From Bacillota bacterium (GTDB lineage: Bacteria > Bacillota > Dethiobacteria > Dethiobacterales > Dethiobacteraceae): a stretch of 64,000 nucleotides of DNA. Below the pieces are notes generated by a model that was not told where the DNA came from, made no database searches, and saw nothing but the letters and a program-made list of their open reading frames with translations. A program made the translations under genes and the position numbers. This document shows, one piece after another, positions 1 through 64,000 of this stretch. Within the stretch, counting starts at the first letter, position 1, and the number at the start of each line of letters is the position of its first letter. The stretch spans positions 1 through 64,000 of the forward strand of contig JAAYMN010000031.1 of assembly GCA_012521345.1 (NCBI GenBank), in the 5' to 3' direction.

Positions 1-161
1 CTTCCAGGCCCAGCTTAAAGCTTACAACCGCCGTTCAAACAATATCCCGATGCGTCCTCTCGGCTACCTATCTCCGCTGGAATTTTTAAAACTGTACCGT
101 GTCCAAAATGTTTGACAAACCTACACCCTGGGCACGTTAATTTTCCGGTTTATGTTCGACA
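1..161 (+). mobile_element. right end of an insertion sequence
   Basis: The segment holds the transposase tail followed by about 45 non-coding bases. Read on the minus strand from position 161, the sequence begins TGTCGAACATAAACCGG, which has the TG start common to IS termini. A related word, ATGTTTGACAAA, occurs at the transposase stop (108-119) and ATGTTCGACAAA at 152-163. The exact terminus is inferred, because the matching left end is outside the window. Between 162 and 288 I see no gene. Confidence 0.4.
2..115 (+). CDS. 3' end of an IS transposase (rve/DDE integrase core), truncated by the window edge
   Basis: Only the last 37 codons are inside the window. They read FQAQLKAYNRR, then NIPMRPLGYLSPLEF and LYRVQNV before a TGA at 113-115. 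The 'RPLGYLSPLEFL' ending is typical of the C-terminus of IS3/IS481-type transposases with an rve integrase core, which carry out cut or copy transposition. The catalytic DDE residues lie to the left and cannot be inspected, so whether the element is intact is unknown. The IS family assignment is inference. Confidence 0.75.
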   Translation, partial: FQAQLKAYNRRSNNIPMRPLGYLSPLEFLKLYRVQNV

Positions 162-288
162 AATTTTTCCGGATATCCTGCCGTTATAGTCTGCCCGGAT
201 GGGAACGATTTTCTGCCCGCTGTTTATTTTGGCAAAGAAATTATGATACATTTATGGATAGAACAAGAAAGGAGGCAAAGGCAAGCGG

Positions 289-1062
289 ATGGACAAAAAA
301 TATCTGCGCAGCCTGCTCACGCATGTGCAGCAAGGCGAATTAACAGTAGACGAGGCGCTGGAAAGATTGCGCACTTTGGACTTTGAAGATCTGGGCTTTG
401 CCAAAGTGGATCACCACCGCGCCCTGCGCCAGGGTTTCCCAGAAGTAATTTACTGTCCCGGCAAAACTACGGAACAGATAGTAAATATCATCGCGCGGAT
501 GGCGGAATCCACGCGCAGTATTCTGGCCACCCGGGCCGAGGAGCAGGTCTACGTTGCGGTGAAAGCCATCCTGCCGGGAGCCGAATACTTTCCCCTGCCG
601 AAATGCATTGTGGTAAACCGCGACCCGGACCAGGAAAAAGAAGGCTTGGTCCTGGTAGTAGCGGCGGGGACTGCCGACCTGCCGGTGGCGGAGGAAGCGG
701 CCCTGACGGCGGAACTGATGGGCGCTTATGTGGAGCGGCTTTATGATGTGGGCGTTTCCGGCATTCACCGTCTGCTGGCCAGTCAAAAGCGCCTGCAGGC
801 CGCCAACGCGCTGGTGGTGGTAGCCGGGATGGAAGGAGCACTGGCCAGCGTGGTAGGCGGCCTGGTGGACAGCCCCGTCATTGCCGTCCCCACGTCGGTG
901 GGCTACGGCGCCAACTTCGGCGGACTTTCCGCCCTGCTGACCATGCTCAACACCTGTGCCACCGGTGTGGCCGTTGTCAATATTGACAACGGTTTTGGCG
1001 GCGGCTACACGGCTGCGCTCATCAACCGCGTCCGGTGCGGCAAAAGGGAGAGTGGGACATGA
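289..1062 (+). CDS. larB: LarB, nickel pincer cofactor biosynthesis carboxylase/hydrolase
   Basis: The 257-residue product matches LarB in length and in its C-terminal block GMEGALASVVGGLVDSPV followed by IAVPTSVGYG, the PurE/AIR-carboxylase-like fold. LarB carboxylates and hydrolyses nicotinic acid adenine dinucleotide to give the first intermediate of the nickel pincer nucleotide used by lactate racemase (LarA) homologues. A GGAGG lies 13 bases before the ATG. The stop overlaps the larC start (ATGA), so the two are translationally coupled. Neither larE nor larA is in the window; an IS end lies immediately upstream. Family assignment is firm; the client enzyme is unknown. Confidence 0.92.
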   Translation: MDKKYLRSLLTHVQQGELTVDEALERLRTLDFEDLGFAKVDHHRALRQGFPEVIYCPGKTTEQIVNIIARMAESTRSILATRAEEQVYVAVKAILPGAEYFPLPKCIVVNRDPDQEKEGLVLVVAAGTADLPVAEEAALTAELMGAYVERLYDVGVSGIHRLLASQKRLQAANALVVVAGMEGALASVVGGLVDSPVIAVPTSVGYGANFGGLSALLTMLNTCATGVAVVNIDNGFGGGYTAALINRVRCGKRESGT

Positions 1063-2249
1063 AAATTCTTTATTTCGACTGTTTTGCCGGCGCCGCCGGC
1101 GACATGATCCTGGGCGCCCTGCTGGATGCAGGCGCCCGCGAGGAAGCGGTAAGATCCGAGCTGGCCAAGCTGCCGCTTGCCGGTTATAAACTCAAGACTG
1201 AGCGGGTAAACCAAAAGGGCATCAGTGCCCTCAAGGTGCATGTCAAGGTACGGGAAGCGGACCAGCCGCACCGGCATTTTGGCGAGATTAAGCGGATGCT
1301 CCTCGCCAGCGGGCTTTCCCCCAGGGTTAAGGAATTAAGCCTGACAATATTTTCCCGCCTGGCCGAGGCGGAAGGCAAGGTCCATGGTGTGGCGGCAGAA
1401 AAAATCCACTTCCATGAAGTGGGAGCGGTGGATGCAATTGTGGATATTGTGGGGGCGGCAGCCGCCCTGGCAGACCTGGAAGCGGAAAAAATCTATGCCT
1501 CCCCCCTGCAGACAGGCTGCGGCACCGTGGAATGCGCCCATGGGGTCCTGCCGGTGCCGGCGCCGGCCACACTGGAGCTTTTGCGCGGCATACCCGTTGC
1601 CGGCGCCTGGGCGGAGGGAGAGCTGCTTACGCCTACCGGCGCCGCCATCCTGACCAGTATTGCCACTTTTGGACCCCTGCCTGCCATGACGGTGCAAAAA
1701 ACCGGCTACGGCGCAGGCAGCAGGGAACTGTCCCGGCCCAATGTGCTGCGGGCGATTGTGGGTACGGCAGAGGAGGGGAGTCTTGCCGCCGCGAAAGTTA
1801 CCGTTTATGAAGCGGCCATTGATGACATGAACCCGGAGTTTTACAGTTACCTGGCCGGGAAGCTGGCGGCCGCCGGGGCGGTTGATGTTGTGTTGACGCC
1901 TGCCCTGATGAAAAAAGGCCGGCCGGGCACCATGATAAACGTACTGGTCCAGCCTCCCCACGAAGAAGCGGTCCTGCGGGTGCTTTTTGCCGAAACCACC
2001 ACTCTGGGCGTGCGTAAAACGTACGCGGACAAGCTGATGCTTGCGCGGCGCAGCGTGGAAGTAAAAACCCCCTACGGACCGGTTCGCGTCAAGCTGGGCG
2101 AACATGAAGGCCGCCTGCTGAATGCCTCCCCCGAATATGAGGATTGCGCCGCCCTGGCTGCGGAGACCGGCATTCCCTTGAAGGAGATTTATGCCGCCGC
2201 CCTGGCCGCCTGGCAAAAGGAGCGGGAGCGTTCTCCCGCCAAAGAATAA
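1059..2249 (+). CDS. larC: LarC, nickel insertion protein of the pincer cofactor pathway
   Basis: This is a 396-residue protein beginning MKILYFDCFAGAAGDMILGA, the signature N-terminus of LarC (DUF111). LarC is a CTP-dependent nickel insertase that metallates the pincer nucleotide made by LarB and LarE. In Lactiplantibacillus plantarum larC is read through a programmed frameshift (larC1/larC2); here one uninterrupted frame covers both halves. The start is the ATG at 1059, preceded by GGGAG and overlapping the larB stop. An upstream in-frame ATG at 1035 lies inside larB and is less likely. The gene ends in a shared bidirectional terminator. Confidence 0.92.
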   Translation: MKILYFDCFAGAAGDMILGALLDAGAREEAVRSELAKLPLAGYKLKTERVNQKGISALKVHVKVREADQPHRHFGEIKRMLLASGLSPRVKELSLTIFSRLAEAEGKVHGVAAEKIHFHEVGAVDAIVDIVGAAAALADLEAEKIYASPLQTGCGTVECAHGVLPVPAPATLELLRGIPVAGAWAEGELLTPTGAAILTSIATFGPLPAMTVQKTGYGAGSRELSRPNVLRAIVGTAEEGSLAAAKVTVYEAAIDDMNPEFYSYLAGKLAAAGAVDVVLTPALMKKGRPGTMINVLVQPPHEEAVLRVLFAETTTLGVRKTYADKLMLARRSVEVKTPYGPVRVKLGEHEGRLLNASPEYEDCAALAAETGIPLKEIYAAALAAWQKERERSPAKE

Positions 2250-2277
2250 AAGTTTAAGGTTAAAACGAAGACAAAAA

Positions 2278-2315
2278 AAGAAGGGCAGGCACGGTTGCTG
2301 CCTACCCTTCTTTTT
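2278..2315. terminator. bidirectional intrinsic terminator between larC and yibE/F
   Basis: Arms AAGAAGGGCAGGCA and TGCCTACCCTTCTT pair with one mismatch around a 7-base loop. A T-run follows on the plus strand and an A-run precedes it, so it can stop larC (+) and the yibE/F operon (-). The last codons of yibE/F overlap the 3' arm. Confidence 0.85.
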
Positions 2316-3471
2316 GTATTTCCTGCTGCACTTTTGGGCTTTTCTTTGCCCCGGCTAGCCGCAGAAAGCCGGAGGTGACGGCGGTAAGCGGGACGGCGGC
2401 TATCATGCCGATACTGCCCGCCAGGGCGCGGATCACTTCCGTTGCTATCAGATCCCGGTTGATAATGGAAAACAGCGGCGTGTCCGTACCCAAAAAAAGC
2501 AGCATTAAAGGCAGGGATGCACCGGCGTACGCCAGGATCAGTGTGTTGGCCATGGTTCCCATCATATCTGTGCCTATATTCAGGGCGGACTGGATCAGCC
2601 GCCGCATGCTGATACCGGGCGAATTCAGGTATATTTCATGGGCAGCGGAGGAAATGGACATGGCCACATCCATGACGGCGCCCAGGGCGCCGATAATAAT
2701 GCCGGCAAAAAGCAGTCCCCGCACATCAATATGGCCAAGCTCAATAAACTGCAGCATTTGGGCCTCTTCACTGGAAAAGCCTGTCAGGCGGGCGGCGGTT
2801 CCGGCAAAATAAGCCAAAAGCCCCGCCACCAGCACTCCGCCCACCGTGCCGATGAGGGCGGCAAATGTTTTCCGCTGCAGTCCGTTAAGCGCCACCAGGG
2901 TAATAAAAGTAACAACCGCCGAGACCAGGACTGCCAGGGGAATGGGTGACCAGCCGCGCAGCAGGAGGGGCAGGAGGAGCCAAAAAACACAGGCCACAGT
3001 AATGCCCAGAGTTACAAAGGTGATTAAGCCTTTGCGACGTCCGATCAGCACCAAAAGCACGAGGAAAAGGCCGGCAAGCCAGTAAAGATAGGTGTCGCGG
3101 ATACGGTCCTCCAGTTCCACCGTTCGCAGCTTACCCTCCGCATCCACTTCCCCGCGCAAAAGCACCCTGTCGCCCGGCGTAAGGACAATATCGAAATACG
3201 GGTGGTCTGTCAGGTAGTTAAGCAGGGTAAAAACTTCTCCCTTATATTTGCCGGCGGTGATTTCCACTTTTGCCACCTGTTCCATGGTTACAAAACCGGC
3301 AAATTCGTCAGCCGGCTCCAGGTTATCCACGGAAAGCACCCGGCCGCGCAGCCGTATCGCTGCGTCGGTCTCCTCAGGCGCCGCACCGCCCGCGGCGGGC
3401 AAGGCAAAAAGAATTGCTGCTAGCAAAAAAAAGCCGACGAGAAGCCGGACTTTGCTTAAATGCTTACCCAT
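2302..3471 (-). CDS. YibE/F family multi-pass membrane protein
   Basis: The 389-residue product has an N-terminal signal sequence (RLLVGFFLLAAILFALPAA), an extracytoplasmic domain of about 110 residues with an RGEV element, then about seven hydrophobic segments including LYWLAGLFLVLLVLIG. It matches the YibE/F-like family, for which no transport substrate is firmly established. The start at 3471 has a strong GGGAGGGAG Shine-Dalgarno; an earlier in-frame ATG would put the start inside fur. It overlaps the fur 3' end by 8 bases and is the last gene of nptA-fur-yibE/F, which suggests a membrane role tied to metal or phosphate homeostasis (inference). Confidence 0.85.
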   Translation of the reverse strand: MGKHLSKVRLLVGFFLLAAILFALPAAGGAAPEETDAAIRLRGRVLSVDNLEPADEFAGFVTMEQVAKVEITAGKYKGEVFTLLNYLTDHPYFDIVLTPGDRVLLRGEVDAEGKLRTVELEDRIRDTYLYWLAGLFLVLLVLIGRRKGLITFVTLGITVACVFWLLLPLLLRGWSPIPLAVLVSAVVTFITLVALNGLQRKTFAALIGTVGGVLVAGLLAYFAGTAARLTGFSSEEAQMLQFIELGHIDVRGLLFAGIIIGALGAVMDVAMSISSAAHEIYLNSPGISMRRLIQSALNIGTDMMGTMANTLILAYAGASLPLMLLFLGTDTPLFSIINRDLIATEVIRALAGSIGMIAAVPLTAVTSGFLRLAGAKKSPKVQQEIQKEG

Positions 3472-3928
3472 TGGCTCCCTCCCCGGTTGTTTCGTTCTTT
3501 TGGCAGTCGCTGCAGTAGCCATAAAAAGAAACACGGTGGTCTAGGATCTGGAAGCCGTGTTCCTTTTCTATAAGTGTTTCCAGCTGCTGCAGCAAATCTT
3601 CCTTCACTTCCAGGATGCGGTTGCACCGCAGGCAGACAAGATGATGATGCTGGTGCTCCGTGTGGGGCTGGCACAGTTCATAGCGGCTGCGGCCGTCGCC
3701 AAAATTCAGCTTATGCACAATGCTTAAAGCTTCCATGAGTTCCAGTGTCCGGTAAACTGTAGCAAGGCCAATTTCACTGTCTTTTTCTTTCAGCAAAGCA
3801 TAAAGCTCTTCTGCGCTTAAATGCTGCTCACGGTTTTCCAGCAAGGTCTGCAGAATCAGGCGGCGCTGGGGAGTCATTTTGTATTCCCGGAACTGCTCAC
3901 GGTATGACTCCAGTTGTTTTTGCACCAT
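3464..3928 (-). CDS. Fur/PerR/Zur-family metal-dependent repressor
   Basis: The 154-residue protein has the Fur-family winged-helix N-terminus (KMTPQRRLILQTLL and IGLATVYRTLELM) and a C-terminal dimerisation domain with the histidine-rich HQHHHLVCLRC and a second CxxC in YGYCSDC, which form the structural Zn site. Members repress iron, zinc, manganese or peroxide regulons; which metal this one senses cannot be decided by eye. ATG 3928 follows GGGGTG closely; a GTG two codons earlier is possible. It sits 12 bases downstream of nptA and overlaps yibE/F. No obvious Fur box was found at the operon promoter. Confidence 0.9.
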   Translation of the reverse strand: MVQKQLESYREQFREYKMTPQRRLILQTLLENREQHLSAEELYALLKEKDSEIGLATVYRTLELMEALSIVHKLNFGDGRSRYELCQPHTEHQHHHLVCLRCNRILEVKEDLLQQLETLIEKEHGFQILDHRVSFYGYCSDCQKNETTGEGANG

Positions 3929-3940
3929 CTTCACCCCGTT

Positions 3941-5545
3941 TTAAAAATCCCCCAGCACCGCTTGGGCAAAGTTTGTGGCATGGTCGGCAATACGCTCCAG
4001 GTTGCTGATAATGTCAAGATAGATCACGCCGCTTGGGGGAAAACATATTTTTTCATTGATGCGCGCAATATGTGATTTGCGCAGCACGCGCTCCAGGTTG
4101 TCAACCACATCGTCCTGGTCCACCACCTGGCTGGCAAGCAAAAGATCCTTGCGTTCAAAAGCGGTGATGGCCTTGGCGATCATGTCATCCACCGTGTGGT
4201 ACATATCCTCCAGCTCGGCAATGGCCTGTTCGGAAAACGGCAGGCGCTCCTCCATTTTCTGTTCAGCCAGCTGAATCAAGTTCTGCGCATGGTCGCCAAT
4301 GCGCTCAAGGTCGTTGACGGCATGCATGAGGGCGGATACTTCCTTGGACTGTGCCTTGGTCAGGGAATGCTGGGACAGTTCGGCCAGGTAAACAGTTATT
4401 TCTTTCTCCAGGCTGTCCACCAGCTCCTCTTTTTGCAGCACATGCTGCATTAACTTCGCGTCGTCCCGGAGAAAAACCTGCATGGCTTCCGTGACCATTT
4501 CCCTGCCCAGGTTGGCCATGCGCAAACATTCCTGGCGGACGCTGCCAATAGCCACATCCGGCGTCAGCAGGATACGCTTGTCCAGGTATTTGGGCCCCAT
4601 CTCCACCGCAACGTCTTCGCCGGGCACCAGGAAGGTAATCGCGGCAACAAACTGCTTAAGCAGGGGCAAAAAGATGACGGTATTGAAAACGTTGAAGAAA
4701 GTATGGGCATTGGCCGCCTGCCGCGCTACCGTCCCCCCCGTGAGCGTAATCAGGGAAACATAGGGCCGGAAAAAAATGAGGGCAATAAAAACGCCTGTCA
4801 TGTTAAACAAAAGGTGCGCCACGGCAGCGCGCCGGGCGGAAAGTGCCGTTCCGATGCTGGCAAGCAGCGCGGTGACACAGGTGCCGATATTGGAACCCAG
4901 GATAATGGCTATGGCGGCCGGCAGGTCAAGCATTCCCTGGTTGGTCATGGCAATGACGATAGCGGTTGTGGCGCTGCTGGACTGAATGATGGCTGTAAAC
5001 ACGGCTCCGGCTAGGACGCCTAAAAGGGGCGACCGTCCGAAATCCTGCAATAATTGTAAAAGGGAAGTATTTTCCCGTAGCGGTACCAGACTACCAGACA
5101 TGATGTTCATGCCAAGAAAAAGGACACCAAAGCCCAGGACTGCCTGCCCGATGTATCTGGAAGTACGCCGTTTGCCAAAAAAAGTTAAAACGGCGCCTAC
5201 GGCTACTGCAGGGTAAGCCAGTTGCGTTATATTCAGCGAAACAATCTGCGCAGTAACGGTAGTGCCGATATTGGCGCCGAAAATGGTTCCCACGGCCTGA
5301 TGCAGTGTCATCAGGCCTGCATTAACAAAACCGACCAACATGACGGTGGTGGTACTGCTGCTCTGCACCAGCACAGTGGCAATAATACCGGTAAGCACGG
5401 CGATAATCGGTTTGGTTGTCAAAACCTCCAAAATGCGGCGCAGCCGGTCACCGGCCGCCTTTTGCATCCCCGAAGCCATCAGCTGCATGCCGAACAGAAA
5501 AAGGCCAAAGCCGCCGGCAAGCTCAATTATTATTTGCCAAAACAT
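3941..5545 (-). CDS. Na+/phosphate cotransporter (NptA/PNaS family) with C-terminal PhoU domain
   Basis: The 534-residue product has two inverted Na/Pi-cotransporter repeats, each with the family QSSS motif (QSSSTTT near residue 61 and QSSSATT near residue 188), followed by a helical PhoU-like domain from about residue 330. It should import phosphate with sodium at the cytoplasmic membrane, the PhoU part probably regulating it. The ATG follows GGGAGG at good spacing. A TTGAAA-17-TATAAT promoter lies about 75 bases upstream. It heads an operon with a Fur-family regulator, which is unusual company for a phosphate transporter; the actual solute is therefore not certain. Confidence 0.9.
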   Translation of the reverse strand: MFWQIIIELAGGFGLFLFGMQLMASGMQKAAGDRLRRILEVLTTKPIIAVLTGIIATVLVQSSSTTTVMLVGFVNAGLMTLHQAVGTIFGANIGTTVTAQIVSLNITQLAYPAVAVGAVLTFFGKRRTSRYIGQAVLGFGVLFLGMNIMSGSLVPLRENTSLLQLLQDFGRSPLLGVLAGAVFTAIIQSSSATTAIVIAMTNQGMLDLPAAIAIILGSNIGTCVTALLASIGTALSARRAAVAHLLFNMTGVFIALIFFRPYVSLITLTGGTVARQAANAHTFFNVFNTVIFLPLLKQFVAAITFLVPGEDVAVEMGPKYLDKRILLTPDVAIGSVRQECLRMANLGREMVTEAMQVFLRDDAKLMQHVLQKEELVDSLEKEITVYLAELSQHSLTKAQSKEVSALMHAVNDLERIGDHAQNLIQLAEQKMEERLPFSEQAIAELEDMYHTVDDMIAKAITAFERKDLLLASQVVDQDDVVDNLERVLRKSHIARINEKICFPPSGVIYLDIISNLERIADHATNFAQAVLGDF

Positions 5546-5619
5546 GTTTCCTCCCGGTTTGATGACGCCCTCTGCAACGTCGGATTTTTCTCTCTGTAGG
5601 TGTAGTTATCACCGTGTTC

Positions 5620-5648
5620 ATTATAGCTGAAGGGTCTTACTTTTTCAA
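5620..5648 (-). promoter_or_regulatory. sigma-A-type promoter of nptA-fur-yibE/F
   Basis: On the minus strand TTGAAA (5643-5648) and TATAAT (5620-5625) are separated by 17 bases, about 75 bases before the nptA start. This is the only good promoter seen for the three-gene operon. Confidence 0.8.
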
Positions 5649-5672
5649 TAAGAGGAAAGGGTGCCCCGGGTT

Positions 5673-6257
5673 TCAGCTTTTGCCAAAAAGCTGCTTAAGC
5701 CATGTCCAAAGACGCGATTTGAAACGCAAAAGCGGCTGCGGTTTTTGCGGCTGTACAGCCACTGTCCTGGTCTGGTTCATACTTTCGCCTTCAGCCTCCA
5801 GGAAACAAAGCGGCGGAAAAAGGACACACCACCAGTTTTGTCCCCGGCCCGCGCCCAAGTAAATCTGCAAAGCCTGGTAAGTGCCGGCGCGGTAAACTTT
5901 CCCGCCGTACATCCTGGTAGGAAAAGAAGCAGGCCCGAGCTCCGCCCGCACGGGATAGGAGCAACCCGCCGCCGCCACTGTTTTTTGGGCGGCGTTAAGC
6001 ACCCGGGGCAGCGCGGCGGCAGTCTGGCGCAGGGCATCCTCGGCACTTTGCGGCTGCGGCAAGCCGGCCAGGACCGCAAGGACGGCGTCACGGACTGCAT
6101 ATTTTATTGCCTGGTCAGCCGGTGCGTCGCTGTGGGCCCGGACATGAAGCCGCAGTACCGTTTCCCCGCCTGCCGTAGCAGCCGGGGGGACGGCCATAAG
6201 CACCGGCAAAAGCAACATGACCAAAAGGGCTGCTTTACGCCCCCGCACTGCCCACAC
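5673..6257 (-). CDS. spoIIR: SpoIIR, stage II sporulation signalling protein
   Basis: The 194-residue product has an N-terminal signal segment (AALLVMLLLPVLMAVPPAA) and the SpoIIR core: LRLHVRAHSDAPADQ, then AIKYAVRDAVL, with CSYPVRAELG and FPTRMYGGKVYRAG later. SpoIIR is made in the forespore, secreted into the intermembrane space, and triggers SpoIIGA to process pro-sigma-E in the mother cell. It starts at GTG 6257 behind a GGGAGGAGG and overlaps the sigG 3' end by 23 bases, so it is co-transcribed with and coupled to sigG. The C-terminal tail (basic, PQKPQPLLRFKSR) looks lineage-specific. Confidence 0.9.
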   Translation of the reverse strand: MWAVRGRKAALLVMLLLPVLMAVPPAATAGGETVLRLHVRAHSDAPADQAIKYAVRDAVLAVLAGLPQPQSAEDALRQTAAALPRVLNAAQKTVAAAGCSYPVRAELGPASFPTRMYGGKVYRAGTYQALQIYLGAGRGQNWWCVLFPPLCFLEAEGESMNQTRTVAVQPQKPQPLLRFKSRLWTWLKQLFGKS

Positions 6258-7047
6258 CCCCGTCCTCCTCCCCTGCCAGGTGGAGCCTGATGCGACGCAG
6301 GGCTGCTTTTTCTATCCGCGACACCTGCGCCTGGGAAATGCCGATGGCGGAAGCTATTTCCGTCTGGGTTCGGCCCTCAAAGAAACGCGATTCCAGGATG
6401 CGCCGCTCCCTCTCCGGAAGAATCTGCAGCGCTTCCCGCAGGGTGATGTCTTCTACCCACAGATCTGCATGGTTTTTCTGGTCGCTGACAAGGTCCATAA
6501 TATAGACCGGGTCAGTGGAATCGGCAAAAACAGGATCGTGCAGCGACACGGGGTCGTTAACGGACTGGTAGGCAAAAACCAGTTCCTCCGGCGTTACTTC
6601 CAGTTCCCGGGCAATTTCCTGGACAGTCGGCTCACGCAGCAGTTTGCGCGTCAGCTCTTCCCTGGCCTGCTGGGCTTTCTGCGCCAGCGCCTTGAGGGAG
6701 CGGCTGACACGGACTGCGCTGTTGTCACGCAGGTGGCGCTTGATTTCACCGATAATCATGGGTACGGCATAGGTGGAAAAATGCACGTTATGTTCAAGGG
6801 AAAAATTGTCAACTGCTTTCAAGAGACCGATACAACCCACCTGGAAAAGATCGTCCAGGTTCTCTCCCCGGTTCTTAAAGCGCTGCAGCACGCTTAACAC
6901 CAGGCGCAGATTGCCGTTCACCAGTTCATGGCGGGCATTTTTATCCCCTGCACGCATCCTGCGGAAGAGTTCCTGCATGCGGGCGCTGCTTAATACCGGC
7001 AGCTTGTAAGTATTGACCCCGCTAAGCTGGACTTTTTTCTCTTGCAT
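6235..7047 (-). CDS. sigG: RNA polymerase late forespore sigma factor SigG
   Basis: The 270-residue protein begins with the SigG-specific N-terminus VQLSGVNTYKLPVLSS, followed by sigma-70 regions 2 (RHELVNGNLRLVLSV, DLFQVGCIGLLKAVDNF), 3 and 4 (EREREILESRFFEG-like LPERERRILESRFFEGRT and a helix-turn-helix ending QAQVSRIEKAAL). It directs late forespore transcription. The ATG follows GGGGGGAAG. A sigma-F consensus promoter lies 29-58 bases upstream. The partner gene sigE is not adjacent, unlike the spoIIGA-sigE-sigG arrangement of many Bacillota. Confidence 0.95.
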   Translation of the reverse strand: MQEKKVQLSGVNTYKLPVLSSARMQELFRRMRAGDKNARHELVNGNLRLVLSVLQRFKNRGENLDDLFQVGCIGLLKAVDNFSLEHNVHFSTYAVPMIIGEIKRHLRDNSAVRVSRSLKALAQKAQQAREELTRKLLREPTVQEIARELEVTPEELVFAYQSVNDPVSLHDPVFADSTDPVYIMDLVSDQKNHADLWVEDITLREALQILPERERRILESRFFEGRTQTEIASAIGISQAQVSRIEKAALRRIRLHLAGEEDGGVGSAGA

Positions 7048-7075
7048 CTTCTTCCCCCCTATTCTTCCTGCACCA

Positions 7076-7105
7076 TAGTATTGCCATAATTTTCATGTTG
7101 TAAAC
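7076..7105 (-). promoter_or_regulatory. sigma-F-type promoter of sigG-spoIIR
   Basis: Read on the minus strand, GTTTA (7101-7105), 15 bases, then GGCAATACTA (7076-7085). This fits the Bacillus sigma-F consensus GYWTA - 15 - GGnrAnAmTw at every constrained position. sigG is a known sigma-F target in Bacillus, which supports the assignment. Confidence 0.75.
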
Positions 7106-7145
7106 GGGGGGAAGGCCGAAAGTTTTGCCTTTCCAGGCCTCAGGT

Positions 7146-7176
7146 AAAAAAAAGCATGCCCGCTCAGTCGGCATGC
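7146..7176 (-). terminator. intrinsic terminator of the rpmE-yqhQ-prfA-prmC operon
   Basis: On the minus strand GGCATGCC and GGGCATGCTT form a stem around an ACTGAG-type loop, followed by eight T residues. The 5' arm overlaps the last codons of prmC. Confidence 0.8.
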
Positions 7177-8063
7177 CTTTTCTTCTTTCCCTCGGGTTTG
7201 CACTGCCCGGAGAAGGATTCATCGCAGCAGGCGGCGACAACGCGGGGGATGCCGGCCAGGTCCGGATAAATATCAACGCGGGCAAAACCGCAAGCCCGGC
7301 ACATTTCCGCCACCGCTTCCGCCTGGCCGAAGCCCACTTCCAGGCACAAAAGCTGCGGCCTGCAGCCGAGCTTGGGCAATTCGGCCGTGAGACGGCGATA
7401 AAAATGCAGGCCGTCCGGGCCGCCGTCAAGTGCCGCCCGCGGTTCATAGTCCCGGACATCGGGCTCCAGGGTGCCTATCTCCCCAGCAGGAATATAGGGG
7501 GGGTTGCTGACAACGGCGGAAAACTGCTCTCCCGCCACCGGTGCGTACAGGTCTCCCTGCAGGAAGCGGATCCGCTCCGCGACGCCGTGCCGGGCGGCAT
7601 TGCGAGCGGCAACCAAAAGCGCCTCCCGGGAAATGTCTACGGCACAAACCCGGGCTGCAGGCAACTGCAGTGCCAGGACACAGGCAATAACGCCGCTGCC
7701 TGTACCCACGTCCAGGATGTGCGGGGCGGGATGATTTTGCAAAATGCCGGCAGCGACTGTGACCAGCACTTCCGTTTCCGGGCGGGGAATAAGGACGGCC
7801 GGGGTAACGGCAAAGGGGAGCCCCATAAATTCCCGCTCCCCGGTGAGATAAGCGTACGGCTCCCTGCGCCGGCGACGCTCTGTCCAGGCAAAAAAAAGCG
7901 CGGCTGCAGCGGGGTCAAGAGTCTCTTCCCCGTGGGCGTAAACCCAGGCCGGCGGCTTGTGCAGTGCGGCGCACAGGAGTGCCGCCGCCTCCCGCCGAGG
8001 CTCCCTGAGCCCGGCCTCCCGCAGCAGCAAAGAAGCCCTCTGCAGGGCTTCACTGACTGTCAT
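7164..8063 (-). CDS. prmC: PrmC, release-factor glutamine N5-methyltransferase
   Basis: The 299-residue protein has an N-terminal helical substrate-binding domain and a class I SAM methyltransferase fold with [16 protein letters not shown] and the catalytic SNPPYIP motif. It methylates the glutamine of the GGQ motif in release factors, improving termination. Its ATG overlaps the prfA stop (ATGA), the usual prfA-prmC coupling. It is the last gene of the rpmE operon, closed by a terminator. Confidence 0.95.
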
Positions 8064-9136
8064 GTCTTTTGGTCCACCTTTCTCAATTGTTCGGCCTGGG
8101 CATTGGTAATCAGTGCATCCACAATTTCATCCATATCTCCGTCCAGAAACTGATCCAGCTTATACAGGGTAAGGCCGATGCGATGCTCGGAGACACGTCC
8201 CTGCGGGAAATTATATGTCCTGATGCGTTCGCTGCGGTCGCCGCTGCCGACCTGGGATTTGCGGGTTTGCGCCAGTTCAGCCTGTTTTTCCGCCTGCGCA
8301 CGCTCATAAAGCCTGGCGCGCAGGACACGCATGGCCTTTTCCTTGTTTTTTAACTGCGATTTTTCATCCTGGCAGGTAACAACCGTCCCCGTTGGCAGGT
8401 GAGTGATGCGCACGGCGGACTGGGTGGTATTCACGCTTTGCCCGCCGGGGCCGGAAGAGCAGAAAACATCAATGCGCAAATCCTGCGGGTTGATTTCCAC
8501 TTCCACTTCTTCCGCTTCCGGCAGGACTGCCACGGTTGCTGCCGAGGTGTGAATGCGTCCGCCCGACTCGGTGGTAGGCACCCGCTGCACCCGGTGGACA
8601 CCGCTTTCATATTTCAAGCGGCTGTAAGCGCCTTCTCCCTCAATGGCAAAAATGACTTCCTTAAAACCGCCGATATCGGTCGGATTGGCATCCATGATTT
8701 CCGTTTTCCAGCCTTTCCGCTCCGCATAGCGGGTATACATGCGAAACAGGTCGGCGGCAAAAAGCGCCGCTTCCTCGCCACCGGTGCCTGCCCGGATTTC
8801 CACAATGACGTTTTTCTCGTCATTGGGGTCGCGGGGCAAAAGCAGAATGCGCAGGCGCTCCGCCAACCGCTCTTTTTCTTCCGCGTAATTATTAATTTCT
8901 TCCTTGAGGAAGCGGTTCAGTTCCTCGTCGCTGCTGTCCGCCAGCATTTCTTTGGCTTCCTGCAGGTTAGCATCCGCCTTTTTATAATCGCGGTAGGCAG
9001 TAACTACTTCCGTCAGGCGGGCATGCTCTTTTGTCAGTTTGCGCCACTCGTCCTGCCGGGCGATGACCTCCGGGTCGCTAAGCTGCCGCTCCAGTTCCTC
9101 ATAGCGTTCTTCAATTGCCTCCAGTTTCTCAAACAT
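8060..9136 (-). CDS. prfA: peptide chain release factor 1
   Basis: The 358-residue length and the [18 protein letters not shown] core identify a class I release factor. Together with its position before prmC and downstream of rpmE and yqhQ this indicates RF1 (UAA/UAG) rather than RF2. The GGQ loop catalyses peptidyl-tRNA hydrolysis. The ATG follows GAGGTG with 7-base spacing, and the stop overlaps prmC. The N-terminal coiled coil ([17 protein letters not shown]) and the C-terminal [16 protein letters not shown] are family-typical. Confidence 0.96.
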
Positions 9137-9139
9137 CCA

Positions 9140-10015
9140 TTACACCTCGCTTTCCCCTGCACCGGCAAGGACAGCTTGCACAGCTTTAATGGCTACTTCC
9201 AGCTGCCCCCGGTCCGGTTCCCGTGTGGTCAGCCGCTGCAGCCACAGGCCGGGAGCGGTTAGGGAACAGAAAAAACGGTAACGCCCCGCCAGCCGGATAA
9301 GCTCATAAGAAATACCTGCCACCAGGGGCAAAAGGAGCAGGCGCAGCAACAGGCGCAGCCAAAGAGTTGGCCAGCCGAAAAAAGCAAACAGCAGGATGCT
9401 GACCGTCATGACAAGCAAGAGAAAACTGGTGCCGCAGCGCGGGTGCAGGGTGGTATACTCTGCGGCATTTTCCGGTGTCAATTCCCGGCCTGCTTCCAAA
9501 CAGGCAATCACTTTATGCTCGGCGCCGTGATAAGCAAAAACCCGCTGAATATCCTGCATGCGGGAAATGAGCACAAGATAGAGAAGGAAAATGGCAAGGC
9601 GCACCACGCCTTCCAGCAGGTTTAAAAGCAAGGGCCTTGCCGGCAGCACGCCGTGCAGCAGGCGGAGCAAAAAAGTGGGCAGGAAGAAAAAAAGGGCAAT
9701 GCCAAAGACAAGGGCAACGCACACCGTCAGGGTCAACTGCCACCCGCTCAGCTCCTCTTCTTCTTCCGGCATGGCCAGATTGGCCGAAATGGTGAGTGCT
9801 CTGGCACCCAGGACAAGCGCTTCCAGAAAGGCGACAACACCCCGCAGGAGGGGCAGTTTCAGGACCGGGAAACGTTGTCCTGCGGACACCAGCTTTTCTG
9901 CGTGGACAACTATTCCCTGCTCCGGTGTACGGACAGCAATAGCCAGGCGGTCGCCATGCCGCATCATTACGCCTTCGATTACCGCCTGACCGCCGATTCT
10001 TGGAACATCAGACAT
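9140..10015 (-). CDS. YqhQ-like DUF1385 membrane protein
   Basis: The 291-residue protein carries the DUF1385 hallmarks: IGGQAVIEGVMMR at the N-terminus, YHGAEHKVIACLE in the middle and LHPRCGTSFL after it. About four to five hydrophobic segments (for example LTVCVALVFGIALFFFLP) place it in the membrane. The gene is commonly found next to rpmE, prfA and prmC in Bacillota; its biochemical function is not established. Three bases separate it from prfA, and GGGGG precedes the ATG. I do not assign a role beyond the family. Confidence 0.88.
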   Translation of the reverse strand: MSDVPRIGGQAVIEGVMMRHGDRLAIAVRTPEQGIVVHAEKLVSAGQRFPVLKLPLLRGVVAFLEALVLGARALTISANLAMPEEEEELSGWQLTLTVCVALVFGIALFFFLPTFLLRLLHGVLPARPLLLNLLEGVVRLAIFLLYLVLISRMQDIQRVFAYHGAEHKVIACLEAGRELTPENAAEYTTLHPRCGTSFLLLVMTVSILLFAFFGWPTLWLRLLLRLLLLPLVAGISYELIRLAGRYRFFCSLTAPGLWLQRLTTREPDRGQLEVAIKAVQAVLAGAGESEV

Positions 10016-10136
10016 CTTTTTCCCCCGTTTCCCGCACTCTCCAGCCGCTTCATGCTATACAAGAAAGCCGCCACCAGAGCGTATTGCACAATACGTCAGG
10101 GATGACGGCCAGAAAACTCCGGCAACAGCCTTTTCT

Positions 10137-10337
10137 TTATTCCATTCCGTATTTCTTTTTGAACCGTTCCACACGGCCGCCGGTGTCAACGAATTTTTGC
10201 TTCCCTGTAAAAAAGGGATGGCAGTTGGAACAGATTTCTACTCGCAATTCCTTCCGGGTCGAGCCGGTTTCAAAAGTATTCCCGCAGGCGCAGGTTACTG
10301 TTGCTTTCTGGTATGGAGGGTGTATTTTGGCTTTCAT
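10137..10337 (-). CDS. rpmE: 50S ribosomal protein L31, zinc-binding type
   Basis: The 66-residue protein is full length and carries the four zinc-ligand cysteines C16, C18, C36 and C39 (CACG and CSNC), so it is the Zn-containing (C+) L31 form. It sits at the ribosomal central protuberance bridging the subunits. GAGGTG precedes the ATG. It is the first gene after a good promoter and probably starts the rpmE-yqhQ-prfA-prmC unit; the 121-base gap to yqhQ holds a small palindrome but no terminator. Confidence 0.97.
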
Positions 10338-10375
10338 GGAGCTTCACCTCTTTCCGCCTGAAAATCCACTACAAT

Positions 10376-10404
10376 ATATTATCACACGGTTTTGTCCAGT
10401 GCAA
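10376..10404 (-). promoter_or_regulatory. sigma-A-type promoter of rpmE
   Basis: On the minus strand TTGCAC (10399-10404), 17 bases, TAATAT (10376-10381), about 40 bases before the rpmE ATG. Confidence 0.7.
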
Positions 10405-10431
10405 GGTTTTTTCCTGCGGAATGCCGGCCGC

Positions 10432-11235
10432 TTATTCCCCCCGGGCGGGAAGGAGGGCAAGGGGGTTTTTGTGCCTGCCCAGGTAAATTGTTTCCAGGTG
10501 CACATGCGGACCCGTCGCATTGCCGGTCCGCCCCACTGCCGCAATTGTCTGTCCTTTTTGCACTTCCTGTCCCACGGTGACATACAGCCTGGCATTATGC
10601 CCGTAAACCGACTCCCAGCCGTTCCCGTGGTCAATACAAACCATGTAGCCGTAGCTGCCGACCCAGCCCGCCACGGTAACGGTACCGGCAAAAATGGCCT
10701 TGACGGGCGTACCGGCCGGAGCGGCCAGGTCAAGGCCATAATGAAAACCGCCCCAGCGGGGGCCGAAACCGGAAGTGATGCTTCCGCTGACCGGCCAAAT
10801 AAAGGCGGGAGTGCCAAGAGACTCTCTCCTGTCGCCGGAGCGGGAAGCAATCACCCGGGTGGCGGCGGCAGGAGCGGCAGCCTCCGCCGCGTCGGCTACC
10901 GGGATGTCCAAAATCTGGCCGGGAAAGATCAGATCTGGGTTTTCCAGGCTGTTGGCCGCAGCTATTGCCGTCACGGAAACTCCGTACTTTTTGGCAACGG
11001 CAGTAAGCGATTCGCCCGGCAAGACGGTATGCTGCAGGGCAAAAGCCGGCGCCTTCTGTACAAGCCGCTCCTGCGCTTTCTTTAGCTGGGTTAAGTAGGC
11101 AGGTCGGAGATTGTCAGCCGCCGGGGCTTGCGGCGCGTCGGCCACAAGTCTTGCCTGACAAAGGGCGGTGCCGGACGCAAGCAGAAGCAGGCAGGCTGTA
11201 CACAACAAGGAGAAAATACTTTGCTTTGCCGGCAA
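10432..11235 (-). CDS. secreted LysM-M23 family zinc metallopeptidase
   Basis: The 267-residue product has a signal peptide (SIFSLLCTACLLLLASGTALCQA), a LysM domain (HTVLPGESLTAVAKKYGVS, residues about 70-112) and an M23 peptidase domain (about 145-262) with the Zn ligands HYGLD and HVH and an SVYGHN element. It should cut peptidoglycan peptide bridges or act as a wall-remodelling activator outside the membrane. The start is TTG 11235 behind AGAGGTGAG. A strongly structured leader precedes it. No separate promoter is obvious, so read-through from glpX is possible. Confidence 0.9.
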   Translation of the reverse strand: MPAKQSIFSLLCTACLLLLASGTALCQARLVADAPQAPAADNLRPAYLTQLKKAQERLVQKAPAFALQHTVLPGESLTAVAKKYGVSVTAIAAANSLENPDLIFPGQILDIPVADAAEAAAPAAATRVIASRSGDRRESLGTPAFIWPVSGSITSGFGPRWGGFHYGLDLAAPAGTPVKAIFAGTVTVAGWVGSYGYMVCIDHGNGWESVYGHNARLYVTVGQEVQKGQTIAAVGRTGNATGPHVHLETIYLGRHKNPLALLPARGE

Positions 11236-11255
11236 AACTACTCACCTCTACCGGA

Positions 11256-11323
11256 CCCGGGCCTGTCTGCGCAGCGGACGCAGACCCGCCCGGGAAAGAC
11301 ATTTTCCAGTTAGGTTTTCCCGG
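11256..11323 (-). promoter_or_regulatory. leader with two mutually exclusive hairpins before the M23 peptidase gene
   Basis: On the minus strand a first hairpin pairs CCGGGAAA (11316-11323) with TTTCCCGG (11290-11297). A second pairs CCCGGGC plus GTCTGCG with CGCAGAC plus GCCCGGG (11256-11294). Both use bases 11290-11294, so they cannot coexist. No U-run follows either stem, and the Shine-Dalgarno lies just after the second. This could be an mRNA stability element, a protein site or an attenuator; function is inference. Confidence 0.5.
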
Positions 11324-11357
11324 AAGAGATGAATTTATACTTTTTCCTTTATTCTTT

Positions 11358-12344
11358 TTATTTTTCTCCGCACTCTTTGCCCCGTGCCACAAAGTGCGGC
11401 TTGCGGGGCAGGATGTGGGTGGCGTAAATGTTGCGGATTGTACCGGTAATGCCGCGCATTACCAGGGAATGGGTTTCCGCCGTCTGCCCCCTGTAGCGGA
11501 CGCCGCGCAGCAGGTCGCCGTCGGTAATGCCGGTGGCGGCAAAAAGGACATCATCTCCCATGACAAGGTCGTCCAACTCCAGCAATTTTCCCGGATCGGC
11601 AAAGCCCATCTGCAGGACTCTGGCCACTTCTTCTTCCCCGTCCGGCATGAGCCGCGCCTGCATTTCTCCCCCGAGACATTTCAGCGCCGCCGCAGCAAGT
11701 ACACCTTCCGGTGCTCCGCCAATGCCGAAAAGAATATCAACTCCGGAGTCTTCAAAAGCCGTGGCAATAGCGGCGGCAACATCTCCGTCCGAGATCAGCT
11801 TGACCCTGGCGCCTGCCCGGCGGATTTCCTCTATAATATGGGCATGGCGGGGGCGGTCCAGGATAATGGCGGTGACGTCCCGTACATCTTTGCCCAGGGC
11901 ATGCGCCACATTCTGCAGGTTTTCCCTGACGCCGGCATCCAGGTTGATACAACCCCTGGCTTTAGGGCCGACGGCAATTTTATTCATATAGATGTCGGGA
12001 GCATGCAGCAGGCAGCCGCGGGGCGCCACCGCCACTACCGCCAGGGCGTTGGGCAGCCCCTTGGCCACCAGGTTGGTGCCTTCCAGCGGGTCTACCGCCA
12101 CATCCACTTCGGGCTCGTTTCCTGTCCCCACCTTCTCGCCGATATAGAGCATGGGGGCTTCATCCATTTCTCCTTCACCAATGACCACTGTGCCGTTGAT
12201 ATGGACCGTATCGAAAACGGTCCGCATGGCATCCACGGCAGCCTGGTCAGCCGCTTCCTTGTCCCCCCGTCCCATAAAACGACCGGCAGCCAGGGCGGCT
12301 GCTTCCGTCACACGGACAAATTCCAAGGCCAGCTCTCTCTCCAT
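11358..12344 (-). CDS. glpX: class II fructose-1,6-bisphosphatase (GlpX)
   Basis: The 328-residue product matches GlpX in length, with the metal/phosphate motifs [18 protein letters not shown] and [13 protein letters not shown]. It hydrolyses fructose-1,6-bisphosphate to fructose-6-phosphate in gluconeogenesis, using Mn2+ or Mg2+. GGGGGAGGA precedes the ATG. It is downstream of spo0F, fba and fsa, the conserved Bacillota order, and follows fsa by 48 bases. The transcription factor rho and murA that often lie here are absent. Confidence 0.95.
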
Positions 12345-12392
12345 CAGGCATCCTCCCCCGGGTTGTATTCGTTTTTTTAACTCGCATGTCGT

Positions 12393-13040
12393 CTATTTTT
12401 CCTGCATTTTCCGCCAGTCGTTCAGAAAACGTTCCAGGCCAATATCCGTTAAAGGATGGTTAAACATTTGTTTTAAAACGGAAAAGGGAATGGTGGCAAT
12501 ATGGGCGCCGACTGCGGCCACCTGCGCCACATGCAGCGGATGGCGGATGCTGGCGGCAATTACTTCCGTATCGTAGCCGTAGTAGCCGATCACCTGGCAG
12601 ATATCTGCCACCAGCTGGACGCCGTCATGTCCAATATCGTCCAACCGGCCTACGAAGGGGCTGACGTAAGCGGCACCGGCCTTAGCTGCCAGCAAGGCTT
12701 GATTTACGGAAAAAACCAGTGTCACATTGGTTTGAATCCCTTCCGCCTGCAAGGCGGCGACTGCCTGCAGACCGTCCGGTGTCATGGGCACTTTGATCAC
12801 CACATTGTCGGCAATGGCGGCAAGCTCCCTGGCTTCTTTAACCATGTCCTCCGCTTTGGTGGCAATTACTTCCGCAGAAACAGGGCCTTTGACCAGCCGG
12901 CAGATGGCTGCGATCCGCTCCTGAAAATTGCCGCCCTCTTTGGCCACAAGCGTAGGGTTGGTGGTTACACCGTCAATGGCACCCCATTTTACCGCCTGTT
13001 CAATTTCTGCCAGATTGGCCGTATCCAGAAACAGTTTCAT
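12393..13040 (-). CDS. fsa: transaldolase / fructose-6-phosphate aldolase family (TalC/Fsa)
   Basis: The 215-residue length and [17 protein letters not shown] start identify the small transaldolase subfamily. The Schiff-base lysine lies in [13 protein letters not shown], and the ITxNVTLVFS-type segment is present as [17 protein letters not shown]. It acts in the pentose phosphate pathway; transaldolase versus fructose-6-phosphate aldolase activity cannot be decided by eye. The start at 13040 follows GGGGGAG; an upstream in-frame start lacks support. It lies 10 bases after fba. Confidence 0.92.
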
Positions 13041-13050
13041 TTTTCTCCCC

Positions 13051-13905
13051 CTAAGCCTTACCGGCACTGCCGAAAAGGCGAATCTTTTCCCGGATGACTT
13101 CTTTCATGGCCGCTTTGGCAGGACCCAGGATTTTGCGGGGGTCGTATTCTGCAGGGCTGTCTTGCAGTACTTGCTTCACAGCGCGGGCAAAGGCCTGCCT
13201 GATATCGGTATCAATATTGATTTTGCGGACACCAAGGCTGATGGCGCGGCGGATGCTTTCCGCCGGCACCCCTGAAGCGCCGTGCAGAACCAAAGGTACC
13301 TGCACGCGGTCGCGAATGGCAGCCAAGCGGTCAAAATCCAGGGACGGTTCACCTTTATAGGGACCGTGGGCTGTGCCGATGGCAACAGCCAGCGCATCCA
13401 CGCCCGTGGCAGCGACAAACTGCTCCGCCTCGGCAGGATCCGTAAAAAAGGCATCCCTTTCATCCACGGAGATGTCATCTTCCGTACCGCCGATTTTGCC
13501 CAGCTCGCCCTCCACGGACACTCCCATGGCATGAGCCACTTCCGCCACACGCTGTGTCTGGGCAATATTGTCTGCCAGGGCATATTTGGAGCCGTCAAAC
13601 ATGACGGAAGTAAAGCCGTGGCGCAGGCAAAGCATGGCCTGCTCGAAGCTGGTGCCGTGATCAAGATGCAGCACTACCGGAACAGTTGCGGCAGCAGCCG
13701 CCGCCCTGACCATGGCTGTTATGTAGGGCAGCCCGGCATACTTGATCGCTCCCTGGCTGGCCTGCAAGATAACAGGCGCCCTCTCTTCCTCTGCCGTTTC
13801 CATAATTGCCTGCAAGATTTCCATGTTATTCGTGTTAAAGGCGCCCACGGCGTAGCCGCCGCGCTCCGCCTCCTGCAGGACTTCTTTCAGCGTGACAAGG
13901 CTCAT
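13051..13905 (-). CDS. fba: class II fructose-1,6-bisphosphate aldolase
   Basis: The 284-residue protein has class II aldolase motifs: [15 protein letters not shown] at the N-terminus, the Zn-binding [13 protein letters not shown], and [13 protein letters not shown]. It cleaves or condenses fructose-1,6-bisphosphate in glycolysis and gluconeogenesis. GGGAGGG precedes the ATG. A 12-bp perfect inverted repeat separates it from spo0F, so the operon may be partly terminated or processed there. Substrate could also be a ketose such as tagatose bisphosphate, but the neighbourhood favours fructose bisphosphate. Confidence 0.93.
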
Positions 13906-13924
13906 TTGTTTTCCCTCCCTTAAG

Positions 13925-13977
13925 AAGGCTGTTTAATGACTGCAGAAAAGGATTATGACTGCAGTTTAAACAGCCTT
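13925..13977 (-). terminator. long hairpin between spo0F and fba
   Basis: AAGGCTGTTTAA (13925-13936) and TTAAACAGCCTT (13966-13977) are perfect 12-base complements around a 29-base loop that itself holds two copies of TGCAGTCA on the minus strand. Only a short CTTCTT follows, so it is a weak terminator or an RNA-processing/stability hairpin immediately before the fba Shine-Dalgarno. Confidence 0.55.
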
Positions 13978-14006
13978 TGCAGTAATGTTATGCCAAAAAT
14001 AAATTA

Positions 14007-14378
14007 TTAAGCACTTGCAGCCTGTAATTTCGCTTCTATAATACTTTTCAGCTCCTCAATGTCAAACGGTTTGGAAATGTAGCCCGCGGCGCCCCGCCGC
14101 CGCGCCTCTTTCAGTACTTCCAGTTCCTCGTAAGCTGTCATAATCAGGATAATGACATAGGGTGCATACTGTTTCAGGAGTGTTAAAGTTTCCAGGCCGT
14201 CCATACCGGACATTTTCATATCAAGCAGTACCAGGTCGATTTTGGTCCGCCTGATCATTTCCACGGCCTCACTGCCGCCGGAGGCTGTCAAGACCTTGTA
14301 GCCGGCATCCTGCAAAACCTCCTGCAACAGCTTGCGAATACCGACGCGGTCATCAACCACCATAATGGTAGCAGTCAT
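14007..14378 (-). CDS. spo0F: Spo0F-type single-domain response regulator
   Basis: The 123-residue protein is a stand-alone receiver domain: acidic pocket VVDD at residues 8-10, phospho-acceptor Asp53 in LVLLDMKMSGMDG, a conserved T in IMTAYEE and the lysine in YISKPFD. Position before fba-fsa-glpX is the conserved location of spo0F, the phosphorelay intermediate between sporulation kinases and Spo0B/Spo0A. Clostridia often lack Spo0B, so here it may act in a different phosphotransfer; that is inference. GGAGGGGG precedes the ATG and a sigma-H-like promoter lies upstream. Confidence 0.88.
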   Translation of the reverse strand: MTATIMVVDDRVGIRKLLQEVLQDAGYKVLTASGGSEAVEMIRRTKIDLVLLDMKMSGMDGLETLTLLKQYAPYVIILIMTAYEELEVLKEARRRGAAGYISKPFDIEELKSIIEAKLQAASA

Positions 14379-14409
14379 CTTTTCCCCCTCCTTGTTCAGT
14401 CTCCCAGTA

Positions 14410-14438
14410 TATTTCTCCCCCGGCAGGCAATTTCCTTT
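14410..14438 (-). promoter_or_regulatory. candidate sigma-H promoter of spo0F
   Basis: On the minus strand AAAGGAAAT (14430-14438), 11 bases, GGAGAAATA (14410-14418). The first element fits the sigma-H -35 consensus RnAGGAWWW fully; the second differs by one base from RnnGAATWW. spo0F in Bacillus has a sigma-H promoter, which makes the match plausible. Confidence 0.45.
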
Positions 14439-14474
14439 TTAATTGACAGCTTTTTGCAATTGCTGCAGCATTCG

Positions 14475-14567
14475 CTATTTCAGCAACCAGCGGCGGAAAC
14501 TGGCAAACAGGGACGCAAACCAGTCCAACATGCGCCGGGTACGTGATTTGCGTGTGCGAAAGAACAT
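14475..14567 (-). CDS. 30-residue cationic amphipathic peptide, unknown function
   Basis: The frame MFFRTRKSRTRR followed by MLDWFASLFASFRRWLLK is preceded by a strong AAAGGAGGAG at 7-base spacing, much better than chance. It carries seven Arg and two Lys against one Asp; the second half forms an amphipathic helix with aromatic residues. A TATAAT lies on the minus strand at 14623-14628, after the ferredoxin terminator, so it could be a monocistronic transcript. I do not recognise a family. It could be a membrane-active peptide, a regulatory leader peptide for spo0F, or spurious. Confidence 0.5.
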   Translation of the reverse strand: MFFRTRKSRTRRMLDWFASLFASFRRWLLK

Positions 14568-14660
14568 AAATCCGCTCCTCCTTTGCGCCTTTTTGCCTGT
14601 AATTTCTCCTACCGCAAAAAGTATTATACGGCAAAAGCACAAGGCGGAAGGAGGATAAAA

Positions 14661-14680
14661 AAGAGGGCACACGCCCTCTT
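14661..14680. terminator. bidirectional intrinsic terminator after the ferredoxin gene
   Basis: AAGAGGGC, ACAC, GCCCTCTT is a perfect 8-bp stem. On the minus strand it is followed by six T residues and lies 14 bases after the ferredoxin stop. Confidence 0.85.
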
Positions 14681-14693
14681 TTTGCTATTTATT

Positions 14694-14867
14694 TTACTCA
14701 GCAGGGTGAATAGCCTCCACCGGGCAGACTTCCTCACAAGCACCACAATCAATGCATGTTTCCGGGTCAATGTTATATTTGGTATCTCCTTCAGAAATGG
14801 CGTCAACCGGGCATTCGGCCTGACAGGAACCGCATGCGATGCAATCGTCGTTAATGACACGAGGCAT
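14694..14867 (-). CDS. 2[4Fe-4S] ferredoxin
   Basis: The 57-residue protein has two clostridial ferredoxin cluster motifs, CIACGSCQAECP and CIDCGACEEVCP, and nothing else. It is a soluble low-potential electron carrier for anaerobic enzymes, and a plausible partner for the NADH/NADPH/ferredoxin oxidoreductase encoded at 26-32 kb. The ATG at 14867 has AGGTAGGTG at good spacing; a GTG three codons earlier is possible. It is monocistronic between a promoter and a terminator. Confidence 0.95.
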   Translation of the reverse strand: MPRVINDDCIACGSCQAECPVDAISEGDTKYNIDPETCIDCGACEEVCPVEAIHPAE

Positions 14868-14893
14868 TACGGCCACCTACCTTTCTTCACATT

Positions 14894-14921
14894 AGTATAA
14901 ATTAATACATTAATTTTGTAA
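14894..14921 (-). promoter_or_regulatory. ferredoxin promoter overlapping an AT-rich palindrome
   Basis: On the minus strand TTACAA (14916-14921), 16 bases, TATACT (14894-14899). The spacer is almost entirely an inverted repeat, AAATTAAT - AC - ATTAATTT (14899-14916), placed as an operator would be. No known regulator motif was recognised. Confidence 0.5.
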
Positions 14922-14956
14922 CATATTCTTCTGCAAAAGACAATATAAAAACCGCT

Positions 14957-16573
14957 TTATTCCGTTTTGCTTTGGCGAAAAACCAAAGCGGCGGCAATAA
15001 AATCACGGAATAGGGGATGCGCCCTGTTGGGCCGGGACTTAAACTCAGGATGAAACTGTGTGGCTACAAACCAGGGGTGGTCCGGCAGTTCAATGATTTC
15101 CACCAAGCTGTTGTCCGGAGAAACGCCGCTGATGCGCAGGCCGGAATGAACCAGGCTGTCGCGGAAGTCATTATTCAGTTCATAACGGTGGCGGTGGCGT
15201 TCATGGACAAGCCGTGTGCCGTATGCTTTGGCGGCAAATGTCCCTTCTTCCAACCGGCAGGGGTAAAGCCCCAGGCGCATTGTTCCGCCAAGGTCGGCCA
15301 CATTTTTTTGCGAGGGCAAAAGGTCAATCACCGGATGGGCGGAATGGGGGGCGAACTCGGAAGAATTGGCATCCTGCCAACCGCAGACATTGCGGGCAAA
15401 TTCAATAATGGCACAGTGCATGCCCAGGCAAATGCCAAAAAATGGAACCTTGTTTTCCCTGGCAAAACGGACGGCCTTGATTTTGCCTTCAATCCCCCTG
15501 TCGCCAAAACCGCCCGGAATGAGAATGCCGTCCACCCCCGCAAGGTAAGCGGCTGCACCGTCTTTTTCCACATCTTCGGCCTGAATCCAGCGGATTTCCA
15601 CCTCGCAGTCGTTTTCATAACCGCCGTGATACAGGGACTCGGCCACACTAAGGTAGGCGTCCCTCAGGGAAACATACTTGCCCACCAGACCGATTGTCAC
15701 CCGGTGCCGCAAATTTTTTATTCTCTGCACAAGCTCTTCCCAGCTGCTCATATCGCAGTCCCCGTCTTTGAGACCAAGCTGCCGGACGACAATGGTGTCA
15801 AGGCCTTCCTGCCGCAATTTCAGCGGCACTTCATAGATTATTTCCACGTCCAGGTTTTCAATGACAGCTTCCGGAGCTATATCGCAGAAAAGAGCAATTT
15901 TTTCTTTTATATCGCGGGAAAGGGGCTTTTCCGTCCGGCAAACAATGACGTCGGGCTGAATACCGATGGAGCGCAGTTCCTTGACGGAATGCTGGGTCGG
16001 CTTTGTTTTCAGCTCGCCCGACTTGGCCAGGTAGGGGACGTATGTGACATGAATATACATCACCTTGTCCCGGCCGATATCGCTTTTCATCTGGCGGATA
16101 GCCTCCAGGAAAGGCAGGCTTTCTATATCGCCCACCGTACCGCCGATTTCCGTAATCACCACATCTACTTCCGCCTCCCTGGCGGAGCGCATGATGCGGT
16201 CCTTAATCTCATTGGTAATATGGGGAATCACCTGGACCGTACCGCCGAGAAATTCGCCTTTGCGTTCCTTGCTGATGACGGACCAGTATATTTTTCCCGT
16301 GGTTACGTTGGAGTTTTTTGTTAAATTAATATCAATAAAGCGCTCATAATGGCCCAAATCCAGATCGGTTTCCGCCCCGTCATCGGTGACGAATACTTCG
16401 CCGTGTTGATAAGGACTCATGGTACCGGGGTCAAAGTTTATATAAGGATCAAACTTTTGCGTAGTAACTTTCAGACCGCGGCATTTCAGCAGGCAGCCCA
16501 GTGATGCGGCAGTGATTCCCTTGCCAAGGGAAGAAGCTACACCGCCTGTGATAAAAATGTATTTTGTGCCCAT
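14957..16573 (-). CDS. pyrG: CTP synthase
   Basis: The 538-residue protein has the synthetase domain ([20 protein letters not shown], then [14 protein letters not shown]) and a C-terminal class I glutamine amidotransferase domain with [19 protein letters not shown] and [12 protein letters not shown]. It makes CTP from UTP, ATP and glutamine. The start at 16573 follows AAGGTGG; a longer in-frame opening adds 18 residues not found in the family. Its last bases are 80 bases from the ferredoxin promoter. No pyrG attenuator of the Bacillus type was recognised. Confidence 0.96.
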
Positions 16574-16692
16574 TTTTTCCACCTTCCCCTTCCGGCTTCT
16601 ACAAGCAAGCTTGTGAAAAAAAACCATACCCTTACCTTATACTACTCGAAGGAGAAAAATCCTTGTGGCTGCCTGCAACTTCTCTGTCCCAC

Positions 16693-17568
16693 TCAGGCCG
16701 CTTTGTCCAGGATTATTTCCCGTATGGCCTTGGCGGCCAGCATGGCCGTAATTCCCGCCGGGTCATATTGCGGCGCAACTTCCACCACATCCATGCCCAC
16801 CAGCTCCAGCCCGGCAAGCTGTTTAAGGGCGGCCAGCAGTTCGGCGGAAGTTATGCCGCCCGGTTCAGGAGTGCCTGTCCCCGGGGCAAAGGCCGGATCC
16901 ACCACGTCGATATCCACGGTCAGGTAAACAGGCCGCCCTTTAAGCGCGGGGATTGTTTCCGCCAGCGGCTGCAATACATGAAAAGGATAAAATTGGGTAT
17001 GCTCATTGGCAAAGGAAACTTCTTCCTCGGCCGCCGAGCGGATGCCGTACTGGTAAAGCTCCAGCCCCAGCTCCGTTATTACATGATACATAACGGAGGC
17101 ATGGGAGTAGCTGACACCCAGGTAATGGCTGCGCAAGTCGGCATGGGCATCCAGCTGGACAACTGCCGGCCGGGTAAAACGTCGGGACACCGCCCGCAGC
17201 GCGCCAAGGGTTACCAGGTGTTCCCCTCCCATAAGCAGCGGAAATTTTCCTTCCTCAAGAATAATATGGACTGCTTTCTCAATCATTGCCAGCGAGCTGG
17301 CCACATCGCCCGTGGGCAAAAGCAGGTCACCCGCGTCAAAAAAAAGGGCGTCAAAAAGCGTTTTGCCGGCCGACAGGCTGTATTCTTCCAGCCCCTGGGA
17401 AGCAGTTCTTATGGCCTGGGGACCGCTGCGGGAGCCGGGGCGGAAGGATGCAGTCCAGTCCATGGGGGCGCCTACCAGCACCAGGCGGCTCTGCGCATAA
17501 TCCCGCCCTGCAACCAGGAAGCGCCCGCCGCTTGCATCACAAAGTTTACGCAGTTCTTCCCCCTTCAT
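16693..17568 (-). CDS. speB: agmatinase (ureohydrolase family)
   Basis: The 291-residue product carries all ureohydrolase metal motifs: MGGEHLVTLG, QLDAHADLR and VDIDVVDPAFAPGTGTPEPGG, which bind the Mn2+ pair. It hydrolyses agmatine to putrescine and urea. The ATG overlaps the speE stop (ATGA). It completes the arginine-to-putrescine route with the pyruvoyl arginine decarboxylase two genes upstream. Agmatinase rather than arginase is inferred from the operon. Confidence 0.93.
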   Translation of the reverse strand: MKGEELRKLCDASGGRFLVAGRDYAQSRLVLVGAPMDWTASFRPGSRSGPQAIRTASQGLEEYSLSAGKTLFDALFFDAGDLLLPTGDVASSLAMIEKAVHIILEEGKFPLLMGGEHLVTLGALRAVSRRFTRPAVVQLDAHADLRSHYLGVSYSHASVMYHVITELGLELYQYGIRSAAEEEVSFANEHTQFYPFHVLQPLAETIPALKGRPVYLTVDIDVVDPAFAPGTGTPEPGGITSAELLAALKQLAGLELVGMDVVEVAPQYDPAGITAMLAAKAIREIILDKAA

Positions 17569-18389
17569 TTTACCGCCACCAGCTCGCGGACAAAACCGGG
17601 CAGAACAAAACAGGCCGTATGGACATCATAGGTGTAATACTTTGCCTGCAGAGGTTTTTTGCGGCAATGTTCCGGATCATAACACTTGGAAGCCGCCGTG
17701 AAGCTCCAGAGACCGCTGGGATAAGTGGGCACGCTGGCCAGATACAGTTTTGTCAGGGGGAAGATGCGCTGCAGGCTGGCAGTAATTTCGGCAATAAGGT
17801 CACCGTTATAAAAGGGTGATTCTGTCTGTGCCACCATCAGGCCGTCTTTTTTCAGCGCGCGGTAGACGTTCCGGTAAAATTCGGAGGTAAAAAGCTTGGC
17901 CCCCGGACCGACAGGCTCGGTGGAATCCACCAGGATCACGTCGTACTCGCCCGCAACCTGCTTTACATGCTCCATGCCGTCGGCCACCAGGACAGTCGCC
18001 CGGGGATCGGCAAAGCCCGCCGCGATTGACGGCAGGTATTTCTTCGCCGCCTCGATCACTTCCGCATCTATTTCCACCAGTGTGGCTCTTTCCACGCTGT
18101 CATATTTCAAGACTTCACGGAGCACACCGCCGTCGCCTCCGCCTACAATCAACACATGCCGCGGTTCGGGATGAGACTGCATGGCAATATGGGCCAGCAT
18201 TTCATGATAGACAAATTCATCCTTTTCGGTGGTCATGACCATACCGTCCAGGACAAGCATGCGCCCAAACTGTACCGTATCAAGTATAGCCAAGTCCTGG
18301 TAGCGCGTCTGATAATGGCAGAGTGTTTCCCGAATGAGGCAGGTAATGCCCAGATTGGGAGTTTGCTTTTCGGTGTACCAGAGTTCCAT
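17565..18389 (-). CDS. speE: polyamine aminopropyltransferase (spermidine synthase)
   Basis: The 274-residue protein has the aminopropyltransferase signature VLIVGGGDGGVLRE and VDSTEPVGPG, with an N-terminal beta domain (WYTEKQTPNLGITC). It transfers aminopropyl from decarboxylated SAM to putrescine. It lies between the arginine decarboxylase and agmatinase genes. The needed SAM decarboxylase (speD) is not in the window, so its donor source lies elsewhere or a different amine product is made. Confidence 0.93.
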   Translation of the reverse strand: MELWYTEKQTPNLGITCLIRETLCHYQTRYQDLAILDTVQFGRMLVLDGMVMTTEKDEFVYHEMLAHIAMQSHPEPRHVLIVGGGDGGVLREVLKYDSVERATLVEIDAEVIEAAKKYLPSIAAGFADPRATVLVADGMEHVKQVAGEYDVILVDSTEPVGPGAKLFTSEFYRNVYRALKKDGLMVAQTESPFYNGDLIAEITASLQRIFPLTKLYLASVPTYPSGLWSFTAASKCYDPEHCRKKPLQAKYYTYDVHTACFVLPGFVRELVAVK

Positions 18390-18412
18390 TACAATCCCTT
18401 CCCTGCAAAGGT

Positions 18413-18871
18413 TTAATACCAGAGAGCAACGGCGGCAAAAGCGCAGCCCACCGACCGGACGACATGTTCCACGGCACGGATTTCCGTTCTTACAAGCTGC
18501 ATGCCGCGTGACTCGAAGGCTTCTTCCAGCATGGCCTTAATTTTTTCCTCCGCCTCCGCTTTGCTGCAGGTACCGGAAAATTCCATGATCACGCCAAAAG
18601 TATCTGCGCTGAAACCGATGCCGACAGCCGCGGCAATCCGCTTCCCCGGTTCGTCGCAAACGATGGAACCGTACGCCGTGGGAACCAGGGAACCGGGCGG
18701 CAGGACAAGGTCCTGGTCCTGCTCCGCTGACGGGGGCAAAATGCTGGAAATGCGCACCAAGTTAACATTGCCGATTCCTGCGGCCAGCAGAGCATTGTCA
18801 AAAGCATTTAGCTTCTGTCTGCCTTCAGCAGCAGCGGCAACGATTTTAAACTTTTTCGGGGTCGGTAGCAT
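18413..18871 (-). CDS. pyruvoyl-dependent arginine decarboxylase
   Basis: The 152-residue protein matches the PvlArgDC family: ARISSILPP-type motif present as LVRISSILPPSAE, with the Ser42-Ser43 self-cleavage site that generates the pyruvoyl cofactor, and GSLVPTAYGSIVCDEPG. It decarboxylates arginine to agmatine. The ATG at 18871 has AAAGGAGGTT, one of the best Shine-Dalgarno sequences in the window. It heads the operon with speE and speB, behind a good promoter, and together they give arginine to agmatine to putrescine to spermidine. Confidence 0.93.
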   Translation of the reverse strand: MLPTPKKFKIVAAAAEGRQKLNAFDNALLAAGIGNVNLVRISSILPPSAEQDQDLVLPPGSLVPTAYGSIVCDEPGKRIAAAVGIGFSADTFGVIMEFSGTCSKAEAEEKIKAMLEEAFESRGMQLVRTEIRAVEHVVRSVGCAFAAVALWY

Positions 18872-18959
18872 GAAAGAACCTCCTTTGCCGGTATTGCCCC
18901 GACAGTGACAGTGTGCGTGCAAAACACGGGATAACTGCACCCGCGGGCATATCGAGAGC

Positions 18960-18988
18960 ATTATACCACATATTCTGCAGGTTGCAAA
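18960..18988 (-). promoter_or_regulatory. promoter of the polyamine operon
   Basis: On the minus strand TTTGCA (18983-18988), 17 bases, TATAAT (18960-18965), about 90 bases before the decarboxylase ATG. The 5' leader is long for such a small gene, but no riboswitch was recognised in it. Confidence 0.7.
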
Positions 18989-19064
18989 CAATTCCCGATT
19001 GTCAACTTGCAAAAGGCGGGAAAAATTTTTACGTATGTATTTTATATTGAAAGGGGGGGGCGGC

Positions 19065-21176
19065 ATGCGCCATTTTACACGCTACGTCCTTATCTGCCTT
19101 GTGGTTCTTTTTTTGCTGCTGCTCGGCGCGGTGGGCCTTTTGACGGCCACGGTGGCCGGAATGGGGGATTTGCCGCCGGAAGAAACACCGCTGACGAGTA
19201 CTTTTTATGACCGCAACGGTGAAGTCATTGCCACACGCTTTGAGCAGAACCGTTTTATTATCCGGCTGGAAGAGCTGCCCGCCTATGTTCCCCGGGCATT
19301 CATTGCCATTGAAGACCATCGTTTTTATGAACATTTCGGCCTGGACATCCAGGCGCTACTGAGGGCACTTTTCCGCAATCTGCAGGAAGGCCGGGTGGTG
19401 GAAGGGGGCAGTACCATAACCCAGCAGCTGGCGCGCAATCTTTTCCTGACGCATGAACGCACCTGGAAGCGCAAGCTGCAGGAAGCGCTGCTGACGCTGC
19501 AGCTGGAAAGGAAATACAGTAAAAATGAAATCCTGGAGAAATACCTGAACACCATTTATTTCGGCCATTCCGCCTACGGGATCGAAGCGGCCGCCCGCAC
19601 CTACTTCAATAAACCGGCCGCAGAACTGACACTGGCCGAAGCGGCGCTGCTGGCCGGCATCCCGCGCGGTCCCGGCTTATACTCCCCTTATCTCGGCGAA
19701 CAGGCAAGGGAGGCGGCAAAAAAGCGCCAGGCGGCGGTACTCTCCCGCATGGTGGAAGAAGGGTTTATTACAGAACAGGAGAAAGAGACGGCATTGCAGC
19801 AGGAACTTGTTTTTTCCGGCCGGGAGGCACTGCAGGCTTCCCGCCAGTTCGGCGCATATTTTATTGATTATCTTATTAACCACGAAATCATGGACAAACT
19901 GTCCGGCTATACCAACGACCCGCTGGTGATCTACCGCGGTGGCCTGCATATCTACACCACGCTGGACAAAAAAATGCAGCAGGTGGCGGAAGAGGTGTTT
20001 GCCGATCCAGCCGTCCTGCCGGAAACAATTATCAACGACGAAGGAGACGAAGTGCCCCTGCAGGCCGCCATGGTAGCCCTTGACCCGGAGGACGGGTCGG
20101 TCCTGGCCATGGTGGGCGGCCGCGATTTCAGCAAAAGTCAGGTCAACAGAGCGCTGACCAGGCGCTCGCCGGGTTCTTCCTTTAAACTTTTTACCTATGC
20201 CGCCGCCCTGGAAAACGGCTATACGGCAGCCACCGTCCGCGACAGCGCTCCTGTTTCCTATCACATTCCGGGCACGAATGAACCATATGAGCCTACCGAG
20301 TACGGGGAGCGCTTTTTTGGCAAACTGCGTCTCCGGGAAGCTATTGCCCGCTCCAGCAATGTGATCGCCGTAAAAATCAATGACGAGCTGGGGCCGGAGA
20401 AAACAGTGGAAATGGCCCACCGGCTCGGCATTGAAAGTGAGGTTGAACCAGTCCTTTCCAATCCGCTTGGCACATCGGTCGTCACCCCGCTGGAGATGAC
20501 CGCCGCTTATGCCGTGTTCGCCAATCAAGGCTATCGGGTGGAGCCGCGCTTCATCACCAAGATTACCGATGCAAACGGCCGCGTGCTCTATGAAGCAAGC
20601 TCCCCGCAGCGCAGGGAAGTGCTGGACCCGCGTATTGCCTATCTGCTGACGGATATGATGAAGGGGGTGACAGCTCCGGGAGGCACCGCTTCCTCCCTGG
20701 GCCCCCTATTGGAGCGCATTATTGCCGCCAAAACAGGCACTTCCCAAAACCACCGTGATTCTTTTATGGTCGGCTATACACCCGAGCTGGTAGCCGCCGT
20801 CTGGGTCGGCAACGATGACAACAAATCCCTGGGCTGGGGGCAAACAGGCGCCGTGCGCGCCGGGCAGATCTGGGTGCGTTTTGTCAACGGCGCCCTGCAG
20901 GGACAACCGGTAACAGATTTTACCCGACCTCCCGGGCTGACGGAAATACTGATCTGCCCGGAAACAGGGCTCCTGCACAACCCGCGTTGTTCCGAGGAGC
21001 CGGTCCGGGAGCTTTTTCTTCCCGGAACGGAACCGTCTCGAAGATGCAGCTGGCCCGAGTGCCCTTACTGCCCGCCGGAGCCTGAATGGAACTGGAATGA
21101 GGGCTGGTGGTACAGCCGCCCCGGAGATTTTGAGAGTAGTAACAATGACACTGACGGGCACAACACTTCCGATTGA
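19065..21176 (+). CDS. class A penicillin-binding protein (PBP1A type)
   Basis: The 703-residue protein has an N-terminal membrane anchor (YVLICLVVLFLLLLGAVGLL), a GT51 transglycosylase domain (IEDHRFYEHFGLD, GGSTITQQLARN, KYLNTIYFGHSAYG) and a transpeptidase domain with SxxK in SPGSSFK, SSN and AKTGTSQNHRDS. It polymerises and crosslinks peptidoglycan. A Cys-containing C-terminal tail (CSWPECPYCPPEPEWNW) and a Ser/Asn/Asp-rich end are unusual and may bind metal or form disulfides. The ATG at 19065 follows a run of G residues; a longer opening is unlikely. It is divergent from the polyamine operon. Confidence 0.94.
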   Translation: MRHFTRYVLICLVVLFLLLLGAVGLLTATVAGMGDLPPEETPLTSTFYDRNGEVIATRFEQNRFIIRLEELPAYVPRAFIAIEDHRFYEHFGLDIQALLRALFRNLQEGRVVEGGSTITQQLARNLFLTHERTWKRKLQEALLTLQLERKYSKNEILEKYLNTIYFGHSAYGIEAAARTYFNKPAAELTLAEAALLAGIPRGPGLYSPYLGEQAREAAKKRQAAVLSRMVEEGFITEQEKETALQQELVFSGREALQASRQFGAYFIDYLINHEIMDKLSGYTNDPLVIYRGGLHIYTTLDKKMQQVAEEVFADPAVLPETIINDEGDEVPLQAAMVALDPEDGSVLAMVGGRDFSKSQVNRALTRRSPGSSFKLFTYAAALENGYTAATVRDSAPVSYHIPGTNEPYEPTEYGERFFGKLRLREAIARSSNVIAVKINDELGPEKTVEMAHRLGIESEVEPVLSNPLGTSVVTPLEMTAAYAVFANQGYRVEPRFITKITDANGRVLYEASSPQRREVLDPRIAYLLTDMMKGVTAPGGTASSLGPLLERIIAAKTGTSQNHRDSFMVGYTPELVAAVWVGNDDNKSLGWGQTGAVRAGQIWVRFVNGALQGQPVTDFTRPPGLTEILICPETGLLHNPRCSEEPVRELFLPGTEPSRRCSWPECPYCPPEPEWNWNEGWWYSRPGDFESSNNDTDGHNTSD

Positions 21177-21496
21177 CTGTTCCGGCACAGTTACCACCAA
21201 TGGGGACGGGCGGAGACCTCATCCGCGGAACTCCCTGGCAGGCCGGCAGACGGCAGCGTGCAAGCATGCAGCAAGTTTTCCCGTGCAGGGTGACAAAACC
21301 GGGACTTGCAATTTTTCCCGGTTAACTTAAAAGGGCTGCCGGAGGGTCTCCAACAGCCCTTTTTCTTATCGGCGATTTTCCGTATGTCAAATCTGAGGCA
21401 GGCAAGATTGTCAAGCCTCCCCGGCCAGGGTCGTGCTTCACGGCAGCAAAGCAGCGGCAGGACCACATTTCAATATGCCCGGCTCAAGGGGTTTCT
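21177..21496. other. 320-base intergenic region between the PBP and MBL genes
   Basis: The region holds the PBP terminator at 21329-21365. In the other 280 bases I see no Shine-Dalgarno-led frame, no promoter and no clear repeat. Weak inverted repeats occur near 21205-21260 but none is convincing. Confidence 0.5.
21329..21365 (+). terminator. intrinsic terminator of the PBP gene
   Basis: AAAAGGGCTG (21329-21338) pairs with CAGCCCTTTT (21354-21363) and a T-run follows. Confidence 0.85.
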
Positions 21497-22114
21497 TTAG
21501 CGTAAAAACGGGTTGTAGCGTTTTTCCTCGCCGATGGTAGTGGCGGGACCGTGGCCGGGATAAACTACAGTCTCTTCCGGCAGGACAAGCAGTTTTGTTT
21601 TAATGGAACTGATAATCTGGGCGAAATTCCCGCCGGGAAAGTCCGTGCGACCGATGGAGCCGGCAAAAAGTGTATCCCCGCTGAAAAGGATACCCTCCCC
21701 CTGCAGGCAGATCGATCCCGGGCTGTGGCCGGGTGTGGACAATACTTTTAAGGTCACACTGCCAAAGGAAAGTTCTCCCCCCTCCTCTAAAAAACCATCC
21801 GGCTCGGCCGGTTCGGCCTTGTCGCCATAAAAACCAAGGGCGTCATGCGGGTGGCGCAGCATCCCGCTGTCTGCCTGGTGGATGTAAAGCGGGGCATTCA
21901 GGGCACGCTTTACGGCGGCAGCCGCTCCGATATGGTCAATATGGCCGTGTGTACAGGCTATATAGTCCACCGTAATTTCTTTCTCGCGTACCATGCGCAA
22001 AATTCTTTCAGCCTCGGCACCCGGATCAATCAGGATGCCATGGCGGGTTTTTTCGCAGGCGGCAAGATAGCAGTTGGCGGCAAAGGCTCCTGCTTCCAGG
22101 GAATAAAGCAGCAT
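21497..22114 (-). CDS. MBL-fold metallo-hydrolase (glyoxalase II-like)
   Basis: The 205-residue protein has the metallo-beta-lactamase THGHIDHIGAA motif, a later HSPGS and GDTLFAG element and PGHGPATTIGEE, giving a binuclear Zn or Fe site. It belongs to the small hydroxyacylglutathione-hydrolase-like group; substrate unknown. ATG 22114 follows AAGGAGG. It is downstream of metY by 79 bases on the same strand and may be co-transcribed from the SAM-I-controlled promoter, which would suggest a sulfur-related role (inference). Confidence 0.85.
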   Translation of the reverse strand: MLLYSLEAGAFAANCYLAACEKTRHGILIDPGAEAERILRMVREKEITVDYIACTHGHIDHIGAAAAVKRALNAPLYIHQADSGMLRHPHDALGFYGDKAEPAEPDGFLEEGGELSFGSVTLKVLSTPGHSPGSICLQGEGILFSGDTLFAGSIGRTDFPGGNFAQIISSIKTKLLVLPEETVVYPGHGPATTIGEEKRYNPFLR

Positions 22115-22193
22115 GGCATAACCTCCTTGTGCGACGCTTATTAGTATCAGTATTTCCACAATGGCGCCGGAAATCCTTTCCTCCCTCATGTAT

Positions 22194-23492
<1,299 letters not shown>

Positions 23493-23531
23493 CTAAAGTG
23501 TAATTTTTCTGCCCAGCACGCAGCAGGTAAG

Positions 23532-23676
23532 AAAAAACCTCTTCTCCCGGCAAGAAGAGGTTACATTGCGTTCCGCTCTTCTTATCTCTCAGGATCGTCC
23601 TGCAGGAATTGGCACCTTCCGGATACGGGGTTGCCGGGCTTCATCGGGCCAGTCCCTCCGCCGCTCTTGATAAGAA
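23532..23676 (-). promoter_or_regulatory. SAM-I riboswitch (S-box) with terminator, controlling metY
   Basis: On the minus strand the P1 helix TTCTTATC (23669-23676) pairs with GATAAGAA (23579-23586). Between them are the S-box landmarks AGAGCGGCGGAGGGACTGGC, CCGATGAAGCCCGGCAACC and GGTGCCAATTCCTGCAG. After P1 comes a terminator stem, AACCTCTTCT paired with AGAAGAGGTT, followed by T residues (23532-23562). SAM binding should favour the terminator. Confidence 0.96.
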
Positions 23677-23710
23677 CAGTCTTAATTTACTATATTGCTA
23701 TATGCTTACT

Positions 23711-23739
23711 ATGATAACAAGGAGCGGCTCCTCTGTCAA
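23711..23739 (-). promoter_or_regulatory. promoter of the metY riboswitch transcript
   Basis: On the minus strand TTGACA (23734-23739), 17 bases, TATCAT (23711-23716), 35 bases before the aptamer. A GGAGC-C-GCTCC palindrome occupies the spacer. Confidence 0.75.
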
Positions 23740-23812
23740 TAGGTTTGACCGTTTTAAGCTGCAGAAAAAATACCCGCCTTCGCTACGGCCGCAGGTTTTT
23801 TGCGCAAAATGC

Positions 23813-23842
23813 TTGAGCAAATTGCCGCCTATAGATTATAAT
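23813..23842 (+). promoter_or_regulatory. promoter of serC
   Basis: TTGAGC (23813-23818), 18 bases, TATAAT (23837-23842), about 30 bases before the serC ATG. Confidence 0.65.
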
Positions 23843-23871
23843 GTAAAGAAATACGCGATGGAGGTAATGTT

Positions 23872-24960
23872 ATGGAAGGGCGTGTCTACAATTTCAACCC
23901 AGGTCCCGCCACACTGCCGCTTGAGGTGCTCAAACAAGCGCAGCAGGAGCTGCTAAATTATAAAGGAACCGGCATGTCTGTCATGGAGATGTCCCACCGG
24001 TCCAAAGATTTTGAAGCCATGGTCAACGAGGCGGAAGCATTATGCAAAGAAATCAGCGGCCTTGGAGATGATTACCGCGTGCTTTTCCTCCAGGGCGGCG
24101 CCAGTATGCAGTTTGCACTCATTCCCTTCAATTTCCTGCCGGTAGGGACAACTGCTTATTATGCCGTCACCGGCAATTTTGCCGAAAAAGCCTTCGCCGA
24201 GGCGCAAAGAGTAGGTCTGGCCAAAATGGCCGTTTCCACCGCCGCGGACAATCATAACCGCATTCCCGCCCAGCATGAAATAAGCTTTCCCGCTGAGGCA
24301 GCCTATCTGCATATCACTACCAATAATACCGTCTACGGGACGGAATGGCATTACATACCGGAAACAAACGGCGTTCCCCTGATAGCCGACATGTCCAGCG
24401 ATATATTCAGCCGTCCCCTGGACTACAGCAAGTTTGCCCTAGCCTATGCCGGCGCCCAGAAAAACCTTGGTCCTGCCGGTGTTACCGTGGTTATCATCAA
24501 AAAAAGCATGCTGGAAAAAGTGCCTGACGACCTGCCCAATATGTTCAGCTACAAAGTGATGGCCAAGCAGAATTCCCTGTATAATACACCGCCCACTTTT
24601 GGTGTCTACATGGTGAAGCTGGTTTTGGAGTGGCTGAAGGACCTGGGCGGCCTGCCTGCCATTGCCCGGCACAACAGGGAAAAAGCCGGCCTGATTTATG
24701 CCGCCATTGACAACAGCGATGGCTTTTACCGTGGCCATGCCCAAAAAGAAAGCCGCAGCCTGATGAATATTACTTTCCACCTGCCTTCCGCTGAACTGGA
24801 CCAAAAATTTGTGGCCGAGGCGGCGGCGAAAGGGCTGGTGGGGCTGAAAGGATACCGGACCGTGGGAGGGATCAGGGCTTCCGTCTACAATGCCATGCCC
24901 CGCGCCGGCTGCGAGCTGCTGGCCACCTTTATGGAGGAGTTTGCCAGGAAAAACAGGTAA
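23872..24960 (+). CDS. serC: phosphoserine aminotransferase
   Basis: The 362-residue product starts VYNFNPGPATLPLEVLKQAQ, has FLQGGASMQFA and the PLP lysine in YAGAQKNLGPAGV, all SerC hallmarks. It converts 3-phosphohydroxypyruvate to phosphoserine, supplying serine, and also acts in pyridoxine synthesis in some bacteria. GGAGG precedes the ATG at 23872. It is followed by an aspartate-type aminotransferase on the same strand, and serA is not adjacent. Confidence 0.95.
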   Translation: MEGRVYNFNPGPATLPLEVLKQAQQELLNYKGTGMSVMEMSHRSKDFEAMVNEAEALCKEISGLGDDYRVLFLQGGASMQFALIPFNFLPVGTTAYYAVTGNFAEKAFAEAQRVGLAKMAVSTAADNHNRIPAQHEISFPAEAAYLHITTNNTVYGTEWHYIPETNGVPLIADMSSDIFSRPLDYSKFALAYAGAQKNLGPAGVTVVIIKKSMLEKVPDDLPNMFSYKVMAKQNSLYNTPPTFGVYMVKLVLEWLKDLGGLPAIARHNREKAGLIYAAIDNSDGFYRGHAQKESRSLMNITFHLPSAELDQKFVAEAAAKGLVGLKGYRTVGGIRASVYNAMPRAGCELLATFMEEFARKNR

Positions 24961-25053
24961 ACAAAGGCAGCCTGCCGGTTTTCAGTGTGAGCCGGCAAGC
25001 TGCGGCAATAGTGTTTCTGCAGTCAGTTTTTCGGAGGAGAGTGATTAAAAAAG

Positions 25054-26244
25054 ATGTTTTCCGTGAAAGTGCAAGCCATTTCCCCTTCCCCAACCCTGGC
25101 GATTGATGCCAAGGCAAAGCAGATGAAAGCGGATGGCATTGATGTGATCGGCTTCGGGGCCGGTGAGCCTGATTTTGACACACCCGTGCATATCAGGGAA
25201 GCAGCCATCAAGGCCATCAACGACGGTTTTACCCGCTATACTCCCGTTGCCGGCAGCGCCGACCTGCTGGAGGCAGTCTGCCGGAAATTCAGCAGAGACA
25301 ACGGCTTGCAGTATGAAGCAAAAAATATTGTGGTCAGCAACGGCGCCAAGCATTCCCTGGCCAATGCCTTTGCCGCCCTGCTCAATCCGGGGGATGAAGT
25401 GATCATTCCCGCCCCCTATTGGGTAAGCTATCCGGAAATCGTCAAAATGAATGACGGCGTCCCCGTGATTGTCGCAACGGCTAAAGAAAACAATTTTAAA
25501 ATCACTCCGAAAGAACTGCAGCAAGCACTTACGGAAAAAACAAAAGTCATTCTACTCAACAGCCCCAACAACCCGACGGGCCAAGTCTACAGCCGCGCCG
25601 AGCTAGAGGCGATTGCCGACTTTGCCGTAACGCATAATCTTTATGTGGTCTCCGATGAAATTTATGAAAAACTGATTTACGGCAACGCGGAACATGTCAG
25701 CATTGCCTCGCTGGGAGAAGCGATCAAAGAACGTACCATTGTCGTTAACGGCGTCTCCAAAGCATATGCCATGACAGGCTGGCGAATCGGCTTTACCGCC
25801 TCCACTGCCGCCTTGGCGAAAATGATGAGCAGCCTGCAGAGCCATATGACCAGCAATGCCAATTCCATTGCCCAGAAAGCCACCGTTGCCGCGCTGTTGG
25901 GGCCGCAGGACTGCGTGGCGGAAATGAAAGCCGCCTTCGCCGCCCGCCGTGATGCCATGGTGGAAAAAATAGCCGCCATCCCCGGTCTTTCCTGCATAGA
26001 ACCGCTGGGAGCCTTTTATGTCTTTATGGATGTGTCCGCCACGCTGGGCCGCTCCTGCCGCGGCCGGACCATCAAGACAAGTGATGATTTTGCCGAAGCC
26101 CTGCTGGAGGAAAAACAGGTAGCCGTAGTTCCCGGGACCGGTTTCGGCGCTCCGGAGTTTATCCGCCTCTCTTATGCCTTGTCCATGGAAAAGATGCTGG
26201 AAGGACTGGAGCGGATAGACGCTTTTGTCAAAAGCCTGGCCTGA
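25054..26244 (+). CDS. class I aminotransferase (aspartate aminotransferase-type)
   Basis: The 396-residue protein belongs to the AspB/AatA group of PLP fold I enzymes: IGFGAGEPDFDTPVHIREAA, NSPNNPTGQVYSR, and the Schiff-base lysine in VNGVSKAYAMTGWRIGF. It should transfer amino groups between aspartate and 2-oxoglutarate, though aromatic or alanine specificity is possible. A GGAGGAG lies 14 bases upstream, longer than ideal. It follows serC by 93 bases and ends in a strong terminator. Confidence 0.92.
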   Translation: MFSVKVQAISPSPTLAIDAKAKQMKADGIDVIGFGAGEPDFDTPVHIREAAIKAINDGFTRYTPVAGSADLLEAVCRKFSRDNGLQYEAKNIVVSNGAKHSLANAFAALLNPGDEVIIPAPYWVSYPEIVKMNDGVPVIVATAKENNFKITPKELQQALTEKTKVILLNSPNNPTGQVYSRAELEAIADFAVTHNLYVVSDEIYEKLIYGNAEHVSIASLGEAIKERTIVVNGVSKAYAMTGWRIGFTASTAALAKMMSSLQSHMTSNANSIAQKATVAALLGPQDCVAEMKAAFAARRDAMVEKIAAIPGLSCIEPLGAFYVFMDVSATLGRSCRGRTIKTSDDFAEALLEEKQVAVVPGTGFGAPEFIRLSYALSMEKMLEGLERIDAFVKSLA

Positions 26245-26281
26245 AGCAAACCGGCAGGCGCCGGTCGGGTAACGTCAAACT

Positions 26282-26320
26282 AAAAAACAGTGAGGCAAGC
26301 TTATGCCTCACTGTTTTTTT
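26282..26320. terminator. bidirectional terminator between the aminotransferase and the NuoG-like gene
   Basis: TGAGGCA and TGCCTCA, extended by AAAAAACAG and CTGTTTTTTT, form a near-perfect stem around a 6-base loop. The A-run and T-run serve both strands. Confidence 0.92.
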
Positions 26321-26326
26321 ACTTTT

Positions 26327-29300
26327 TTATGAAGCCGCTTCCTTTTTCCCGTCTTGTGCGGCAAGGTCCACGCCCCAGGCAGACTGTGCCTCCGCCAGTA
26401 CTTCCGCCGCCGTGGCGGGGAACTTTTTGCCCATGGCGGCCGCCAGGGCGGCCATTACTGCCAGGTTGCTGCGGCCGGTGAGCGGGGGCAGGGCAGCCCT
26501 GACCGGCAGCAGCCTGCCTTCACTGTTCACGATAGTGCCGTCCGTCTCGGCAAAAGTAGCCAGCGGGAGAACCACATCAGCCCGTGCCAGGTCTTTGCGC
26601 CAGGTGGTTGCCATGGCTATCACCAGCGTTTCCGGGCCGAAGACGCGCTCGGTCAGTTCCAGGTCATCTCCGGCCACAAGGACGGCGCCAATGTCTCCCC
26701 TGCTGATCTTTACCAGCAGGTCCGGCAGGGTAAAACCGGCATGCCGCGGCGCTGCGGCGACTGCAGACACAGGCCTGCGCCCGGGCAAAAGATCCGGATG
26801 AACACCCATCTCCAGCTGGCCGCGGGTATTGCCTCCCGCATGCATTACCAGCAGTTTTTCCTTTTTGCCGCAGGCGGCAAGAAGACCGGCCAGCAATTCC
26901 TGCTCTCGGCAGCCTACGCTGTCGCCCGCAACAATGACAACGGGACGTGCGGCCGCCGACAGATCCTGCAGCATGGCGGCAAGCCTGGCGATACCGACAC
27001 GCAGCAGGCGTGACAGTTCGTCAAGCAGGCGCCGCATATCTTCCGTCCGGCAAGGCATTTTCGCGCCTGCGGCCAAAAGATCCTGGTCGCCGGCCAAACC
27101 GTAGAGGGCGGTCAATACCTTTTCCGTGCAGCCGGTGTTGACCAGCAGGGAGTGGGTTGCATATTTGTCAAGCATGGTAGGCTGTTCGCTGATTATGGCC
27201 AGCTTGCCGCCGCCCTCAGCCGCCTTGCGCACCATGGCGGCCAGAACGGGGAAGTCGCCTGTCAGATCGGCGCCTGTCACAAGTATCATGTCGCTTTCCG
27301 CAATGTCGCTGAAAGAGGCGGCGGCAAAAGCAACGCCGCTTTCCGCCGCACCTGTGCCGGCAATGTTATTGGTTTCAAGCACTTCCCGCGCCAGTTTCTG
27401 CAAAAGGTAGTTTTCTTCGTTGGTCAGGGCGGGGGAAGCAAGCACGGCCAGACCGCCCGCACCCTGCAGCTTTTTCACGTGCTCCAGGATGGCGGCGGCG
27501 GCGCCGATGGCTTTGTCCCAGGATACCGGCTGCAGGCTGCCGCCGTCACGCAAAAGCGGTTCTGTCAAGCGTTCCTTGCCGTGGACATAATGGGCGGCAA
27601 AATAGCCTTTATGGCAGAGAATGCCGTCATTTTTCCCGCCGCGCAGCGGTGTGGTGACTGCCACAATCTGATCGCGGGAGACGTGCATTTCCAGCTCGCA
27701 GCCCATGCTGCAGCGGGTGCAGGTGGTGGCCACCACTTTTTCCGCCTTAAAGGGTCCCGGTTTGGCAAAAGGCTGTGCGGCGACAAGAGCGCCTGTGGGG
27801 CAGGCGGAAATGCAGAGGCCGTACGCGTCAAGCCGGGACCGGGACAGCGCCGGCCCTTGAAACTGCCGAACCGTGGTCTCAAAACCGCGGTTGACGAAGC
27901 CCATGGCGCCGCTGTCCTGCACTTCCTGGCAAATACGTACACAGTTGCCGCAGAGAATGCATTTGTTGGCATCCTGCACCAGGTAGTCGCCGCTGACAAC
28001 GTCATAGCGTTTTTCATGTGTGCCCAGCACCTTAATGTCCACATCGTATGCGCCGCAGAGACGGCGCAGCTCACAGTCAAAAGCATCCTGGCAGCCGCAG
28101 GAGAGGCAGCGTTTTGTTTCCCTGAGGGCCGCCTCCCGGGTCAGTCCCAGATTGTACTCCCTGAAGTCGGCTTTCCGTTCCGCCGCCGGCAGGATAGTTT
28201 CGCTTTGCCTGGACAGCTTTTCCCTGTCGGCAAAAAGCGCCGGGTCAATGTCCTCCCAGTTTTCGCCCATGGTGCAGTTGAATTCTTCTTTGGCGGGGAC
28301 AACCGGTTCACCGCGCAGATACTGGTCAATGGCCAGGGCGGCGCGTTTGGCGGCTCCTACCGCTTCCACCACCGTTTTCGGTCCGGTGACGCAGTCCCCG
28401 GCGGCAAAGACTCCTTCCTGGCAGGTAGCACCCGTTTGGGGATCAGCCTGCAGGTTCCCCCGGTCGCACAGTTCCAGCCCGCACGTGGCCGCCGTTTCTT
28501 TTTCCAGTGTCTGGCCGATGGCAAGAATCACCGTATCCACCGGAATGGTGAATTCGGATCCCTTGATGGCCACCGGCCGGCGGCGGCCGGAAGCATCCGG
28601 TTCGCCCAGCTCCATCCGGATGCATTCCAATTCCTCAAGCTTGCCCTCCCGGCAGACATAGCCCTGCGGGTTGGCAAGCAGCAGGAATTTAACGCCTTCC
28701 TCTTCCGCTTCTTCTATTTCCTGCATATTGGCCGGCATTTCTTCCCGGCTACGGCGGTAGACAACAGTTACCTTTTCCGCGCCCAGGCGAAGAGCAGTCC
28801 GGGCGGCGTCCATGGCGGTATTGCCGCCGCCCACTACCACCACATTGCGCCCCAGGTCGGGGGCATTGCCTTCCACCACGGCGCGCAAAAAGCCGATGCC
28901 GTTCAAGATGCCGGGAGAGTCTTCTCCGGGCAGGCCCAGCATCTGCGCAGCCTGGCTGCCAAGACCGAGAAAGACTGCATCATAACTTTGCCGCAGCTCA
29001 TCCAGGGTAAAGTCTTTGCCCAACACCTGCCCCAGCCTGACTTCCGCGCACAGGTCGGTGATCAGCTTGATTTCCTGGTCCAGGATCGCCTTGGGGAGAC
29101 GGTACTCGGGAATCCCGTAACGCAGCATGCCACCCAACTCGGGCCCCCTGTCATAAACAGTAACCCGGTGGCCCGCCAGGGCCAGGTAATAGGCCGCCGT
29201 CAGACCGGCGGGGCCGCCGCCCACTACGGCCACGCGCTTGCCGGTGTCGGGCAGGGGGGTGGCGGCATAACTGTTAAAATTCTCCAGGTCAAAGTCGCCG

Positions 29301-29818
29301 GCATAACGCTTTAGGGCACAAATAGCCACCGGCTCATCCACAATGTTGCGGCGGCAGGCATCTTCACAGAAACGGGGGCAGACACGGCCGCAGACGGAAG
29401 CAAAAGGCATTTGCTCCCTGATCAGGGCTGCGGCCGCGTCCCGCCTGCCGTTGGCAATGTGGGCTATATAGCCCTGGATATCAATATGGGCGGGGCAGGC
29501 CAGCTGACACGGGGCAATACAGTCGCCGCAGTGTTCGGTCATCAGCAGGGACAGCGCCGTTTTGCGCAGCTTCCTGATTGTTTCATTCTCCGTGGTAACT
29601 TTCAGGCCCGGCGTCACCACCTGGCCGCAGGCGGGAACAGGCGCGCGGCCGCCTTCTATTTCCACAAAGCATAAGCGGCAGGAGCCAAACGGTTTTAACC
29701 GCGGGTCATGACAGAGATGGGGAATATGAATCCCGGCGGCAAGAGCAGCCTCCAACAGGTTACTGCCTTCTTCGGCCCAAATCTCTTTTCCGTCAATCCA
29801 AATTTGCACTTTTGGCAT
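26327..29818 (-). CDS. NuoG-GltD fusion oxidoreductase subunit, resembling the large subunit of Sporomusa-type transhydrogenase Stn
   Basis: The 1163-residue protein is modular. Residues 1-100 form a NuoG/HydA-type [2Fe-2S] domain (C36, C47, C50, C64), with further cysteines at 97, 100, 104 and 108. About 105-560 match the NADPH-binding FAD domain of glutamate synthase small subunit/NfnB (GGGPAG at 200-205, GGGNTAMDAA further on). Two [4Fe-4S] motifs follow (CILCGNCVRIC and CISACPTGAL). The rest resembles a molybdopterin oxidoreductase fold with the 4Fe-4S motif CTRCSMGC. A GltD-like NADP site fused to a NuoG-like chain, next to NuoE/NuoF genes and with no hydrogenase H-cluster or formate dehydrogenase gene, is the composition I expect of Stn, which couples NADH, ferredoxin and NADP+ (inference). 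Whether molybdopterin is bound is uncertain. Confidence 0.8.
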   Translation of the reverse strand: MPKVQIWIDGKEIWAEEGSNLLEAALAAGIHIPHLCHDPRLKPFGSCRLCFVEIEGGRAPVPACGQVVTPGLKVTTENETIRKLRKTALSLLMTEHCGDCIAPCQLACPAHIDIQGYIAHIANGRRDAAAALIREQMPFASVCGRVCPRFCEDACRRNIVDEPVAICALKRYAGDFDLENFNSYAATPLPDTGKRVAVVGGGPAGLTAAYYLALAGHRVTVYDRGPELGGMLRYGIPEYRLPKAILDQEIKLITDLCAEVRLGQVLGKDFTLDELRQSYDAVFLGLGSQAAQMLGLPGEDSPGILNGIGFLRAVVEGNAPDLGRNVVVVGGGNTAMDAARTALRLGAEKVTVVYRRSREEMPANMQEIEEAEEEGVKFLLLANPQGYVCREGKLEELECIRMELGEPDASGRRRPVAIKGSEFTIPVDTVILAIGQTLEKETAATCGLELCDRGNLQADPQTGATCQEGVFAAGDCVTGPKTVVEAVGAAKRAALAIDQYLRGEPVVPAKEEFNCTMGENWEDIDPALFADREKLSRQSETILPAAERKADFREYNLGLTREAALRETKRCLSCGCQDAFDCELRRLCGAYDVDIKVLGTHEKRYDVVSGDYLVQDANKCILCGNCVRICQEVQDSGAMGFVNRGFETTVRQFQGPALSRSRLDAYGLCISACPTGALVAAQPFAKPGPFKAEKVVATTCTRCSMGCELEMHVSRDQIVAVTTPLRGGKNDGILCHKGYFAAHYVHGKERLTEPLLRDGGSLQPVSWDKAIGAAAAILEHVKKLQGAGGLAVLASPALTNEENYLLQKLAREVLETNNIAGTGAAESGVAFAAASFSDIAESDMILVTGADLTGDFPVLAAMVRKAAEGGGKLAIISEQPTMLDKYATHSLLVNTGCTEKVLTALYGLAGDQDLLAAGAKMPCRTEDMRRLLDELSRLLRVGIARLAAMLQDLSAAARPVVIVAGDSVGCREQELLAGLLAACGKKEKLLVMHAGGNTRGQLEMGVHPDLLPGRRPVSAVAAAPRHAGFTLPDLLVKISRGDIGAVLVAGDDLELTERVFGPETLVIAMATTWRKDLARADVVLPLATFAETDGTIVNSEGRLLPVRAALPPLTGRSNLAVMAALAAAMGKKFPATAAEVLAEAQSAWGVDLAAQDGKKEAAS

Positions 29819-29853
29819 TTTTACACCTCATTTATTTCGAAGAATAACTGCTA

Positions 29854-31656
29854 CTATGCCTCTTGCGGTTCCGGAGCACCGGATGCAACCTCAATGGCAT
29901 TGAATTTGCAGCTGTTCAAGCAGAGCCCGCAGCGGATGCAAAGATCCTGATTGATGACATGGGGAGTTTGCTTGGCCCCGGTGATGGCGCCGACCGGACA
30001 GTTGCGGCGGCAGGCGCCGCAGGCAACACAGGCCTCAGGATGAATGAGATAATGGATAAGCGCTTTGCAGACCTTGGCGGGACAGCGTTTATCCCGTACA
30101 TGGGCCAGGTATTCATCGCGGAAATACCTGAGGGTTGTCAGGACCGGGTTGGGAGCAGTCTGTCCCAGGCCGCAGAGAGAGCCTGCCATCACTTGTTTGG
30201 CCAAGTCCTCCAGGAGGTCGAGATCGCTTTCCGTCCCCTTGCCTTCCGTGATCCTGTTTAGGATTTCAAGCATTTTTTTGGTGCCCGTCCGGCAGAAAGT
30301 GCACTTGCCGCACGATTCGTCACACGTAAAGGTAAGGAAATAACGGGCCACATCAACCATGCAGGTATCTTCATCCATGATCAGCATACCGCCGGAACCC
30401 ATGATGGCGCCGATGGCCTTCAGTGAGTCATAGTCAACAGGCGTGTCGCCCAGGCTGGCGGGGATACAACCGCCGGAAGGGCCGCCTGTCTGGACGGCCT
30501 TAAACTTTTTGCCCGTGGAAATCCCGCCGCCGATGTCAAAAACTATCTCATTAATGGTGAGTCCCATGGGGATTTCCACCAGGCCGCCGCGTTTTACCTT
30601 GCCGGCCAGGGCAAATACTTTCGTTCCTTTGCTGTTTTCCGTGCCCAGGCGGCTGTAGGAGGCGGCGCCTTCCCTGATAATATAGGGAACATTGGCCAGC
30701 GTTTCCACGTTGTTAATACAGGTAGGGCGGCCAAAGAGGCCTTTCTGTGCCGGATAGGGCGGCCGGAAACGGGGCATGCCGCGTTTGCCTTCAATGGACA
30801 TTAAAAGGGCCGTTTCCTCGCCGCAGACAAAAGCCCCTGCTCCTTCCCGGATCTGTACGGAAAAGTCAAAGCCTGAACCCAGGATATTTTTGCCCAAGTA
30901 CCCGCGTTCGCCGGCGGCGGCGATAGCTGTGCGCAAATTGCGGATGGCAAGGGGATATTCGGCCCGGCAGTAAACGTAGCCTGCCGTTGCCCCGATGGCA
31001 TAACCGGCAATAATCATGCCCTCCAGGACACTGTGGGGATTGCTCTCCAGGAGGCTGCGGTCCATAAAGGCGCCCGGGTCCCCCTCGTCCGCATTGCAGA
31101 CGATATATTTCTGCTCGCCTGCCGCTTCCCGGGTATATTTCCATTTCAAGTGGGTGGGGAAGCCCGCCCCGCCGCGGCCGCGCAGCCCGGCGGCGCCAAT
31201 TTCGGCAATTACTTCTTCTGGCGTCATGCTGCCAAGCACCTTGGTCAAGGCTTCGTAACCGCCTACCTCAAGGTAGCTGTCAATGCTTTCCGGATTGATT
31301 TTGCCCAGATGTTTCAGCAGCACGCGGTGCTGCTTGGCAATAAAGGGGGCATGTTCTGTTTCGGCATCCGTGCCTAAAACCAGAAGCTCTGTGACCGGAT
31401 GGCCGCCTTTAATATGCTCTTCCACAATTCTCGCAGCTTTGTCCGCCGTCACATTGCCGTAAACATAGCTTTTGCCCTCACTGTCAATCACTTCCACCAG
31501 CGGTTCACAGTAGCACATGCCCATGCAGCCGGTTTTTTCCGGGGTTATCCCGCAGGCTGCCAGGAGGGGCACAATTTCATCGTAAGTTTTGCCGGCACCG
31601 GCGGCGATGCCGCAGGTGCTGAGGCCAACCCGGACTTTATACTTCTTGTTTTCCAT
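29854..31656 (-). CDS. NuoF-type NADH-binding flavoprotein subunit (HydB/StnB-like)
   Basis: The 600-residue protein has an N-terminal thioredoxin-like [2Fe-2S] domain, then the NuoF FMN/NADH core (IGAAGLRGRGGAGFPTHLKW, CNADEGDPGAFMDRS), an SLBB region, the iron-sulfur motif CGKCTFCRTG, and a C-terminal pair of [4Fe-4S] motifs (CVACGACRRNCPVGA and CIRCGLCLNSCKFNA). This extended NuoF is typical of electron-bifurcating HydB-like and Stn subunits. The ATG at 31656 has GGGGGAAAG and overlaps the NuoE gene by 20 bases; a longer opening has no Shine-Dalgarno. It should take electrons from NADH and pass them along the cluster chain. Confidence 0.9.
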   Translation of the reverse strand: MENKKYKVRVGLSTCGIAAGAGKTYDEIVPLLAACGITPEKTGCMGMCYCEPLVEVIDSEGKSYVYGNVTADKAARIVEEHIKGGHPVTELLVLGTDAETEHAPFIAKQHRVLLKHLGKINPESIDSYLEVGGYEALTKVLGSMTPEEVIAEIGAAGLRGRGGAGFPTHLKWKYTREAAGEQKYIVCNADEGDPGAFMDRSLLESNPHSVLEGMIIAGYAIGATAGYVYCRAEYPLAIRNLRTAIAAAGERGYLGKNILGSGFDFSVQIREGAGAFVCGEETALLMSIEGKRGMPRFRPPYPAQKGLFGRPTCINNVETLANVPYIIREGAASYSRLGTENSKGTKVFALAGKVKRGGLVEIPMGLTINEIVFDIGGGISTGKKFKAVQTGGPSGGCIPASLGDTPVDYDSLKAIGAIMGSGGMLIMDEDTCMVDVARYFLTFTCDESCGKCTFCRTGTKKMLEILNRITEGKGTESDLDLLEDLAKQVMAGSLCGLGQTAPNPVLTTLRYFRDEYLAHVRDKRCPAKVCKALIHYLIHPEACVACGACRRNCPVGAITGAKQTPHVINQDLCIRCGLCLNSCKFNAIEVASGAPEPQEA

Positions 31657-32185
31657 GTTGGCTTTCCCCCTTGGGTGATTTTTCTTTGGCAGCCGCTGCA
31701 CGTGCCGCTTTGACCAGCGCCTGCGCCTTATCCGCCGTAACGCGGGCATGCGTTTCGTTGTTGAAATTCACCACGGGCGCCAGGCTGCAGCAGCCGAGGC
31801 AGGCCACTTTTTCCAGGGTAAAAAGGCCGTCTTCGCTTGTCCCGCCCGCCTTGGCTCCTGTCGCATGCTCAAATGCATCGCTGATTTTTTCCGCCCCGGC
31901 CAGGTGGCAGGCCGTGCCGTGGCAGACGCTGATGATATATTTGCCCACCGGCTGCAGGCGAAACTGGGCGTAAAAGGTGGCAATACTGTAGATTTCGCTT
32001 TCCGGAATGCCTGTCAGGTCCGAAATCCTGGTAATGGCTTCCGGGGCTATATAACCGAAAGTTTGCTGGATTTCCTGCAGGATGGGAATAGTCGCCCCTC
32101 TGTCAACACTATGCTTGCGGACAATTGCATCGATAATCTCAACGGGGTCCTTCTCAGTCACAGCAGTGTTCTTTTTTCTGCTCAT
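31637..32185 (-). CDS. NuoE-type [2Fe-2S] thioredoxin-like subunit (HydC/StnC-like)
   Basis: The 182-residue protein matches NuoE: helical N-terminus (PILQEIQQTFGYIAPEAI), IYSIATFYAQF, and the [2Fe-2S] ligands in CHGTACHLAGA and CLGCCSLAPVV. It is the small electron-transfer subunit of the complex and assembles with NuoF. GGAG precedes the ATG. It is first of the three complex genes, 35 bases after the RAM-domain gene, with a TAACCC/GGGTTA hairpin (32200-32223) in the gap. The Lys/Ala-rich C-terminus is a tail without known role. Confidence 0.92.
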   Translation of the reverse strand: MSRKKNTAVTEKDPVEIIDAIVRKHSVDRGATIPILQEIQQTFGYIAPEAITRISDLTGIPESEIYSIATFYAQFRLQPVGKYIISVCHGTACHLAGAEKISDAFEHATGAKAGGTSEDGLFTLEKVACLGCCSLAPVVNFNNETHARVTADKAQALVKAARAAAAKEKSPKGESQHGKQEV

Positions 32186-32220
32186 ACATTTAACTCCTTT
32201 AACCCAGAATTTCTGCCGGG

Positions 32221-32508
32221 TTACCGCGCAAGTTTCTGCAGCAATTCCTGTCGCAAGGAACGGTGGCGCTCCCGGGCTGAGACTATTTTTAAAATCCTGA
32301 CGTCCTCGACACAGGGCAGCGCAGCCGCCTTTTCGGCAACGCTTTCAGGCATCTCCGCTGCGATCATGGCCACGATATCAGCATCGCCAACAACAGGATC
32401 GGCAAAATCAGCTTCGGCCAGTTCCGCCACAGCGGCAACCGCCTCCGGAAACTTCCCGGCCTTCCACTCATCCCGTACAGTAATTAAAAGGTATGCCCGT
32501 GAAAACAC
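32221..32508 (-). CDS. small stand-alone Lrp/AsnC RAM-like domain protein
   Basis: The 95-residue protein (MFSRAYLLITV, a long helix, GDADIVAMIAAEM, a helix, then CVEDVRILKIV) has the beta-alpha-beta-beta-alpha-beta pattern of the ligand-binding RAM domain of Lrp/AsnC regulators but no helix-turn-helix. GTG 32508 has GAAAGGAG at 8-base spacing and is preferred to a GTG six codons earlier. It lies upstream of, and in line with, the NuoE/NuoF/NuoG-GltD genes, and a promoter precedes it. It may sense an amino acid or nucleotide and control the complex; function is unknown. Confidence 0.7.
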   Translation of the reverse strand: MFSRAYLLITVRDEWKAGKFPEAVAAVAELAEADFADPVVGDADIVAMIAAEMPESVAEKAAALPCVEDVRILKIVSARERHRSLRQELLQKLAR

Positions 32509-32567
32509 TTCCAGTTCTCCTTTCACGTAAACTTACCCTGAATACACGCAGCAGTATTTCAAAATCA

Positions 32568-32596
32568 AGTATAACATGTATACACCATTCGGTAAA
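32568..32596 (-). promoter_or_regulatory. promoter of the RAM-domain/NuoE-NuoF-NuoG operon
   Basis: On the minus strand TTTACC (32591-32596), 17 bases, TATACT (32568-32573), about 60 bases before the GTG start. The next gap to 32704 is AT-rich and holds no gene. Confidence 0.55.
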
Positions 32597-32703
32597 CAGG
32601 AGGAAAATGCTGTTATTTATTTCACATATTCTGGTTTCCAGTTGTTTTTAAACTAGATGCCCGATTTTAGCACCTTTCCAGGCCGCTTGGCACGGAAAAA
32701 ATG

Positions 32704-32733
32704 GAAAAAAAAAGCGACAGTCTCCTGCCGCTT
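32704..32733 (-). terminator. intrinsic terminator after thiI
   Basis: On the minus strand AAGCGGCAG, GAGA, CTGTCGCTT (G-U pair allowed) then a run of T residues. The gene stop is 15 bases upstream. Confidence 0.8.
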
Positions 32734-32747
32734 AAGCGCTTGTTCTG

Positions 32748-33914
32748 TCACCGGTCTTCCCCTATTTCATGCGTTTCCGTATTTGCCAGGCAGTCCGCCA
32801 CCATGGCGGGAATAGCCAAGGCTGCTTCCGCCGCTTCCACATCCGCCGGACGCGGGCGGATGGCCGGATAATCGGGCAGAAAAATGGTACAGCAGTCTTC
32901 ATACGGGCGGATGGAGATGGGGTAGGTTTCAATCCGGCGGGAAATTTCCGTAATTTCCTGCTTGTCCATGCCGATAAGGGGGCGCAGGACCGGGAGCGTG
33001 GCCACCCGCTCAATGACATTGATGCTTTCCATGGTCTGGCTGGCCACCTGGCCTAGGCTCTCGCCCGTAATCAGGGCCAGCGCCTTCCGCCGGACCGCCA
33101 GACGTTCCGCCACGCGCAGCATCATACGCCGCATCAAGGTTACTGTCAGCCGCTCCGGCGCCTTGAGGCGCAATTCCGTCTGAATTTCCGTGAAAGGCGC
33201 CACATGCAGCACAATCCTACCGCCGTAGACGGCAAGTCGGCGGCACAGGTCAAATACTTTTTCTTTCGCCCGCTCGCTGGTATAAGGGTAGCTGTGAAAA
33301 TGCAGCGCTTCCAGGGTCACACCGCGCTTCAGCATCATCCAGCCGGCGACCGGACTGTCAATACCGCCGGAAAGCAAAAGCAGGCCTTTCCCGGATACAC
33401 CCACGGGCAGGCCGCCGGGGCCCGGGATCCTTTTTGTATAAAGGTAGGCTTCTTCTTCCCGGATCTCTATATCCAGCACTTCCTGCGGTGTATGGACATC
33501 AACGGTCAGGCCGGGCAGGTTGCGCAGCAGGTGGGCGCCGACAGCTGCGCTGACTTCCTGGGAAGGCACGGGAAAACGTTTATTGGCCCGCTTGGTATTG
33601 ACTTTAAAACTTAAACCGGGCCGCGCCGTTTTGGCAAACTCCTGCAAGGCCACGGCCTTGATAGCTTCCAGGTCCAGCGGGGCCACTGCCACCGGGCTAA
33701 GGGAAACTATACCGAAAACCTTCTGCAGGCGTTCCTCCACCTCCCGGCTGCTTTCGTCCGGCACCTCCACATAATTGCGTGTATGGGCCTGCCGAACGCT
33801 GCAGCCGGGAATGTCCCGCAGAGCTCTTTGCATATTGGCTGTGAGGGTGTTTTCAAAAAAACGGCGGTTTTTCCCTTTCAGGCCGATTTCACCGTAACGA
33901 ATCAGATACAGCAT
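32748..33914 (-). CDS. thiI: tRNA 4-thiouridine synthetase ThiI, Bacillus-type without rhodanese domain
   Basis: The 388-residue protein has ferredoxin-like and THUMP regions (RYGEIGLKGKNRRFFEN) and a PP-loop ATPase with SGGIDSPVAGW. The C-terminal rhodanese domain found in Escherichia coli ThiI is absent, as in Bacillus. It adenylates U8 of tRNA for sulfur insertion. The adjacent cysteine desulfurase, three bases upstream on the same strand, should provide the sulfur directly, so they form a two-protein unit. Confidence 0.95.
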   Translation of the reverse strand: MLYLIRYGEIGLKGKNRRFFENTLTANMQRALRDIPGCSVRQAHTRNYVEVPDESSREVEERLQKVFGIVSLSPVAVAPLDLEAIKAVALQEFAKTARPGLSFKVNTKRANKRFPVPSQEVSAAVGAHLLRNLPGLTVDVHTPQEVLDIEIREEEAYLYTKRIPGPGGLPVGVSGKGLLLLSGGIDSPVAGWMMLKRGVTLEALHFHSYPYTSERAKEKVFDLCRRLAVYGGRIVLHVAPFTEIQTELRLKAPERLTVTLMRRMMLRVAERLAVRRKALALITGESLGQVASQTMESINVIERVATLPVLRPLIGMDKQEITEISRRIETYPISIRPYEDCCTIFLPDYPAIRPRPADVEAAEAALAIPAMVADCLANTETHEIGEDR

Positions 33915-33917
33915 CCG

Positions 33918-35075
33918 CTATTTCCTCCGTGTCAGGCGGCGCAAGTGAGCCACCGCCTGCTGCAGTTTTTCCACAGTATACTCCAGTTCCGCCTCCGTAT
34001 TCAGCGGTGAAAAGCTGAAACGCAATGTCGCTTCAATTTCTTTCGGGGTTCTCCCCATGGCCAGGAGCACATGGCTCGGGTCTGCCCGGCGGGAATGGCA
34101 GGCCGACCCGGTGGAAACATAAATCCCCCATCTTGTCAGTTCATGCACCAGCACCTCGCCTTTTACCCCGGGGAAAGTGATGCTGACGATATGGGGAGCG
34201 GCCTCCTTGGGGCTGTTAACCGTTATATCGGGAATGGCTGCAAAAACAGCCCGCAGGAAAAATTCCTTCAGCCGGGCAAGCCCGGCCGCCCTTTTTGACT
34301 GCTCCGCGAGGGCAAGACGGGCCGCGGCAGCAAAACCGGCAATGCCCGCCATATTTTCCGTTCCCGGGCGCAGGCCTGCTTCCTGGTCGCCGCCGTGGAA
34401 AAGCGGTGCCAGCGGAACGCCCGCCCTGCGCCACAGGGCGCCGCAGCCCTTGGGGCCGTGGATCTTATGGGCGGAAATGGTAATTAAATCCGCCTGCCAG
34501 TCGCCGGCCGAGACGGGAAGCTTGCCGAAAGACTGCACTGCATCCACATGAAAAAGCGCTTCCGGGGCCTTTTCCTTAACCAGCCGCCCGATCTCGGCCA
34601 CCGGCATCACAGTGCCCGTTTCGTTGTTGACATGCATGACGCTGACAAGCAGCGTATCCTCCTGCAAAGCTTCCTCCAGGGCGTCAAGCCGAACGCGCCC
34701 CGTACCATCCACGGGCAGGTAAGTAACGCTAAAGCCTTCCTCCTCCAGCGCCCTGCAGGCATACAGGACGGAAGGGTGTTCCACCTGGGTGGTGATCAGG
34801 TGCCTCCCCCGCCGCTTAAGGCGCCTGGCGACTCCTTTTACCGCCAGATTGTTCGCCTCGGTGCCGCCGGAGGTAAAAATCAGCTCCTCCTCCCTGCCGC
34901 CGCATGCTTCCGCCAAAATACGTCGTGCGGCGTTTTTAATCCGCTCCGCTTCCACCCCCATGGTGTGCAGCGAGGAAGGATTGCCATAAGCATCAAGCAA
35001 AACTTTTTGCATTTCCGCCGCCACCTCCGGCAGCACAGCCGTCGTGGCGCTGTTGTCAAGATAAACCTGTCGCAT
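33918..35075 (-). CDS. cysteine desulfurase (NifS/IscS family), partner of ThiI
   Basis: The 385-residue protein has YLDNSATTAVLPEV, EHPSVLYAC, the PLP lysine in TISAHKIHGPKG and the active-site cysteine in STGSACHSRRADPS. It removes sulfur from cysteine as a persulfide. ATG 35075 follows GGAGGGAG; the longer open frame has no support. It precedes thiI, as nifZ precedes thiI in Bacillus subtilis, so tRNA s4U8 synthesis is its probable destination. The leader of about 180 bases is structured. Confidence 0.94.
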   Translation of the reverse strand: MRQVYLDNSATTAVLPEVAAEMQKVLLDAYGNPSSLHTMGVEAERIKNAARRILAEACGGREEELIFTSGGTEANNLAVKGVARRLKRRGRHLITTQVEHPSVLYACRALEEEGFSVTYLPVDGTGRVRLDALEEALQEDTLLVSVMHVNNETGTVMPVAEIGRLVKEKAPEALFHVDAVQSFGKLPVSAGDWQADLITISAHKIHGPKGCGALWRRAGVPLAPLFHGGDQEAGLRPGTENMAGIAGFAAAARLALAEQSKRAAGLARLKEFFLRAVFAAIPDITVNSPKEAAPHIVSITFPGVKGEVLVHELTRWGIYVSTGSACHSRRADPSHVLLAMGRTPKEIEATLRFSFSPLNTEAELEYTVEKLQQAVAHLRRLTRRK

Positions 35076-35282
35076 AATCTCCCTCCGCATAACCGTGCCG
35101 GTTTCAGCCGCAAAGCGCACCTGGCGCTGCCCTGCTGCATCGGTGCCGGTATTTCCGGCTTCCCGGTTCAGAACGACAATTAAACGGGCAAAGCTGTTTT
35201 CCGGGCAGACACTCCGCAGGAGCTTGCCGCTTATGTTCCTGCAGTCTCTTCTCAGTATACAACAAAAAAAATGTCCCGGCAA
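35076..35282 (-). promoter_or_regulatory. promoter and long structured leader of the cysteine desulfurase gene
   Basis: On the minus strand TTGCCG (35277-35282), 17 bases, TATACT (35254-35259). The transcript leader begins with a long stem: AGAC/GTCT outside and GCAGGA (35237-35242) with TCCTGC (35216-35221) inside, 35207-35247. A second stem GCCGG-AAATA-CCGGC follows. No T-box, S-box or thiamine-box motif was recognised, and there is no U-tract terminator before the gene. Confidence 0.5.
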
Positions 35283-35292
35283 AATGCCGGCG

Positions 35293-35315
35293 AAAAAAAA
35301 GGGCCCGCAAGGGCC
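35293..35315 (-). terminator. intrinsic terminator of the glucosaminidase gene
   Basis: On the minus strand GGCCC-TTGC-GGGCC followed by eight T residues, 7 bases after the stop. A second stem of GCCGGC and GCCGG type followed by T residues (35265-35290) may act as back-up. Confidence 0.85.
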
Positions 35316-35321
35316 GCTTTT

Positions 35322-37151
35322 TTACCTGTAGCGCGGGATGGCAAAGCGCAGGATATATGAGGAGCAGAGATCATACAGTTCTTTGATCTTTTTCACCTGC
35401 TTGGCCGCCCAGCCAATGTCGGTGGCATACTGGTGGGTACCGGGGTTGGCCGGGTTCCAGCGCATTTTATACAGCGTATCCTGTTTGTAGAGCGGGTGGT
35501 GAATATAGTTGGTAGCGGCAAATTCAGCGCCGCCGATGATAGCCGCCTCGGGCGTAAACCAGCCGTGGTTGTAGGCATATTCGGCGCCCAGCCGGGTCGG
35601 GTCCTGGTCGCGAGCCCCGACACCGTATATATTGTAGACAATTTGGCCGTTATATTCGACGCCGTTGGCCAGTTCACTGGTGCCGTCTTTTGTTTCATGC
35701 AGCGCCAGGGAGATGAGGAAAATTTCATTGATGTTAAACTGCTGCGCCGCCGTGATAAAAGCGTCGGCTTTCCCTTCCAGGATGCCTTTCCCTTTCAGGA
35801 TTTTCTCATTGACTTCCGCCGGGATGACATTGGTTGTGCCGGAAAGCACCAGGAACTGGTAAATGCCTTCACCTTTCTTTTCCGTCAGTGTCAGCAAATC
35901 TCCCCGGATCCAGCCGACGCGATATTCTGTCAGCAGCCGGAACCAGGTGTATCCTTCGCTGTCCTCCGCCTGGTTGATAATAAAGTACGGGCCTTCTCCG
36001 GCATTGAAACTCCTGATGATGTCAAAATCGGTGCCCGGGCCTGTGCGCATCCTCACGCCGTTAAATTTAACAATGGCGGCAGGCAGCATATCTTCCACAA
36101 AATTGTTCACATTGAGAAACCATTCCACCAGGTTGCGGTCGGCAGTCTTCCACGTGCCGTCCAACAGGTCAGTCTGCGGGTTTCTGGCCATCTGCAAGGC
36201 AACCGCATCACTGAAAGTATAATCAAAGTTTTCGTAAGTAATGATCTTTTCCACGCCTACGGACTGCATGGCGTTGACAAAAGCGACCCGGGCTGCTTCC
36301 GCCGTGGCAAAAGGCCTGCTGTTAATCATGATCTGCAAAAAGACTTCCTGCTTGTCCGCAGTCAGGTATTCAAAACCGGACAGATTAAATTCCAGGATCT
36401 CCGCTTTGGCAGTAATTGCCGCCCGCATGTCCGCCGGAGCGGCCGCCGCATTAACCACGGCCAGTGCTTCCGCCTGCATTGACAGGCAGGTATTGACCAC
36501 CGCCGTAAAAACATTCTGCAGGGCAGCAACATCGGCGAAGCCTGCCGGCGGCCTGCCCAGAATTACGGCCCAAGCCGCCTGGTTTTGACCGTAATTGTTT
36601 AGCTGGTTGAAAGCGGTCAGATCCAGCCCCAGCTCCTTGGCATGATTGACCAAGGCAAGACGCATGGCGCCGCTTTCCGCAATGGCATTGATTTCAGTGA
36701 GCGGCGTGCTGCTTCCCGGGGGCTGCCAGGCGGTAAAAACCAGCTGCATGTTTTCTTCCCGCACCGTCCTGACCACGGGGCTAAAGGCATATTTTTTGGC
36801 TGTGCCGCTTTCTATGTACTGCACCAGGTCAAACGGTGTTTTTTGCACAACAGCTTTCGTGTAGGCAGTCAGCACGTCTTCATAATCGATGTAGCCGCTT
36901 TTTGCCGAGGAGACGGCTACAACTTTCTTGCTCCTGTAATCATCAAACAGGAGTGCTTTCTGCCCCACCACTTTTCTGGTGTAGGAAATGAGAACATCCT
37001 CATAATTATATATATAATCAGTATTCTGGTTGTCTCTAGTCACAACGGACGTAACTGCCGCCGCCTGGGCGGTAGCGCCGCTAAGCAGCAGGCAGCAGGC
37101 GGCAAGGACAAGCAAAAGCAGTGTTTTACCCGTTCCCGGCAAGCTCTTCAC
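35322..37151 (-). CDS. secreted N-acetylglucosaminidase (GH73) with SH3 domain
   Basis: The 609-residue protein has a signal peptide (TLLLLVLAACCLLLSGATAQA), a region with two related segments (IYNYEDVLISYTRKVV and IDYEDVLTAYTKAVV), a long helical middle, an SH3b domain (about 365-425; VRMRTGPGTDFD) and a C-terminal GH73 glucosaminidase domain. The catalytic region shows SLALHETKDGTSELANG, and the remainder has YNIYGVGARDQDP and WNPANPGTHQYATDIGWA. It cleaves peptidoglycan glycan strands. Start is GTG 37151. It lies 29 bases downstream of a BIG-domain surface protein on the same strand, so both are probably exported together. Confidence 0.88.
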   Translation of the reverse strand: MKSLPGTGKTLLLLVLAACCLLLSGATAQAAAVTSVVTRDNQNTDYIYNYEDVLISYTRKVVGQKALLFDDYRSKKVVAVSSAKSGYIDYEDVLTAYTKAVVQKTPFDLVQYIESGTAKKYAFSPVVRTVREENMQLVFTAWQPPGSSTPLTEINAIAESGAMRLALVNHAKELGLDLTAFNQLNNYGQNQAAWAVILGRPPAGFADVAALQNVFTAVVNTCLSMQAEALAVVNAAAAPADMRAAITAKAEILEFNLSGFEYLTADKQEVFLQIMINSRPFATAEAARVAFVNAMQSVGVEKIITYENFDYTFSDAVALQMARNPQTDLLDGTWKTADRNLVEWFLNVNNFVEDMLPAAIVKFNGVRMRTGPGTDFDIIRSFNAGEGPYFIINQAEDSEGYTWFRLLTEYRVGWIRGDLLTLTEKKGEGIYQFLVLSGTTNVIPAEVNEKILKGKGILEGKADAFITAAQQFNINEIFLISLALHETKDGTSELANGVEYNGQIVYNIYGVGARDQDPTRLGAEYAYNHGWFTPEAAIIGGAEFAATNYIHHPLYKQDTLYKMRWNPANPGTHQYATDIGWAAKQVKKIKELYDLCSSYILRFAIPRYR

Positions 37152-37180
37152 CGTTTCTCACCCCTTTGCGGGCTGCAGAT

Positions 37181-38812
37181 TTATTTCTTGCTGATCCTGA
37201 CGTTGCTTTTCTTGGCAATCTCTTTATTCACCGTGGCACTGAACACATTGTCAAAGCGCCTGACCAGCACTGTTCCGTCCGACATTTTTACGATGTAATT
37301 CTCGGGATCGTTTACTTTGAGCGTCACAACGGCCAAGACTTTACCCGGCTCCACAATGCCTTCTTCTGCCGTCGCAAAATCAAAGTCTGGTGTGGGAGGT
37401 GGCGGCGGCGGCTCCGGCGCCTTGACGGTAACGCTGAAAGTGGCGCGACCACTGGTATGGCCGGATTTTTTGGCTATCACGGTAATTTTGGTCGTCCCGG
37501 CAGCTTTGCCCGTAACCGTGATGGTGGTGCCGCTGACTTCCACCACGGCTATCTCCGTATTGCTGGAGCTGACCGTAATTTCGGCATCGGCCGGTTTTGC
37601 CACCACTTGTCTGGTGCCGCTTTTCCCTTTTTCCAAGGTAAGGTTGTCAATGGCCTGCACAATAACTTTGGGCAGCTCCGGCGTATTTACTGTCACGGTG
37701 AAAGACTGCTTGGCGGCAATGTGACCGGCTTTTTCCGCCGTAACAGTAATGGTGGCCCGCCCGGCAGCCAGGGAGCGGATGGTGACGGAACTGCCGGCAA
37801 CCTCCGCCGCAGCCACATCCGTGTTGCTTGATTTAACCGTAACAATAGCATCCGCAGGCGTTACTGCCAGCTGCTTTGTTGTGGAAGCCCCGGGATTGAG
37901 GACCACATCGTCGAGCGGCGCCAGGGTGACGGTTTGTTTGCCCGTGGCATCAACAACGGCACCGCCGACGAGAATGGATTTGCCTTCCGCAAATTCATAT
38001 GCGGCGGCGTCCATTTCCAGTTCCGAACCGTCCGCCAGGACGACGGCCAGGCCAATTGTTCCCTTGCCCTTTACAGCCACTGCAGAAACCAAATCCAGCA
38101 CATCCACATGGACATGCTCACCCAGAGTCAAAACAGATCCTGCAGCCTTTGATTCCATATAAACCTTGCCAATGTATCCGGAAAGAACATTGACAGCACC
38201 TTTCAGGTTTTCCACGGTTACCGTGGGGAAGTGCCCGGAAAGCGTCAACGTATCCTGGGTTGAACTGTAGACATGGCCAAAGCCCATATAATCCTCGCTG
38301 CTTTTTTCCACCAGCTGCCCTTCCGTTTTGACCCGCACGCTCCACACGGCAGCGCCGCCTTCGGTAAAAACAGAAGTAGCATTGGCCGGATTGTCAATTT
38401 CCAGATGGTTGATCTGGCCGTCCCTGATGGTAATGCTGCCGCCGCCGTAAAGGTAAAGCGTGCCGGCAACGATCACATTGTTCAGCGTCAGGGAGGCGTT
38501 GCCGACCTGGGGCTGCACGTACAGATTACCTTCTATCACTGTGTTTTGCAGTTCCACGCCGGCCGCAGCAACGGCTGCATTGCCGTTGATGCTGTAAAGA
38601 CCTTCCGTCGGGCCGTATGTACCGGCTGCATCCCAGCTCGCTGCCACGTCTTCTGCCGGTGCTCCCCCTTCTACAGCCGCCTGTCCCCCGGTTTGCGCCG
38701 CCAGGTTTTCTTTTTCCGCAAGGACGGAACCGGGAAAGGCGGATGAAGTAAAAATTCCGCAAACGAACAGCAGGCAAAGAGTGAGCATGATAATGCCTAG
38801 ATAGCGCTTCAC
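37181..38812 (-). CDS. secreted protein with beta-rich N-terminal region and two BIG2-like Ig repeats
   Basis: The 543-residue protein starts at GTG 38812 behind AAAGGGG and has a signal peptide (LTLCLLFVCGIFTSSAFP). About residues 60-260 consist of short beta-rich elements without recognised family (for example LYVQPQVGNASLTLNNVIVA). Residues about 315-470 are two tandem repeats with TVKSSNTDVAA and TVSSSNTEIAV, each ending SFTVTV or TFSVTV, of the BIG2/invasin Ig type. A PPPPPPTPDF linker and a 60-residue tail follow. It has no LPXTG or SLH motif, so how it is anchored is unclear. It is upstream of the glucosaminidase. Confidence 0.75.
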   Translation of the reverse strand: MKRYLGIIMLTLCLLFVCGIFTSSAFPGSVLAEKENLAAQTGGQAAVEGGAPAEDVAASWDAAGTYGPTEGLYSINGNAAVAAAGVELQNTVIEGNLYVQPQVGNASLTLNNVIVAGTLYLYGGGSITIRDGQINHLEIDNPANATSVFTEGGAAVWSVRVKTEGQLVEKSSEDYMGFGHVYSSTQDTLTLSGHFPTVTVENLKGAVNVLSGYIGKVYMESKAAGSVLTLGEHVHVDVLDLVSAVAVKGKGTIGLAVVLADGSELEMDAAAYEFAEGKSILVGGAVVDATGKQTVTLAPLDDVVLNPGASTTKQLAVTPADAIVTVKSSNTDVAAAEVAGSSVTIRSLAAGRATITVTAEKAGHIAAKQSFTVTVNTPELPKVIVQAIDNLTLEKGKSGTRQVVAKPADAEITVSSSNTEIAVVEVSGTTITVTGKAAGTTKITVIAKKSGHTSGRATFSVTVKAPEPPPPPPTPDFDFATAEEGIVEPGKVLAVVTLKVNDPENYIVKMSDGTVLVRRFDNVFSATVNKEIAKKSNVRISKK

Positions 38813-39101
38813 GTGCAAAACCCCTTTGCTCCGATTTTCCTTGCTAATTCGACGGTTGTTTCCACAATTCCTGCGCCTTGCCAAAAACTCTTGCCGGGAG
38901 GGTAAAATTGGCAAAAAAAAAGCGGCGCTGCAAACGCCGCTCTCTCCGTCCGCCACCGGCCCTGATGTGCCCAGCAGATGCCGCATTGCCACAGCCGGTA
39001 TCATTTAGCCTTCGCCCGGCTTCTGCCGGCGGCAGATCTAAGGCAGCGAAAGCCGCCGGAAGCAAGCGCTCCGGGCACCCGCAATGCCGCCCTGGTGTTC
39101 T
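38813..39101 (-). promoter_or_regulatory. GC-rich, palindrome-rich region between pepF and the BIG-domain gene with an intrinsic terminator
   Basis: The 289-base gap has no gene. A strong minus-strand terminator, AGCGGCG - 7 - CGCCGCT then eight T residues, lies at 38913-38941. Between it and the pepF stop are several hairpin-forming stretches (TCTGCCG-G-CGGCAGA near 39030; others). No clear promoter is seen on either side of the terminator. It may simply end pepF, or belong to a leader that controls the surface-protein operon; no riboswitch consensus was matched. Confidence 0.55.
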
Positions 39102-40790
39102 TTATGGACGGTTTTGTTCCAGCCAGCCGCAGACGGCATTTGTAATACGCTTTACCGTCCCGGGGGCAAAGGGTGAAGACAGGTGCGCCAGGGGCAAAAG
39201 CTCAAGAAACGGCAAACTGCCGCCGGCGCGGCAGAAGTCAAGGTAATCCCGCCAGGCGCCGTCCCGGTCGGTGCAGGCACGCTGCCATAGCTGGAAAACA
39301 CAGGCTTGGGCTAAACAATAGTCAATGTAATAAAAAGGCGTGTCAAAAATGTGCCCCTGCTGGAACCAGAAGCCGCCGCCCTCAAGGAAAGGATGGCCGT
39401 CATAGTCGCGGTGCGGCAGATATTTTCGCTCCAATGCGCGCCACAGCCGACGGCGCTCCGCACCACTAAGTTCCGGCCGGGTGTAGACTTCATGCTGGAA
39501 ACGATCCACCAGGGCACCGTAGGGCAGAAAAAGCAAGGCCTCGCACAGGTGCCGGAAGCGGTAAAGCGGCGCCCGTATACCGAAAAAAAGCTCCATAAAC
39601 GGCCAGGCAAAAAACTCCATGCCCATGGACGGAATTTCCGCCGCTTCCATGGTGGCAAAATGATATTCCGGCATTTCCCGGTAACGGCCGAGCCAAACCT
39701 GGAAGGCATGGCCCGCCTCGTGTGTCAGCACGTCAATATCGTCCGCGGTGCCGTTGAAATTGGCAAAAATAAAAGGAGCCTGAAAGGCGGCCAGGTAGTC
39801 ACAATAGCCTCCCGGAGCCTTGTTTGCCCGCGACAGAAGGTCCAAAAGCTCCCGTTCCGTCATTTCACGGAAAAATTCCCCGGTTTCTTGTGACAATTTT
39901 TCATACATGACCCGCCCCTGCGCCAGGATTCCCTCCGGCGTCCCGACGGGGGCGGGGTTGCCCTCCGGGTAAAAAAGCGGTTCGTCATAATATTTCAGGG
40001 AGGCAAGCCCCAGGCGTTCCGCCTGTTCTTTGCGCAGGGCGGATGCCGCCGGCACCGTGTGGCGCTCAATTTCCCGGCGGAAATATGCCACATCCCGCGC
40101 CGTGTAGTCTGAACGGCTGCGCCGCAGGTAGGCAAGGGGGATAAAGCTTTCAAACCCCAGGCGTCCGGCGATTTCCGTGCGGACGGCCACCAGCCGCCCA
40201 TAAATATCATCAAACTCTGCCAGGTGCTCGGCAAAAAACTGATACCGGGCTTCTGCGGCGTCCCGGCGGACTGCCCTGTCCGGCGACTGCTGGTAGGGTA
40301 TCAACTGGGAAAGATTTTTCTTTTCCCCGTCAAAGGGGATGGCTGCCGATGCCAGCAGTTTTTTATAGCTGCTTTTCAGTTTGTTTTCCTGCTGCAATAG
40401 TGTTATGACCGACGGGGAAAATGTGCGCAGCGCCATTTCCGCCAGGGTGAAAAGCTGCCTGCCGCAGCGCCGGGACAATTCATCCCGGTGGGGAGAAGCA
40501 ACCAGGGCGCGGTAGTATTCAGTAACCAGCTCTGCGTACAGCGGGTCGGTCTCATCAAAGAATTCCTGTTCCGCCGCATAAAACTTATCCTGCGTGTTGA
40601 TGGTATGGCGGATATGGGCGAGACTGGACAATGATTCATAGTAATTGCGCCTGAGATTGATCTGTCCGATAATTTCTGCCTGGGCGTCCGCCGTGACAGC
40701 CTTGGCAAACTGCCTGAGCAGGCCAAGGAATTCCTCCCGGAAGGAGTCAAAGGCGGGGCGTTTGTAGGGAAAATCGCAAAAGCGCAGCAC
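39102..40790 (-). CDS. M3 family oligoendopeptidase (PepF-like)
   Basis: The 562-residue protein has the zinc motif HEAGH in DIDVLTHEAGHAFQVWLG with a downstream EIPSMGMEFFAWP glutamate ligand, matching the oligoendopeptidase F group in length. It degrades short peptides in the cytoplasm. GTG 40790 follows GGGGGAGTG located around the thrC stop, 14 bases away. It probably belongs to the apgM-thrC transcription unit, though a proteolysis gene there has no obvious link to threonine synthesis. Confidence 0.92.
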   Translation of the reverse strand: MLRFCDFPYKRPAFDSFREEFLGLLRQFAKAVTADAQAEIIGQINLRRNYYESLSSLAHIRHTINTQDKFYAAEQEFFDETDPLYAELVTEYYRALVASPHRDELSRRCGRQLFTLAEMALRTFSPSVITLLQQENKLKSSYKKLLASAAIPFDGEKKNLSQLIPYQQSPDRAVRRDAAEARYQFFAEHLAEFDDIYGRLVAVRTEIAGRLGFESFIPLAYLRRSRSDYTARDVAYFRREIERHTVPAASALRKEQAERLGLASLKYYDEPLFYPEGNPAPVGTPEGILAQGRVMYEKLSQETGEFFREMTERELLDLLSRANKAPGGYCDYLAAFQAPFIFANFNGTADDIDVLTHEAGHAFQVWLGRYREMPEYHFATMEAAEIPSMGMEFFAWPFMELFFGIRAPLYRFRHLCEALLFLPYGALVDRFQHEVYTRPELSGAERRRLWRALERKYLPHRDYDGHPFLEGGGFWFQQGHIFDTPFYYIDYCLAQACVFQLWQRACTDRDGAWRDYLDFCRAGGSLPFLELLPLAHLSSPFAPGTVKRITNAVCGWLEQNRP

Positions 40791-40804
40791 TTGCCCACTC
40801 CCCC

Positions 40805-42307
40805 TTACCTGCCGGCCAGGCCAAGAATGTCTTCCACAACCTGCTGCATTTCCTCCCGCCGGCATACCGTGGTATGCACAACTGGCCGCTTTTCCAGGCC
40901 CGCGGCGGCAGGAGGCACGGGAATGCCCGTCACTTTTGCCAGCTCTCCGAAAAGGGCAAAGTCATCCTGGCCGGCAAACTGCGGATCCAGGGCGGACAAA
41001 ACTGCGCCGGGAAACTTATACGGACTGGCGGTGGCAGCAACCACTGCCGGCAGGCTGTCGCCGCTTTCTTGCCTGTATTTTTCCAGGACAAAGACGCCCA
41101 CTGCCGTATGCGGATCCACGAGATAACCGGAAGCGGCATACAAGCTGCGGATGGCTTCCTTTGTCTCCTCCTCCGAGGCATAGCCGGCGGCAAAAGCATT
41201 AAGCCTGTTTTGGACCTCCGGCGGGAGGGTATAGACACCTTTTTGGGCCAAATCTTCCATCCACGAACGGACAAGTTGGCTGTTTTCACCTGCGGCATGA
41301 TACAGGAGGCGTTCCAGGTTGCTGGAGACGAGAATATCCATAGAAGGAGAAATGGTCACGTAAAACGGGCGCCTGCGGTTATAAACGCCGGTGGTAAAAA
41401 AGTCAAACAGCACATTGTTGCTGTTGGAGGCGCAGATGAGCCTGGCCAGCGGCAGCCCCATACTGCGGGCATACCAGGCGGCCAAAATATTGCCGAAATT
41501 GCCGGTCGGTACCACCATATTCACCGCCTCCCCGGCGGCAATGGCGCCCTTGCGGACAAGCTGCAGGTACGCCCAGTAATAGTAAACGATCTGCGGAACC
41601 AGGCGGCCGATATTAATGGAATTGGCCGAGGAAAAGAGATAACCGTGGCTGTCCAGGCGGCGGCGCAGGCTTTCATCCGTAAACATGGCCTTGACGCCGC
41701 TTTGGGCATCGTCAAAATTGCCTTCTATCCCGATGACATGGGTGTTGTCACCCGTTTGGGTTATCATCTGCCTTTTCTGGACTTCACTCACGCCATGCTG
41801 CGGGAAAAAGACGATAATACGCGTTCCCGCCACACCTGCAAACCCTTCCAGGGCCGCCTTGCCCGTATCGCCCGAGGTAGCGGTCAGGATGACTATTTCT
41901 TTGCCGGTGCCAAGTTTTTCCGCCGCCAGTTTCAGGAGATGCGGCAGGATGGACAGTGCCATGTCCTTAAAAGCCAGGGTGGGGCCGTGAAAAAGCTCCA
42001 GGAAGTGGATATTATTGTGTGTAACAAGCGGTGCAATTTCCGGGACGGCAAATTTAGCGTCGTAAGCTTTATTTACCGCTTCCTTGATCTCCTCCCGGCT
42101 GAAACAGGTAAAATAGAGGGATAAAATGCGGCAGGCCAGCTCCTGGTAAGTAAGCTGCGCCAGCTCCTCCAGCGGCCACGCGGCGGCAGGAATAGCCGCA
42201 GGCACATATAATCCCCCGTCCGGCGCTATGCCCTGCAAAATGGCGGCAGCAGCGTCAACAACGCCGCCTTCCCCGCGGGTGCTTTTATAAAGCAGCTGCT
42301 TCATCAT
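40805..42307 (-). CDS. thrC: threonine synthase
   Basis: The 500-residue protein has LELFHGPTLAFKDMALS with the PLP lysine, and TATSGDTGKAALEGF that forms the phosphate loop. It converts O-phosphohomoserine to threonine. GGGAGGA precedes the tandem ATGATG; 42307 is used. Its start lies inside apgM by 23 bases, so the two are translationally coupled. hom and classical thrB are not in the window. The long form of threonine synthase is usual in Clostridia. Confidence 0.95.
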   Translation of the reverse strand: MMKQLLYKSTRGEGGVVDAAAAILQGIAPDGGLYVPAAIPAAAWPLEELAQLTYQELACRILSLYFTCFSREEIKEAVNKAYDAKFAVPEIAPLVTHNNIHFLELFHGPTLAFKDMALSILPHLLKLAAEKLGTGKEIVILTATSGDTGKAALEGFAGVAGTRIIVFFPQHGVSEVQKRQMITQTGDNTHVIGIEGNFDDAQSGVKAMFTDESLRRRLDSHGYLFSSANSINIGRLVPQIVYYYWAYLQLVRKGAIAAGEAVNMVVPTGNFGNILAAWYARSMGLPLARLICASNSNNVLFDFFTTGVYNRRRPFYVTISPSMDILVSSNLERLLYHAAGENSQLVRSWMEDLAQKGVYTLPPEVQNRLNAFAAGYASEEETKEAIRSLYAASGYLVDPHTAVGVFVLEKYRQESGDSLPAVVAATASPYKFPGAVLSALDPQFAGQDDFALFGELAKVTGIPVPPAAAGLEKRPVVHTTVCRREEMQQVVEDILGLAGR

Positions 42308-43526
42308 ACAATCCTCCCTGTTGCAGGAATATGTCCATCAGCCTGTGTCCTTCCGCCACAAACAGCCCCGTGGCCGCGGCATTTTTTTCCGTAAAGGCCA
42401 TGCCTTCCCTGTGCTCCTGTCTTGTGCTGTCATAAAGCAGGAAAGGCACCGGATCCGCCGTGTGCGTGCGCACAGAAAGGGGCGTGGCATGGTCCGGCAA
42501 AAGCAAAAGCCGGTATGGAACGGCTGCCGCCTCCAGCCCGTCCCTTATGGGCTGCAGCACACGCCTGTCAATATATTCTATGGCTTTTATTTTATTGTCT
42601 CTTTCCTGCCTGTGCCCGCATTCATCCGGGGCTTCCACGTGTATATAAACAAAGTCCATGCCCTGCGCCAGGGCCGCCAGGGCTGCCTGTGCCTTGCCCT
42701 CAAAATTTGAATCCAGATTGCCGGTGGCACCTGCAACCGGTATTACTTCCAGCCCGGCACAAACGCCGATGCCTTTAATTAAATCCACGGCAGAAATCAC
42801 GCCGCCCCGCAGGCCGTATTTTTCCCGGAAAAGTGAAAGGGCCGGTTTTCTCCCTTCTCCCCAGATCCAGATGGCATTGGCCGGGTTAAGACCCTGCTCC
42901 CTGCGCCTGCGGTTGACGGGATGATCTGCAAGCAGGGCCAAGCTTTCTTCCATCATGGCGCGGATCCTGGCGGCGTGAGGGCCGGCCGGCAGGTGCGGGC
43001 CAATAGGTCTTTCCAGGATATCGTGAGGCGGTGTCAGTTTCCAGTCACCGGGCCCGTTTTTCCAGACTAAAAGGTGCCTGTAGCTTACACCGGGGTAAAA
43101 GACCAGCTCCTCCGTACCCAGCCTGTCCTGTATAGCCGTCAGCAGTTCATGCGCTTCCGCAGAGGTTATTTCTCCCGCGCTGTGATCAAGCATCACCCGT
43201 GCAGTGTAGGTGTCGGCTTCCGCAAGGGTGACAAAATTACAGCGGAAAGTAATATCCGCTTCCGTCAGGGCAATGCCCATGCTGACAGCTTCAAAGGGAG
43301 AACGGCCGCTGTAATACTTTTGCGGGTCATAACCAAGGACGGAGAGATTTGCCGTATCGCTGCCCGGCGGCATCCCATCCGGCACAGTTTTCACCATACC
43401 CATGATCCCCCGGGCAGCCAGTTCATCCATACACGGCTTGCGGGCGGCCGCCAGAGGAGTTCTTCCTCCCAGTTCAGGCAAAGGGTAGTCGGCCATCCCG
43501 TCCCCTAAAATGACTATGTATTTCAT
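42285..43526 (-). CDS. ApgM-like metalloenzyme, predicted alternative homoserine kinase
   Basis: The 413-residue protein belongs to the archaeal-type cofactor-independent phosphoglycerate mutase family of the alkaline phosphatase superfamily: YIVILGDGMADYP, GSDTANLSVLGYDPQKYYSGRSPFEA, and EAPDECGHRQE late in the chain, with metal-binding Asp/His residues. Members beside thrC, as here with a 23-base overlap, have been predicted to replace homoserine kinase. A phosphoglycerate mutase role cannot be excluded. GGAGGAG precedes the ATG. A 26-base palindrome lies in the upstream region. Confidence 0.8.
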   Translation of the reverse strand: MKYIVILGDGMADYPLPELGGRTPLAAARKPCMDELAARGIMGMVKTVPDGMPPGSDTANLSVLGYDPQKYYSGRSPFEAVSMGIALTEADITFRCNFVTLAEADTYTARVMLDHSAGEITSAEAHELLTAIQDRLGTEELVFYPGVSYRHLLVWKNGPGDWKLTPPHDILERPIGPHLPAGPHAARIRAMMEESLALLADHPVNRRRREQGLNPANAIWIWGEGRKPALSLFREKYGLRGGVISAVDLIKGIGVCAGLEVIPVAGATGNLDSNFEGKAQAALAALAQGMDFVYIHVEAPDECGHRQERDNKIKAIEYIDRRVLQPIRDGLEAAAVPYRLLLLPDHATPLSVRTHTADPVPFLLYDSTRQEHREGMAFTEKNAAATGLFVAEGHRLMDIFLQQGGLYDEAAAL

Positions 43527-43570
43527 TTTTCTCCTCCTTGCCGGTGCATTTCCTGCAGAATCTTTCTTTA

Positions 43571-43596
43571 CACTTATACCACAAATGTGATAAGTG
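43571..43596. promoter_or_regulatory. palindrome upstream of apgM-thrC
   Basis: CACTTAT (43571-43577) and ATAAGTG (43590-43596) are complements, with inner CACA and TGTG (43580-43583, 43586-43589) also paired. A TATAAG -10-like element falls inside on the minus strand. The symmetric shape suggests an operator, but the regulator is unknown and no good -35 was seen. Confidence 0.4.
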
Positions 43597-43609
43597 CGCC
43601 AGAGAAATG

Positions 43610-43642
43610 AAAAACGTACGCCTGCTTACCGCCTGGCGTACG
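43610..43642 (-). terminator. terminator of the flavoprotein gene
   Basis: On the minus strand CGTACGCC pairs with GGCGTACG around a 12-base loop and is followed by TTTTTC. The 5' arm overlaps the last codons of the gene. Confidence 0.75.
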
Positions 43643-44933
43643 CCGCCGCATTGCGCCCGGCAAGGCGGGCGCCGAGTACGGCTTCCGTCAGATATAATTC
43701 CGGCAGGCTGCCGGCGCCCTGGATGCCGGCAGTTCCTTCCCCCGCCGCATAGAGACCGTCTATGGGGCCGTCGCTGCCCTTGACCTCGTATTTGTCCGTA
43801 ACCAGCAAGCCACCTGGCAGATAGGCCATCAGGGCAAGCGCAGCCGCTCGGCAGGGGAACTGCAACCCGGGCAGCGCCTCCGCCAGGACGGTTTTGTCTG
43901 CTGCCAGGACGGCCGCCAATTGCTCAATGTCCGCCACTTCAGTTGTGGGCAGTTTCTCCTCCCTGCTTGCTCCGCTAAAGACAGCAAAAAGCAGGCCCCT
44001 GTTCTGCTGCAAAAGCTGAATGATCTCACCGCTGTTTTCGACAGGTTGGCCGCCTTCAGCAAACAAAAAAGCGTTGGCTACATCTTCATTGCTGACATGC
44101 ATACCGGTAGCAGGCAGAACGGCATGCAGCACGATGCGGCCAAGCCCCGTGGTCTGCGCACCCGCTTCCCAGGCCAACCTCAGGCCTGTCCCCTGCTGGC
44201 CGCCGTCCAGCCGGGCTGCCACGCCGGTGACTTTGGCATAAGTTGCCAGCATCTCCATGTTGGCTCCGTAACCGCCGTCCGCCAGGATTACAGCCCTGGC
44301 ATAAATCTCCTCTTCGCCGGCGGCGCTGCGAACCTGCAGCCCCGTTACTTTTTCCTTAGCCACAAGCAGTCGCAGGGGCAGCAAGTCAGCAGTGTAGTCG
44401 AGCACTCTGGCGGCAGCCAGTTGCCTAATTTTCGAGGTTGCAACATGGATAAAAGCATCATGCGCCTTGTGCAGGCCGTTGCCGTCCGCTAAATGAAAAG
44501 CTTCCCCGCTTAGAGTTTCCAGCCATTTCAGCCCGGCAGCGGATTCCAGCGACAGTGCCAGGATTTGCGCAAAGCTGCCTCTTTCGCCGCCGCCCTTGTA
44601 AATCTCCACGGCCATGGTCTCCGGCAGGTATTCCACTTCCGCCTCCGCCTGCTGCGGCGTGCCAGCAGCCCAGAAGAGCGGCGGGTAAGGTGCGCTGCCT
44701 ATCCTCCCGTTGCTTTGCAGGCAGAGCACATCCACCCCTGCTTCCGCCGCCGCCAAGGCGGCCAGATCTCCGGCAAGGCCGCCTCCGACAACAATCACAT
44801 CGTAAGTGCGCGGCAGCGGCGGGTATGTGGGAGTGGTGCGCTGCAGCGAATGTTGTGTCAGCAAAAAGAAGGTTATTGCTAAAAATAAAAGGGTTGTGAG
44901 CACAGACAGAGGTCTCTTTTTTTGCACAGTCAT
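43626..44933 (-). CDS. membrane-anchored FAD-binding oxidoreductase of the fumarate reductase/succinate dehydrogenase flavoprotein fold
   Basis: The 435-residue protein has one N-terminal transmembrane segment (VLTTLLFLAITFFLLTQ) and a FAD-binding Rossmann domain starting VIVVGGGLAGDLAALAAAEAG. ILADGGYGANMEML and a C-terminal GLYAAGEGTAGIQGAGSLP are typical of the fumarate reductase-type flavoprotein family. It is shorter than most members and lacks cytochrome or FMN domains. The FAD domain could face either side of the membrane. Its stop overlaps a terminator and it follows gyrA by 12 bases. The substrate is unknown. Confidence 0.75.
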   Translation of the reverse strand: MTVQKKRPLSVLTTLLFLAITFFLLTQHSLQRTTPTYPPLPRTYDVIVVGGGLAGDLAALAAAEAGVDVLCLQSNGRIGSAPYPPLFWAAGTPQQAEAEVEYLPETMAVEIYKGGGERGSFAQILALSLESAAGLKWLETLSGEAFHLADGNGLHKAHDAFIHVATSKIRQLAAARVLDYTADLLPLRLLVAKEKVTGLQVRSAAGEEEIYARAVILADGGYGANMEMLATYAKVTGVAARLDGGQQGTGLRLAWEAGAQTTGLGRIVLHAVLPATGMHVSNEDVANAFLFAEGGQPVENSGEIIQLLQQNRGLLFAVFSGASREEKLPTTEVADIEQLAAVLAADKTVLAEALPGLQFPCRAAALALMAYLPGGLLVTDKYEVKGSDGPIDGLYAAGEGTAGIQGAGSLPELYLTEAVLGARLAGRNAAAYARR

Positions 44934-44945
44934 GACCGCACCAGC

Positions 44946-47390
44946 CTATGCTTCCTCTTCTTCAGGCACAACCCGGGCCATGGCTACCACCCGGTCGCCC
45001 TCATCGAGGCGAATTACCGTCACACCTTGTGTAACCCTGCCTTGTACGGAGATTTCGGACACATCCTGGCGGATCATGATGCCGCCGGCGGTGATGATCA
45101 TCAATTCATCACCCTGGCGGACAACCTTGGCCGCCACCACCGGCCCGTTCTTTTGCATAACACGGACAGTATAGATGCCTTTGCCGCCGCGGTTTTGCAG
45201 GCGGTATTCACAAAGGTCTGTTCGTTTGCCGTAGCCGTTTGCCGTTACTACCAGGAGCTGCCCGTCACTCCCAGGCTCGACAACTTCCATGGCAATCACA
45301 TTGTCGTTTTCCCCCAGACTGATGCCCTTAACCCCCTGGGCGCTGCGTCCCATGGGGCGCACGTCGCTCTCGTCAAAGCGAATGGACAAGCCCTCCTCTG
45401 TTACCAGTATCACCTCGTGCCTGCCTTCCGTCAGGCGCACCGCAATTAGGTCGTCCCCTTCCTGCAGAGAAATGGCGGCCAGTCCGCCCCGACGGGTATT
45501 AGCAAAAGATTCCAGGGGGGTTTTTTTCACCAGGCCTTTTCTGGTGGCAAAGAGCATATAACGCCCTTCCTCAAATTCACGTACCGGAATCACCGCCGTT
45601 ATTTGCTCCTGCGGCTCCACGTCCAGCAGGTTGACAATGGCGGTACCGCGAGCCTGCCGTCCCGCTTCCGGTATGTCGTAGACTTTTTTCCGGTACATCT
45701 TGCCGCGGTTGGTAAAACAGCAGAGGTAGGCATGAGTGGAAGCGATAAAGACATGCTCCACGAAATCATCGCCTTTTGTCTGCAGGGCCGTAATACCGCG
45801 GCCGCCGCGGCGCTGGGGCCTATAGGTGTTAAGAGGCTGGCGCTTGATGTAGCCATTGTGCGTCAGGGTAATGACCATATCTTCTTCCGCAATTAAATCT
45901 TCCACCAGAAGATCTTCTTCCTCCGCCACAATTTTAGTCCGGCGCTCATCGCCGTATTTGTCGCGGATGACGGTAAGTTCGTCTTTAATAATTTGTAGGA
46001 CAAGGCGCTCATTGGCCAGGATTTCGCGCAAATAAGCGATTTTTTTAATCAACTCCAGGTATTCTTCTTCCAGTTTGTCCCGCTCCAGCCCCGTCAGCCT
46101 TTGCAGGCGCATATCAAGTATCGCCTTGGCCTGCAGCTCGGTAAGGGAAAATTTTTCCATCAGGCCTTTCTTGGCATCATCCCCCGTCCGGGAGGAACGG
46201 ATCAGTTTTATGACCGCATCAATATTTTGCAGGGCGATCCGCAGTCCTTCCAGGATATGGGCGCGCTCTTCCGCCTTGCGCAGATCATAGCGGGTGCGCC
46301 GCACAATGACGTCTTTCTGGTGTTCCAGGTAATAGTATAAAAGCTCTTTCAATTTGAGGATGCGGGGCTTGTTGTCCACCAGGGCCAGCAGGATAATGCC
46401 GAAGGTTTGCTGCAGCTGGCTGAATTTAAAAAGCTGATTCAAAACAACCTGATGGTTGGCGTCCCGGCGCAGTTCTATGACCATGCGCATGCCGCTCCGG
46501 TCCGATTCATCCCGCAATTCCGTAATACCGTCAATTTTTTTCTCCCGGACCAGTTCGGCAATCCTTTCCAGAGTCTTGGCCTTATTAACCTGGTAAGGGA
46601 GCTCGGTCACCACGATACGTGCCTTGCCGTTTTCCAGACGTTCAATCTGTGTCAGGGCGCGCGTTTTGATAATGCCCCGCCCTGTCCGGTAAGCGCTGCG
46701 GATTCCTTCCCGGCCTAGGATAAGTCCGCCGGTGGGAAAATCGGGACCCTTAATATATTTCAGGAGTTCCTTGTCTTCGCAGTCAGGATTGTCAATGAAA
46801 AAAATAATAGCGTCAATAACCTCGCGCAGGTTATGCGGGGGAATGTTGGTTGCCATCCCGACGGCAATCCCGGCGGAACCGTTAACCAGCAGGTTGGGAA
46901 AGCGGGAAGGCAGGACAACCGGCTCTTCCAGGGTATCGTCGAAGTTCGGGCGGTAGTCAATGGTTTCTTTTTCGATATTCGCCAGCATTTCCGTGGCAAT
47001 CGGCGCCATGCGCACTTCCGTATAGCGCATGGCCGCAGGAGGGTCGCCGTCAACTGAACCGAAATTGCCGTGGCCGTCTACCAGAGGGTAACGGCAGGAA
47101 AAATCCTGTGCTAGGCGGACCAAGGCATCATATACCGCTCCTTCTCCGTGGGGATGGTATTTGCCGAGTACTTCCCCCACGATGCGGGCGGATTTTTTAT
47201 ACGGCTTGTCCGGCGTCATCCCCAGTTCAAACATGGAGTAAAGAATGCGCCTGTGCACAGGCTTTAAGCCGTCCCTCACATCCGGCAGGGCACGGCTGAC
47301 GATGACACTCATGGCGTAATCAAGAAAAGAATGCTTTACTTCTTCATGAATGGGCTTTGGCAGGATGGTGCCGTGGGTAATGTCAGTCAT
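44946..47390 (-). CDS. gyrA: DNA gyrase subunit A
   Basis: The 814-residue protein has the winged-helix breakage-reunion domain ([40 protein letters not shown] with the catalytic Tyr in MRYTEVRM), a coiled coil and C-terminal beta-pinwheel repeats with the GyrA box region QRRGGRGI. It introduces negative supercoils with GyrB. GGAGGTGAGG precedes the ATG. It follows gyrB by 14 bases in the canonical origin order. Confidence 0.97.
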
Positions 47391-47404
47391 CGGGCCTCAC
47401 CTCC

Positions 47405-49354
<1,950 letters not shown>

Positions 49355-49609
49355 TTATCTTTCTCTGTCCAAGTTATGCTCCTGGAAACGCTTTTTTAGC
49401 GTTACGGGGGCAATGGGTGAAAAACTGACCCCCTCGGTTGTAACAATAAATGCTTTGATTTCTTCTTTGCTCAATTCGTTCGTCTTATCCAGCTGCCTGG
49501 CACTCTGCAGGAATTCTTTATTGCACTGCCTGTCATGAATGTCAATGGTAAAGATGCCTACAATATCCTGCGCCGCCACCACACGGGAACCTCCGATATG
49601 CAGAAACAT
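49355..49609 (-). CDS. remB: RemB/YaaB-like DUF370 protein
   Basis: The 84-residue protein MFLHIGGSRVVAAQDIVGIF carries the DUF370 (RemA/RemB) pattern of extracellular-matrix regulators. In Bacillus subtilis, yaaB (remB) lies between recF and gyrB, the same position as here. The exact role in this organism is unknown; matrix and osmoprotection control have been described for RemA. GGGGGGA precedes the ATG. A short spacer of 24 bases separates it from gyrB. Confidence 0.82.
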   Translation of the reverse strand: MFLHIGGSRVVAAQDIVGIFTIDIHDRQCNKEFLQSARQLDKTNELSKEEIKAFIVTTEGVSFSPIAPVTLKKRFQEHNLDRER

Positions 49610-49637
49610 GTTCGTCCCCCCCAGATTTTCACGTTTT

Positions 49638-50210
49638 TTAGCTATTTTGCCCTAAATCTTCGCTTTTACAGCGCAGGCAATAGCTTTCCTGCACTTTTTG
49701 CACCAGCGGCAAGCCGCATTTGGCACACACGGGCACTCCATCCCGCATAGCCCGTTTCTGCCTTTTTTTCACGACAATAAAAACTTTTTTCATGCTGTCA
49801 GCCAGTTCCTCCGGCAGGGAAGCTCTCGCAAATGCCGCCTCGATGGCGTCCAGCTCCGCCGCAGTCAACGGTTCTTCAGGCCGGCTTTTCCGCTCGCTCT
49901 CAGCCGTCTTCGCTGCCTGAGGCCTGACGGTCCCTACCAGAAAGCGTATATCTTTTAACATCCTGGTTCGCTGCAGGCGATTCAGCTTTTTTATAAGCTC
50001 CCGCTTCTGTAAGGCAAGGTGCTGGGCCCAGACCGAATCGCTGACACGCACCAGGAGCGTTCCCTCCTTCATGGCAAAAGCCTGTGTTTTGGCGGCAATG
50101 TAATCGCCTGCCGCCTCGGGCCAGGAATCAATGAGCATTTGTTCTGTAATTCTTTTGGCGCCGGGCATTTTTTTCAGCGTTTTGGTCAAAATGTCAGCTA
50201 TATGGTTCAC
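49638..50210 (-). CDS. DUF721 (DciA-like) protein with C-terminal zinc ribbon
   Basis: The 190-residue protein has the DUF721 domain in about residues 15-95 (SWPEAAGDYIAAKTQAFAM, LLVRVSDSVWAQHLALQK), a helical linker, and a C-terminal CxxC pair (VCAKCGLPL and YCLRCKSED), a zinc ribbon. DUF721 includes DciA, a loader of replicative helicase in many bacteria; Bacillota generally use DnaI, so the role here is open. GTG 50210 has AGAGGTGG at 6-base spacing and overlaps recF by 17 bases. It lies in the origin operon between recF and remB. Confidence 0.8.
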   Translation of the reverse strand: MNHIADILTKTLKKMPGAKRITEQMLIDSWPEAAGDYIAAKTQAFAMKEGTLLVRVSDSVWAQHLALQKRELIKKLNRLQRTRMLKDIRFLVGTVRPQAAKTAESERKSRPEEPLTAAELDAIEAAFARASLPEELADSMKKVFIVVKKRQKRAMRDGVPVCAKCGLPLVQKVQESYCLRCKSEDLGQNS

Positions 50211-51312
50211 CTGGGACCACCTCTCCCCGGGTGATGGCAAACAGTCTGCCGCTGCGCCGGAAAAGGGCGAAACGTTCAGCGGCGGTAGCCGTCACCATAG
50301 TCTGCACTTTGCCTTCAATGCTTTCCACCAAAAGCTTTCTTCTCCTGGCGTCCAACTCGGAAAATACGTCATCCAACAGAAGCAGCGGGAATTCTCCGCT
50401 TTCCCCTCTGATATATTCAATTTCAGCCAGTTTCAGAGCCAAAACCAGCGTCCGCTGCTGTCCCTGGGAAGCAAAGAGGTGTGCCGACTTGCCATTAATC
50501 AGAAACTCAATATCATCGCGGTGCGGCCCCACCAGCGTCTGCCCCAGGCGCGCTTCCTGCCGCGCCTGCTCCCTGAGTGCGGCAAGGATCCCTTCTTTAA
50601 GTTCGGCTTCGCCTGCTCCCTGCTGTAAAGGTATGGCAGCACGGTAACGCAGCACGAGAGTTTCCTCCCCACCGGTAAGGCGGCGGTGGGTAAGGCGGGA
50701 CAAGAGACTCAGCCTGCGCAGGGCAAACAGGCGGCGCTGCATAATCCTGGCACCCAGCACGGCCAACTGTTCATTCCAGCTTTCCAGCTCAGGCGACACC
50801 ACTCCTTCCCCCTGCCGCAGCAGCCGGTTGCGCTGTCGGAGAATCCGGGAAAAGCGCTTTAATTCAGCTTCATACAAGGGATAGATTTTACTTATCTGTT
50901 CATCAAAAAATTTTCGGCGCTGCTGCGGCGATCCTTTGACAATGGCTAAATCTTCCGGGGTAAAAAGTACGGGATAAAACCTCCCTAAGTATTCAGACCG
51001 GGAAAGCTGCAGGCCGTTGCTGCTGTAAAGCTTCTCTTTCGGATTTTGCCGGTAAAGCAGGTGCAGCTGCTCCGCTCCTCTTTTATGGACGACGCGGACG
51101 GCAATTTCAAATCCATCCTGCCCCCACCGGACCAGTTCCCCGTCATTCCTGGTGCGGAATGAGCGGCCGGTGGCCGCATAAAATAGTGCCTCCAGCAGGT
51201 TCGTTTTGCCCTGGGCATTCTCTCCCACAAAAAAATTCAGCCGTTCATCCAGTGGCAGTTCCAACCGGCCATAATTGCGGAAATTATGCAAGCGCAAAGA
51301 TTCGATATGCAA
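50194..51312 (-). CDS. recF: DNA replication/repair protein RecF
   Basis: The 372-residue ABC-type ATPase has LRLHNFRNYGRLELPL, Walker A GENAQGKTNLLEALFYA, an SQGQQRTLVLALKLAE signature and the Walker B region LLLLDDVFSELDARRRKLL. It loads RecA at gaps. The start is TTG 51312 behind AAAGGAG. The yaaA-like S4-domain gene often found between dnaN and recF is absent; only 24 bases separate dnaN and recF here. Confidence 0.95.
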   Translation of the reverse strand: MHIESLRLHNFRNYGRLELPLDERLNFFVGENAQGKTNLLEALFYAATGRSFRTRNDGELVRWGQDGFEIAVRVVHKRGAEQLHLLYRQNPKEKLYSSNGLQLSRSEYLGRFYPVLFTPEDLAIVKGSPQQRRKFFDEQISKIYPLYEAELKRFSRILRQRNRLLRQGEGVVSPELESWNEQLAVLGARIMQRRLFALRRLSLLSRLTHRRLTGGEETLVLRYRAAIPLQQGAGEAELKEGILAALREQARQEARLGQTLVGPHRDDIEFLINGKSAHLFASQGQQRTLVLALKLAEIEYIRGESGEFPLLLLDDVFSELDARRRKLLVESIEGKVQTMVTATAAERFALFRRSGRLFAITRGEVVPGEPYS

Positions 51313-51336
51313 GGCGGTCTCCTTTGCTCACAAGGC

Positions 51337-52440
51337 CTACTTTTTAATGGGCAGGACAAGATAAAGGTAGTCTGGGTAAAGGGAATCCTTCATGATCAGC
51401 GGCAGGGAGGACGAAGTAAATTCCAGCGTGCATTCCTCTCCTTCCGCTACCCGCAGCATGTCCAGCAGGAACCGGACATTTAAGGCAATTTCCACTCCTT
51501 CCCCCTGCAGGGAAAGAGGCAGCGTCTCCTGGATTTTGCCGTATTTGGAAGCCGCCCTGATGACTACCAAACCGTCTCCCAGAGAAAGGTAAACCACATT
51601 GTTTGTTCCTTCTGCCAAAAGGGATGCTCTCTCCAGGGCCTGCAGCAGGGCGGAAGCGGACAGGACGGCACGGCCGCCGAATTTTTGCGGGATAACCCTT
51701 TCTATATCGGGATATTTTTCATCAAGCAGGCGGGAAGTAAAACGGATATTTTCACTTGCTAGCGTAAAAAGGTTGTCATAAACTTTCGCCTGCAGCACGG
51801 CATCTTCCGTAAAAATGCGGGCGGCCTCCTGCAGCGTTTTGGACGGCACTAAAAAGGTGCCCTCTCCGCCGGCATTCTGTACGACGCAATGCGTGACAGC
51901 CAGGCGGAAGGTATCGGATGCCGCCATGGTCAGCTTATTGCCCGACAAGGAAAAAAACACGCCGGTAAAAGCAGGCTTGCCTTCATCCTGGGAAGTGGCA
52001 AAAAGCGTCTGACGCAGGGCCCTGCGCAATTCTTCCGCTGCAAGCGAGAAGCTGCAGATCGGAACAGAAGCGGATTGCTGCGGTTCCATGACAGGATAAT
52101 CCGCCGCACTTAAACCGTAAAGCTCAAATTCCGACTGTCCACCTGTAATTTCTGTCAGCAAACCATCGCCGCGGGTCTGCAGATGAACGCTTTCCTGCGG
52201 CAGACGGCGCACAATCTCGGTAATTTTGCCGGGCAGTACTACCTGGCCGCCTTCTTCGTGCGGAACCCGGCAGACGGTACTGATCGCCATTTCCAGGTTG
52301 GTGGATGTCAGTGTCAATTTTTGCTTGTCACAGGAAAAAAGTATGCCTTCAAGGACGGGAATGGGACTTCTTTGCTGGATTGCTCTGGAGACAATCTGGA
52401 GATGTTCAGCTAAAACTTTTTGCGGGAGTGAGATGTTCAA
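51337..52440 (-). CDS. dnaN: DNA polymerase III beta sliding clamp
   Basis: The 367-residue protein has the clamp fold in three repeats, with HLQIVSRAIQQRSPIPVLEG at the start and the C-terminal SLPLIMKDSLYPDYLYLVLPIKK. The start is set at TTG 52440, which gives the family's usual distance to IVSRAI and has AGAGGTGAT at good spacing; a GTG three codons upstream has no Shine-Dalgarno. It tethers the polymerase to DNA. The stretch upstream contains DnaA boxes. Confidence 0.94.
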   Translation of the reverse strand: MNISLPQKVLAEHLQIVSRAIQQRSPIPVLEGILFSCDKQKLTLTSTNLEMAISTVCRVPHEEGGQVVLPGKITEIVRRLPQESVHLQTRGDGLLTEITGGQSEFELYGLSAADYPVMEPQQSASVPICSFSLAAEELRRALRQTLFATSQDEGKPAFTGVFFSLSGNKLTMAASDTFRLAVTHCVVQNAGGEGTFLVPSKTLQEAARIFTEDAVLQAKVYDNLFTLASENIRFTSRLLDEKYPDIERVIPQKFGGRAVLSASALLQALERASLLAEGTNNVVYLSLGDGLVVIRAASKYGKIQETLPLSLQGEGVEIALNVRFLLDMLRVAEGEECTLEFTSSSLPLIMKDSLYPDYLYLVLPIKK

Positions 52441-52712
52441 GCGGATCACCTCTGATCAATTTGGTAAGGACACGGAAAGAATAGCTTAGCCTGTCAAGCT
52501 GTCAGTTGTAAGAAAAATAAACCAGCAGTATTTGTAATAATTGCTGTGGAAAATGTGCAAAAGACGGGAAAAGCAGAAGGAGGCGGACTTCGTCTGCTGG
52601 GGATGACCTGTGGAAAGGAGGTATTTTTTATCCCCAACCGGCACATATACACAAGCGGTAAAAATTTATCCCCTGTTTATCAGGAGTAAACAAGCAAGTT
52701 ATCCACAGCTTA
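52441..52712. other. dnaA-dnaN intergenic part of oriC with DnaA boxes
   Basis: One perfect DnaA box TTATCCACA is at 52699-52707, next to a one-mismatch site TTATCAACA at 52710-52718 inside dnaA. Further near-matches are TTATCCCCA (52628-52636), TTATCCCCT (52676-52684), and, inverted, TGTGGAAAA (52545-52553) and TGTGGAAAG (52609-52617). In Bacillus the unwinding region lies in this gap; here the stretch 52510-52545 is AT-rich. Read as the second half of a bipartite origin (inference). Confidence 0.65.
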
Positions 52713-54077
52713 TCAACAATTGTTAATTTTTTCGATCAGCTGTTCGATATGGGCCCGCAACTGTTCATCGCTTTTCATTTCTGCGGAAATTTTATTGTAT
52801 GCATGCATGACCGTGGTGTGGTCTCGTCCGCCGAATTCTTCCCCTATCTTAGGCAATGAAGCGTCTGTCAGCTCCCGGCAGAGATACATGGCAATCTGAC
52901 GCGGCAAAGCAACATTTTTTGTTCTTTTCTTTGCTTTCAGATCTTCCGGCTTTAAGGCAAAATGGGAAGCAGTTTCCCTCTGAATAATATCAATGGTGAT
53001 AAGTTTATGTTTGGCAGTTTTGGATAAAATACCTTCCAGGGCTTCTTCCGCCAGAGCGATGTCAATTTTTCTGTTTGTCAGTGAAGAATAGGCAATGACG
53101 CGAATAAAGGCGCCTTCCAGTTCGCGGATATTGGTGACAATGTTGTTGGCAATGTAATGGATTACATCATTGCCGATATTTATTCTTTCCGTGGTTGCCT
53201 TTTTGCGCAGGATGGCAATTCTTGTTTCCAGATCGGGCGGCTGAATATCTGTAATCAGGCCCCATTCAAAACGCGAGCGCAGACGGTCCTCCAGGGTGGG
53301 GATTTCTTTAGGCGGACGGTCGCTGGAAATAATAATTTGTTTGTTACTTTCGTGCAATGCATTAAAGGTATGGAAGAACTCTTCCTGTGTCTGTTCTTTT
53401 CCTGCCAGAAACTGGATGTCATCAATCAGAAGAACATCAATCGTACGATATTTATTGCGAAATTCCACAGTTTTATTGTCGCGGATGGCATTAATGAATT
53501 CATTGGTAAACTTTTCGGAAGTAATGTAGAGCACGCGGTAGGAAGGAGTTATTTCCAGCACATGATGGCCGATGGCATGCATCAGGTGAGTTTTGCCCAG
53601 CCCGACCCCGCCATAGATAAAAAGAGGGTTATACGCACGTGCCGGCGCTTCGGAAACAGCCAGCGCGGCGGCATGGGCAAAACGGTTGCTGTTGCCGATG
53701 ACGAATGTATCAAAAGTGTATTTGGGATTTAACCAGGATGATGGCATAGCCGGTGCTTGTCCGTCCTGACGAGGCAGGGGAATCACTTCCACTTCGCTGC
53801 TTAAGAAACTGCTTTCCTCTGTAAAATGGGGGGTAGTAAAATGGACCTGCTGCACGGTATTGTCTGTTACTTCCTGCAGACTGCTTTCAATGATGTCCGT
53901 ATACCTGGCCTGGAGCCAGTCTTTGGTGAAATCATTGGGGGCGCTGATCACCAAGGTTTGATTATGAAGAGAAACAGGCTTGGTTGTTTTCAGCCAGGTT
54001 TCGAAGCTAGGTTTGCTGATCTTTTTTTCTATTTCCGCCAGAGTTGCCTGCCATATTTCCAGCAGATCCTGTTCCAT
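52713..54077 (-). CDS. dnaA: chromosomal replication initiator DnaA
   Basis: The 454-residue protein has the N-terminal domain ([20 protein letters not shown]), an AAA+ domain with Walker [11 protein letters not shown], Walker [19 protein letters not shown], and the C-terminal helix-turn-helix with [16 protein letters not shown] that binds TTATCCACA. AGGAGGT precedes ATG 54077. It initiates replication. DnaA boxes on both sides support autoregulation and an origin here. Confidence 0.97.
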
Positions 54078-54260
54078 TGCTGAACCTCCTATATGAAAAA
54101 AATATTCACAGACTAAAAGGCTCAACATCCTGATTTTACGGAGTTATCCACATTTAGGGCACTTTATCCACATATACTGTGGATAAAAGAGAAAAAATAG
54201 CCTTTTGTAAGGCTTTTTACTGCAGCAAAATTTGAATTATCCACAACTGAGAAAAATGAT
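54078..54260. other. upstream half of oriC: four consensus DnaA boxes
   Basis: Perfect DnaA boxes TTATCCACA occur at 54144-54152, 54164-54172 and 54237-54245, with an inverted copy TGTGGATAA at 54178-54186, all within 102 bases. A small hairpin, AGCCTT-TTGT-AAGGCT followed by T residues, sits at 54199-54218. Location between dnaA and rpmH and the gene-orientation switch support this as the replication origin. Confidence 0.85.
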
Positions 54261-54337
54261 ACGTTCCCAGACAGGATGTGTACAGCCGTTGGGTATTTGT
54301 CATTAGCTGGAAAAAATGATCGCATGATACCAACTTT

Positions 54338-54357
54338 ATCTTAACAAAAGTTAAGAT
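54338..54357. repeat. AT-rich inverted repeat between oriC and rpmH
   Basis: ATCTTAAC-AAAA-GTTAAGAT is a perfect 8-base inverted repeat, in an AT-rich stretch between the last DnaA box and the rpmH promoter. It could be a protein site or a transient hairpin. Purpose unknown. Confidence 0.4.
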
Positions 54358-54421
54358 TTGCCGCAAGTGTGATTGTTGTCAAAGCTTATGGCTTTGCCTT
54401 GCCTGACGCCCGTGGCAAGCC

Positions 54422-54450
54422 TTGACAGTGCATTTTTAAACAGTTATAAT
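54422..54450 (+). promoter_or_regulatory. consensus promoter of rpmH-rnpA
   Basis: TTGACA (54422-54427), 17 bases, TATAAT (54445-54450): a full sigma-A consensus, 57 bases before the rpmH ATG. It should make this the strongest promoter of the window, as expected for L34. Confidence 0.9.
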
Positions 54451-54507
54451 CACAATGATGTAGACTGGGAAAACTGTTTTTTTGCAGCCGTTAGGGAGGT
54501 GGAACAG

Positions 54508-54642
54508 ATGAAGCGGACATTTCAGCCCAGGGTAAGAAAAAGAAAGAAAATACACGGCTTTCGCAGACGCATGTCCACGGCTGCGGGACGGTTGGTTTTA
54601 AAAAGAAGGCGAGCCAAAGGCAGAAAGAGGCTTTCTGCTTAA
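54508..54642 (+). CDS. rpmH: 50S ribosomal protein L34
   Basis: The 44-residue protein [20 protein letters not shown] then [20 protein letters not shown] is L34. The start is at 54508 with GGGAGGTGGAA upstream; the longer open frame is spurious. It is the first gene of the rpmH-rnpA-yidD-yidC-jag set and follows a consensus promoter. Confidence 0.97.
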
Positions 54643-54658
54643 TGATAACTGATAGAAC

Positions 54659-55006
54659 ATGAAAAAAAAAGGACGTATAACCAAAAACTATGAATACCAG
54701 CAGGTCTTCAAAAACGGCTCTTCCGTGGCAACACGTGCTTTTGTCCTCTATCAGTTACGCACAAATGACAGTGAAAACCGTGTCGGCTTTGTCGTAAGCA
54801 AAAAAATAGGCAACGCAGTAACAAGAAACAGGGTCAGAAGATTGATGCGGGAAAGTTTCAGGCTTTGTGCCGGAAAATTGCGCCGGGGGTATGATCTGGT
54901 AGTAATCGCCAGGCCTGCGGCAGCAAAGTTGAGTTTTATGCAGGCCGCCGCCGAAATGGAAAAAGTTTTACAACGGGGCGGCCTGTTTTCAGTGCCGAAT
55001 AATTAA
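54659..55006 (+). CDS. rnpA: RNase P protein subunit
   Basis: The 115-residue protein has GRITKNYEYQQVFKNG and the RNR signature KKIGNAVTRNRVRRLMRESFR. It assists RNase P RNA in maturation of tRNA 5' ends. Only 16 bases separate it from rpmH, a co-transcribed pair. There is no strong Shine-Dalgarno before the ATG, so translational coupling with rpmH is likely. Confidence 0.96.
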   Translation: MKKKGRITKNYEYQQVFKNGSSVATRAFVLYQLRTNDSENRVGFVVSKKIGNAVTRNRVRRLMRESFRLCAGKLRRGYDLVVIARPAAAKLSFMQAAAEMEKVLQRGGLFSVPNN

Positions 55007-55039
55007 GCAGTATGCATGTTGATTGAAAAGGTGAAGAAA

Positions 55040-55276
55040 ATGAAAAAGCTGGCTCTGTTGTGCCTGCATTTTTACCGGAAATATATTTCCCCGCTGAAAA
55101 GGCCAACCTGCCGTTTTACACCTTCCTGTTCCCAGTACGCCATTGAAGCGGTGGAGCGTTTCGGTTTGTGGCGGGGAGGATGGATGTCTATATGCCGTCT
55201 GCTGCGTTGTCATCCATTTCATCCCGGGGGATATGATCCGGTAGAGGACAGAGAAAAGGAGGCCGTTCATGATTAG
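55040..55276 (+). CDS. yidD: YidD membrane insertion efficiency factor
   Basis: The 78-residue protein has [20 protein letters not shown] and [20 protein letters not shown] followed by [16 protein letters not shown], all YidD hallmarks. It assists YidC-dependent insertion of membrane proteins. The ATG at 55040 follows AAGGTGA; a start eight codons upstream is less likely. It overlaps the yidC start by 8 bases. Confidence 0.92.
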
Positions 55277-55940
55277 AGCCCTTGTGGAAATACTTAATGC
55301 CATTTTGCTGGCTATTAATGATTTTACAAATAATTACGGTCTGTCCATAATAATTCTTACCATTCTGGTCAGAGTGATTACTTGGCCGTTAATGAGCAAA
55401 CAGCTGGCTTCGGCGAGAGCAATGCAGGAATTACAACCGGAAATAAAAAAGCTGCAGGAAAAATATAAAAATGACAAGGAAAAACTAAATGCTGCAACTT
55501 TGGAATTGTGGAAGAAGCATAATATAAATCCGGCTGCCGGCTGCCTGCCGCTTTTAATCCAGTTGCCCATTTTGTGGGCAGTTTTTCAATTATTAAAATC
55601 ACCCCCACCCCTGGCGGAACAGAGTTTTTTCCTTTTGGGCGTAGACATGCGCCTGGCCTTGAAAACTACGGTTGACGGCATTACACAATGGCAGTCGCAT
55701 CCCGGTTACTGGATCCTGGTCCTGCTTTCCGGCGCTACAACCTTTTTGCAGCAGAAACTGACGATGACCGACAAGTCGCAGCAGGCAATGCTGATTACCA
55801 TGCCGTTGATTCTCTTGTATTTAAGCATCAGCTTTCAGGCCGGGCTTGTGTTGTACTGGGTTGTCAACAATTTGCTTTCTATTGGACAGCAAATGCTCAT
55901 CAACCGGCGGCCTGTGAAGGGAGCGGTCAGTGAAGAATGA
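55269..55940 (+). CDS. yidC: membrane protein insertase YidC (short Gram-positive type)
   Basis: The 223-residue protein has the YidC/Oxa1 core: [22 protein letters not shown], a cytoplasmic coiled region ([18 protein letters not shown]), [21 protein letters not shown] with its Arg-facing groove, and further membrane segments to residue 205. There is no lipobox at the N-terminus, unlike Bacillus SpoIIIJ. It inserts membrane proteins alone or with Sec. AAGGAG inside yidD precedes the ATG. Confidence 0.93.
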
Positions 55941-56557
55941 AAAGTGTGGAAGTTGCGGGTAAGACGGTAGAGGAAGCGATTAAAAAAGCACTGGAACAGT
56001 TGGAGCTGCCTATTGAGCGGGTGGAAGTGGAGATATTGGCGGAGCCGAGCTCCGGACTGTTCGGTCTCATCGGTTCCAAACAGGCGCGTGTCCGCGTATC
56101 AGAAAAACTGTTGCCGGAATATTTTTTAGTTGAATTTACCAGGGGTATTCTGGCAAGAATGGGCCTCGACGGCGAAGTGGAAAGCGAATGGGACGAGGAA
56201 ACACTGCGCTTAAATGTAAGCGGCCAGCGCATGGGTATGCTGATAGGCAAACGCGGGCAGACTTTAAATGCCCTGCAATACTTGCTAAATGTTATTTATC
56301 ATAAGCACTTCCCAGAACAGGAAGGGCGTTTGGTTCTGGATGTGGAAAATTACCGCGAAAGGCGGGAAAAAACACTGCGCACACTGGCGGAAAACCTGGC
56401 GAAAAAAGCGGTAAGGACACGGCGCGAAATAGTCCTGGAACCTATGACACCGCAGGAAAGAAGAATAATTCATACCGCTTTGCAGGATTACAAAGCAGTG
56501 ACCACATACAGCCAGGGGGAAGAACCGTACCGCAAAGTGGTAATTGCGCCCAAATAG
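55937..56557 (+). CDS. jag: Jag (KhpB) RNA-binding protein
   Basis: The 206-residue protein has a Jag_N domain (VEVAGKTVEEAIKKALEQL), a KH domain with MLIGKRGQTLNALQYLLN, and an R3H domain (about 145-206). It binds RNA and in other Bacillota forms a pair with KhpA that influences cell elongation and division. The ATG overlaps the yidC stop (ATGA). A terminator follows. Confidence 0.92.
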   Translation: MKSVEVAGKTVEEAIKKALEQLELPIERVEVEILAEPSSGLFGLIGSKQARVRVSEKLLPEYFLVEFTRGILARMGLDGEVESEWDEETLRLNVSGQRMGMLIGKRGQTLNALQYLLNVIYHKHFPEQEGRLVLDVENYRERREKTLRTLAENLAKKAVRTRREIVLEPMTPQERRIIHTALQDYKAVTTYSQGEEPYRKVVIAPK

Positions 56558-56568
56558 CATGTTTTTTC

Positions 56569-56590
56569 GCCGCCCGAGGGCGGCATTTTT
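56569..56590 (+). terminator. intrinsic terminator after jag
   Basis: GCCGCCC and GGGCGGC (56569-56584) around a short loop, then T residues to 56590. It separates jag from mnmE, which probably needs its own promoter or read-through. Confidence 0.75.
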
Positions 56591-56624
56591 CTTTCTTTGC
56601 CTTGTGGGTTCAGGAGGTGGTTGG

Positions 56625-58013
56625 ATGCTTGCCGAAGACACGATAGCCGCCATTTCCACACCCCCGGGAGAAGGGGGTATTGGCATAGTACGCATGAGCG
56701 GCCCGGCGGCTTTTGCCATTGGGAAAAAAATCTTTAGTTTTGCCGGCACGGTAATAGAGCCGCAAAGTCACCGCCTGTATTACGGTCATGTGATTGATCC
56801 TGAGACGGGTGCGCACATAGACGAGGCGCTGATTGCTTTTATGCGGGCGCCCCGCACTTACACCAGGGAAGATGTGGTGGAAATAAATTGCCACGGCGGC
56901 ATTATGCCCTTGGCCAAAACGCTGCAGACTGTTCTGACCTGCGGCGCCAGGCTGGCAGAACCGGGGGAATTTACGCAAAGGGCTTTTTTGAACGGGCGTA
57001 TTGATTTGGCCCAGGCGGAAGCGGTAATCCAGATTATCAGGGCAAAAAGCGAGACAGCTATGAAACTGGGCTTGAAACAGCTGCAGGGCCGGCTTTCCCG
57101 TGAAGTAAAAGAACTGCGCCGGCGGCTGCTTGCTCTCCTGGCCCGTGTGGAAGCCTCCATTGACTTTCCGGAACATCATGATGTGGAAGAAGTGGCCCGG
57201 GCAGAGATTCTGACCCAGGCAAAATACTGCCTGGAGCAGACGGAGATGCTTTTGGCGACGGCAACGCAGGGGAGAATTCTGCGAGAAGGTCTGAAGACGG
57301 CAATCATCGGGCTGCCCAATGTGGGAAAAAGTTCCCTGCTTAATGCATTGCTGCGCGAACAGCGGGCCATTGTAACTGCCATACCGGGCACAACCAGGGA
57401 TGTGCTCGAAGAAAACATCAATCTCGGCGGCGTCCTGCTGACAGTAATTGATACTGCCGGTATCAGGGCAACGGAAGATGAAGTAGAGCGCCTGGGGGTG
57501 GAGCGATCCCGGGAAGCGCTGGCGGAAGCGGATCTGGTGCTTTTTGTCCTGGACAGCTCTTTGGGCTTTCGGAAGGAAGAAGGGCAGCTGCTGGCAGCTG
57601 TCGGCGAGAAACCCTGCATAGTTGTTGCCAATAAAACAGACCTTTTAACCGAAAAGGAAGCTGTACTGGAAGAAATCGCGGCAAAAGCAGCCCCGCGTAC
57701 GGTTGTCCCTATGTCGTTGCTGACAGGAGAGGGGCTGGATTTGCTGGAAAAAACCATTATTGATACAGTTTTTGCAGGCGCTGCCACTGTCGGTGAAGGT
57801 GCAATGGTTACTTCCATTCGCCATAAAAATGCCCTGGCGCGCGCCAAAGAGGCGCTTGAGGAGCTGCTTGCCGCCACGGAAGCGGGAATGGAAATTGATC
57901 TTTTGGCCATAGACCTGACCGGCGCCCTGGAAGCCCTGGGGGAAATCACCGGCGAAAATGTGAGCAGCGATCTGCTGCAGGAAATTTTTAGCACTTTTTG
58001 TATTGGAAAGTAA
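56625..58013 (+). CDS. mnmE: tRNA uridine-5-carboxymethylaminomethyl GTPase MnmE
   Basis: The 462-residue protein starts [20 protein letters not shown] with AGGAGGTGG before it. It has the folate-binding N-terminal domain, a helical domain, and an inserted G domain ([19 protein letters not shown]) ending in the C-terminal CIGK of the family. With MnmG it modifies wobble U34. The ATG at 56625 is preferred to a longer opening that lies in the terminator. Confidence 0.96.
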
Positions 58014-58032
58014 CAAAGCGTGGTGGAAATGC

Positions 58033-59925
58033 ATGACTTTTTTTGCCGGAGATTATGATGTGATTGTCGTCGGTGCGGGGCATGCGGGCTGCGAGGCTGC
58101 TTTGGCCGCCGCCCGCCTGGGCTGCAGGACGCTGCTTGTGACAATCAGCCTGGACAATATTGCCATGATGCCGTGCAATCCTTCCATTGGCGGCCCGGCC
58201 AAGGGACATCTTGTCCGTGAAATTGATGCCTTGGGCGGGCAGATGGCCAAAAATATTGACAAGACAAGAATACAAATCAGAATGTTGAATACTGCCAAAG
58301 GGCCTGCCGTGCATGCGCTGCGGGCCCAGGCAGACAAGCGCCTTTACCAGTGGGAAATGCGGCACACCCTGGAAAACACGCCCAATCTCCACCTGCGGCA
58401 GGATATGGTGGAGAGGATTGTTGTCAGGGGAGGACGGGTCAGTGGTGTAGTAACAAGAACCGGCGCCCGCTACCGGGCAGACAAGGTGATTATAACTACC
58501 GGCACTTATCTGCGGGGCAGGATTATAATCGGTCCGGTGCATTACCGCAGCGGGCCCAACGGCCAGCCGGCAAGCGTCCGCCTTTCTGCCTGCCTGAAAC
58601 AACTCGGCCTGACGCTTATGCGTTTTAAAACGGGAACACCTGCCCGGATTCACAGGGATTCCATTGATTTCAGCAAAATGGTGGAACAGCCGGGTGACAG
58701 GGAAAACTATACTTTTTCCTTTGAAGGCGAACCCGACGACAGGGAGCAGATCTCCTGCTGGCTGACCCATACTACGGAAGAGACGCACCAAATCATTCTG
58801 GCCAATCTGCACCGTTCCCCGCTGTATTCAGGAGTAATTGAAGGCATCGGGCCGCGCTATTGTCCTTCCATTGAAGATAAAGTTGTCCGTTTCCGGGACA
58901 GACCGTCGCATCAAGTTTTTTTGGAACCGGAAGGACGCCATACTGCCGAGTATTATATCCAGGGGATGTCCACCAGCATGCCCGAAGACGTCCAGGTGGC
59001 GATGATACATTCTGTGCCGGGCCTGGAAAAAGCACAGATTCTGCGTCCCGGCTACGCCATTGAGTATGACTGCCTGGACCCGCTGCAACTGAAGAGTACC
59101 CTGGAAACAATAGCGGTGGAAGGGCTTTACTGTGCGGGACAAATCAACGGCACTTCCGGCTATGAAGAAGCGGCCGCCCAGGGCATAGTGGCCGGCATTA
59201 ACGCCGCCCTTTCCCTGAAAGGGCAAAAACCGCTCATTATTGACCGCTCCATGGCTTATATCGGCGTGCTGATAGATGATCTGGTGACAAAAGGGACGGC
59301 CGAACCCTACCGAATGATGACCTCCAGGGCTGAATACCGCCTGCTTTTGCGCCAGGACAATGCTGATCTTAGGCTGACGCCCCTGGGATACCAGGCGGGC
59401 CTGATAAGCCCCGAGCGCTATCGTCGCTTCCTTGCCAAGAAACAGGAAATAGAAGAGGAAATGGCAAGACTGGCGGCAAAAAGTATTACTGCCGGCGACC
59501 GGGTAAACGACTACCTGGCGGCAAAAGGCAGCCCGCCCATTTCCGGCTCCGTCCGTGCCGACCAGCTGCTGAGGCGGCATGAATTGCATTACGACGATAT
59601 TCTGGCGCTTTTGGGTGAGTCGCGGCAAATATCTGCACAAGCGGCCGAACAGGTGGAGATCCAGATCAAATATGCGGGCTATATTTTGAAACAGCAGCAG
59701 CAGATTGAAAAGTTCAAAAAAATGGAGGAAAAATTGTTGCCGGAAGATTTTCCCTACCGGCAGCTGGAAGGGCTTTCTAAGGAGGCGGCGGAAAAACTGT
59801 CTGCCATCAAGCCCCGCTCCCTTGGCCAGGCTAGCCGCATCTCCGGAGTTTCTCCCGCCGATATTGCTGTTCTTCATCTTTACCTGGAACAAAAAAGACG
59901 TCTGGGGGAGACGGCCGGTGTATGA
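58033..59925 (+). CDS. mnmG: tRNA uridine-5-carboxymethylaminomethyl enzyme MnmG
   Basis: The 630-residue protein has the FAD-binding [38 protein letters not shown], and the conserved KTGTPARI and [16 protein letters not shown]. It works with MnmE to add the cmnm5 group at U34. ATG 58033 follows GGTGGAA; a TTG ten codons upstream overlaps mnmE. Its stop overlaps the rsmG start by 8 bases. Confidence 0.96.
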
Positions 59926-60625
59926 AGAAATGGTTGAGCTGGCAAAAAACATGGGCGTTAGGCTGTCCCTGGAAGTCATTCCCCTTTTTGAACGCTATGC
60001 CGCATTGCTGCTTCAGGAAAACAAGAATAAAAACCTGACGCGAATTACGGAGCCGCGTGAAATCATGATCAAGCATTTTCTTGACTCCCTGGCGCTTTTG
60101 GCCGCAGGAGGCTGCCCGCAGGGGCCGCTTCTTGACGTGGGCAGCGGTGCAGGCATGCCCGGCATACCTTTAAAAATCGCCTGCCCGGGACTGCAGCTGA
60201 CTATGCTTGATGCGCAAAAAAAACGTGCGGCATTTCTGATGCTGGCGGCAGAAAGGCTGGCGCTGTCCGCAACAAAAGTACTGCACCGGCGGGCGGAAGA
60301 TGCGGCAAGGCTGACGGCATACAGGGAGGCGTTCCCGGTGGTGGTTTCGCGGGCGGTTGCGCCCCTGAACACCCTGGTGGAGCTGTGCCTGCCGTTTGTT
60401 GCCGTGGGCGGCTTTTTTGTCGCCTATAAGGGACCGGAAGGAGAAAATGAAGCGCAAAAAGCGCGGCCGGCCATGACAGAACTGGGCTGCGACGCATATG
60501 ATGTGCTTGTCTATCAACTGCCGGAAAAGAAGGGAGAGCGGACATTGCTTCTGCTGAAAAAAAACCGGCCCACGCCGGAAAAGTATCCACGCAAGGCAGG
60601 TCTGCCGGCCAAAAGACCACTTTAA
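59918..60625 (+). CDS. rsmG: 16S rRNA m7G527 methyltransferase RsmG
   Basis: The 235-residue protein matches RsmG/GidB from its start: [20 protein letters not shown] followed by the SAM-binding [21 protein letters not shown] 59918 follows GGGGGAG inside mnmG and gives a family-size protein. It methylates G527 of 16S rRNA. A terminator follows directly. Confidence 0.94.
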
Positions 60626-60627
60626 CG

Positions 60628-60652
60628 AAAGCTGCCTCAAGGCAGCTTTTTC
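60628..60652 (+). terminator. intrinsic terminator after rsmG
   Basis: AAAGCTGCC-TCAA-GGCAGCTTT followed by T residues. It ends the mnmE-mnmG-rsmG transcript, leaving noc-parA-parB separate. Confidence 0.9.
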
Positions 60653-60738
60653 TTTATGGTGGGAAGGCCATGGAAGGAATTCCCTCTTAAATGTCGAATT
60701 ATTTTTAATGTTATGTAAATATAAAGGGAGTGATTAAA

Positions 60739-61629
60739 GTGGGCGAAGATTGGAGAAAGTTGATGAATATTGAATTAGGAGAATTTGAACAAAATGAATT
60801 ACAGCAAATCCCCATAAAAAATATTCGACTCAATCCTTTCCAGCCCCGCAAGGATTTTGAGCCGGAAAAGCTGGCGGAATTGATGCAGTCCATAAAAACC
60901 TACGGCCTGCTGCAGCCGGTAATTGTTCGCACGGTTGAGGACGGGTATCAGCTTGTAGCCGGCGAGCGCCGCCTGCGTGCCTGCAGCCAGCTGGGCTGGA
61001 CGGAAATACCGGCGGTGGTCAGAGAACTGTCGGAAAACGCCATGGCTACAATAGCCCTGATTGAGAACCTGCAGCGGGAAAACCTCTCCTACCTGGAAGA
61101 AGCGGCCGGTTATGAACGGCTGCTGCGGGAGTTTGGCTTGACGCAGGAGGTGCTGGCGCAGCGCCTGGGCAAAAGCCAGTCTACCATCGCCAATAAGTTG
61201 CGCTTACTGAAGCTGCCGGAAAAAGTCAAGCAAAAACTGCTGCAGGAAGAACTGACGGAAAGACATGCCAGAGCCCTGCTCAAACTGCCGGACGCGGCGG
61301 CGCAGGAGAAAATCCTGAACGAGATCTGCAACCTGAATTATACCGTAAAACAGACTGAACAAAGGGTCGAAGAGTACTTGCGCTCACTGTCCGCTCCTTT
61401 GCCTGCAAAAGAAAGGAAAAAAGTAATTATCAGGGATATACGCATCTTTTTAAATACCGTCCGCCAGGCGGTGTCACTCTTGGAAAGCGGCGGGCTGGGG
61501 CCAAAGATGAAAGAAAATGATTTGGGCGATTACCTGGAAATCACCATCCGCATCCCGAAACAGAAAAAACAGGGTCCTGCCGGCAGCGGACGTATTACCC
61601 GGGAAATAAAGCAGGCTGCTACGACATAA
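60739..61629 (+). CDS. noc: nucleoid occlusion protein Noc (ParB family)
   Basis: The 296-residue protein is ParB-like: NPFQPRKDFEPEKLAELMQS, VAGERRLRACSQLGW, and ENLQRENLSYLEEAAGYERL, plus a helix-turn-helix (TQEVLAQRLGKSQSTIANKL). Position right after rsmG and before parA/parB is that of noc. Noc binds CTP and chromosomal NBS sites and blocks division over the nucleoid. GTG 60739 follows GGGAG. Its 3' end carries a near-perfect NBS site. The C-terminus is richer in basic residues than ParB. Confidence 0.9.
   Translation: MGEDWRKLMNIELGEFEQNELQQIPIKNIRLNPFQPRKDFEPEKLAELMQSIKTYGLLQPVIVRTVEDGYQLVAGERRLRACSQLGWTEIPAVVRELSENAMATIALIENLQRENLSYLEEAAGYERLLREFGLTQEVLAQRLGKSQSTIANKLRLLKLPEKVKQKLLQEELTERHARALLKLPDAAAQEKILNEICNLNYTVKQTEQRVEEYLRSLSAPLPAKERKKVIIRDIRIFLNTVRQAVSLLESGGLGPKMKENDLGDYLEITIRIPKQKKQGPAGSGRITREIKQAATT
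61593..61608. promoter_or_regulatory. candidate Noc-binding site (NBS) inside noc
   Basis: TATTACCCGGGAAATA differs by one base from the palindrome TATTTCCCGGGAAATA that contains the Bacillus NBS ATTTCCCGGGAAAT. It lies in the last codons of noc, where it also encodes ITREI. I saw no second match by eye in the window. Confidence 0.6.
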
Positions 61630-61724
61630 CATGTCCTGCTTCGTCGGGAAAGTGCGCTTTTCTGCAGGAGTTGACTTTGGCTGACGCGAATAAAATATTT
61701 TACTGCAGAAAGCGAGGTGTTAGC

Positions 61725-62486
61725 ATGGCCCGAGTTATTGCCGTGGCCAACCAGAAAGGCGGAGTGGGCAAGACAACGACAGCTGTCAATCTGAGCGCCT
61801 GCCTGGCGGACGCCGGGAAAAAGACGCTGCTTTTGGATATTGATCCTCAGGGAAATGCCACCAGCGGCATCGGTCTGGAAAAAAAAGAAATCAAGCTGTG
61901 CATTTATGACGCCTTGATCAACGAAATCCCACTAAAAAAAATAATTGTGCCAAGCAGGATTAAAAATCTCGATGTCGTTCCGGCCACCATCCAGCTGGCG
62001 GGAGCGGAAATAGAACTGGTTACAACCATGTCCCGGGAAGTCCGCCTGCGTAATGTCCTGGCTGAAGTAAGAGAAAAGTATGAGTATATCATTATTGACT
62101 GCCCGCCTTCCCTCGGTCTGCTGACCATAAATGCGCTGGCAGCCGCAGATACCGTGCTTGTACCCATTCAGTGCGAATATTATGCGCTGGAAGGCTTGAG
62201 CCAGCTGACAGGCACTGTCAAACTGGTGCAGAAATATTTAAACAGCAAGCTGCGCTATGAGGGGGTGCTGTTGACAATGTTTGACGCAAGGACAAACTTG
62301 TCAGTGCAGGTTGAGGAAGAAGTGAGGAGGGTGTTTAAAAGCCAGGTTTTTTCTGTAGTCATACCGCGCAATGTCCGCCTGAGTGAGGCGCCCAGCCATG
62401 GGCTGCCCATTATTTTGTATGATGAACGCTCGAAGGGGGCGGAGACATATACACAATTGGCAAAGGAAGTGATAGCCAATGGGTAA
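61725..62486 (+). CDS. parA: chromosome-partitioning ATPase ParA (Soj)
   Basis: The 253-residue protein has the deviant Walker A AVANQKGGVGKTTTAVNLSA, the switch region IIDCPPSLGLLTINAL and a typical MinD/ParA core. It binds DNA in its ATP form and, with ParB on parS, segregates origins and in Bacillota regulates DnaA. GAGGTG precedes ATG 61725. It overlaps parB by 8 bases. Confidence 0.96.
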   Translation: MARVIAVANQKGGVGKTTTAVNLSACLADAGKKTLLLDIDPQGNATSGIGLEKKEIKLCIYDALINEIPLKKIIVPSRIKNLDVVPATIQLAGAEIELVTTMSREVRLRNVLAEVREKYEYIIIDCPPSLGLLTINALAAADTVLVPIQCEYYALEGLSQLTGTVKLVQKYLNSKLRYEGVLLTMFDARTNLSVQVEEEVRRVFKSQVFSVVIPRNVRLSEAPSHGLPIILYDERSKGAETYTQLAKEVIANG

Positions 62487-63321
62487 AAGCCGGTTAGGCA
62501 GAGGACTGCAGGCTTTACTGCCCGGCATTGAGGAAGAACCGCATACCCCGGCCGTGGATGTGGCAACGGATGAGATAGAATTAAACCCTTACCAGCCCAG
62601 AAAGAGCTTTGACCAGGAAAAGCTGGAGGAACTGGCACGCTCAGTAAAACAGCACGGAATCCTGCAGCCGTTGATCGTCAGGCCGCACGGTCGGCAGTAT
62701 GAACTGGTGGCGGGGGAGAGGCGCCTCCGTGCCGCCAAAATGGCAGGCCTTGAGACAGTGCCGGTAATTATCAAGCCATTTTCCGACCGGGAAATGATGG
62801 AAATCGCTTTAATCGAAAACTTGCAGCGGGAGGACCTGAACCCGCTGGAAGAGGCGGAGGCGTACAAGAGGTTGCTGGAAGAATTCCAGTATACCCAGGA
62901 ACAGCTGGCGGAGAGAGTAGGCAAAAGCCGTTCTGCCGTTGCCAATACGCTGCGCCTGCTGACGCTGCACGCGGCAGTAAGGAAGGAACTGGCCGCAGGC
63001 AGCTTGAGCGAGGGACATGCCCGGGCGCTGCTGGCCCTGCCCCTGGAAAAACAGCCTGATGCGGCCAGGAAAGTAATTGAACTGAAGCTTTCTGTTCGGG
63101 AAACGGAAAAACTGGCAGGCCAGGTGCAGAAAAAGGCACGGCCTGCAGGGAAAAACAAAAAAACAGAGAAAAACGTTTATCTGGCAGACCTTGAAGACAG
63201 GCTCAGGCAGGCTTGCGGCACGGCGGTCCATATCCGCACAACAGCCAAAGGCAGCGGAAAAATAGAACTCTATTTTCATAGCACGCGAGAATTGGAACGT
63301 TTATGCGAGCTGTTGCTTTAG
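62479..63321 (+). CDS. parB: chromosome-partitioning protein ParB (Spo0J)
   Basis: The 280-residue protein starts MGKSRLGRGLQALLPG, with NPYQPRKSFDQEKLEELARSV, VAGERRLRAAKMAGL and ENLQREDLNPLEEAEAYKRL, a helix-turn-helix and a C-terminal dimerisation domain. It binds CTP and loads at parS. Two perfect parS sites lie immediately downstream. It is clearly homologous to Noc two genes upstream, with which it shares the CTP-binding motif region. Confidence 0.96.
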   Translation: MGKSRLGRGLQALLPGIEEEPHTPAVDVATDEIELNPYQPRKSFDQEKLEELARSVKQHGILQPLIVRPHGRQYELVAGERRLRAAKMAGLETVPVIIKPFSDREMMEIALIENLQREDLNPLEEAEAYKRLLEEFQYTQEQLAERVGKSRSAVANTLRLLTLHAAVRKELAAGSLSEGHARALLALPLEKQPDAARKVIELKLSVRETEKLAGQVQKKARPAGKNKKTEKNVYLADLEDRLRQACGTAVHIRTTAKGSGKIELYFHSTRELERLCELLL

Positions 63322-63325
63322 GTCT

Positions 63326-63341
63326 TGTTTCACGTGAAACA
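63326..63341. promoter_or_regulatory. parS site 1
   Basis: TGTTTCACGTGAAACA, the perfect 16-base parS palindrome, 5 bases after the parB stop. Confidence 0.96.
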
Positions 63342-63358
63342 CTGCCGGGCGAAGCCTT

Positions 63359-63374
63359 TGTTTCACGTGAAACA
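63359..63374. promoter_or_regulatory. parS site 2
   Basis: A second perfect TGTTTCACGTGAAACA, its centre 33 bases from the first, that is about three helical turns. Confidence 0.96.
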
Positions 63375-63426
63375 GGCCGGCCGGAAAAAATAACATTGGC
63401 GAAAAGAAAAGGGAAAGGATAGCAAG

Positions 63427-64000
63427 ATGATCGGTACATGGTTTTCTGCACTGCAGGGATCATTTGTCAATGCCTTGGCAATTGTGGCCGGCGGTTTGAT
63501 CGGGCTGTTTTTGGGGAATAAAATTCCGGAAAAGGTTAAAACACTTGTTTTGCAGGGGATAGCCCTGGCGGTGCTTGTCATCGGCATGCAGACTGCGCTG
63601 GCCCTGCAAAACCCGGTGATAGTTATTTTTAGCCTTCTGCTCGGAGGAATTGTGGGAGAAATGCTGGGCATAGAGGAATGGCTGCATAAAGCAGGAGCTT
63701 GGCTGGAATCGCGGGCCGCTCATAGCGAATCCGGGCTGGCCCGCGCTTTTGTTTTGGCCACTCTTGTTTATGTTATTGGGGCGATGGCTGTGACCGGTGC
63801 CCTGGAAAGCGGGCTCTTAGGACAACATCAGACCTTGTATGTCAAGTCAATTCTGGACGGCTTCACTTCCATTGCCTTCGCCGCCACTATGGGCGTGGGA
63901 GTCTGTTTTGCTGCGCTGCCCGTTTTTCTTTACCAGGGAATAATAGCACTGGCAGCAGGAACGCTAAAGCCCTTTCTTGGTCCCGATGTCATCAGCGAAC
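63427..64000 (+). CDS. DUF554 family membrane protein, truncated by the window end
   Basis: The frame begins MIGTWFSALQGSFVNALAIV and runs off the window after 191 codons. It has the DUF554 features: GGLIGLFLGNKIPEKVK, LLLGGIVGEMLGIEEWL and DGFTSIAFAATMGVGVCFAALP, with about five membrane segments so far. Members are small integral membrane proteins of unproved function, often annotated as possible transporters. GGA lies 9 bases before the ATG. It follows the parS sites and may be transcribed from parB. Confidence 0.85.
   Translation, partial: MIGTWFSALQGSFVNALAIVAGGLIGLFLGNKIPEKVKTLVLQGIALAVLVIGMQTALALQNPVIVIFSLLLGGIVGEMLGIEEWLHKAGAWLESRAAHSESGLARAFVLATLVYVIGAMAVTGALESGLLGQHQTLYVKSILDGFTSIAFAATMGVGVCFAALPVFLYQGIIALAAGTLKPFLGPDVISE

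Follow-up and report, generated by a model that had tools for sequence, protein, structure and literature searches.

The DNA analysed here, a stretch of 64 kb referred to as the window, carries a short open reading frame (ORF) on its minus strand, between a ferredoxin gene and a spo0F-like gene. The features of this locus and the evidence for each are as follows:

14007–14378, minus strand: spo0F-like single-domain response regulator, with Spo0F chains as its eight best solved relatives
14409–14436, minus strand: sigma-H-like promoter of spo0F, AGGAAAT ... GAAATAT in this genome (pattern and comparison of loci)
14475–14567, minus strand: small protein gene, 30 aa, MFFRTRKSRTRRMLDWFASLFASFRRWLLK, stop codon included (sequence, orthologues, selection and helix)
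14575–14584, minus strand: Shine-Dalgarno sequence AAAGGAGGAG (sequence)
14600–14629, minus strand: sigma-F-type promoter, consisting of GTATA (14625–14629), 15 nt and GGAGAAATTA (14600–14609) (pattern match)
14658–14683, no strand assigned: terminator-like palindrome that separates the ferredoxin and small protein genes (terminator scan)
14694–14876, minus strand: 4Fe-4S ferredoxin gene, the upstream neighbour (NF058577, 90.4 bits against a cut-off of 65)

The ORF runs on the minus strand from an ATG at 14567–14565 through 30 codons to a TAG stop. The first GGAGG of its Shine-Dalgarno sequence lies 9 nt from the ATG, and the computed net charge of the product is +8 (nine Lys/Arg and one Asp). 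These values agree with a first-pass annotation of the locus, which had described a strong Shine-Dalgarno sequence at good spacing and a charge of about +8, and the solved relatives of the neighbouring regulator fit its placement of the ORF beside spo0F. Ordinary gene finding would easily overlook an ORF of 30 residues. Three other ORFs overlap 14475–14567, namely a 105-aa frame on the minus strand, a 71-aa frame on the plus strand and an in-frame GTG extension to 65 aa. The extension would cross the promoter, and the length of the open frame varies among relatives. The overlaps are mechanical and selection is strongest in the named frame (see below), which upholds the earlier statement that no larger gene explains the ORF. 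On the upstream side, the terminator-like palindrome suggests that the ferredoxin gene and the small protein gene are separate transcription units; it was listed on the plus strand only (one found versus 1.5 expected in shuffled sequences), and in our reading of the minus strand its T run falls in the second arm of the stem.

A first search with the small peptide sequence alone against 99 relatives revealed an orthologue upstream of spo0F in 16 of the 19 genomes of the window's family (f1). A profile search covered 97 genomes of the class, comprising these 19, two genomes of a second family (f2) and 76 others. Strong matches (E 1.2e-5 or better) were obtained in 17 of the 19 and in both f2 genomes, all upstream of spo0F, and since the profile (A1) was built from the 19 orthologue sequences themselves, this count measures absence elsewhere and not presence within the two families. 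The 76 other genomes of the class gave no strong match (best E 0.0145). In both genomes of the second family the peptide is 17–27% identical to that of the window and the orientation relative to spo0F is divergent. One additional genome, UBA3936 (locus L086), also has the gene. The two genomes of the window's family that lack a strong match are G007 and G018; in G007, neither a close spo0F (best response-regulator match 2.1e-14) nor spoIIR was found. Loss of the frame or start codon in close relatives had been set beforehand as the refutation test, and all 17 intact copies in the family retain both, four of them with a GTG start; the sole syntenic genome without the gene is G018, which has lost sporulation genes.

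Across the loci, spo0F is the constant neighbour of the small protein gene, and a ferredoxin gene usually lies upstream. The upstream stretch instead codes for the apparent end of a membrane protein in G004, G010 and G013, and its identity was not found in G012 and G017. At the G012 locus (L070), about 300 nt more than in relatives lie between the peptide gene and spo0F, with both ORFs open. The spo0F-like regulator was matched at 68% or more by 17 of 57 named loci, which belong to metagenome-assembled genomes labelled Bacillota, Firmicutes, Clostridiales, Clostridium sp. or Dethiobacter sp. The family probably falls within or close to Dethiobacteraceae, and Dethiobacter alkaliphilus AHT1, a cultured relative described as endospore-forming in PMC5609068, may carry the gene. 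Among 398 genomes sampled across the phylum, five weak matches to the peptide were obtained outside the family (E 5e-4 to 3e-3), and the two that were inspected were judged to be chance matches and had no sigma-F-type site. No Pfam or NCBIfam family matched any of the 19 members at E ≤ 10, in line with the earlier remark that the peptide belongs to no known family, and no literature on the gene was found in open-access PMC.

The reading frame is under purifying selection. Among nine orthologues with 30 aligned codons, pN/pS was 0.23 in the named frame; the shifted forward frames gave 0.88 and 2.13, and the three reverse frames 1.05, 0.41 and 2.24. The comparison of synonymous and non-synonymous change, which the first-pass annotation had proposed as a check, therefore gave its lowest value in the named frame. 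The ratio was 0.13 in another genus with three genomes and 0.08 for a pair in a third genus. It was 0.34 in the window's own genus versus 0.47 in the next frame, and 0.48 versus 0.56 in genus g8; the signal is weak within single genera with few changes, and it therefore stems from the deeper comparisons. Short ORFs commonly arise by chance and one of them could come to lie behind a good Shine-Dalgarno sequence, but conservation and selection refute this explanation, the promoter motif also argues against it, and we regard it as negligible. The ORF at 14475–14567 is thus almost certainly a real gene, judged from comparative sequence evidence.

The promoter of the small protein gene resembles that of spore formers' forespore genes. 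The sigma-F consensus is GYATA-N15-GGnnAnAnT. The pattern GHATA-N15-GGNNANANTW had a single match in the 64 kb window, at 14600–14629 (0.11 expected; 10 of 100 shuffled sequences had one), and the only match to the stricter pattern GYATA-N15-GGNRAAATTA anywhere in the 2.06 Mb genome fell at that same position. Over 22 genomes, the stricter pattern matched 23 times, including 10 times at the small protein locus, while a backward control pattern matched five times; seven of the 13 matches elsewhere share one coding-looking sequence. GHATA-N15-GGnnAnAnT was present in 19 of 21 orthologous loci, 55–96 nt before the start (0.02 expected by shuffling), although these are not 19 independent events because the loci are related. 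The exceptions are G013, with one mismatch, and L086, with one deletion. The second family also carries a sigma-F-type promoter. A sigma-A reading of the overlapping TATAAT was rejected, as no sigma-70 site was listed and TATAAT is lost in G005 and G011, where GHATA and GGnnA, unlike TATAAT, are kept.

Inverted repeats of changing sequence flank the promoter (14590–14645 in the window, minus strand) in some relatives but not in others. Their perfect arms measure 7–9 bp at 7 of 19 sites and 5 bp or less at 8 of 19; p was below 0.05 against shuffled sequences at 6 of 19 sites, and the summed length was 112 bp versus 86 bp expected. No claim is made for these repeats.

PMC3789822 names a conserved G on the upstream side of the −10 element as the mark of sigma-F promoters, and an A on the downstream side as that of sigma-G promoters. 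Both marks were read as present at the small protein promoter, and sigma-G may therefore also use it. From its motif, the promoter belongs to the sigma-F type of spore formers, and control of the gene by sigma-F is strongly favoured.

Three known sporulation genes served as controls. At sigG, the same promoter elements were present upstream in 20 of 22 genomes, with a spacing of 14 nt in 19 of them and of 15 nt in G024. In B. subtilis, the spacing is 14 nt at sigG compared with 15 nt in most of ten sigma-F promoters, according to PMC5942855, and the difference between the 14-nt sigG and the 15-nt small protein spacing matches this published difference. The same paper gives the reduced spacing at sigG for only 3 of 13 Clostridia, with 10 of 13 not using it; on this basis, the sigG control follows the Bacilli rule. 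For gpr, the sigma-F-type motif was found at none of 19 loci within 230 nt upstream. Likewise, no clear sigma-F-type site was seen among 25 spoIIR loci, two of which scored 6.0 and 6.1 against a random 95% level of 5.0. Since gpr closely follows another gene in most of 14 upstream stretches and spoIIR follows a sigma-factor gene, both may be in operons. Nevertheless, gpr and spoIIR count against the promoter reading, and sigG is the control that showed the motif.

The genome of the window contains a sigF-like gene preceded by what we read as dacF, spoIIAA and spoIIAB; its product scores best with the SigF/SigG model, below the cut-off of that model. The genome also has sigG, gpr, spoIIR, spoIVA and spoVM. 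A second SigG-type sigma factor gene (6286–7038, minus strand) lies in the window directly before spoIIR (5787–6170, minus strand), apart from the canonical sigG on another contig. It reached 400 bits with PRK08215 (cut-off 372) and 383 bits with TIGR02850 (below 457), and 20 of 22 genomes gave a second match of 344–402 bits. If spoIIR does have a duplicated forespore sigma factor next to it, this would merit a study of its own.

The link between the peptide and sporulation was strengthened by a natural loss. In G018, the promoter, the Shine-Dalgarno sequence and the first six codons are kept, and an in-frame loss of 26 codons leaves MLFRMR followed by a stop. Matches to gpr, spoIIR and spoVM were not found in this genome, nor was a sigma factor of sigG or sigF strength: its hits reached 127 bits (RpoD-like in size and score), 84 bits (SigB/F/G-type, below all sporulation cut-offs) and 40 bits (FliA), compared with 488, 383 and 156 bits in the congener G014. 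Only residues 393–492 of the 492 of spoIVA were found, with the stop, 4.4 kb inside a contig, and three stops lie in the same frame just before this fragment. The congeners G006, G014 and G017 have an intact peptide gene together with gpr, spoIIR, spoVM and spoIVA. Single absences mean little, because spoVM was also missed in G002, G003 and G016, gpr in G001 and G011, and spoIIR in G007. However, the joint absences and the broken spoIVA indicate that G018 has very likely lost sporulation, and loss of the peptide along with it ties the peptide to sporulation, in one case from a 500-contig draft that is the sole relative examined with lost spore genes. Taken with the promoter, this suggests that the small gene very probably has a sporulation function. 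The profile search revealed no recognisable copy in other families of the class that bear sigG, gpr or spoIIR, so the peptide is not a core sporulation protein.

The relation of the small gene to spo0F was evaluated from the sequence between them. Of 20 loci scanned, 16 have a sigma-H-like pattern, AGGAWW-N13..16-GAAT/C, in the interval from the peptide gene to spo0F; the pattern misses G000, G001, G002 and G013, and the window's genus carries a weaker form. In 8 of 20 loci this promoter is preceded by TGTCAAT/A (14442–14448 in the window, minus strand), which we take to resemble a Spo0A box.

The small ORF immediately precedes spo0F on one strand, and the scan listed no terminator-like site in the gap, so it could be a leader peptide whose translation controls spo0F; a leader peptide was one of the roles considered by the first-pass annotation. 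This role is not supported, because the small gene has its own sigma-F-type promoter, most loci have the separate sigma-H-like promoter between the two genes, and selection has kept the amino acids and the helix face. Moreover, the peptide is still conserved in G012, where the gap to spo0F is about 400 nt. Inspection of the alignments by eye showed neither a regulatory codon run nor an arrest motif. Translational control of spo0F by the ORF is very unlikely, and the small gene is probably no leader peptide, read-through into spo0F being conceivable.

The conformation of the peptide was assessed by hydrophobic moment and structure prediction. Residues 9–29 are amphipathic, with a moment of 0.71 for the best 18 residues; from residue 9 to the end the moment was 0.54, compared with a shuffle mean of 0.24 (p 0.017). 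Eleven of 12 family members scored gave p 0.026 or less, and G019 gave p 0.09, which substantiates the amphipathic second half noted earlier. AlphaFold2, run on 20 rows, predicted a single helix at residues 9–29 with a loose basic tail (mean pLDDT 79; block means 59, 88 and 92, the last two for residues 11–30). Nine hydrophobic positions (13, 14, 16, 17, 20, 21, 24, 27 and 28) lie on one face, and six of them interchange Leu, Met, Ile, Val, Phe and Trp among nine orthologues, in which Trp16, Phe21, Trp27, Arg9, Arg12, Asp15, Arg25 and Arg26 are fixed. The two faces are not cleanly separated: Arg9 is found on the hydrophobic side, and the polar side includes position 29 (Leu, Gln or Phe). We saw no transmembrane run. 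A peripheral membrane helix is the simplest reading of the predicted structure, the fixed polar residues leaving room for a protein partner, and membrane-associated action in the forespore is rather likely. The earlier description of a genuine small membrane-active protein thus stands as to genuineness, given conservation and selection, while membrane activity is plausible from the predicted helix.

Alternatively, the target of the forespore product might be a protein or nucleic acid instead of a membrane, the peptide serving as a small regulator of a partner such as RNA polymerase, a sigma factor, FtsZ, a protease or forespore DNA. Fin, CsfB, MciZ and the small acid-soluble proteins are models for such partner binding, and inhibition of a partner is common among the known small sporulation proteins. 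Conservation is among the highest in the basic stretch around KSR (R6, K7 and R9 in at least 90% of 20 rows), the polar-face Asp15 and Arg25-Arg26 are invariant in the nine orthologues, which pure lipid binding would not require, and Arg-rich helices bind nucleic acid or proteins too. However, the hydrophobic face with Trp at its edge and the interchange at six face positions, as lipid contact predicts, argue for the membrane, and a regulator is the less likely product, though a possible one.

The size, charge and amphipathic helix also resemble those of some membrane toxins, and the first-pass annotation had mentioned a type I toxin-like product; such a toxin would be paired with an antisense RNA. 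In PHROGs, only a weak match to a holin model was obtained, for 2 of the 19 members (best E 0.015). This proposal is not supported, since each family genome that has the gene gave a single strong match at a fixed place, searches of 72,556 plasmid and 50,697 phage records gave no match at E ≤ 1, a scan with sigma-70 patterns only revealed no plus-strand promoter-like site in 13900–15000, and the promoter is of a developmental type. A type I toxin is accordingly given very little credence, even less than a leader peptide.

Overall, the best reading is that the gene encodes a forespore-made sporulation peptide whose amphipathic helix lies on the forespore membrane, which we consider somewhat likely. 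We infer that after formation of the asymmetric septum, the sigma-F RNA polymerase of the forespore would transcribe the small gene from GTATA-N15-GGAGAAATTA. The product of 30–33 residues would consist of a short, very basic N-terminal tail and the single amphipathic helix of residues 9–29, one side presenting Trp, Phe and Leu and the other chiefly Arg, Ser, Ala and Gly. The helix would lie peripherally against the forespore membrane, on its inner face, and the peptide may contribute to one step in forespore morphogenesis, much as SpoVM acts from the mother cell. More tentatively, it could be a counterpart of SpoVM in the forespore lineage, a sigma-F-made peptide that coats the inner forespore membrane and perhaps senses curvature or charge from inside, in a family that also has the ordinary SpoVM on the mother-cell side. 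We know of no earlier amphipathic-helix morphogenetic peptide of the forespore line, and if true, this would be the first known to us. The original interpretation of the ORF is partly borne out; the developmental promoter at 14600–14629 and the forespore sporulation context were absent from it.

Among known systems, the peptide is most readily compared with SpoVM (NF033436), likewise a very small, cationic sporulation protein with an amphipathic helix whose ORF is easily missed. Production of SpoVM takes place in the mother cell under sigma-E, and its helix binds curved membrane. The present gene lies at a different place and has a promoter motif of the forespore sigma-F type. The peptide is not SpoVM itself: a separate canonical spoVM, over the cut-off, is present in the genome (G000:C129:151-225), the peptide has no NF033436 or Pfam match, and BLASTP against this SpoVM gave no alignment at E ≤ 100. 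The forespore anti-sigma proteins Fin and CsfB are also small and made under sigma-F, but they are longer and folded or zinc-binding. MciZ and CmpA, sporulation regulators of roughly 40 residues, are alike in size class and developmental control but are mother-cell proteins under sigma-E. The new family differs from Fin, CsfB, MciZ and CmpA in having no Pfam or NCBIfam match. The type I toxins TisB, BsrG, TxpA and Ibs are similar in size, positive charge and helix, whereas no antisense sign and no mobile or multiple copies were found for the new gene. Neither genetics nor annotation readily uncovers tiny sporulation proteins, although SpoVM, MciZ and CmpA each revealed a mechanism. To these the present locus adds a candidate of the forespore line whose promoter motif and helix are both clear and which has been lost naturally in a lineage with lost sporulation genes, together with a search strategy that combines short ORFs behind sigma-F promoters with decay in asporogenous relatives.
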